Shown here piece by piece: positions 1-32,295 of a stretch of DNA of 32,295 nt. How positions within the stretch are numbered: position 1 is the first letter of the stretch; each line of letters begins with the position of its first letter. The notes beneath the pieces were generated by a model. That model saw only the letters and a program-made list of their open reading frames with translations. It did no database searches and was not told the DNA's origin. Source of the stretch: Acidobacteriota bacterium. Its GTDB lineage: Bacteria > Acidobacteriota > Blastocatellia > Pyrinomonadales > Pyrinomonadaceae. The DNA is taken from the NCBI GenBank assembly GCA_003223975.1, contig QHXS01000049.1, positions 1-32,295 of the forward strand. The letters are read 5' to 3'. Both the position numbers and the translations under genes were made by a program.

Positions 1-242
1 TCATCCGGATAGCAATATCCCCAAATTTCTTCCGGTTCGAACGATCGAATGATCGGATGTTTCACCGAATTGTAATGTTTTGTCGCGTGACGGTTCGGCG
101 AATTGTCGCAGCAGCCTACGTGTCCGCACGACATACAAAGCCGAAGATGGACCCACCAACTGCCGATCTTCAAGCAATCTTCACAGCCTTCGGCGCTCGG
201 CTCAACATTACGGATCACGGATAGATGCTCGCAGGCCTCCAT
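1..242 (-). CDS. UBP-type zinc-finger protein, partial at left edge
   Basis: Reading the minus strand from an ATG at 242-240 gives an open frame of 80 codons that leaves the window at base 1 without a stop. It carries the zinc ligands of a UBP (ubiquitin-hydrolase-type) zinc finger: CEH near the start, CEDC, then CMSCGHVGCCD, HATKH and a later KHP. It is closely similar to the C-terminal domain of the upstream LtrA-like protein, so the two look like duplicates. The start lies one base after that gene's stop codon, so the two are probably cotranscribed and translationally coupled. In eukaryotes this fold binds the free C-terminus of ubiquitin; the bacterial role is not established. The domain is almost complete, but what follows it is outside the window. 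The start is well supported by the tight junction, although no strong ribosome binding site is visible. Confidence 0.82.
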   Translation of the reverse strand, partial: MEACEHLSVIRNVEPSAEGCEDCLKIGSWWVHLRLCMSCGHVGCCDNSPNRHATKHYNSVKHPIIRSFEPEEIWGYCYPD

Positions 243-243
243 A

Positions 244-1752
244 TTATTCCGGGTCGTTTTCAACCAATTCTATTGCTTTGGGACGGTACTTACCAAGCTT
301 CCGCGCGAGCGGTACAAAGCGTTCGTCTGCATAACACCATGACCAATTGTCTCCGTTCTCAAGCGATGCCATTATCGGATGGCTTGTTTCGTGAAAGTGT
401 TTTGTCGCATGTTTATATCTGGATGAATCGCAGCAGCCGACGTGCCCGCATTCCAGGCAGATCCGCAGATGCACCCATTTGTAATTGTTCTTGACGCATT
501 GTTCGCAGCCATCGTCGCTTCTTGGCCGAAATACGGTCGCTTCCTCTTCATGTTCGCAGGGAACTAGTCGCGGCGAAGCCTCGGCCTCAACATAATCTTC
601 GTCCACATAAAGACTTTCAAACCAAACTCCGAACGAAAGAACCGCTAACAGGATCGCAGTAACGGCGATCGGGGGCAGCATCGTCCCGAAGATCGCAATT
701 GCGATTGAAACCGCGATCGAGATCAGCCGGCCGCTGACGAGCTTGCACACTCCAGAAAAGATCCGAACAGCCGTAACGGCAGTTAAATACGCCGCGATGC
801 CGCCCCCAAGCATCACGCTGGTTGAAAATTGGACCTTGCCGTTGATCGCGTCTTTTATCGCGTGCTCGACGCCGATGCCTACGACGACAATGCTAGCGAC
901 GATAAAAAAGTGGCTTTGGATGTACATGTACCGCGAGAGCAGGCGGTCAGATTTGATCGCGCTGTCTTCGACGAAGTCGAAATTGATCCACCAAATGCAT
1001 GCAGCCATTGCAAATCCGATCGTGGCGGTACCCGCCGTCGCAAAAGTCCATGGCACATCGGCAGCCCCGGTTGCGGTCGCGATCACGGCTTCGCCTAAAA
1101 CGATGATCGTGAAAAGGCCGAACCGCTCAGGTATATGCGTATGGTCGAAAGGGATTATTCGCGTAAGCCTTGAGTTGATGAATGGCGTCGCAAGTTCGAG
1201 CAAGATCACCGCGATCCAAATGTAATAGCGAACCGGCGGGTCGAAAAACAACGAAGCAAGCAGGACGAGAATGGCTGTTCCAAACCCGCCGATATACTGC
1301 ATCGCGAGCTTTCGGCCGACCGGGACATAGTACGCGGTTCGCGCGTATTGAGCTACCAAAAGTAATCGCACGCCCGCATAACCCAAGATGAATGGGATAT
1401 CACCCGATCTGGAAAACGCGCCGCCGATAGTCAGCGAAAACGCGACGATCGCCAGCATCGATGCAAACGTCAGAACGCGATACTCAGCCTCTTCGCTTTC
1501 GAACCGATCCGCGTAAAAAGTGTAACCGACCCATGACCACCAGATCATGAGGAACAAGATCAGATATTTGCCAAATCCGATCAGGCTCGAATCCTGGCTC
1601 ACGATCGCCGCGACCTTCGATACGGCGAATACAAGAACAAGGTCGAAGAAAAGTTCGAGCCAACTTGCATGGCGTTCGCGCTCGTCACTATCGAGCGTCA
1701 AAAGCCTTTGACGAACGCGCTTCCTCTGTTGTGTCGGAGTTTCGTCTGCCAT
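244..1752 (-). CDS. LtrA-family membrane protein with C-terminal UBP zinc finger
   Basis: This 502-residue protein opens with the low-temperature-requirement A (LtrA) signature: ERHASWLELFFDLVLVFAV, then WWSWVGYTFYADRF, and HIPERFGLFTIIVLGE in the middle. Many hydrophobic segments follow, so it is a polytopic inner-membrane protein. LtrA was named for low-temperature growth of Listeria; its molecular function is unclear. From about residue 399 the protein changes into a soluble zinc-finger module of the UBP type, with CEH, CEQC, CLECGHVGCC, HATKHFH and SHP ligands. That fusion is unusual as far as I know. The ATG at 1752 is preferred over an upstream TTG at 1782 because it sits just before the conserved region; neither has a clear ribosome binding site. 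A UBP-only gene follows one base downstream. Confidence 0.85.
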   Translation of the reverse strand: MADETPTQQRKRVRQRLLTLDSDERERHASWLELFFDLVLVFAVSKVAAIVSQDSSLIGFGKYLILFLMIWWSWVGYTFYADRFESEEAEYRVLTFASMLAIVAFSLTIGGAFSRSGDIPFILGYAGVRLLLVAQYARTAYYVPVGRKLAMQYIGGFGTAILVLLASLFFDPPVRYYIWIAVILLELATPFINSRLTRIIPFDHTHIPERFGLFTIIVLGEAVIATATGAADVPWTFATAGTATIGFAMAACIWWINFDFVEDSAIKSDRLLSRYMYIQSHFFIVASIVVVGIGVEHAIKDAINGKVQFSTSVMLGGGIAAYLTAVTAVRIFSGVCKLVSGRLISIAVSIAIAIFGTMLPPIAVTAILLAVLSFGVWFESLYVDEDYVEAEASPRLVPCEHEEEATVFRPRSDDGCEQCVKNNYKWVHLRICLECGHVGCCDSSRYKHATKHFHETSHPIMASLENGDNWSWCYADERFVPLARKLGKYRPKAIELVENDPE

Positions 1753-1795
1753 TTTGAACAGGTATCCATAATTCTTACACAATTTGCGAATTTCG

Positions 1796-1825
1796 TTGAC
1801 ATACGGCGGCGAGGTGTCGTAGATT
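1796..1825 (+). promoter_or_regulatory. Candidate sigma70-type promoter for the VOC gene
   Basis: A perfect TTGACA (1796-1801) is followed after 18 bases by TAGATT (1820-1825), a four-of-six match to the -10 consensus. Transcription would begin near 1832, about 20 bases before the ATG at 1854. An AAAGGAG ribosome binding site lies between them, six bases before the start. The -35 element is strong and the -10 is weak. Confidence 0.5.
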
Positions 1826-1853
1826 TGGCAGATTCCAACAAAAGGAGAATTTT

Positions 1854-2315
1854 ATGCCGGAAAAAGTATCACCGATTCCGAAGGGTTATGAGGGCATTAC
1901 GCCGTACCTCGTTTGCAAGCACGCAGAGGCAGCGATCGAGTTTTACAAAAAGGCTTTCGGAGCCGAAGAGCTTTATCGCATTGGCCAGCCGGGAATGGTC
2001 GGGCATGCCGAAATGAAGATCGGAAACGCGATCTTTATGCTGGCGGATGAATTTCCGCCGATGGCGCAGAGTCCGGAGACGATCGGCGGTTCGCCTGTAA
2101 GCATGTACATATACGTCGAGGATGTGGATTCGTTCACCGAAAAGGCGATCGCCGAAGGCTTGGTAGTTTTGAAGCCGGTCGCTGACCAGTTTTACGGCGA
2201 CCGTTCCGGGCATTTCAAAGATCCGTTCGGGCATCTTTGGGGCTTTGCGACTCACAAGGAAGACCTGACGCCTGAGGAGCTTAGCGAACGCGCGAAAACA
2301 GCGCACGGCGGTTGA
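1854..2315 (+). CDS. VOC-superfamily protein, PhnB-like glyoxalase/bleomycin-resistance fold
   Basis: The 153-residue cytoplasmic protein matches the PhnB-like branch of the vicinal oxygen chelate superfamily. It begins with ITPYLVCKHAEAAIEFYKKAFGAEE, contains GHAEMKIGNAIFMLADE, and ends its fold with YGDRSGHFKDPFGHLWGFATH. That last block is typical of these dimeric beta-alpha-beta-beta-beta proteins. Members include glyoxalases, dioxygenases and antibiotic-binding proteins, and the sequence does not reveal which substrate applies here. Length is normal for a two-module VOC protein. Start choice is firm, with an AAAGGAG ribosome binding site six bases upstream. A small membrane-protein gene follows 52 bases later in the same direction and may share the transcript. 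Confidence 0.88.
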   Translation: MPEKVSPIPKGYEGITPYLVCKHAEAAIEFYKKAFGAEELYRIGQPGMVGHAEMKIGNAIFMLADEFPPMAQSPETIGGSPVSMYIYVEDVDSFTEKAIAEGLVVLKPVADQFYGDRSGHFKDPFGHLWGFATHKEDLTPEELSERAKTAHGG

Positions 2316-2367
2316 GATAAATTCCAAACGAAAACGGGGCGGGTAATAAATAAAGGAGCTTGAATAA

Positions 2368-2790
2368 ATGAACAAGAAATTCCTTATCACCGGAGTTGCG
2401 TGCACCGTTGTCGCATTTGTACTTAGTTTTTTGGTACACGGCGTGTTGCTGCACGACGATTACCTGAAGTTGGTTAACACCGGCATATTTCGTCCGCAAA
2501 ACGAAGCAAACGGCCTGTTCCCCTTCATAATCATCGCAAACGCGCTGATCGGCTTCGCTTTCGCGTGGATCTATATGCAGGGAATTACGGCAGGTCTGCC
2601 ATGGTGGCAACAGGGACTGCGATTCGGTTTGGCGGCGGCATGTCTGGCACCGATCCCGATGTACATGATCTATTACGTGATCGAACCCATGCCGGGAATG
2701 CTGGTGGCAAAGCAGATCGTTTTTGACTCGATCGCCATGTTGATCAACGGACTGGTTGCGGCGTTTATTAACAAGGATAGAACCGCTTAA
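2368..2790 (+). CDS. Small four-helix membrane protein of unknown function
   Basis: I do not recognise the family. The 140-residue protein has four predicted membrane segments: about residues 5-27, 52-72, 83-104 and 112-133. The short loops include an acidic, aromatic stretch after the first helix (HDDYLKL) and a WWQQG loop before the third. It lacks a cleavable signal sequence and is probably an inner-membrane protein. A good ribosome binding site (AAAGGAG, nine bases before the ATG) supports the start. It lies 52 bases after the VOC gene on the same strand, and its 3' end is three bases from that of rpiB on the other strand. Confidence 0.75.
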   Translation: MNKKFLITGVACTVVAFVLSFLVHGVLLHDDYLKLVNTGIFRPQNEANGLFPFIIIANALIGFAFAWIYMQGITAGLPWWQQGLRFGLAAACLAPIPMYMIYYVIEPMPGMLVAKQIVFDSIAMLINGLVAAFINKDRTA

Positions 2791-2793
2791 CTA

Positions 2794-3249
2794 TCAGCGT
2801 CCGTTCTCTTTTTCGATCTCGTCGATCTTTTCGACGCGACGCTCATGACGGCCGCCTTCAAAATTCGCCGAAAACCATGCGCGTACGATCTTGTCCATCT
2901 CCTCCGGTGTGCTGAATCTTGCGGGAAGCGAAAGGACATTTGCATTGTTGTGCTCTCGCGCGAGACGTGCAATGTCTTCGTTCCAGGCTACCGCCGCACG
3001 GACACCGTGAACTTTGTTTGCTGCGATCGCCATTCCCGTGCCAGAGCCGCATACCAGCAATCCCTGATCGACTTCGCCGCTTGAGACCGCTTCCGCTACG
3101 CGTTTCGCATAATCCGGATAGTCCACACTCTCGGGGGACGTCGTGCCCATGTCTGTATATTCAACGCCGAGATCGTCGAGCGTTTTCTTGATCGTTTCCT
3201 TCTCTTCGAAGCCGGCGTGGTCGGCACCCAGAGCAATACGTTTAACCAT
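2794..3249 (-). CDS. rpiB: Ribose-5-phosphate isomerase B
   Basis: RpiB interconverts ribose-5-phosphate and ribulose-5-phosphate in the pentose phosphate pathway. The 151-residue protein begins with the family signature IALGADHAGF and has VDYPDYA and the active-site block CGSGTGMAIAANK, in which Cys67 is the expected catalytic residue. This is followed by AREHNNANVLSLPAR, where His100 is likely to assist ring opening. Length is typical of the RpiB/LacAB family. The C-terminus is unusually charged (GGRHERRVEKIDEIEKENGR). No Shine-Dalgarno sequence precedes the ATG. Instead TAAGAT lies at 3261-3256, the position expected for a leaderless transcript. Confidence 0.95.
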   Translation of the reverse strand: MVKRIALGADHAGFEEKETIKKTLDDLGVEYTDMGTTSPESVDYPDYAKRVAEAVSSGEVDQGLLVCGSGTGMAIAANKVHGVRAAVAWNEDIARLAREHNNANVLSLPARFSTPEEMDKIVRAWFSANFEGGRHERRVEKIDEIEKENGR

Positions 3250-3255
3250 AAGTAC

Positions 3256-3261
3256 ATCTTA
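3256..3261 (-). promoter_or_regulatory. Possible -10 element for leaderless rpiB
   Basis: Read on the minus strand, TAAGAT ends seven bases before the A of the rpiB ATG, so transcription would start on the start codon itself. The hexamer fits the TAnnnT pattern but is only a four-of-six match to TATAAT, and no -35 element is evident. Confidence 0.3.
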
Positions 3262-3326
3262 ACGCAACTTAGGTGCAGGCATTTCGTGTCGGGAATAAAA
3301 AGTTGGTTCAACCTTTCGAAAAGAAT

Positions 3327-3332
3327 TATAAT
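3327..3332 (+). promoter_or_regulatory. Perfect TATAAT -10 box for the protease-TPR gene
   Basis: TATAAT at 3327-3332 predicts a transcription start near 3339. This falls on the upstream TTG codon (3338), so that TTG could not be used and the ATG at 3356 is favoured. The -35 region is weak (TTGGTT at 3303-3308, 18-base spacer). Confidence 0.45.
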
Positions 3333-3355
3333 CCAACTTGCGTCAGCCCGTCGGC

Positions 3356-4795
3356 ATGTTCAATTCCTACATAAAGTTAATAGTTCCGTTTTCGGCGTTT
3401 CTTGTGATTTTCGCGGTAGATGTCCCTGCGCAGGATTTTCTGCCGGATCTGGTGCGGCGGATAAAGCCGTCGGCGGTTGCCATAGAAACGTTTGATTCAC
3501 GAGGCAACAGCTTGTCACGCGGATCCGGATTCTTCACCGCCGTAGACCGGATCATCACGAATCGGCACGTAATCGAGCGTTCGAGCCGCGTCGAGGTTCA
3601 CCTGCTTGACGGAAAGAAATTTCCGGTAAAAGGCGTGATCGCTATCGACGGCGAAGGCGACCTGGCGTTGCTTCTCGTCGATATACCCGCCCAGCTTGTC
3701 AGGCCGCTGCCGATCTTGAACAGCGTGCCGCAGGAGGGTGAATCGATAGTCGTGATCGGCAATCCGTTCGGCCTCGAAGGCAGTGTTTCGAACGGTATTG
3801 TTTCAGCCGTTCGCGAGATCGCCGGATACGGCAAGATAATTCAGATAACGGCACCGATCAGTCCGGGCAGCTCGGGTTCGCCCGTCGTAAATATGATGGG
3901 CCAGGTTATCGGCGTCGCGACTCTGCAGGCTGCCGAGGGCCAGAGCCTAAATTTCGCCGTGCCTGCGGAACGCATATTCGCGTTGCGTACCGGTGACGTG
4001 CAGACGTTCAACGCTCTTGCCGCTGAAACACAAAAAAATAAACGGGCCGCAGCCGAACGACTCTATTCGCAAGGCGTCGCGCAGTTGTCGCGGGACGATT
4101 ACGCGCGGGCGTTGCCTTTTTTTGAAAAAGCGGCCGAGATCGACAACAGTTATCCTGAGGCGTGGTACCAGGCCGGATTTTGTTACGGCACTCTGGGCCG
4201 ACATACCGATTCGTTAAAGGCGTCGAAGCAGGCTGCGAAACTTCGTCCCGATTGGGCAGCGGTCTATGTGAACATCGGCGCATCGTCGTTCGCGCTTTCG
4301 CAATACAAAGAAGCGGCCGATGCTTACCGACAGGCGATAAAGCTGGATGATGACAACGCCGAAACGCAGTTCTCATACGGCCTTAGCCTGAATAAATTGA
4401 ATCGGCCGGATGAAGAGATCCTTGCCTACAAGCGGGCGATAGCGGTGAAGCCGGATTATCCGAACGCGATCGAAAAGTTAGGCCAGGCGTATTTCAAGCA
4501 AAAGCGGTGGGCAGATGCCGCGGCGACATTCGAGCAGCTAAAGACATATAAACCGGACGCAAAAACGTACAGCGCGCTTGGGGAGAGCTATCTTGAATTA
4601 GGCAAGTTGGATGAAGGTGTTGCCGCGTTGAATAACGCAGTGAATTACGACCCTGAACTTGAACAGGCACGCTACAACCTCGGCAAAGCTTATATAAAGG
4701 CCGGAAATCGGGACATGGCGATGGTGCACTACGAGATACTACGAAGTGCAAAATCTGACTGGGCCGATAAGCTTTTCGTGCTTCTAAATCCTTAG
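3356..4795 (+). CDS. Exported trypsin-like (HtrA-type) serine protease with C-terminal TPR repeats
   Basis: Counting from the ATG at 3356 (479 residues), a signal peptide spans about residues 1-26 (hydrophobic core [13 protein letters not shown], then VPAQ). A chymotrypsin-fold domain of the S1C type follows, with His71 in TNRHVIE, Asp102 in GEGDLALL and Ser173 in PGSSGSPVV. The oxyanion motif reads GSSGSP rather than the usual GNSGGP. No PDZ domain follows. From about residue 228 to the end there are instead roughly six tetratricopeptide repeats (for example [18 protein letters not shown] and [15 protein letters not shown]). Such a protein would act in the periplasm or on the surface, with TPRs replacing PDZ domains for substrate or partner binding. 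The stop codon overlaps that of convergent larB. Confidence 0.88.
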
Positions 4796-5541
4796 AACTT
4801 TCGGTTTATCAGGCTCGCGACAAACCCTGCACCGAATCCGTTATCGATATTCACGACGGTCACGTTCGAAGCGCAGGAATTTAGCATTCCGAGAAGCGCG
4901 GCAACACCGCCGAATGCAGCTCCATAGCCAATGCTCGTTGGCACCCCGACCACGGGCACGCTTACTAAACCGCCCACAACGCTAGGCAACGCTCCTTCCA
5001 TTCCGGCAACAACAACTATCACGCGCGAATGCTGCAGCTTTTCGCGCTCACCAAGAATGCGATGAATCCCGGCCACACCTGCGTCCCAAATTCGCTGCAC
5101 GCGGTTGCCCATTGCTTCGGCGGTCAACGCGGCTTCTTCGGCGACCGGAATGTCACTCGTGCCGGCAGTACATATCGTGATCTCGCCGACGCCGAGATCG
5201 GTTCGATCGCGAATCACGCGAATGACGCGGGCCGATTCGTGCCACTCCGCATCTGTGAAGATGTTCCGTACGTCGCCGTAAACGTCGGCGTTCGTTCGAG
5301 TTATAAGTACATTAGGCGTTCTGGCAAGGAGCTTTTCAAAAATGCCGCAAACTTGCTCGGAAGTCTTGCCTTGGCCGAATATAACTTCAGGAAAACCTTG
5401 TCGCGAAGCGCGTCCGTGATCGACTCGCGCGTATCCGAGGTCTTCGTAAGCCAGGTTTTTGATCCTCGCAACTGCGTCGGTCGAGTCTAACTCGTCGCGC
5501 TTGAACTGATCAAGCAGTGCTTTTATGTCATCGGCATCCAT
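4792..5541 (-). CDS. larB: Nickel-pincer cofactor biosynthesis protein LarB
   Basis: LarB carboxylates the pyridinium ring of nicotinic acid adenine dinucleotide, the first step to the nickel-pincer cofactor of lactate racemase and related enzymes. The 249-residue length is typical. The N-terminal part has [26 protein letters not shown], a LarB hallmark. The C-terminal half is an AIR-carboxylase (PurE)-like domain with [29 protein letters not shown] and [21 protein letters not shown]. No larC or larE is in the window, so the rest of the pathway must lie elsewhere if it is present. The gene overlaps the convergent protease gene by four bases at the stop codons. The ATG at 5541 has no obvious ribosome binding site. 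Confidence 0.93.
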
Positions 5542-5910
5542 TGAACCGATAGAGTAGCAAATATCGGTTCGCTTCGCTCAGGCAAGCAAAGATGCTCGCC
5601 GCTCCGGTCGGCGCGGGCTTTGCAAATGAGGGCGGGCCACAAAAGGGCCCGCATTTATGAAGAAGTTTGGAGTGCTGGTTAGACGAAATAAGCGACGTAT
5701 TTGTACAATTTCGACACCCTGACCAAGAACTCTGCGACAAATTCGCTCGCGAGCGTATTGATCAGATGATTTTGGATTGTGCAAGCAATGCAGCTCATAA
5801 CGCCTCCCAATTGATTAAGGCGGATATGCGCATCAAAAAGGGTCATGTGAATTTTATTTTTTTGTTGTGAGATCGATGGGTCGAAAATGTAAAATCTCTA
5901 TTACCGCGAT
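5542..5910. other. 369-base intergenic stretch between divergent larB and ubiX
   Basis: I find no convincing gene here. Short open frames exist on both strands, but they start with TTG, lack ribosome binding sites and resemble nothing I know. The stretch holds one GC-rich hairpin: GCGGGCC at 5632-5638 pairs with GGCCCGC at 5646-5652 around a seven-base loop, with no T-run after it. It probably contains promoters for both flanking genes. An A/T-rich tract at 5850-5866 precedes ubiX. Confidence 0.5.
5899..5904 (+). promoter_or_regulatory. Possible -10 element for ubiX
   Basis: TATTAC (5899-5904) lies exactly at -12 to -7 from the ubiX ATG, which would make the transcript leaderless. A competing TAAAAT at 5890-5895 would give a nine-base leader. 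No Shine-Dalgarno sequence is present in either case. Confidence 0.25.
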
Positions 5911-6531
5911 ATGGAAATAACAGTAGGGATCACCGGGGCCTCCGGAACGATTTACGCGCATCGAACGCTGCAACTGCTTGCTGCTAGCGGTGCGGTGGAG
6001 ACGATCAACCTGATCGTGTCGGATACCGCTATCACGGTGGCTCAGGTCGAGGTGAGCGCTAACCTGCGAGAGCCTTCGGCAGAAAAATTCAACAATTGGT
6101 TGGGACTGGAAGCAGATTCGAACCTAATACGTTTCTGGCGGCTCGACAATATGGCTGCGAAGCCCTCTTCCGGTTCGAATAAGCAAGCAGGAATGATTAT
6201 CGTGCCGTGTTCGATGGGAACACTGGGGGCGATCGCGTCAGGTGCATGTTCGAACCTCATACATCGCGCGGCCGATGTTTGCCTGAAGGAAGGCCGTAGG
6301 CTTGTTCTGGTGCCGCGCGAAACGCCGTATAACGCGATCCATCTGGAAAATATGCTCAAACTCTCCCGCGCGGGCGCTCGAATTTTACCGGCGAGCCCGG
6401 GATTTTATCATCGGCCGAAATCGATAGACGATCTGGTGGAGCATTTGTGCTTTCGGATACTCGATCAATTCGATATTCCGCATTCGAAAAAAAGCCAGTG
6501 GACAGGCGAAGAAGTGAAAAATGAAAAGTGA
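5911..6531 (+). CDS. ubiX: UbiX-family flavin prenyltransferase
   Basis: UbiX joins a dimethylallyl group to FMN to make prenyl-FMN, the cofactor of UbiD-type decarboxylases. The 206-residue protein starts with the family signature VGITGASGTIYAHRTLQLL. It contains the phosphate-binding block VPCSMGTLGAIASGACSNLIHRAADVCLKEGR, then LVLVPRETPYNAIHLENMLKL and the late motif PASPGFYHRP. Length is normal. No ubiD-like gene is visible here. Because mqnD lies 1.5 kb downstream, a plausible role is to supply cofactor to the UbiD-like decarboxylase (MqnL) of futalosine menaquinone synthesis; this is inference. The C-terminal codons lie in a 14-base tandem repeat that continues into the next gene. Confidence 0.93.
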   Translation: MEITVGITGASGTIYAHRTLQLLAASGAVETINLIVSDTAITVAQVEVSANLREPSAEKFNNWLGLEADSNLIRFWRLDNMAAKPSSGSNKQAGMIIVPCSMGTLGAIASGACSNLIHRAADVCLKEGRRLVLVPRETPYNAIHLENMLKLSRAGARILPASPGFYHRPKSIDDLVEHLCFRILDQFDIPHSKKSQWTGEEVKNEK

Positions 6532-6541
6532 AAAATGAAAA
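6514..6541 (+). repeat. Two-copy 14-base tandem repeat spanning the ubiX stop and next start
   Basis: GTGAAAAATGAAAA occurs at 6514-6527 and again, identical, at 6528-6541. The first copy encodes the end of UbiX. The second copy contains the ATG (6535) of the next gene. A change in copy number would shift frame by 14 bases and change the UbiX tail and the spacing to the next start. Confidence 0.8.
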
Positions 6542-7221
6542 GTGTAAGAATCAAACTGGCCGTTTTGACCTCGATCTTCTTGTCGATCTCCGGAGCGACT
6601 TCAGCGCAGGAACGGTTTGTAAGACCGGTTGACGATGCGAAGCTCAACCCATCGTTTCTGGCGTTTCGGACCAAACTGATCTCCGCGGCTGAAAGAAAGG
6701 ATTCGCAGTTCATACTCAGCATTCTTGATCCGAAGATCGAGTTGAGCTTTGGCGGCGACGCAGGCATCCCAGCGTTCAAGCGGATCTGGAAGATCGATTC
6801 AAAGAATTCCGAGTTTTGGGCGGCATTCTTACAGGTGATCAAAAATGGCGGACAGTTTACCGGCGAAGGAGCGACCCGTCTGAATCTGTTTGCGGCACCA
6901 TATCCGCACACCGCATGGCCCGACGATCTGGACGGATTTGAACATTCTGTGATCTTTGGCAACAACGTTAACCTTCGGAAAGAACCGAATATGAACGCCG
7001 AAGTGGTGACGAGGCTTTCGTACAACGTCGTGAGGATCGAGTCGGAAACGGTGCCAAAAAGCGGGAGATCGGAATATCCCGGTTGGCGGCAGGTCACGAC
7101 ACTTGGCGGCCTGCGGGGATTTGTAAAACAAGAATTCGTGCGAAGCCCGCTCGATTATCGGGCCGGATTCGAAAGAAAACGAGGCGTTTGGAAGATGATC
7201 TTCTTTATTGCAGGTGATTGA
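6535..7221 (+). CDS. Exported protein with SH3-like domain, unknown function
   Basis: The 228-residue protein has a signal peptide (residues 1-24, MKSVRIKLAVLTSIFLSI with cleavage near TSAQE). Its C-terminal half resembles a bacterial SH3 domain, from about residue 138: VIFGNNVNLRKEPNMNAEVVTRL, later YPGWRQVTTLGGLRGFVKQEFVRS. Such domains often bind cell-wall peptides. The N-terminal half (about residues 30-130) is unrecognised. The gene starts three bases after the ubiX stop and its own TGA overlaps the next ATG by one base, so the three genes form a coupled unit. Whether the functions are related is unknown. Confidence 0.78.
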   Translation: MKSVRIKLAVLTSIFLSISGATSAQERFVRPVDDAKLNPSFLAFRTKLISAAERKDSQFILSILDPKIELSFGGDAGIPAFKRIWKIDSKNSEFWAAFLQVIKNGGQFTGEGATRLNLFAAPYPHTAWPDDLDGFEHSVIFGNNVNLRKEPNMNAEVVTRLSYNVVRIESETVPKSGRSEYPGWRQVTTLGGLRGFVKQEFVRSPLDYRAGFERKRGVWKMIFFIAGD

Positions 7222-7976
7222 TGACCGGTACCGTCGAGCGGTTCTCGGACCGCGTGGAAAACTATGTCAAATATCGGCCCGGCTATCCGCCCGCGATGCT
7301 TCAGTTTTTCAAGGAACGGCTCGGCCTGACCACCGATTCGGTGATTGCTGATATTGGTTCCGGCACGGGAATCTCGTCAAAACCGTTTCTTGAGAATGGA
7401 AATGTCGTTTACGGGGTCGAACCCAACGCGGCAATGAGGGCAGCTGCTGAATCGTATTTAAATGTATTTAATAATTTTCGAAGCATTTCAGGCACCTCGG
7501 AAAACACCGGCATGCCAGAGCGCTCATTCGATCTTGTAATTGCAGCTCAAGCGTTTCACTGGTTCGAACCGGAGTCCACACGACGCGAACTCAAACGTAT
7601 CGCGAAACCAGACGCCTATGTTTGTTTGATCTGGAATGAGCGGCAGCTCGATTCGACGCCTTTTTTGAGGGATTATGAAGCACTGCTGCTCAAATGCGCC
7701 AATGACTACGAGAGAGTGCGGCACGAAAATATAGATGAAACGGTGCTAGCGAGTTTTTTCGAACAGGATTTCCAACGCGCGACGTTTGCCAATCATCAGA
7801 AACTAGACTTTGACGGCCTGAAAGGACGAATTCTCTCCTCCTCATATATGCCGAACGTCGGAGACCCTAAATTCGAACCGATGGAAAATGAACTAAAAGC
7901 TCTTTTTGCTAAACACGCCCAAGGCGGTAAAATAACAATCCTCTACGACACGAATTTGTTTTACACGCAATTCTGA
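7221..7976 (+). CDS. Class I SAM-dependent methyltransferase
   Basis: The 251-residue cytoplasmic protein has the methyltransferase motif I VIADIGSGTGISSKPFLENG (residues about 42-61), then an acidic GVEPN strand end and the motif IV region FDLVIAAQAFHWFEP. This resembles the methyltransferase-11/25 family that acts on small molecules; the substrate cannot be read from sequence. The ATG at 7221 overlaps the previous stop as TGATG, which argues for translational coupling and against the upstream in-frame TTG at 7218. The C-terminal part is typical of the YcgJ/TrmR-like set in length but has no diagnostic motif I can name. Confidence 0.88.
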   Translation: MTGTVERFSDRVENYVKYRPGYPPAMLQFFKERLGLTTDSVIADIGSGTGISSKPFLENGNVVYGVEPNAAMRAAAESYLNVFNNFRSISGTSENTGMPERSFDLVIAAQAFHWFEPESTRRELKRIAKPDAYVCLIWNERQLDSTPFLRDYEALLLKCANDYERVRHENIDETVLASFFEQDFQRATFANHQKLDFDGLKGRILSSSYMPNVGDPKFEPMENELKALFAKHAQGGKITILYDTNLFYTQF

Positions 7977-8048
7977 TTTTTTGGGAATAGAGATTTCAAT
8001 TGAACGGAACCGCACCTATCTGCGGCCCACTGACAAGCGGTTTTATTT

Positions 8049-8909
8049 ATGACAGCACATGCCGAGGCTACCGCGGAATTTCGCACCATCACAGTCGCGC
8101 ATTCGCCCGATTCGGACGATGCATTTATGTTCTACGGGCTTGCGACGAACAAGCTTGAGACCGAGGGGCTAAAATTCGAACACACGCTAAAGGATATCCA
8201 ATCGCTGAACGAAGACGCGAAGAATGGCGTTTATGACGTGACCGCGATCTCGTTTCATGCCTATGCATACGTCTCGGATAAATATGCCTTGCTTCCGCAC
8301 GGCGCAAGTATCGGCGACAAATACGGCCCGATCGTGGTTTCAAAAGAAACGCGCGACGTAAGTGAGATCGGACAAATGAAGATCGCTGTTCCCGGCGAAC
8401 TGACGAGCGCTTATCTTGCACTCAGGCTTTTCAACAATGAGTTCAAGCACGTTGTAGTGCCTTTTGATGAGATCATCGCGGTCGTCCAAAGGGGCGAGGC
8501 CGATGCCGGGTTGTTGATCCATGAGGGCCAACTGTTTTACAAGCAGATGGGCCTTGATAAGGTTCTCGATCTAGGTGAATGGTGGCACGAAAAGACGGGC
8601 TTGCCGCTGCCAATGGGTGGGAATGCGATCCGCCGCGACCTCGGGCCGGAATTGATGATGCAAGTCTCGAAACACCTGCACGAAAGCATTCTTTATTCCA
8701 TGGAAAACCGCGAAGATGCTTTGCAGTACGCGATGCAGTTTGCCCGCGACATGGCCCCCGAAATGGCCGACCGGTTCATTGCCATGTGGGTCAACGATCT
8801 TACGCTGGATTACGGCGAACGCGGTAAAAAAGCCGTCAGGAAGCTGTTGGACGAAGGCTACAAGGCGGGCATCATACCGCACAAGGTAAGGGTGGATTTT
8901 GTGGGTTAA
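8049..8909 (+). CDS. mqnD: 1,4-dihydroxy-6-naphthoate synthase (futalosine pathway)
   Basis: MqnD converts cyclic dehypoxanthinyl futalosine to 1,4-dihydroxy-6-naphthoate in the alternative menaquinone pathway. The 286-residue protein has the family start [17 protein letters not shown], followed by [31 protein letters not shown] and a [16 protein letters not shown] block. It closes with [20 protein letters not shown]. The fold is that of a periplasmic-binding protein, but with no signal peptide, as expected for this cytoplasmic enzyme. The related MqnA shares the Pfam family; the [12 protein letters not shown] start and the HEGQ block favour MqnD. No strong ribosome binding site precedes the ATG. 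UbiX upstream fits the same pathway. Confidence 0.9.
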
Positions 8910-8991
8910 TACCGCAATTCCGCAAATTCTGTCAACTTTAGCGATGAATGCGGCATCTATTCAGATGATCTCGGATAGGCCGTTAAATTTG

Positions 8992-9834
8992 ATGAACAGA
9001 ATCTTTTTGGTCTTTTCGCTTCTGGCTTGTTTCTTTGCCAGCTCTGTTCTCGGGCAGGGCGCGAATATTAGCGGGCAGACCTCCACTATCACCAAGACCG
9101 ATCTTGGCAAACCGGAGATCGACCGGATAATCAAGACGTTCACGGCAAACGAAGCCGCGTTTCGCGAGGCATTGACTAATTACGTATTCAACCGTAGTGC
9201 GACGGTTCAGACGATCGGAATGGGCGGTCAGGTGACTGGCACCTATCGACGCGATTCCTTCATGACCTTTACGAGCGACGGACAGCGATTTGAACGGATA
9301 AATTATTTTCCTGTTCCCACATTGACGGAGATCAATGTGACTCCGGAAGACCTGGAAGACCTGGGCGGCGTAAACCCGTTCGCTCTGGAGCCGCGAGTGG
9401 TTGACCAATACAACATCAACTATTTAGGCAAGGAAAAGATCGACGACCTGGATCTCTACGTTTTCGAGATCCAGCCGAAGGTTATCCCCGATCCGAAGAA
9501 ATCGAAGCTGCGTCTTTTCGTCGGCCGGGTTTGGGTGGATGACCGCGACCTCATGATCGTGAAATCAAAGGGCAAGGCTGTACCGGAAGATAAGAACAAT
9601 AAATATCCTATCGTGGAGACATGGCGTGAAAACGTCGATGGCAAATATTGGTTTCCGTCGTTCACTGCCGCCGACGACCACCTGACATTTGGCAACGGCA
9701 ACGTCGTTCACCTGAAAATGAAGGTCAAGTATTCGGACTATAAGTTTGGCCGTACCGATGTAACGGTGGTGAGCGAAGAACCCGCCGACAAGGATCCGAA
9801 GCCTACGCCGACACCGACGCCAAAAAAACCTTAG
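8992..9834 (+). CDS. Exported protein resembling outer-membrane lipoprotein-sorting (LolA/LolB-like) proteins
   Basis: From the ATG at 8992 the product has 280 residues and a clear signal peptide (MNRIFLVFSLLACFFAS, cleavage near VLGQG). Upstream in-frame ATGs at 8944 and 8965 would bury that signal, so they are less likely. The body is beta-rich (for example YNINYLGKEKIDDLDLYVFEI, then RLFVGRVWVDDRDLMIVKSKG and ENVDGKYWFPSF). This pattern recalls LolA/LolB-type half-barrels that appear in exported acidobacterial proteins, but I cannot assign a function. The tail is low complexity (PTPTPTPKKP). The last 32 bases overlap the 3' end of the convergent acyltransferase gene. Confidence 0.72.
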   Translation: MNRIFLVFSLLACFFASSVLGQGANISGQTSTITKTDLGKPEIDRIIKTFTANEAAFREALTNYVFNRSATVQTIGMGGQVTGTYRRDSFMTFTSDGQRFERINYFPVPTLTEINVTPEDLEDLGGVNPFALEPRVVDQYNINYLGKEKIDDLDLYVFEIQPKVIPDPKKSKLRLFVGRVWVDDRDLMIVKSKGKAVPEDKNNKYPIVETWRENVDGKYWFPSFTAADDHLTFGNGNVVHLKMKVKYSDYKFGRTDVTVVSEEPADKDPKPTPTPTPKKP

Positions 9835-10618
9835 CGATCGCGCCACGCGTTTCGATCAGAATATCCATTACATCGCGGCCTTCAGTTTCGACCGGAGGCA
9901 GCAGAGTTATGTTTATCGTTCCCGGAAACAAGACTCCCGATCTCTTGCCCATCATCCGATCGGTGTTTTGAATTGCCACCGGGATGATACGGGAGTTCGT
10001 CTGTAAAGCAAGATGGAACGCGCCCTTTTTGAATGGCAAAAGCTCGCCGGGCATCGCCCGGGTGCCTTCAGCAAACACGCCAAATGAGTAGCCGTCCTCC
10101 ATTACTTTCCGTGCTTTTTCCATCGATTGACGTGCACGCTCTGGATCTGAGCGATCGATGGCGATAACGTTCACGAAACCCATCCCCTGGCCCATGACCG
10201 GAACCTTCAATAGTTCTTTCTTCGCGACAATGCCAACGCGCCGGCCGGTGTGGGCGAAAAGGGTTGCGGTGTCCAGATAGGAACGGTGATTTGAAATAAA
10301 AACGTACTGTTCACCTTCGGCCAAATTTTCAGAACCAATCACTTTTATGTCGGCACCGCATGTTCGCAGCCAGGTTTTGGCGCCCAAAAGAGCAACCGGA
10401 TAAAGCCATACCCGGCGGTCGATCAGCCACAAAAAGGTCAGCGACGGGACGCCCAAAACAAGAAGCAACACCGCAGCAGAAAACCAGCACCACCAATAGC
10501 AAAGTTTCCCGAGGATTCGCGATTTGTTAGACTGCTCGAAAGGAAAAACCAGCTTCTTATTTTCCCGGATCGACGACTCAACTTCACCGCAGAAACGCTC
10601 AGACACAGAGGAAGACAT
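9803..10618 (-). CDS. plsC: 1-acyl-sn-glycerol-3-phosphate acyltransferase (PlsC-type)
   Basis: PlsC adds the second acyl chain in phosphatidic acid synthesis at the inner membrane. Motif I is NHRSYLDTATLF (the H-x4-D catalytic pair), motif II is near VAKKELLKVPVMGQGMGFVNVIAIDR, and motif III is FAEGTRAMPGELLPFKKGAF, followed by IPVAIQNTD. A hydrophobic segment (about residues 42-67 from this start) precedes the domain. The start is uncertain: ATGs at 10642 and 10618 are possible, and the later one avoids overlap with the divergent peptidase gene. The N-terminal codons (SSVSERFCGEVESS) are a translation of a dispersed repeat arm, so the true start may be further in. Confidence 0.87.
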   Translation of the reverse strand: MSSSVSERFCGEVESSIRENKKLVFPFEQSNKSRILGKLCYWWCWFSAAVLLLVLGVPSLTFLWLIDRRVWLYPVALLGAKTWLRTCGADIKVIGSENLAEGEQYVFISNHRSYLDTATLFAHTGRRVGIVAKKELLKVPVMGQGMGFVNVIAIDRSDPERARQSMEKARKVMEDGYSFGVFAEGTRAMPGELLPFKKGAFHLALQTNSRIIPVAIQNTDRMMGKRSGVLFPGTINITLLPPVETEGRDVMDILIETRGAIAKVFLASVSA

Positions 10619-10712
10619 TTCAATATGATGTTCAGGTTTCATACGCCAAATGCCGTTAGTTTGTCGGACCGTCGGTCGATTTTCTCTGTGTTTCTGTGTC
10701 TCTGTGGTTCAA
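10583..10712. repeat. Inverted pair of CTCTGTGT-type repeats flanking the plsC/M14 divergent starts
   Basis: The right arm (10682-10712) reads TTCTCTGTGTTTCTGTGTCT followed by CTGTGGTTCAA. The reverse complement of 10583-10612 reads TCCTCTGTGTCTGAGCGTTT followed by CTGCGGTGAA. The arms match at roughly two-thirds of positions. Sequences of this CTCTGTGTCTCTGTGG type recur between genes in many genomes, as far as I recall. Here each arm lies inside the N-terminal codons of one of the two divergent genes. Confidence 0.6.
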
Positions 10713-13045
10713 TCTTACTTTTTTTTGCGACCATTGTCGCACAGCCACCAAGCCCAAAGTCAGTGCTTGGTTTTACGCCGTCGGACGACAAAACCATCGC
10801 AGACTGGACGCAGATCGTCGATTATTTTACGAAGCTTGATAAAGGGAGTGACAAGGTCGCGGTGCGAGAGATCGGAAAATCTACGCTCGGAAAACCGCTG
10901 ATCGTTGCTTTTATCTCGTCGTCTTCGAACATTAAGAATCTCGAAAAATACAGGCAGATCTCGGCGAAGCTAGCTGATCCGCGAACGGTGAAAGACGCCG
11001 CCGAACTAGATGACCTGGTTAAAAACGGTAAGACGATCGTTTCGATCTCGTGTTCGATACATTCGACGGAGATCGTCGCATCGCAAATGTCGATGAATCT
11101 CGCATATGAACTCGCAACTGCAACCGACGCTGACACCAAAGAGATCCTGGACAACACAATCCTGTTGCTTTTTCCGTCATCCAACCCCGACGGCGTCCAG
11201 ATAGTCGCGGACTGGTATCGAAAAACGCTGGGTACAAAAAGTGAAGGAACCTCGCCGCCCGAGCTTTATCACCACTATGCCGGACACGACGACAATCGTG
11301 ATTGGTTCATGCTCAACCTGAAAGAAACTCAGGCGATCACAAAATTATTCTGGCAGGAATGGTTTCCGCAGCTTGTCTACGATGTGCACCAGCAAGGTGT
11401 GAACGCGTCTCGGTTCATTATCCCGCCGTTTTTCGACCCGCCAAATCCGCGAGTTCCGGCAACAATATTGCGCGAGGTCGGCTTGATCGGATACAAAATG
11501 GCTGCCGATTTGCAAGCGAAAGGCGTCGAGGGTGTGGCGACGAATTCGACATACGACACATGGTGGCATGGCGGTTTTCGCTCGGCGCCTTATTTTCATA
11601 GTTCGATAGGGATATTATCCGAGGCGGCCAGTGCGAACCTGATGACGCCGGTTACGGTTAAACGTGAAGATCTTGCACGGAATCGCACTACTCGTGGACT
11701 GCCAGACTTGCTCTCGATCTCCACAAATTATCCCGACACGTGGGATGGCGGGCTTTGGCGGCCGGTGGATATCAACAATATCGAGATGACGTCGTCGCGC
11801 GCGCTTTTGCAGATGGCAGCGAAGTTTCGGCCGCGTTATCTTCGGAATTTTTACGAGCTTGGAAAAGCGAACCTCCAAGCTGATCCAACTGTTCCGCAAG
11901 CGTATGTCGTGCTCGCCGGCCAGCCGCGTGCCGAAACAGTTTCGCGGTTTCTCGAGATATTGACTTGGCAGGGAATCGAAGTTCAGGAAATGACGCACGA
12001 GCTGTGGGTAAAGCACAGCAAGACGGAAGATTTTCATGAGATTCCGCTTGGCAGCTTTTTGGTCTTTCTGAATCAACCGCAAAAGAACAACGTGCTGAGC
12101 TTATTTGAGAAACAGGTGTATCCGCACCGCCTGCTGCCGAACGGCGACGCAGAGGCGCCATATGATGTTGCGGGTTGGACGCTGCCGCTGCAGATGGGTG
12201 TGGAATCGTATGAGGTCTGGGACATTCGCGATCTTGAGAAACAGCGCGGTACTTTGAAGCCGGTCACAAATATCAATCAGGCACGCTCGATTTTGAATCT
12301 AAAAGCGAGCACGCAACCGTTCGACAAAATGCCCAACCCATTAAAAACAAATCCCCGGATCGGCCTTTACAAGCCCTTTACGTCGTCGATGGATGAAGGG
12401 TGGACGCGTCTGGTTTTTGATAACTACCAGATCCCATACACGTCGCTTTCGAACGAGGATTTTCGACAAAACCGATTGAACGTCGACGCGATAATTCTCG
12501 CTGCCGATAGCGAGAACATGATAATGAACGGGCTGAACGCGGAACGTTATCCTCCGGAATTTGCGGGCGGCATTGGCGAAGCGGGTGCTGAGAACCTAAA
12601 GAAATTTGTCGAGAACGGTGGGAAGCTGATCTGCTTTGACGATTCCTGCGAGTTGGTGATCAAGCGTTTTGGGCTGCCGATGAAAAACGTTGTGGCCGGA
12701 ATGAAACGAAGCGAATTTTACAACCCGGGTTCGGTGGTGAAGCTGGACGTCGATACGAAACAACCGCTCGCTCAGGGTCTTCCTGAGCAAACTCCCGCGT
12801 ATTTTACGACAAGCTCGGCCTTCGACGTTACGGATATTTCGCGAGTCACGACGATCGCTCGTTACGCAGCGAAAGACGCGTTGATGTCCGGCTGGATGCT
12901 CGGCGAAAAATTTATCAATGGCAAGACCGCTTTGGCAGAAGCTACCTACGGAAAAGGCAAGATCGTTCTCTTTGCCTTCCGCCCGCAACACCGCGGACAG
13001 ACATTCGGAACCTTTCCGTTTATTTTCAACGCTTTAGAGAAGTAG
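10625..13045 (+). CDS. Exported M14-family zinc carboxypeptidase
   Basis: The 806-residue protein has a late signal peptide or anchor (about residues 19-39, VFLCLCGSILLFFATIVAQ), so the true start could be internal. The catalytic domain has the M14 zinc ligands His146 and Glu149 in SIHSTEIVAS and His255 in VYDVHQQG. It also has the Asn-Arg substrate-binding pair in HDDNRDWFML (224-225), and Glu333 in ILSEAAS is the expected catalytic glutamate. It probably trims peptides in the periplasm or outside the cell. From about residue 575 a further domain (RIGLYKPFTSSMDEGWTRLV and FVENGGKLICFDDS) resembles the class I glutamine-amidotransferase-like fold without an evident catalytic cysteine. The first residues are encoded by a dispersed repeat arm. 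Confidence 0.88.
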   Translation: MMFRFHTPNAVSLSDRRSIFSVFLCLCGSILLFFATIVAQPPSPKSVLGFTPSDDKTIADWTQIVDYFTKLDKGSDKVAVREIGKSTLGKPLIVAFISSSSNIKNLEKYRQISAKLADPRTVKDAAELDDLVKNGKTIVSISCSIHSTEIVASQMSMNLAYELATATDADTKEILDNTILLLFPSSNPDGVQIVADWYRKTLGTKSEGTSPPELYHHYAGHDDNRDWFMLNLKETQAITKLFWQEWFPQLVYDVHQQGVNASRFIIPPFFDPPNPRVPATILREVGLIGYKMAADLQAKGVEGVATNSTYDTWWHGGFRSAPYFHSSIGILSEAASANLMTPVTVKREDLARNRTTRGLPDLLSISTNYPDTWDGGLWRPVDINNIEMTSSRALLQMAAKFRPRYLRNFYELGKANLQADPTVPQAYVVLAGQPRAETVSRFLEILTWQGIEVQEMTHELWVKHSKTEDFHEIPLGSFLVFLNQPQKNNVLSLFEKQVYPHRLLPNGDAEAPYDVAGWTLPLQMGVESYEVWDIRDLEKQRGTLKPVTNINQARSILNLKASTQPFDKMPNPLKTNPRIGLYKPFTSSMDEGWTRLVFDNYQIPYTSLSNEDFRQNRLNVDAIILAADSENMIMNGLNAERYPPEFAGGIGEAGAENLKKFVENGGKLICFDDSCELVIKRFGLPMKNVVAGMKRSEFYNPGSVVKLDVDTKQPLAQGLPEQTPAYFTTSSAFDVTDISRVTTIARYAAKDALMSGWMLGEKFINGKTALAEATYGKGKIVLFAFRPQHRGQTFGTFPFIFNALEK

Positions 13046-13065
13046 CGATTCGAACCACAGGTTTT

Positions 13066-13074
13066 TGGTATTAT
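13066..13074 (+). promoter_or_regulatory. Extended -10 element at leaderless position before the SpoIID-like gene
   Basis: TGGTATTAT at 13066-13074 is an extended -10 element (TGn then TATTAT, five of six). Its last base is seven bases before the ATG at 13081, so transcription would begin on the start codon. No Shine-Dalgarno sequence and no clear -35 element are present. Confidence 0.45.
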
Positions 13075-13080
13075 CTAGAA

Positions 13081-15405
13081 ATGAAGTTGCGACACCTTGT
13101 CTTTGCCGCGCAAGTTCTCCTCATCACCGCTGTATTACAAGCAAATCCGCCGATCCAGTTTTTCAAACTACCGGCTGAGCCGCTCATCCGGATCGGTCTG
13201 CTAACGAATGCAAGTTCGGTTGCGATCACGACTTCGGACACCGAGCTTGTCGCGTCTTCGCTGGATGAACCGCAGAGATATCTGGCAACCGACCGGATCA
13301 CGGTATCGGCACGAGCTTACAGGCCGCCGACGTACGAACAGTACATTTTCGAAATTCAAAATATTCCCAACGCCAACGAAGCGAACGGTGTCGCCGCGGA
13401 AGTTCGCGAGCAGACCGGCGAAACGGCGCAGGTGAGCGTCGAAGAGGGGAAGGCGACGTGGAAGGTTTGGATCGGGGCGCCGAAAGAATCAAAAGAGGAA
13501 GCCGACGCGTTCAAAGCGATGCTTTCCGAAAAGGGCGTCGATGATGTTGTCGTCGTAGCCGAAACCAAGACCGTCGTGTCGAACGATGCGGTCGCGCTTT
13601 CGCAGCAGGTTAGAAACGCGGGAAAGTCTGAAGTTCGCAGTTTGGTGCGGTCGACGGGATCATCGTCTGTAACCAACTCGAATTATATCGACCCGAACTT
13701 GCGCGAAGTGATAGTAAGCGGACCAAGCGAGCCGGCTAAATATTCGTCGCTGAAATCAGTTTCGTTCGGTTCTTATAACGATCGGGTGAATCCAGTTCGA
13801 CTGAACGGAAAAGCGTATCGGGGAAAACTCGAAGTTTTTGTGAATTCTCGCGGTTCGCTAACGGTTGTCAATGTTGTGCCGCTCGAAGATTATTTGCTCG
13901 GTGTCGTTCCCTCCGAATTAAGCCTGCCGCAATTGGAAGCTCAAAAGGCGCAGGCCGTCGCAGCACGAACGTACGCGATCGCGAATCAGGACACTTACGG
14001 CAACAAGGGCTTCGACATGGTGCCGACGGTTTACTCGCAGGTGTACAAAGGCGTTTCGATCGAAACGGCGATGGGGACTCGAGCGGTCCGCGAGACACGG
14101 GGCATCGTCGCAACATATCAGGGCAAGCCGATAATGGCGTATTTCACTTCTACTTGCGGCGGCCGGACTGAGAATTCCGAGAACATTTTCGACCACGGGG
14201 AGCCGTATTTGCGCGGTGTTGAATGTTCGCTGGAGGGGCATCGACATTTCGACCCGTTCACGATCCGAACGGTCCGAATTCCCGCCCGGGTTCGAAGCGA
14301 GAGCAATGTCGAACTCGTCCGATTGATGTCCATCCTTGCCGTGAATGGATTTTCGCTCACGACAAATCAAATGACCGACGACTGGTTTGATAACGAACCA
14401 ACTGTTGGTGAAATTTCAAACTGGCTAAACCAGCTTGCATCGCGCTTCGGAAAAGTTTATCCAAATGTAACGCGCGAAACGGCGAAGCCTGCTGAGCTCG
14501 CACGCATTTTGTCGTCGATGATCTATACGCCCGGCGCGCCGGATACGCTGCTTAGTGATTCCGACGTTAATTATCAACTGGGTTTCGATGACGCGGGCGA
14601 AGTTCCGGTAGCAAGCCGCGCCGATATCGCGATGCTGCTGCGTGACGGTTATTTTTCGCTGCGTCCGGACATGACGCTTCAGCCGAATCGTCCGCTGACG
14701 CGTGCAGAATTCCTCCGCCTGATCCGGCAGATCCTTGAAAAACGAAAATGGACGCCGACTCTGCAAAGCGGACAAGCCAAGGCGACCGTCGACGGCAAAT
14801 TGGTTGTTAGGAACGGCAAAAGTGACCGCCAAATGATAGTTCGACCAGATGTGTTCCTTTTCAGAATGTTCGGCACTACGATGTATCCGGTTAGGGAAGC
14901 GGCGTTGATCGGCGGCGAGAATGTGCGGTTCCAAATGGACGGGTCAGGGGCGGTCGCATACCTGGAAATTGAACCGACCGAACAGACGACGGTTGCAGAA
15001 AATATGTCGCCGTTCACGAACTGGAATACGACGCTTTCCGCCGGCGAAGTTCAATCAAGGCTTTCGCGATACGTTCGCGGCATCGGCACGCTTTACGATG
15101 TGAATATCAAGACAAAAGGCTACTCGCGGCGCGCGGTCGAATTGGAGATCATCGGCTCGAATGGGACAAAAAGTTTGAAAGGCGGTGCGATCCGTTCGGC
15201 CCTTCGGCTTCGCGAACAACTTTTTGTTATCAACAAGCGATATTCTGGTTCGACGGTTGCTAGCTACACCTTCACAGGCCGCGGCTGGGGCCACGGCGTC
15301 GGCATGTGCCAGTACGGAGCGTACGGGCTCGCAAAAATGGGCGTGAAATACGACGAGATAATCAGGCACTACTACACGGGTGTCGACCTGACACAGGCGT
15401 ATTAG
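13081..15405 (+). CDS. Exported SpoIID/LytB-domain protein with SPOR domain and an SLH-like insertion
   Basis: SpoIID-type proteins are lytic transglycosylases that cut peptidoglycan stripped of stem peptides. The 774-residue protein has a signal peptide (1-21) and a SPOR-like region (about 85-160, EQYIFEIQNIPNANEANGVA through VWIGAPKESKEEADAFKAML) that would bind such glycans. The SpoIID domain follows from about 235: PLEDYLLGVVPSELSLPQLE, with Glu279 the expected catalytic acid, AQAVAARTYAIAN, and FTSTCGGRTENSENIF. The domain is then split by about 270 residues (385-655), including an SLH-like stretch (LTRAEFLRLIRQILEKR, 539-555). It resumes with the terminal signature GRGWGHGVGMCQYGAYG (733-749). 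The gene starts 35 bases after the M14 gene. Confidence 0.88.
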   Translation: MKLRHLVFAAQVLLITAVLQANPPIQFFKLPAEPLIRIGLLTNASSVAITTSDTELVASSLDEPQRYLATDRITVSARAYRPPTYEQYIFEIQNIPNANEANGVAAEVREQTGETAQVSVEEGKATWKVWIGAPKESKEEADAFKAMLSEKGVDDVVVVAETKTVVSNDAVALSQQVRNAGKSEVRSLVRSTGSSSVTNSNYIDPNLREVIVSGPSEPAKYSSLKSVSFGSYNDRVNPVRLNGKAYRGKLEVFVNSRGSLTVVNVVPLEDYLLGVVPSELSLPQLEAQKAQAVAARTYAIANQDTYGNKGFDMVPTVYSQVYKGVSIETAMGTRAVRETRGIVATYQGKPIMAYFTSTCGGRTENSENIFDHGEPYLRGVECSLEGHRHFDPFTIRTVRIPARVRSESNVELVRLMSILAVNGFSLTTNQMTDDWFDNEPTVGEISNWLNQLASRFGKVYPNVTRETAKPAELARILSSMIYTPGAPDTLLSDSDVNYQLGFDDAGEVPVASRADIAMLLRDGYFSLRPDMTLQPNRPLTRAEFLRLIRQILEKRKWTPTLQSGQAKATVDGKLVVRNGKSDRQMIVRPDVFLFRMFGTTMYPVREAALIGGENVRFQMDGSGAVAYLEIEPTEQTTVAENMSPFTNWNTTLSAGEVQSRLSRYVRGIGTLYDVNIKTKGYSRRAVELEIIGSNGTKSLKGGAIRSALRLREQLFVINKRYSGSTVASYTFTGRGWGHGVGMCQYGAYGLAKMGVKYDEIIRHYYTGVDLTQAY

Positions 15406-15426
15406 TCGAGACGCTCCTGTTAGTCG

Positions 15427-15882
15427 TCACTGCTGGCGCGGGTTAAAATTAAGTCCAGCTTGTGCCTCGGCGGCTTTATTGCCAGCGATCGAGAATTTTT
15501 GTACGGCCCGGACCACTTTGGGATCGGATGTCCCGGCGAGTATCCTCCCGCATTCTTCCAAAAGCTGCGTTACCTCTTCGGCCGAATAATCGACATGCTG
15601 AAACGTGTCGTTTGAACGTGCGATCATCGGGAACTTTGCCATAGCATCCCCATATTGCGCCATGTACAGAACCTCTTGCTGCTCAAAGCTATCAGCTTTG
15701 ATACTGTCCCAACGGGGAACGCCGATGCCTTCGAAAAACAACGCCTCAATGTTCTCCGGATGAATGTCGTAGCCGACGTAGGACATTTCCGATCCATCTG
15801 CAACGTGTGGGGACAACGAGCCGGGCCCTTTCTCCTCTTGCCTAAACTCCGCTTCGAGATCTTTTAATGTTTCATCACTCAT
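15427..15882 (-). CDS. Conserved-looking soluble protein of unknown function
   Basis: I do not recognise this 151-residue protein. It has no signal peptide or membrane segment, so it is probably cytoplasmic. It is acidic at the N-terminus (MSDETLKDLEAEFRQEEKG). It has an aromatic middle (YVGYDIHPENIEALFFEGIGVPRWD) and a helical C-terminal part (EEVTQLLEECGRILAGTSDP). Codon composition matches the neighbours, which supports a real gene. The ATG at 15882 has no ribosome binding site. It is convergent with the SpoIID-like gene (21 bases apart), and the amidohydrolase gene ends 81 bases upstream of its start on the same strand. Confidence 0.65.
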   Translation of the reverse strand: MSDETLKDLEAEFRQEEKGPGSLSPHVADGSEMSYVGYDIHPENIEALFFEGIGVPRWDSIKADSFEQQEVLYMAQYGDAMAKFPMIARSNDTFQHVDYSAEEVTQLLEECGRILAGTSDPKVVRAVQKFSIAGNKAAEAQAGLNFNPRQQ

Positions 15883-15963
15883 AATATTAATGGTCGATCA
15901 TTCGCAATATTCTCCGTTAAGAGTATCCCACGACACAACGATTCCATACCCTCGGTCTCGATA

Positions 15964-17400
15964 TCAGCGAGTCCCCACAAGGCCTTGAACGGACTGAATA
16001 AGTTTTTCAGTGTCGTAGCCGACACCGTCTTTGAACACGATCTCGACCTTTTCGATGTCGGCGATATTAGCCGCGGGATTTCCTTTTATCACCATCAAGT
16101 CCGCTTGTTTGCCTGAGGCGATCGAACCGATGCGGGCGTCTTCACCAAGGAATATCGCACCATTCAGGCTCGCGATCTTGATCGCCTCAAGAGGCGTAAA
16201 ACCGGCTTCGACGAGGAGTTCAACTTCGCGCTGATCACCGAACCCGGCGACCACGCCTCCATTACCGGTCGGGTCCAGCCCGGCAATGAGCAAACCGCCT
16301 GCCTGAACGAATGCGCGTTCGAAATCCATCGATTTTTTGACCAGCGCGGCGACCGGAGAATTGGCCGGAATCCGGGCGCGATTTGATAAGTATCGAACCC
16401 TGGCGTCTGTCGACATCGTGTTAAGCATTCGCGGATTCAAGAGTGCCGCCGCCGAGCCGATGCCACTCGCCGTGATAGGAGCACCGGCTTCAAAAACGGG
16501 AAGCGTCGACGTTATAGCAACCTTTTTAGCGACTAGTGTTTTGATCGTTTCCTGCGCCGCTGGTCCATTAATATCGAGACTTAAGAGGCTGGCGTTAGCG
16601 CTTTGCGGGCACAGATCAGGCTTTTTGTCTGCAACGAAATCGGTGCTCGCGAGAAGTCCGTGTTCCAGATTGTCGATACCAATTTCTGCCGCTTCTTTGT
16701 ATGTTACCGAGCAAAGGTGCCCCGTAACTTTAAGCTTTCTTTTGTGCGCTTCTTCAACGGCGGCGCGCAACTCCTCGCGCGTGATGTTCATGTATGCTTT
16801 GAACGACGTCGCGCCTTGATCCGCCCAGAAGTTGACCATTTGCCGGGCGTTTTCCGGCCCGGTAAGTTCGTGCATTACAGGCGTAAACGAACCTTTGCCT
16901 TCGAGGTACGGAGCAGTGATATGCATCTTTGGCCCGATCATCCGCCCTGAATCGATTCGTTTCTTCACCTCGAGATCGGTGAAAGGCGTGACGCTGCCTG
17001 TCGTGCGGATCGTCGTAACGCCAAGCGCGAGGTAAAGCCGCGGGAAACTGATCGCCATGTCGGAATAGATCGGTGGATTGCCACCTTCGGGAAAAAAGAG
17101 ATGGTCGTGCATTCCCACCAGCCCAGGCAGAACTGTATAGCCGGTCAGATCGAGAACTTCTGCGCCGACTGGTATCGAGACGGATATCGCAGGTCCGATC
17201 GAACCGATCTTGTCGCCGATCAAAACGATGGTTTGGTTTTCGATAGCCGGCGCACCGGTGCCGTCGATGATGCGAACGTTCTTGAGCACAACGATCTTTG
17301 CGTTAACCCGAACGAATTGCTGGCTATCTCCGGCTGGTCCTTGTGCCAGAATGCTAACGACAGAACAAATACTGACGATGATCGTGAATATGGTCTTCAT
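15964..17400 (-). CDS. Exported amidohydrolase-superfamily protein (imidazolonepropionase-like)
   Basis: From the ATG at 17400 the protein has 478 residues with a signal peptide (MKTIFTIIVSICSVVSILAQ). The metal-dependent TIM-barrel features are all present: the HxH pair at His98 and His100 in LPGLVGMHDHLF, a bridging-lysine candidate Lys201 in SFKAYM, His228 in VTGHLC, and His247 in NLEHG. A later GLDPTGNGG carries the candidate catalytic aspartate. The C-terminal IASGKQADLMVIKGNPAANI is the usual return to the small beta domain. Relatives hydrolyse cyclic amides or dipeptides; the substrate here is unknown. An upstream TTG at 17415 is possible but would lengthen the signal peptide without need. 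The 143 bases upstream hold no gene. Confidence 0.87.
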   Translation of the reverse strand: MKTIFTIIVSICSVVSILAQGPAGDSQQFVRVNAKIVVLKNVRIIDGTGAPAIENQTIVLIGDKIGSIGPAISVSIPVGAEVLDLTGYTVLPGLVGMHDHLFFPEGGNPPIYSDMAISFPRLYLALGVTTIRTTGSVTPFTDLEVKKRIDSGRMIGPKMHITAPYLEGKGSFTPVMHELTGPENARQMVNFWADQGATSFKAYMNITREELRAAVEEAHKRKLKVTGHLCSVTYKEAAEIGIDNLEHGLLASTDFVADKKPDLCPQSANASLLSLDINGPAAQETIKTLVAKKVAITSTLPVFEAGAPITASGIGSAAALLNPRMLNTMSTDARVRYLSNRARIPANSPVAALVKKSMDFERAFVQAGGLLIAGLDPTGNGGVVAGFGDQREVELLVEAGFTPLEAIKIASLNGAIFLGEDARIGSIASGKQADLMVIKGNPAANIADIEKVEIVFKDGVGYDTEKLIQSVQGLVGTR

Positions 17401-17543
17401 TGATATTTTCGGCAACGAACTGAAGCGAAATTTGGCGAATAGACTCTAACCCAGACTCAGGTGCGAAAAGAGCGTTGAGCATCGCAAGAAACCCTCGACT
17501 TGCTTTGGACTACACGACGGTTCTAACTTTTTTCGATCAAAAA

Positions 17544-18134
17544 TTAGGACTTTGCAGCCGCGACGCCAAGCGAGGCTATTAACTTATCGCTTTTTTCAAC
17601 TATCGTGATCAGATCACGACGGGCTTGCAAACCGGAATTTGGGTCAGTCGGGCTTAGATTCACATTTTTTACAAAATCTCGGATCTCTTTACAGATGGAA
17701 AACATGTGCTCGGAAATCGCCTGGTTGGCAGGATCAGTATCGGCCTTTGCTTTTTCTTTTTCCTTCGGTAATTCCGGCAATGCAAGATTTGCGTTCAACT
17801 CTATCGCACGCAGCTTTACTTCTTCCGCAAGAGCAGTGATCTTTTTCGCATCCGCGGGACCGCTCGATGACATCATCGTCATCATTTCATTGTGCAGCAT
17901 CTGAAGCCGCTTGAACGCCTCATTGACGATCGCCAATCGTTCGTCTTTGTTCCGAGCTTTCGCCTTGTCTTTTTGTTGGCCGTCAATGATGCGGTTATTT
18001 TCCTGCAGCCGGCGAATATCATCCATTCGAGGATCTGACGCCTGAGAAACGGCCAGCCCGGCGAGGGCCGTAACTGACATAAGAAAAAACAACAAAACTC
18101 CGGCGACTTTCCTGAGTGGGAATACTTCGTTCAT
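17544..18134 (-). CDS. Exported helical protein of unknown function
   Basis: The 196-residue protein has a signal peptide (KVAGVLLFFLMSVTALAGLA, cleavage near VSQAS). A largely helical, highly charged mature part follows (DDIRRLQENNRIIDGQQKDK, then AFKRLQMLHNEMMTMM and LAEEVKLRAIELNANL). A low-complexity Lys/Glu stretch lies near residue 125 (PKEKEKAKAD). It is probably periplasmic; no family is recognised. A good ribosome binding site (TAGGAGC, about six bases before the ATG) fixes the start. The stop codon lies in an A/T-rich inverted repeat (17523-17547) that could slow or end transcription. The start is divergent from the HinP1I-like gene, with 194 bases between. Confidence 0.75.
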   Translation of the reverse strand: MNEVFPLRKVAGVLLFFLMSVTALAGLAVSQASDPRMDDIRRLQENNRIIDGQQKDKAKARNKDERLAIVNEAFKRLQMLHNEMMTMMSSSGPADAKKITALAEEVKLRAIELNANLALPELPKEKEKAKADTDPANQAISEHMFSICKEIRDFVKNVNLSPTDPNSGLQARRDLITIVEKSDKLIASLGVAAAKS

Positions 18135-18280
18135 TTCTTGCTCCTAATTTTGAACGACCGAAAAACGTGCAGAAACTTCGACCGTATTCATTATTTTGGA
18201 CAGGATAACGCCGTCGGCGACTGTCAGTCAAGAATGGCAGCTCGGCACGGGAACTTAGCAAATCGAGAGCGCAATGTGCG

Positions 18281-18309
18281 TTGATATCGGGCCCGAGCTT
18301 GGCTATTAT
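18281..18309 (+). promoter_or_regulatory. Strong sigma70-like promoter for the HinP1I-like gene
   Basis: TTGATA (18281-18286) and TATTAT (18304-18309) are separated by exactly 17 bases, each one mismatch from consensus. Transcription would begin near 18316, where a GGAG ribosome binding site (18316-18319) lies nine bases before the ATG at 18329. The gene therefore appears to be expressed on its own from the divergent intergenic region. Confidence 0.6.
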
Positions 18310-18328
18310 CAAGCCGGAGATTTTGGCG

Positions 18329-19150
18329 ATGCGTGCGACACGAACCTCATCCTTATTTTTGTTTTTTCTCATCGGAGCCTTTGCGTTCGTTTCGGCTCAA
18401 TCGCAAGCGATCAAGGAAGCCGTTGACCTTGGGTCGAAGACGGCGAAGGACGGATTTAAAAATGAAGACGAGATCAGAGACAAATTTAACAATTGGCGGA
18501 GCGATGTCGACGCGAAAAACTGGCTTGCGTCGATGAATTACAGGATTGGCGAAATCGAGAGTGTTATCGCCTCAAAACCGCACGGGGAAAAGGCCGATGT
18601 CGAGGTCAAGGTCAAAACAAGGAGCGGCGAAAAAACGGAAGGGATCTCGATCAAACTCGTCAGCAGCCCGACCGGGTTTAATCAGATCGACAAGCGCTGG
18701 TTATCGCATTACGTAAAAATGTGGAAGATCGGTGCCGATACCGAATACGCCCTCAAATTGTTTGTAGGCGAAATACCGCCTGTAAGACTGGGACGCGATC
18801 CGAGACGGATGTACCTTAACGAACTTGACCAGACGTCACAGGTCGCCGTAGTAGATTTTTTTACAATGCATAAAGAAGAGATAGTGTCTGACCTTTTTCA
18901 GGGCAACGGCGTTCATGCTGCCGGTTGGGTAATGGTAGCTTTCAAGGCAACCGCGAATACACGCTGGGCAATACGAACCTCGGCAGACACCATTAAGTTT
19001 TTCGGTGATGGAAAAGTTGAAATTACGCGTGCCGGCAATCTGAAGATCGGGCGTGTCACGATGCAGCGAAAAGGGGGCGATGGGGGCCGCGAGACCGCGA
19101 AGATGCTTCAGTTCAAGATCAATCCAGTTCAGCTATTTGATTTGAAGTAG
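18329..19150 (+). CDS. HinP1I-family type II restriction endonuclease carrying a Sec signal peptide
   Basis: The mature part matches R.HinP1I (recognises GCGC), as recalled, over its whole length. Landmarks are VDLGSKTAKDGFKNE (residues 32-46), GFNQIDKRWLSHYVKMWK (116-133) and VTMQRKGGDGGRETAKMLQF (243-262). A DPRRMYLNEL stretch (157-166) and a GWVMVAFKATANTRW stretch (199-213) lie between them. The catalytic core is Asp90, then 16 residues, then Ser107-Ile-Lys109; HinP1I has a Gln at the Ser position and a slightly longer spacer. In front lies a textbook signal peptide (MRATRTSSLFLFFLIGAFAF, cleavage after VSA at residue 23). The mature length of 250 is close to the 247 of HinP1I. The mature protein has no cysteine. 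No methyltransferase is nearby. The ATG is set by a GGAG nine bases upstream. Confidence 0.88.
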   Translation: MRATRTSSLFLFFLIGAFAFVSAQSQAIKEAVDLGSKTAKDGFKNEDEIRDKFNNWRSDVDAKNWLASMNYRIGEIESVIASKPHGEKADVEVKVKTRSGEKTEGISIKLVSSPTGFNQIDKRWLSHYVKMWKIGADTEYALKLFVGEIPPVRLGRDPRRMYLNELDQTSQVAVVDFFTMHKEEIVSDLFQGNGVHAAGWVMVAFKATANTRWAIRTSADTIKFFGDGKVEITRAGNLKIGRVTMQRKGGDGGRETAKMLQFKINPVQLFDLK

Positions 19151-19340
19151 AACCTCCCGCCGCCGACACAGTCCCGATGCATTTTTCAAAGGAGCAAATA
19201 ATTGGTTCGCTGACAATAGCAATGATAATTCTAGGAATCGTTCTATTACGATTCGTTGTATTCGTGTGAAAATCTGCCACTCCGAAACGTTCTACAGCTC
19301 CTGTGCGTATCAGTCGCAATTCAAATCCCGGAGTAACGTA

Positions 19341-20249
19341 ATGAAATGTCTTTTTGTATTGACGGCAGTGGCGATCGCTTCGATCTCTTTGCACGCGCAG
19401 GACGCTCCGAAGATGTTCTATCAGGACGTAGCATGGTCGCCGGACGGAAAATACATTTCCGCCACCGGATTACATGATTACGCGAAGGACACAGATGGAT
19501 TCAAAACGGACATTTACGTGATGCGGACAGATGGATCGAATCTCACAAAGATCACTGACGACGTGAATAATGACTATTACACTTCACTCTCGAAAAAGCG
19601 GATCGCTTATAGTTCCGGATTGCCGAAATCACAGCAAACGAGCATTTTCACAGCGAACCTCGATGGCTCGGATCGACGACAGATCACCCCGAGCACGGGA
19701 AAAGATTCAGCCCCAGCCTTTTCTCCTAACGCCAAACAGATCGCATTCATGTCTGTCCGCGATGCTGGAAAATATCAGATCTACGTGATGAAAATAGACG
19801 GCTCGGAAGTAAGAAAGCTTACGGATGATCCATCAACTTCGTTTTGCAATCCCCAGTGGTCCCCGGACGGCAAACGCATTCTTTTCTACACCGACAAGGG
19901 CGACCGGAAAGATCAGGTTTGGGTGATGGAGGTCGACGGGTCAAACAAAAGGCTCCTGACCGGCGGAATCGCACACAATATTTTTCCGGGCTGGTCGCCA
20001 GATGGAAAGAAGGTGATATTCAGCAGCTCGAATCGCGACGGCGGAAACGCAAGCTACGTGGATGGCAGCTACCTTTATACCGTCAATGCAGATGGGTCGG
20101 GATTCGCTCCGCTGGGCAAGATCAAAAGCTTTTTCGCGCGATTTTCGCCCGATGGCAAAAAGCTTGCGTACATTACCGGTGGTTTTCCCGAATCGTCGAT
20201 CTACGTCGCAAATGCGGATGGAACTGGCCCAACTAAGATCACGAAATGA
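19341..20249 (+). CDS. Exported TolB-like beta-propeller (PD40 repeats)
   Basis: Starting at the ATG at 19341 the product has 302 residues with a signal peptide (MKCLFVLTAVAIASISLHAQ). It consists of repeated propeller blades of the WD40-like PD40 type, each with a WSPDGK or FSPDGK core. These are AWSPDGKYIS, AFSPNAKQIA, QWSPDGKRIL, GWSPDGKKVI and RFSPDGKKLA, alternating with IYVMRTDGSN-type strands. This resembles the C-terminal domain of TolB without its N-terminal domain. It is likely a periplasmic or surface binding module; the partner is unknown. GGAG at 19330-19333, seven bases before the ATG, supports this start over an upstream in-frame one at 19266. The stop directly abuts that of the convergent GH92 gene. 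Confidence 0.87.
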   Translation: MKCLFVLTAVAIASISLHAQDAPKMFYQDVAWSPDGKYISATGLHDYAKDTDGFKTDIYVMRTDGSNLTKITDDVNNDYYTSLSKKRIAYSSGLPKSQQTSIFTANLDGSDRRQITPSTGKDSAPAFSPNAKQIAFMSVRDAGKYQIYVMKIDGSEVRKLTDDPSTSFCNPQWSPDGKRILFYTDKGDRKDQVWVMEVDGSNKRLLTGGIAHNIFPGWSPDGKKVIFSSSNRDGGNASYVDGSYLYTVNADGSGFAPLGKIKSFFARFSPDGKKLAYITGGFPESSIYVANADGTGPTKITK

Positions 20250-22598
20250 TCAGCGGTCGGGCTTGTCGTCCATGAAGAAAACAAGCTTGCCGCCGCCAGT
20301 GATCTCGTTGTAGGTAATGTAGTTTCGATCGACACGGCGGCCGTTCAACTCAACCCTTTTCACATAGACGTTCTTTTCGCTTTGATCTTTTGCTTCGATC
20401 GTAAGTGTGCGGCCGCTTTCGAGCTTGATCGTCGCTGTCTTTATCGCAGGACTTCCGAGCATATATTGACCCGACGCCGGTGCGACCGGATAAAAACCCA
20501 ATGCCGAGAAAAGATACCAAGCGGACATTTGTCCGCAGTCATCGTTTCCGCCGAGTCCGTCAGGTGTAGGTTTGTACTGATGTTCGAGGATCATTCGAAC
20601 TCGTTCCTGCGTTTTCCACGCATCGTCTGTCCAGTCATAAAGGTACGCAACGTGATGCGCAGGTTCGTTGCCGTGGATGTAACCGCCGATGATGCCGTCG
20701 CGTGTTATGTCTTCCGTCTCCGCAAAAAATTCGTCAGGCAAATGCATCGTGAAAAGTTCATCGAGGTGCGCAGCAAACTTTTTCTTACCGCCCATCTTAT
20801 CGATCAACTCGCCCGGCGCATGCGGCACATAGAGGCTGTAGTTCCACGCATTTCCCTCAATAAATCCCTGGCCCTCGGTTTTCAGCGGGTCGAAAACTTC
20901 CCCGAATTTGCCGTTACTCATTCTAGGTCGGGTAAATCCGGAAGACGAGTCGTACACGTTTTTCCAGTTCTCGGAACGCTTGATAAATTCCTTATAAACA
21001 GATTCCCGTCCCAGCGTCTTTGCTGCCTGTGCTATCGCCCAGTCGTCGTATGCGTACTCGAGCGTTTTCGAGACTGAGGACGAGTTTTTGTCTTCGGGTA
21101 CATAGCCCAGCTTCATGTAGTATTCGAGTCCGTCGTAGTAATTCGTCTTAGCGGTCTGCGCCATCGCGTCAAGCGCTTTGCTGGCTTCTGGCCCGGTGAG
21201 ATTTCCCGTGACTATCGCGTCGGCGATCACCGAAACACTGTGGTAGCCGATCATGCACCAATTCTCGTTCGCGTAATGCGACCAGACCGGCAGCATCTTG
21301 TGAACGCTCTGGTCGTAATGGGCCATCATCGACCGGATCATGTCACGATTGCGCGTCGGGTGAATAATGTTCAGCAGCGGATGAAGGGCGCGGTAGGTGT
21401 CCCAAAGCGAGAAGGTCGTGTAGTTGGTAAACGCCTGGAGCGCGGGTGTCCCGCCTGCAATTCCGCGATTGCTTTCTGAGAACCTTTGTAACGAATTATG
21501 GACATTCTGATCCAGCCCTTTGTATTGCCCGTCTGCGTCCATGTAAACCGTCGGCGAGAGCATGGCGTGATAAACCGCGGTATAGAAATTGATCTGCTCG
21601 CCTTTGTCGATCGTCGTGACAGCGATCTTGCCTAGCTCGCGATTCCACGCGGCCTGAGCCTCGGTCTTTGTTCTTCCGAAATCCCAGTGCGGGATTTCAG
21701 CTTTCAGATTTGCGAGGGCACCGTTTGTTGAGACCGGCGACAACGCGAACTTTATCTTTACCTTTTCATTTCGCGAGGTTTTGAAATCGAAATGCGCACG
21801 GATCTGTTTTCCAGCTATCTCGGGAAAGTTTTTCGTCTGGTCGAACTTTCGCCAAAAGCCCTTGTAATCTTCTCGACCGAAATTCTTGAAACCATAAGAG
21901 GCAAACGGCTTTGAAAATTCCATCGCAAAGTAAACGGTTCTCGTTCGAGCCCAGCCGTTCGTTTGGCGATAGCCGACAACCGTATGGTCATTCTCAACCC
22001 GCACGAACGTCCAAACATTCTTATCGTCGTAATTGTAAATGCCATGCATTAGGTCGAGGATGATGTGCGAGTTGTCCGATGAAGGAAATGTGTACTGATG
22101 AAAGCCGACACGGGTAGTAGCGGTCATTTCTGCGAGAATGTTGTCGTCATCGAGCTTGACCCTGTAGTATCCTGCTTCGGCAGTTTCGTTTGTGTGCGAA
22201 TACGCGGATCGAAAACCGTTTTCGGGTGAGCCTTTTGCTCCGGGCTCCATTTGCAGTTCGCCGACGGTCGGCATTATCAAAAAATCGCCCAGGTCGCTGT
22301 GTCCTGTTCCGCTGAAATGCGTATGCGAAAATCCAACGATCTCGCGATCATCATATTGGTAACCGGCGCAGTAACGGTAAGTTTCCTTATTATATTTCCC
22401 GCCAATGTTATGCGGCTGCTCGTCGGTGTCGGGTGAAAGCTGAACCGACCCGAACGGTACTGTCGCACCCGGAAACGTATGCCCCATCCGCTGGGTGCCG
22501 ATCAGCGGATTTACGTACTGAACGTAGTTGTCCCGCGATTGTCCGAGCAGTTGAATCTGAAACGAAAACGCCACGATGACGACGGCTAGCTTCTTCAT
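20250..22598 (-). CDS. Exported GH92-family alpha-mannosidase
   Basis: GH92 enzymes are calcium-dependent exo-alpha-mannosidases acting on glycans outside the cytoplasm. The 782-residue protein from the ATG at 22598 has a signal peptide (MKKLAVVIVAFSFQIQLLGQ). The N-terminal landmark NPLIGTQRMGHTFPGATVPF is followed by VGFSHTHFSGTGHSDLGDF. The C-terminal catalytic region has HGNEPAHHVAYLYD, whose Glu is the expected acid. NDDCGQMSAWYLFSALGFYP begins at residue 685 and carries the Asp pair of the general base. It is full length. An upstream TTG-type start (22661) is unneeded. The gene ends exactly at the end of the convergent TolB-like gene and is divergent from miaA. Confidence 0.93.
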   Translation of the reverse strand: MKKLAVVIVAFSFQIQLLGQSRDNYVQYVNPLIGTQRMGHTFPGATVPFGSVQLSPDTDEQPHNIGGKYNKETYRYCAGYQYDDREIVGFSHTHFSGTGHSDLGDFLIMPTVGELQMEPGAKGSPENGFRSAYSHTNETAEAGYYRVKLDDDNILAEMTATTRVGFHQYTFPSSDNSHIILDLMHGIYNYDDKNVWTFVRVENDHTVVGYRQTNGWARTRTVYFAMEFSKPFASYGFKNFGREDYKGFWRKFDQTKNFPEIAGKQIRAHFDFKTSRNEKVKIKFALSPVSTNGALANLKAEIPHWDFGRTKTEAQAAWNRELGKIAVTTIDKGEQINFYTAVYHAMLSPTVYMDADGQYKGLDQNVHNSLQRFSESNRGIAGGTPALQAFTNYTTFSLWDTYRALHPLLNIIHPTRNRDMIRSMMAHYDQSVHKMLPVWSHYANENWCMIGYHSVSVIADAIVTGNLTGPEASKALDAMAQTAKTNYYDGLEYYMKLGYVPEDKNSSSVSKTLEYAYDDWAIAQAAKTLGRESVYKEFIKRSENWKNVYDSSSGFTRPRMSNGKFGEVFDPLKTEGQGFIEGNAWNYSLYVPHAPGELIDKMGGKKKFAAHLDELFTMHLPDEFFAETEDITRDGIIGGYIHGNEPAHHVAYLYDWTDDAWKTQERVRMILEHQYKPTPDGLGGNDDCGQMSAWYLFSALGFYPVAPASGQYMLGSPAIKTATIKLESGRTLTIEAKDQSEKNVYVKRVELNGRRVDRNYITYNEITGGGKLVFFMDDKPDR

Positions 22599-22702
22599 GT
22601 TTTGATATTTGCGATTCGAATCGACTGTGAACTGAAACCTGATAATTGATAATTTATGCATGACCGATCAAGAAGTCGAAACGCATACGAACTATTTTCG
22701 AT

Positions 22703-23674
22703 ATGCTAACCTTTCCAATCGTGAAAACACGAGCAGATTCCAAACCGATCTACGCCATTGCAGGGCCGACCTGTTCGGGCAAAACCGCGCTTTCGGTCCG
22801 GCTTGCAAAACATGTCGGTGGGGAGATCGTGAATTTCGATTCGGTTCAGCTTTATAGGGGAATCAATATCGCGACGGCCAAGCCGTCCGAAGAAGAAAAG
22901 CAGGGAATTTCGCATCATCTGTTCGATTACGTGGATCCGAATGTTGATTATACTGCTGCAGATTGGGCGGCCGACGCGATAAAGGTCCTCGGGGAGATAG
23001 AAGATCGCGGCAATGTGCCAATTTTGGTTGGGGGCACGGGGTTCTATCTTCGGACGCTGCGTCAGCCGCTTTTCGAAAGCCCCAAAACGGATCAAACCTT
23101 ACGCGAACGGCTTAGGTCGATACGCGAACGCCGCGGGGCAGAACATCTTTACCGCTTGCTGGTACGTGTCGACCCCGAACTTGCGGCGAATTTGCCTACA
23201 AAAGACTATGTCAGGGTCATGCGTGGTTTGGAGGTTTATTTTCAGACCGGCGAGCGGCTTTCGGCAAAACAGGCGAACCGACTCGAACCCCCCGACTTTG
23301 CTGATCGAATCAAGCTTTTCGTATTAAACCCACCGCGCGAAGAGCTTTACGAAAAAATTAACAAACGAACGGAAGCGCATTTCGAGAACGGCTTGGTCGA
23401 AGAGGTGAAAAAACTACTCGAAAGTAGTGTAAACCCAGCGAGAAATGCCCTTGGGGCCCACGCTTATCGTCGTGTTTGCGAATATTTACGCGGGACGCGT
23501 GACCTTGTGTCGGCTATCGAACAGAGCAAACAGGACATTCGGAACTATGCTAAGCGGCAATTTACCTGGTTTCGACGAGAAGAAGATGCCATCTGGTTAA
23601 GCGGTTTTGGCGATGAAGAGCCCGGTTGGACCGATATTTTGCGTGCAATTACTGCATCAAATTCGGTCAAATAG
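22703..23674 (+). CDS. miaA: tRNA dimethylallyltransferase
   Basis: MiaA transfers a dimethylallyl group to A37 of tRNAs that read codons starting with U. The 323-residue protein has the P-loop AIAGPTCSGKTALSVRLA (Cys where Ala is common). It then has FDSVQLYRGINIATAKPS, where Asp45 is the expected catalytic base, and HHLFDYVDPNVDYTAADW. VGGTGFYLRTL and YVRVMRGLEVYFQTG are also conserved. The usual late GYKE motif is altered to ALGAHAYRRVCEYLRG. Length is typical. The ATG has no ribosome binding site. Hfq follows, as in many bacteria, but with its own promoter. Confidence 0.94.
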   Translation: MLTFPIVKTRADSKPIYAIAGPTCSGKTALSVRLAKHVGGEIVNFDSVQLYRGINIATAKPSEEEKQGISHHLFDYVDPNVDYTAADWAADAIKVLGEIEDRGNVPILVGGTGFYLRTLRQPLFESPKTDQTLRERLRSIRERRGAEHLYRLLVRVDPELAANLPTKDYVRVMRGLEVYFQTGERLSAKQANRLEPPDFADRIKLFVLNPPREELYEKINKRTEAHFENGLVEEVKKLLESSVNPARNALGAHAYRRVCEYLRGTRDLVSAIEQSKQDIRNYAKRQFTWFRREEDAIWLSGFGDEEPGWTDILRAITASNSVK

Positions 23675-23711
23675 TGCTGTAAAAGTAATTTATATACGTT
23701 TTCGTTAAATC

Positions 23712-23720
23712 TGATATAAT
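23712..23720 (+). promoter_or_regulatory. Extended -10 promoter for hfq
   Basis: TGATATAAT (23712-23720) combines a TGn extension with a perfect TATAAT. The -35 region (ATATAC, 23692-23697) is poor, as is common for extended -10 promoters. The predicted start near 23727 gives hfq a leader of about 38 bases, so hfq can be made independently of miaA. Confidence 0.6.
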
Positions 23721-23764
23721 TCTCGACGCCATTATAAACTTAAGAAACTAAACGGGAAATTGTC

Positions 23765-23995
23765 ATGGATAAGCCTGCTGCCCAGAACATTCAGGATGCT
23801 TTTTTAAATTCCGCGAGACGCGAAAGGATAAATGTGGTTATTCACTTGCTCCAAGGAGCCACTCTTTCGGGCCGGATAAAAAGCTTCGACAAATTCTCGG
23901 TGCTGCTGGATGTCGGCGGCCAAGACGTGCTGATCTTCAAACACTCGATCTCGACGATCTCGCAAGAAAGGAAGGGCGAGATCGCTACCGCGTAA
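23765..23995 (+). CDS. hfq: RNA chaperone Hfq
   Basis: Hfq is a hexameric Sm-like protein that helps small RNAs pair with mRNAs. The 76-residue product has the N-terminal helix QNIQDAFLNSARRERI, the Sm1 motif LLQGATLSGRIKSFDKFSVLLD and the Sm2 motif VLIFKHSISTISQ. The consensus YKHAIST appears here as FKHSIST, and the initial QD/PFLN patch is mostly kept. The C-terminal tail is short (ERKGEIATA), like that of non-enteric Hfq. The ATG is preceded by GGGAA seven bases upstream. Tmk starts eight bases after the stop, so hfq, tmk and holB may be cotranscribed. Confidence 0.93.
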   Translation: MDKPAAQNIQDAFLNSARRERINVVIHLLQGATLSGRIKSFDKFSVLLDVGGQDVLIFKHSISTISQERKGEIATA

Positions 23996-24002
23996 GCCAA
24001 CT

Positions 24003-24638
24003 TTGCAGGGAAAATTCATTACTTTCGAGGGAATTGACGGAAGCGGCAAATCCACGCAATTGCGTATGCTTGCTGGAACGCTTCGCGCTCATGGAGTGGA
24101 TTTTATATCGACATTTGAGCCAGGCGATACGCCTCTTGGACGGCGATTACGGGAAGCGTTTCTTGAAACTGAAGAAACCGTCGCCCCGATCGCAGAATTG
24201 CTGTTATTTGCTGCCGACCGCGCTCAGCATGTTGAATTTCTCATCAAACCTGCCCTCGCAGAAGGCCGCATCGTCGTCTCGGACCGCTATGCCGACGCAA
24301 CATTTGCTTACCAGGGCGCAGGCAGGGGATTTGAAGTAGAAACCGTTAATGAGGTGATAGCGTTGGCGACCGGCGGCTTGAAACCTGATTTGACGATCTT
24401 CTTTGACATCACGGTCGAGCTTGCTCTTGAACGGATGATCGCACACGAAAAGGGCGCGCGGGTAAAGAACCGAATGGACGCCGAAACCGCCGATTTTTAC
24501 ACACGCGTACGTGACGCGTATCATGGGATCGCGGAGCGCGAACCCGAGCGTTTCAGGATCATCGACGCAAACGGTTCGGTGGATGAAACGCATGAAAAAG
24601 TGGCTGAATTGATCACGGATTTTCTAGATTTAAAGTAA
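24003..24638 (+). CDS. tmk: Thymidylate kinase
   Basis: Tmk phosphorylates dTMP to dTDP. The 211-residue protein begins with KFITFEGIDGSGKSTQLRML (the P-loop). It has the FEPGDTPLGRRLRE segment (most homologues read EPGGTPLG), SDRYADATFAYQGAGRG, and the LID-type RMDAETADFYTRVRDAY. The start appears to be a TTG at 24003, because no ATG or GTG lies between the upstream stop and the conserved first strand; the next ATG is inside the P-loop helix. It lies eight bases after hfq and three before holB. Confidence 0.93.
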   Translation: MQGKFITFEGIDGSGKSTQLRMLAGTLRAHGVDFISTFEPGDTPLGRRLREAFLETEETVAPIAELLLFAADRAQHVEFLIKPALAEGRIVVSDRYADATFAYQGAGRGFEVETVNEVIALATGGLKPDLTIFFDITVELALERMIAHEKGARVKNRMDAETADFYTRVRDAYHGIAEREPERFRIIDANGSVDETHEKVAELITDFLDLK

Positions 24639-24641
24639 AAG

Positions 24642-25670
24642 ATGTTTTCGAACTTGATCGGCAATCAAAGAGTAAAGGATTCGCTCCTGCAATTGCTCCG
24701 AAGCGAACGTGTCCCGAATTCTCTTTTGTTTGCGGGGCCCGAAGGCGTCGGAAAGAAGCAGTTTGCGATCGAGCTTGCTAGATCGTTTGTTTGCCAAACC
24801 GGGAAATTGGCATGCGGAACTTGTACAGCATGCAAACGAGTCGGGCTATTTAACACGCCGACTTCCGAAAAAGGCGACGACTACGATCTTGTTTTCTTCG
24901 GTGAACATTCCGATGTCGGGATCGTTATTCCATACAAGCGAAACTTGCGTGTCGGCGCGATCAGAGCGTTGGAAATTCAGTCGAATTATCGGCCTTTTGA
25001 AGCGCGAGCACGCGTTTTCATTATCGACGACGCCGACAAAATGAACGACGCGGCGTCAAATGCGCTTTTGAAAACACTGGAAGAGCCGTCCTCAACGACA
25101 TATTTGATCCTGATAACCTCGAGACCGGACTCTTTGCTTTCGACGATTCGTTCGCGTTGCCAAATGATCAGGTTCGCTCCGGTTGCCGAAACCGAGCTCG
25201 AAGATCTGCTCGTTAAAAGGCGGAAATTCAACCCTAAAGACGCAAAGCTTGCCGCACGGATCGCAAATGGACAGGTGGCGACAGCGTTAACCATCGACCT
25301 AGACAAATTTCGGTCGCAGCGAGTCACCCAACTGTCGGTAATTGAAAAGGCGTTCATCAACGTCGACCGCGCCGCGTTGCTGCGATCGGCCGAACAGATG
25401 AATGATGCAAAGAACAAAGACTTGTTTGAAGAAAATCTCGCGATCCTCGAAACGCTGATCCGCGATATGTGGATGATGAAAAACGCCTCGCTTCCCGAAG
25501 CGATACGAAATTTCGATATCGCGGAGGAGCTTGAACGTGTTTCGCCTGAGATCGATCCGCGACAGTTAGGGGCCGCATTGAACGAAATTGAATCTCTGCG
25601 ACAGTCGCTTGCCGTGAATATCAATCGAAAATCGGCGACCGATGCGCTTTTTATGAAGATCGCGGCGTAA
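24642..25670 (+). CDS. holB: DNA polymerase III subunit delta-prime
   Basis: HolB is the clamp-loader subunit that helps load the beta clamp. The 342-residue protein has FSNLIGNQRVKDSLL, a P-loop-like GPEGVGKKQF (32-41) and a zinc-binding cysteine set at residues 51, 58, 61 and 64. VFIIDDADKMNDAASNALLK and the SRC arginine-finger motif RSRCQMIRF follow. The tmk-holB order with three bases between them is a classic arrangement. The C-terminal collar region is poorly conserved as usual. DnaX is excluded by length and the degenerate ATP site. Confidence 0.92.
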   Translation: MFSNLIGNQRVKDSLLQLLRSERVPNSLLFAGPEGVGKKQFAIELARSFVCQTGKLACGTCTACKRVGLFNTPTSEKGDDYDLVFFGEHSDVGIVIPYKRNLRVGAIRALEIQSNYRPFEARARVFIIDDADKMNDAASNALLKTLEEPSSTTYLILITSRPDSLLSTIRSRCQMIRFAPVAETELEDLLVKRRKFNPKDAKLAARIANGQVATALTIDLDKFRSQRVTQLSVIEKAFINVDRAALLRSAEQMNDAKNKDLFEENLAILETLIRDMWMMKNASLPEAIRNFDIAEELERVSPEIDPRQLGAALNEIESLRQSLAVNINRKSATDALFMKIAA

Positions 25671-25746
25671 TTTTGGGAACAAAATCTTCGCGGCGGTTTC
25701 TAATCCGTTGTAAAATTCTTTAAACATCAGACGGGAGAGAAGAGAG

Positions 25747-26472
25747 ATGAAACATTTCCTTTTGACCGCAGCATTTCTGTTACTGGGCTTTGTGTTTGTA
25801 AACGTACTGGCTGCACAGGACAGCCCAAAGGTTATTAACGGCGGTGTTTTGAACGGCAAGGCAGTAAGATTGCCAAAACCTGCTTATCCGGCCGAGGCGA
25901 GAGCGGCGAAATTCGAAGGCGCGGTCGCTGTTAAGGTAACGGTCGATGAAGAAGGCAACGTGATCGAGGCTGAGGCAGACGCTGTGGGATCGACCGTTGT
26001 TCGATCGAATGACGATGGCTTGAAAGAGACCGTAAAAGGAGAGCTGCCGGACGCAAGCCTCGTCGAAGCCGCGCGAGCCGCGGCATTGGAAGCAAAATTT
26101 TCTCCAACGCGTTTAAGCGGCGAGCCGGTGAGGGTCACGGGGTTTATCACATATAGCTTTCAAGCAAACGCAGCCAAGTCTATTAACGGCGGTGTATTGA
26201 ACGGAAAGGCCGTCAGCTTACCATCACCTGAATATCCGGCGGCCGGAAAAGCGGTTAAGGCAAGCGGTACGGTGAGCGTTCAGATCCTGATCGACGAGAA
26301 CGGCGATGTTATTTCCGCGGCGGCCGTGAGCGGGCACCCGCTTCTGCGAGTCTCGGCTGTGGAAGCAGCGAAAATGGCGAAGTTCAGCCCGACACGTTTG
26401 AAAGGCGAGCCGGTTAAGGTCAGCGGGGTTCTTACCTACAATTTTGTTCTTCCTGACGACGGAAGCAATTAA
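25747..26472 (+). CDS. Exported protein with two tandem TonB C-terminal domains
   Basis: The 241-residue protein has a signal peptide (MKHFLLTAAFLLLGFVFVNV, cleavage near LAAQD) and then two TonB_C-type domains. Each is headed by an almost identical INGGVLNGKAV stretch (residues about 31 and 140) and contains YPAEARAAKFEGAVAVKVTV or YPAAGKAVKASGTVSVQILI. Each ends with AKFSPTRLSGEPVRVTG or AKFSPTRLKGEPVKVSG. No transmembrane anchor or Pro-rich linker links it to ExbB/ExbD, so it is probably a soluble periplasmic or anchored binding module rather than an energy transducer. A GGGAGAGAAGAGAG purine-rich tract precedes the ATG. TAAAAT at 25711-25716 is a possible -10 box. Confidence 0.85.
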   Translation: MKHFLLTAAFLLLGFVFVNVLAAQDSPKVINGGVLNGKAVRLPKPAYPAEARAAKFEGAVAVKVTVDEEGNVIEAEADAVGSTVVRSNDDGLKETVKGELPDASLVEAARAAALEAKFSPTRLSGEPVRVTGFITYSFQANAAKSINGGVLNGKAVSLPSPEYPAAGKAVKASGTVSVQILIDENGDVISAAAVSGHPLLRVSAVEAAKMAKFSPTRLKGEPVKVSGVLTYNFVLPDDGSN

Positions 26473-26475
26473 TAG

Positions 26476-26481
26476 TAAAAT
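26476..26481 (+). promoter_or_regulatory. Possible -10 element at leaderless position before the DUF2752 gene
   Basis: TAAAAT (26476-26481) ends seven bases before the first base of the GTG start at 26488, the distance expected for a leaderless transcript. No Shine-Dalgarno sequence and no convincing -35 element are visible. Confidence 0.35.
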
Positions 26482-26487
26482 TGTTGT

Positions 26488-26922
26488 GTGACGGCGGGGC
26501 AATCAGTTCTTAGTACAAATTCGATTTCGATTCGCGGACTCGCTATAGCCGGCGTTGGAGCGATGGTGCTGGGTGCCGGTGTAGTTTGGTATTTCGATCC
26601 GACGACGGCCAGCTTCTTTCCGTTCTGCCCTCTTCTGCGGTTTACCGGTTTCGCATGCCCGGGATGTGGTTTGACGCGTGGACTGCACGCGTTGCTTCAC
26701 GGTGATGTTCTGACCGCTCTTGATTTCAATGCCCTGATCCCGCTGTTTCTTTTAGTCTTTGGATACCTTTTCGCGTCTCTTTTATCGATCGCAGTTCGCG
26801 GCCGCGGATTGATGGTCGAAAAATGGAATCTTTGGATCCTGTGGGGACTTCTTGCGGCGATGATAGCTTTCGGCGTACTTAGAAACCTGCCGTTTTATCC
26901 ATTTACGATCTTGTATCCGTAG
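26488..26922 (+). CDS. DUF2752 membrane protein
   Basis: The 144-residue protein has the DUF2752 signature FCPLLRFTGFACPGCGLTRG followed by LHALLHGD, flanked by membrane segments. These are about residues 17-36 (IAGVGAMVLGAGVVWYF), 77-101 (ALIPLFLLVFGYLFASLLSI) and 113-133. Two cysteines in CPGC suggest a metal or redox site, but the family has no known function. The start is a GTG at 26488, as no ATG lies before the first membrane helix. It lies 15 bases after the TonB-like gene. The gene is followed by an inverted-repeat region separating it from convergent ispG. Confidence 0.83.
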   Translation: MTAGQSVLSTNSISIRGLAIAGVGAMVLGAGVVWYFDPTTASFFPFCPLLRFTGFACPGCGLTRGLHALLHGDVLTALDFNALIPLFLLVFGYLFASLLSIAVRGRGLMVEKWNLWILWGLLAAMIAFGVLRNLPFYPFTILYP

Positions 26923-26999
26923 GGAAAGGCTGAACCCGAGCGATAACGAGGGTGTCGGTTGGGCACGCCATAAGAACACCCTTCCCTACCGGTCGGGTT
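26919..26999. repeat. Nested inverted repeats between convergent DUF2752 gene and ispG
   Basis: Three arm pairs share this short stretch. GTAGGGAA (26919-26926) pairs with TTCCCTAC (26982-26989), AGGGTGT (26949-26955) with ACACCCT (26976-26982), and AACCCGA (26933-26939) with TCGGGTT (26993-26999). The first two can nest; the third would compete with the first. It may work as a bidirectional transcription end or may be a copy of a dispersed element. Confidence 0.55.
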
Positions 27000-27012
27000 T
27001 CTGCCTGTGATT

Positions 27013-28122
27013 CTACGTGATCTGTACCAGCGGCTTTTCGGTAGCTAAAGAGTGGGCTTTGAAGCCTTCTTTGCGGAGGATCTCTACTTCTTTTACGAAC
27101 TCTTCGACGATGTCCTCGCCTGATACACGTCGCATCGGGACGCCATCTTTGAAGATCATCCCGACATTCCTGCCAAACGTGATACCGAGTTGCGAATCGT
27201 GCGCTTCGCCGGGGCCGTTCACCGCGCAGCCCATGATCGAAAGATGGAGAGGCTCTTCGACGTGTGCTAACCGGCGTTCGACCTCCGTGACGATCTCGAC
27301 AAAGTTGTCGATGTCGAGACGCCCGCAAGTTGGGCAAGCGACAACCGTAACCCCACGTTTGCGCAATTCAAGCGACTTCAAAATTTCCCAACCGACGCGA
27401 ACTTCTTCGTGCGGCTCGGCTGCTAAGCTGACGCGGATCGTGTCGCCGATGCCGTCGTGAAGCAGTACGCCCAGACCGATCGCAGATTTTATCGTGCCGC
27501 CAAATGGCGTCCCGGCTTCGGTCACGCCAAGATGCAGCGGGTAGTCGACCTTCGCCGCCATCAGACGATAAGCCGCGACCATTCGGTTCACGTCCGACGC
27601 TTTGAGCGAAATAATGATGTCGCCAAATCCAAGATCTTCGAGGATCTTGATGTGCCGCATTCCCGATTCGACCATCGCTTCGGGCGTCGCGGTGCCGTAT
27701 TTTTTAAGCAGGTCCTTTTCAAGCGAGCCGCCATTTACACCGATGCGGATCGGAACCTTCTGTGCTTCCGCCGCACGAACAACCTCGCGAACCCGATCGA
27801 TCGAACCGATGTTGCCGGGATTGATACGAAGCTTGTCGATGCCCGCATCGAGCGCTTTCAGCGCCAGCTTGTAGTGGAAATGAATGTCGGCGACGATCGG
27901 CACTTCGGTCCGCTTTCGGATCTCGTACATCGCGGCCGCCGCATCATCGTCAGGCACCGCGATGCGGACGATCTCGCACCCGGCGTCGACCATTTCTTCG
28001 ATCTGCCGAATGGTCGCATCAACATCGGTCGTGTCGGTCTTCGTCATCGACTGAACGACCACCGGCGCACCCCCGCCGATCTGAATATCGCGAACTTTAA
28101 CCGCTCGAGAAACTCGTTTCAT
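27013..28122 (-). CDS. ispG: 4-hydroxy-3-methylbut-2-en-1-yl diphosphate synthase (flavodoxin)
   Basis: IspG reduces MEcPP to HMBPP in the MEP isoprenoid pathway, using a [4Fe-4S] cluster. The 369-residue protein has the TIM-barrel start VVVQSMTKTDTTDVDATIRQ, then IVADIHFHYKLALKAL, LRINPGNIG and GVTEAGTPFGGTIKS. The C-terminal cluster-binding half has CPTCGRLDIDN and MGCAVNGPGEA, whose three cysteines are the expected ligands. The usual GE-x-x-x-A-D ending appears here as GEAHDSQLGI. ATG 28122 is preferred to a GTG at 28143. It is the last gene of a dxr-rseP-ispG cluster, 70 bases after rseP. Confidence 0.94.
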   Translation of the reverse strand: MKRVSRAVKVRDIQIGGGAPVVVQSMTKTDTTDVDATIRQIEEMVDAGCEIVRIAVPDDDAAAAMYEIRKRTEVPIVADIHFHYKLALKALDAGIDKLRINPGNIGSIDRVREVVRAAEAQKVPIRIGVNGGSLEKDLLKKYGTATPEAMVESGMRHIKILEDLGFGDIIISLKASDVNRMVAAYRLMAAKVDYPLHLGVTEAGTPFGGTIKSAIGLGVLLHDGIGDTIRVSLAAEPHEEVRVGWEILKSLELRKRGVTVVACPTCGRLDIDNFVEIVTEVERRLAHVEEPLHLSIMGCAVNGPGEAHDSQLGITFGRNVGMIFKDGVPMRRVSGEDIVEEFVKEVEILRKEGFKAHSLATEKPLVQIT

Positions 28123-28192
28123 ACCAAATTCTTGCCACAGCACACGGAGAAACGACCTTAAAATTCTCGGTTCCGTCGGTGGCTAAACTCGC

Positions 28193-29557
28193 TTAGAAAA
28201 ACTTCGACACGTCTAAAAACAGGGTAAACACCATCAACAGCAAAATGACTGCCAGTCCGGTTAGCTGGATGCGCTCTTTCCATGCCATCGACAAAGTTTT
28301 GCCGAACCACGACATCACCTTTTCGATCGCCAAAACCAGGATCTGGCCGCCATCAAGCAACGGTATCGGCAGCAAATTAAATACACCGAGGTTTAAGCTG
28401 ATGACCGCAAGGATCGAAAACAATCCGACAAAACCCTCATCCTTTACGACTGATGCGATTATTCCTACGATACCCACCGGTCCCGACAGCCCTGCATCTT
28501 TCACCGCTCGCTGGCCGCTAAAAAGCTGGCCGAAAACGCGCCCAGTCAATGCGATGATCTCGTAATTCGAACTTACTGCGAAATTCGCCGCGTCAACTAT
28601 CCCGGCAGGTTCGCGAATCTTACTGGCAATTCCGCGAAGCGCGATCCCGATTCGGGCCTGACCAGTTTCCTGCACGATCGCCGTCATATGAAGCTGAAGT
28701 CGTTCGCCGTTTCGTTCAACACCGACGGTCAAGGGAACGTCCTTGTTCTTTTGAACAAGCGTCATGAAGTTGCCCGAGTTCTTCACGTTCTCGCCGTTAA
28801 CCGATACGATTCGGTCGCGCGCCTGCATTCCAGCAGCTTGAGCAGGTGAACCGTCATCAACGGTTGAAACCATGACCTGCTCGATGCCAACCTCTGGCTT
28901 CATCTCTACATCGCCGATTCCCTGTCCCTTTTTATCGACCCGGGCAGGCGTGATCGTTAACGGAAGTTTTTCGCCGTTGCGTTCGACAGTTATCGGCAGT
29001 GGTTTGTCCGGTGATATGGCGGCACCAGTCTCGATCTTTCGCCATGTTGGGTTTGATTCACCCTCGAATGCAACGATCTTGTCTCCTGCTTGCAGTCCCG
29101 CTCGTTCGGCAGCACCATTCGGCGCAACGTAAGAAATGATCGGCTCAGCGATCGACGGAACGCCGTATGCCAATGCACCCGCGAACGGAATCGAAAGCGC
29201 CAGCACGATATTCATGAACGGCCCGCCAAGCATGACGAGGAATTTCTGCCATCGCGGGCGAAGCTCGTATAGCTCGGATTCGGGCACTTTTTCACCAGAA
29301 GAATCGCCACCTTCAAGAGGCGCGGTGGCCTCATCGCCATAGAGCTTCACGTATGCTCCGAGTGGGATCGCCGAAATTCGATAATCGGTGTGACCGACCT
29401 TGAAGCCCCAAATTCGCGGCCCGAGACCAAAAAATGAATAGGCCTCGACACGCATCCCGAAAAGTTTTGCGACCAGAAAATGGCCAAATTCGTGGATGTT
29501 TATCGCCACGCCAAGGACGAAAATGACTGCAAGTATGACCAACAAAATATCCGACAT
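28193..29557 (-). CDS. rseP: Site-2 metalloprotease RseP with two PDZ domains
   Basis: RseP cleaves membrane-embedded anti-sigma factors and signal-peptide remnants. The 454-residue protein has the zinc motif HEFGHFLVAK in its first helix (about residue 22), FFGLGPRIW, and a second motif NLLPIPLLDGGQ with the third zinc-binding aspartate. Between them are two PDZ-like domains (APNGAAERAGLQAGDKIVAF and DGSPAQAAGMQARDRIVSVN). Four membrane segments are visible, at the N-terminus, near residue 110, near 380 and near 430. It lies 20 bases after dxr, matching the common dxr-rseP cluster. A likely anti-sigma-factor substrate is not in the window. Confidence 0.94.
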   Translation of the reverse strand: MSDILLVILAVIFVLGVAINIHEFGHFLVAKLFGMRVEAYSFFGLGPRIWGFKVGHTDYRISAIPLGAYVKLYGDEATAPLEGGDSSGEKVPESELYELRPRWQKFLVMLGGPFMNIVLALSIPFAGALAYGVPSIAEPIISYVAPNGAAERAGLQAGDKIVAFEGESNPTWRKIETGAAISPDKPLPITVERNGEKLPLTITPARVDKKGQGIGDVEMKPEVGIEQVMVSTVDDGSPAQAAGMQARDRIVSVNGENVKNSGNFMTLVQKNKDVPLTVGVERNGERLQLHMTAIVQETGQARIGIALRGIASKIREPAGIVDAANFAVSSNYEIIALTGRVFGQLFSGQRAVKDAGLSGPVGIVGIIASVVKDEGFVGLFSILAVISLNLGVFNLLPIPLLDGGQILVLAIEKVMSWFGKTLSMAWKERIQLTGLAVILLLMVFTLFLDVSKFF

Positions 29558-29577
29558 AATTCCAAAAAACCTTTGAT

Positions 29578-30786
29578 TTAGAGCGAAACCGGCCGGGCCG
29601 CGTTGTAATGTATTACGCGTCCCGGGGCCAATTCGTTCAGCTTGATTGTAGCGCGTTCGCGTCCCCAGGCATCGGCATCAAGGACCGCGTCCAGCGAATC
29701 CGCAGGAGCGGTTGAATGTTCTTTAATCACGGCTTCGTTGATCGCGGCGATGTCGTCCAACCCGATCTTCTCATCCAAAAACGCCTCGACGGCGACCTCG
29801 TTCGCGGCGTTCAGAACCGCTGGCGTCGTACCGCCTTTCTTTAAGGCGTCATAAGCGAGGCTCAGACAGGGAAATCGCTCAAGGTCGGGATCCTCAAACG
29901 TCAGGCCGCTCATCGACCGCAGATCGAGCGGTTCGAGACAGTTTGCCTGCCGCTGCGGGTAAGTCAATGCGTATTGGATCGGATGCCGCATATCGGTTAC
30001 GCCCATCTGCGCGATCACCGATCCATCAACCATTTCGACCATCGAGTGGACCACCGATTGCGGATGCACGATCACCGAGATCTGATCGGCGTCGAAGCCG
30101 AACAGCCATTTTGCCTCGATCACCTCAAGGCCCTTGTTCATCAGCGTAGCCGAATCGATCGTGATCTTTTCGCCCATTTTCCAATTTGGATGATCAAGCG
30201 CTTCAGCACGCGTTGCGCCGGCCATCTGTTCTTTCGTTTTCTCGCGAAACGGACCGCCGGACGCCGTCAAGATCAGCCTTTTTACTTCGCTCTTTTTCTC
30301 GCCGCGAAGGCACTGGTGGATCGCATTGTGCTCGCTGTCAACCGGTATTATTTCCGCGCCGGATCTGGCGGCAGCGGCAGTCATCAACTCGCCGGCCATA
30401 ACGAGCGTTTCCTTGTTCGCAAGAGCGATACGTTTTCCCGCCTCGATCGCACGAAGCGTTGGAACAAACCCCACTGCACCGACGGTTGCAGAAACCACGC
30501 ATTGGGCTGCGGGATGCGTTGCGACCGCGACAAGGCCTTTTGAATTGAGGTCGATATTCGGAATCTCCGCTTTAAGACGATGCAGTTCCTTTCCAAGTGT
30601 CTCGGCGCAAATTTCGTCGTCGCAAGAAACCATTTCGGGTTTAAATTTTGCGATCTGTTCTGCAAACAACTGCATATTACGGCCTGCAGCCATCGCAACT
30701 ACGCGTATATTGCCGAGATGTTCAACTACTTTTAGCGTGTTTTGCCCAATGGAACCGGTCGAGCCTAGGATGGAAATGGCCTTCAT
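29578..30786 (-). CDS. dxr: 1-deoxy-D-xylulose 5-phosphate reductoisomerase
   Basis: Dxr rearranges and reduces DXP to MEP, the first committed step of the MEP pathway, with NADPH. The 402-residue protein begins with the NADPH-binding ISILGSTGSIGQNTLKVVE and has IALANKETLVMAGELM. The catalytic block is PVDSEHNAIHQCL (metal-binding Asp and Glu), followed by TASGGPFR, HPNWKMGEKITIDSATLMNK and GLEVIEAKWLF. Length is typical. It heads a minus-strand cluster with rseP and ispG, so two MEP enzymes are linked to the intramembrane protease. The promoter must lie in the 124 bases shared with the divergent small-protein gene; no clear hexamers are seen. Confidence 0.96.
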   Translation of the reverse strand: MKAISILGSTGSIGQNTLKVVEHLGNIRVVAMAAGRNMQLFAEQIAKFKPEMVSCDDEICAETLGKELHRLKAEIPNIDLNSKGLVAVATHPAAQCVVSATVGAVGFVPTLRAIEAGKRIALANKETLVMAGELMTAAAARSGAEIIPVDSEHNAIHQCLRGEKKSEVKRLILTASGGPFREKTKEQMAGATRAEALDHPNWKMGEKITIDSATLMNKGLEVIEAKWLFGFDADQISVIVHPQSVVHSMVEMVDGSVIAQMGVTDMRHPIQYALTYPQRQANCLEPLDLRSMSGLTFEDPDLERFPCLSLAYDALKKGGTTPAVLNAANEVAVEAFLDEKIGLDDIAAINEAVIKEHSTAPADSLDAVLDADAWGRERATIKLNELAPGRVIHYNAARPVSL

Positions 30787-30910
30787 AAACGAACAAATAG
30801 ATTAACACACTGTTAGAGGCACGGTGATTGCAGGAGTAATAATGCTCTCCAATGCCGTATTAAAGCGGTGCGCATGTTTGGCATGCGAAAAGCGACAAAA
30901 GGAGAAAGTT

Positions 30911-31204
30911 ATGAAAAAAATACTTTTATCAATATCAGTAATTCTTGGATCGATAACGATTTTTCCGTCTGTTTCCACTGCAGCTGTGGCCGCAAATAGC
31001 GCCAGCAGCGGGCAGGTCGTTTACATGCGGGCTCGTCAACCTCGCTGGCGAACACGTCGGAGCGTGACCCAAACACGTGTTGTTTGGCGAATGGGTCGGC
31101 GGTATCGCGAAACTTATCGAATAACCTACCGGCCGAACGGCAGGGTGCGAACTCAACTTATTAGCCGAGTGCCACTGTCCGGAAGGTTTTACCGGAATTA
31201 CTAA
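30911..31204 (+). CDS. Small exported arginine-rich protein, unknown function
   Basis: From the ATG at 30911 the product has 97 residues. The signal peptide is MKKILLSISVILGSITIF with cleavage near STA/AVA. The mature part is extremely basic and almost lysine-free: about 18 arginines in the last 58 residues, with many aromatics (for example RWRTRRSVTQTRVVWRMGRR and YRETYRITYRPNGR). An AAAGGAG ribosome binding site seven bases before the ATG fixes the start and rules out the upstream ATG at 30824. I do not recognise the family. It could bind nucleic acids, anionic polymers or the outer surface; that is a guess from composition. It ends at a good terminator. Confidence 0.72.
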   Translation: MKKILLSISVILGSITIFPSVSTAAVAANSASSGQVVYMRARQPRWRTRRSVTQTRVVWRMGRRYRETYRITYRPNGRVRTQLISRVPLSGRFYRNY

Positions 31205-31215
31205 TCGTAATGCGG

Positions 31216-31240
31216 GGCGGGCTTAACGGCCCGCCTTTTT
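31216..31240 (+). terminator. Rho-independent terminator after the arginine-rich protein gene
   Basis: GGCGGGC (31216-31222) pairs with GCCCGCC (31229-31235) around a six-base loop, followed by five T residues (31236-31240). It sits 12 bases after the stop of the small exported protein. The last codons and stop of the convergent DinB-like gene lie inside this hairpin. Confidence 0.85.
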
Positions 31241-31828
31241 GTTTAATCGCCCTGAAAATTCGAACGAAGTTTCCAACCGTTCGGTCTTGAGTTCGCCCGC
31301 TTTCAGTTCTTCTTCAACAAACTTATTGAATTCCGCCGACTTGTTTCGGGGGATACTCAGCGTTTTCCATTCGGACGACCTGAAGTGCTTTGCAAGCAAT
31401 ACGATCTGGCCGATGTGGTAGCTGTAATGCGTCAGTTGACGGTTGATCGCCTCGACTACCGTATGCGGTTCGCCACGGATCGTGATCGTTTTTGCGAAAT
31501 CGTCCGCAGTCAGCGGCTCGATATTGTCGAAAAGCTCTCGCCAGCCGGCTTCCCAAAACTTTTCAAGCGATTTGCGAGTATCTGCGATCATTTCAAATTC
31601 CGTGTCCCGGTTTCGGGTCGGCTTTTCGCCGTCGGACGTTAAGAAATCCGTCCAACGTGAATGCAGGTTTCCGGCGATGTGTTTGACGATGACGGCGATC
31701 GAATTCGCCTCGGCATCGATCGTCCGAAAAAATTCATCGTCCGAGACCTGCTGGATCGCACGCTCCGCCATCTTTTTGTAGTTGCGAAACGAAGCAAGAG
31801 CATCCGCTTTGTAATTTTCAATGAACAT
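31223..31828 (-). CDS. DinB-superfamily protein (DUF1572-like)
   Basis: The 201-residue protein is a four-helix-bundle member of the DinB/YfiT superfamily, resembling DUF1572. The metal-ligand histidines appear in VIVKHIAGNLHSRWTDFL (near residue 50) and in QLTHYSYHIGQIVLLAKH (near 137-141), giving the usual three-His site. Known relatives are metal-dependent thiol-transferases or are uncharacterised. The start is set by a GAGG ribosome binding site and lies three bases after the stop of the STAS-containing gene, so the two are probably cotranscribed. The 3' end overlaps the opposite strand's terminator. Confidence 0.86.
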   Translation of the reverse strand: MFIENYKADALASFRNYKKMAERAIQQVSDDEFFRTIDAEANSIAVIVKHIAGNLHSRWTDFLTSDGEKPTRNRDTEFEMIADTRKSLEKFWEAGWRELFDNIEPLTADDFAKTITIRGEPHTVVEAINRQLTHYSYHIGQIVLLAKHFRSSEWKTLSIPRNKSAEFNKFVEEELKAGELKTERLETSFEFSGRLNKKAGR

Positions 31829-31831
31829 GAT

Positions 31832-32295
31832 CTACCTCGTACGTTCGATATCGGCTTGGTCCAGATATTTTCGAGCGGCCTCCAGAGCCGCGAATATGTC
31901 GGTCGAGAAGTTTTTGCGGTCGACGAGCTCGATAAAACCGGACGCTCGCATCACACGATAAACGGAGCGCGACACAGCCGAAAAGACGACCGTCCCGCCG
32001 GCCGAATGCATTTCTTTCACGAGTTCTTCCAGAATATGAATTCCGCTTGCATCGATCGTCGGGACGTTTCGCATCCGCAGGATTATCACTTTTGGCTTTT
32101 TAGAAACGACGCGGATCGATTCCTTGAACTGGCTGACGGCCCCGAAGAAGAGCGAACCGTAAACCTCGAACACCTCGACGCGCTTCGGAATCTCGATCTT
32201 CGACATGTCGCGTCCCTTGAATTCTTCGTCTTCCTCGAGCGTGTCGGTGATCACGGAAACGTGGGATTCCTTCGACATATTCTGAAGGAAAAGGA
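31832..32295 (-). CDS. SulP-type anion transporter C-terminal STAS domain, partial at right edge
   Basis: The frame is open to the right edge of the window (the codons before the internal ATG at 32278 read LFLQN), so the gene starts outside. The visible part has a linker (LFLQNMSKESHVSVITDTLE) like the end of the last SulP membrane helix and the following linker. A STAS domain follows: VEVFEVYGSLFFGAVSQF, then VIILRMRNVPTIDASGIH and LEELVKEMHSAGGTVVFSAV. The DASG motif is the usual phosphorylation-site position of anti-sigma antagonists; the VYGSLFFGA and RMRNVPTIDA wording matches SulP (sulfate/carboxylate) transporters better. I infer a truncated transporter; a stand-alone STAS protein starting at 32278 remains possible. 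DinB-like follows three bases later. Confidence 0.75.
   Translation of the reverse strand, partial: LFLQNMSKESHVSVITDTLEEDEEFKGRDMSKIEIPKRVEVFEVYGSLFFGAVSQFKESIRVVSKKPKVIILRMRNVPTIDASGIHILEELVKEMHSAGGTVVFSAVSRSVYRVMRASGFIELVDRKNFSTDIFAALEAARKYLDQADIERTR

Follow-up and report, generated by a model that had tools for sequence, protein, structure and literature searches.

Restriction enzymes are usually regarded as cytoplasmic and as partnered by a methylase. The closest described relative of the enzyme analysed here is R.HinP1I, a Type II endonuclease that cuts G^CGC (PDB 1ynm and 2fkc) and has D62, Q81 and K83, within an SD-x18-QxK site, as its catalytic residues. R.MspI (1sa3), which recognises another target, belongs to the same fold group. 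The secreted or periplasmic nucleases EndA, EndoI/Vvn and NucA act on double-stranded DNA and are non-specific. A paper on transformation in H. influenzae (PMC3145789) points to a difficulty with restricting the incoming DNA in the cytoplasm, namely that this DNA enters as single strands only. No description of an exported, secreted or periplasmic restriction endonuclease was found in the open-access literature, which is no proof of absence. A preliminary description of a DNA stretch from a member of the Pyrinomonadaceae (32,295 nucleotides, hereafter the window) proposed such an enzyme, and the locus was examined by comparison with its homologues.

Methods

Homologues of the nuclease were gathered from contigs of the family, of the class and of GTDB, and a tree of 93 mature sequences was built by a quick search with SH-aLRT support values. 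Signal peptides were scored with a heuristic of our own in place of SignalP, requiring a net positive n-region, a hydropathy of at least 1.9 over 10 residues, and small residues at positions -3 and -1. The clade tested in this way comprised the genus of the window, one other genus of the family (represented by genome G007) and Planctomycetota. Observed/expected (O/E) ratios of GCGC were calculated against an order-2 Markov expectation.

The nuclease gene and its product

The only HinP1I-type gene of its genome is an open reading frame on the forward strand (18329-19150) encoding a product of 273 amino acids, the features of which are collected in Table 1. The product matched the Pfam family R-HINP1I (PF11463) over the whole profile (1-208 of 208; E = 7.3e-57; 192.6 bits against a cut-off of 25), and phmmer against the PDB aligned its residues 31-272 with 3-247 of the 247 residues of HinP1I (1ynm_A, E = 1.5e-67), so that the proposed alignment along the entire enzyme holds. 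For the mature protein, AlphaFold gave a model with a pLDDT of 91.5, which Foldseek matched to HinP1I (2fkc, TM 0.90) and to MspI (1sa3, TM 0.63, E = 3e-8); the modelled protein has the HinP1I/MspI fold. Identity with MspI, which has no signal peptide, is 12%. The likeness to HinP1I is full-length and includes the Asp and the Lys of its active site and the GFNQIDK and QRKGGD-GR stretches; unlike HinP1I, the window enzyme carries a signal peptide, has no linked methylase and shows SxK in place of QxK.

Table 1. Features of the nuclease gene, in positions of the window
Feature	Position	Strand	Remarks
Sigma-70-like match TTGATA-17-TATTAT	18281..18309	+	weak
Putative Shine-Dalgarno GGAG	18316..18319	+	read from sequence; 9 nt 5' of ATG
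Predicted Sec signal peptide, 23 aa, cleavage VSA↓QSQ	18329..18397	+	clade-conserved, 47/49 vs 0/43
Mature HinP1I-type endonuclease, 250 aa, no cysteine	18398..19147	+	PF11463, 1ynm, model; stop codon 19148-19150
Putative catalytic Asp90 = HinP1I D62	18596..18598	+	alignment, invariant in 61 sequences
S107-x-K109, replacing HinP1I Q81-x-K83	18647..18655	+	Lys invariant; Ser also in methylase-linked homologues
GFNQIDK (116-122) = HinP1I 90-96	18674..18694	+	G90, F91, N92, Q93, D95, K96 kept in both clades
QRKGGDGGR (246-254) = HinP1I 221-229	19064..19090	+	family's most conserved stretch

The ribosome binding site of the preliminary description corresponds to the putative Shine-Dalgarno sequence. 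The promoter attributed to the gene fared less well: the TTGATA-17-TATTAT match is present, but its role as a promoter is doubtful, since the transcript would start at about 18316, inside the Shine-Dalgarno sequence, and three promoter-like sites were found against 1.2±1.0 in shuffled sequences.

The equivalents of HinP1I D62 and K83 were invariant in the aligned homologues. The position of Q81 is Ser throughout the signal-bearing clade and also in methylase-linked copies (e.g. L066-L072 and L090). At least 95% conservation in both the signal-bearing and the signal-less clade was found at 47 positions, including those of GFNQ-DK and QRKGGD-GR, and the equivalents of D62, K83, N92, Q93, D95, K96 and Q221-R229 are kept in both. 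Close relatives gave dN/dS values of 0.06-0.26 (about 0.1), showing purifying selection on the core of the enzyme. By its likeness to HinP1I, the exported enzyme would recognise GCGC. Four signal-bearing sequences (L062, L063, L065 and L116) carry insertions of 23-49 residues near HinP1I positions 70-74, just ahead of the SxK strand.

The signal peptide

The N-terminal extension, MRATRTSSLFLFFLIGAFAFVSA followed by QSQ, has an n-region of charge +2, an h-region whose 10-residue Kyte-Doolittle value is 2.85, and a cleavage site of the AXA type, that is, all three regions of the Sec signal peptide that had been proposed with cleavage at VSA↓QSQ. The heuristic was passed by 47 of the 49 distinct homologues of the clade and by none of the 43 HinP1I homologues from elsewhere (of the two clade members that failed, one is truncated by the end of its contig and one is borderline), and the extension is therefore not due to chance. 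Signal-bearing sequences with complete 5' ends have a hydrophobic extension of approximately 30-46 residues ahead of the GS-TAK motif; signal-less sequences (from Patescibacteria, Bacteroidota, Chloroflexota and others) start approximately 3-15 residues ahead of it. The sequence of the signal segment is highly variable, yet its character and its cleavage site (small-x-small↓Q, near-universal in the clade) are retained, which is the pattern expected of a signal peptide.

Among the observations named in advance as speaking against the preliminary description are homologues starting after the hydrophobic segment and transcripts showing an internal start. Homologues of the clade do not start there, and the window gene contains no ATG, GTG or TTG between the signal peptide and the onset of HinP1I homology, so no internal start is possible at the native position. 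The claim that the gene encodes an endonuclease of the HinP1I type behind a genuine Sec signal peptide, and hence a probably exported one, thus survived every refutation that could be attempted, and the presence of a signal-bearing HinP1I homologue is confirmed on firmer ground than was available to the preliminary description. Attachment as a lipoprotein or by a C-terminal anchor was considered and rejected for the window protein, which has no cysteine, as first described, and the C-terminus of which matches that of HinP1I. Mature proteins free of cysteine number 41 of 49 in the signal-bearing group versus 23 of 44 in the signal-less group.

Distribution and history of the locus

The nuclease gene was present in 37 of the 41 genomes of the window's genus, where it lies between the genes for SpoIID and MiaA, and a branch with 99% SH-aLRT support separated all signal-bearing sequences from the others. 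The SpoIID-domain protein of the window (13081-15405), which also has an S-layer homology domain, is a conserved neighbour of the locus. In G003, a relative from another genus without the nuclease gene, SpoIID is followed directly by MiaA, an empty site. In G007, of the same genus as G003, SpoIID is followed downstream by a HEAT-like gene, a C5 methylase gene, a signal-less R gene and a signal-bearing R gene, the last three lying in tandem (L120:3665-6253). As the simplest reading, we infer that a linked GCGC restriction-modification system was inserted at the SpoIID side in an ancestral member of the Pyrinomonadaceae, that its R gene was duplicated and one copy acquired a signal peptide, and that the methylase and the cytoplasmic R were lost in the lineage leading to the window's genus, leaving the exported copy alone at the site. 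G050, a genus member that lacks the nuclease, has YD-repeat/Rhs-like proteins with small exported neighbours between SpoIID and MiaA (L161:22-6000), an interval that may be a hot spot for insertions.

Outside the family, 18 of 170 genomes of a planctomycete order had the gene for the exported enzyme. The 11 planctomycete sequences in the tree formed one group (98%) nested in the clade of the window's genus, and in one member of the order the gene lies on a single contig of 8.9 Mb among planctomycete-looking neighbours (e.g. a DUF1559-type protein), the families of which were recognised by eye and are presumed. This nesting and these neighbours make a transfer of the gene to Planctomycetota likely.

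Methylases and GCGC content

A C5 or an N4/N6 methylase gene lies immediately upstream of nearly all signal-less copies. No methylase was found beside signal-bearing copies in the flanks examined, except at four planctomycete loci with N4/N6-like open reading frames 1.3 to 5 kb away, and no relics of a lost methylase were found at the signal-bearing loci. The linkage of methylase to R by which a Type II system is assigned was thus seen only in G007 and not for the signal-bearing copies of the genus, and we therefore place the enzyme in the HinP1I family, as a variant that is exported, rather than among the linked Type II restriction-modification systems.

A C5 methylase is absent in 16 of the 41 genus genomes. 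The idea that this figure first suggested, that the host has no protecting methylase, was overturned for the genus by an orphan PF01555-type N4-cytosine-type methylase with the motif SPPY, present in 39 of the 41 genus genomes and in none of 78 other genomes of the family. This methylase (G000:C112:3095-3988 in the window's genome; compare PADLOC oMTase PDLC03714) is the candidate for an unlinked partner in the same genome. It is 53-60% (about 58%) identical to methylases adjoining HinP1I homologues in Bacteroidota and relatives, a likeness that points to GCGC as its probable target. None of the 13 orphan-methylase loci read had a HinP1I-type gene nearby; the gene of the window's genome (L220) has a housekeeping-like neighbourhood, and G051 has two copies of the methylase. 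In Planctomycetota the orphan methylase was found in none of 170 genomes (E ≤ 1e-40), among them the 18 that have the exported enzyme, and protection of self by this methylase is therefore not required in general. A C5 methylase was absent in five of nine planctomycetes examined. There, export alone would have to suffice, or another methylase would serve.

The O/E of GCGC was about 0.4-0.6 throughout the genus and about 1.0 in sister genera (ranges 0.2-0.7 and 0.9-1.15). Fifteen genus genomes that have the gene gave 0.22-0.70, versus 0.90-1.12 in 11 genomes of other genera; the ratio was 0.65-0.73 in the window's own genome, and the values for CGCG and CCGG in the genus were near 1. In G007 (51 kb sampled) it was 0.09, with 0.00 for GGCC. 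The depletion is suggestive of a long exposure of the genus to a GCGC-cutting enzyme and does not imply that the exported copy is its current cause. It was rejected as proof of present activity, because four genus genomes without the gene still gave 0.54-0.68 and the difference in planctomycetes was small (median 0.57 with the gene versus 0.66 without); the depletion may thus be left over from the past or have arisen in another way. Within the genus, the values were 0.43 with the gene present versus 0.58 with it absent (p = 0.054, phylogeny ignored). No correlation of depletion with C5 methylases was found (p = 0.37). GGCC had an O/E of 0-0.03 in several family genomes of other genera (L149-L155; G009, G010, G011, G012, G015 and G018), which suggests that a GGCC restriction system is widespread in them.

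Discussion

The reading that we favour, with a probability of roughly 60%, is that the product is a catalytically competent double-strand DNA endonuclease of the HinP1I type (GCGC) that is exported by Sec, derives from a duplicated R and serves as a barrier outside the inner membrane, with export, target and role all inferred. The precursor would be exported by Sec and cleaved, and the mature enzyme, folding in the periplasm or extracellularly, would cut unmodified GCGC in double-stranded DNA outside the inner membrane. Its targets would be transforming or environmental DNA before conversion to single strands and possibly other exposed DNA, and the DNA of the host would be spared by its compartment. 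Transforming DNA of diderm bacteria keeps both strands up to the crossing of the inner membrane, and an exported enzyme would thus be free of the difficulty met by cytoplasmic restriction. The compartment would match that of EndA, EndoI/Vvn and NucA; those families are unrelated and lack sequence specificity.

In the window's genus, the unlinked cytoplasmic methylase probably modifies GCGC too, sparing sibling DNA. A system split between compartments, in which an exported R destroys foreign transforming DNA and a cytoplasmic, unlinked orphan GCGC N4-cytosine methylase spares that of siblings, is put forward tentatively, as somewhat less probable than not.

An exported nuclease could also fragment extracellular DNA for nutrients or for the remodelling of biofilms, its specificity being merely inherited and no self being discriminated from non-self. 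Such scavenging would accord with the planctomycetes, which have the exported enzyme without a relative of the orphan methylase and, in five of nine cases, without a C5 methylase, and with protection of the host by export alone. It appears unlikely, since a 4-bp cutter would leave pieces of a few hundred bp, presumably poor nutrition without other nucleases, and since the invariant HinP1I core residues are expected under selection for target specificity.

Less probable still is a cytoplasmic, unlinked restriction-modification system in which the orphan N4 methylase is the partner and the hydrophobic N-terminus is inefficient or only an inner-membrane anchor. The occurrence of that methylase in 39 of 41 genus genomes and the genus-wide depletion of GCGC, expected if the enzyme meets host DNA, would fit such a system, but the near-universal cleavage sites speak against it, as do the planctomycetes, which retain both signal peptide and enzyme without the orphan methylase. 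A domesticated, catalytically dead DNA-binding protein of the envelope, to which the change of Q81 to Ser across the signal-bearing clade might point, is very improbable, given that Ser occupies this position in methylase-linked homologues too, that the Asp and the Lys are invariant and that dN/dS is about 0.1.

If the favoured reading of an exported restriction endonuclease is true, the existence of a conserved lineage spanning two phyla, in a group of soil and water bacteria and in some planctomycetes, would show that restriction can take place beyond the inner membrane, where transforming DNA stays double-stranded. Export would also be a way to retain a restriction enzyme without a linked methylase, and G007 would still display the intermediate stage of the duplication.
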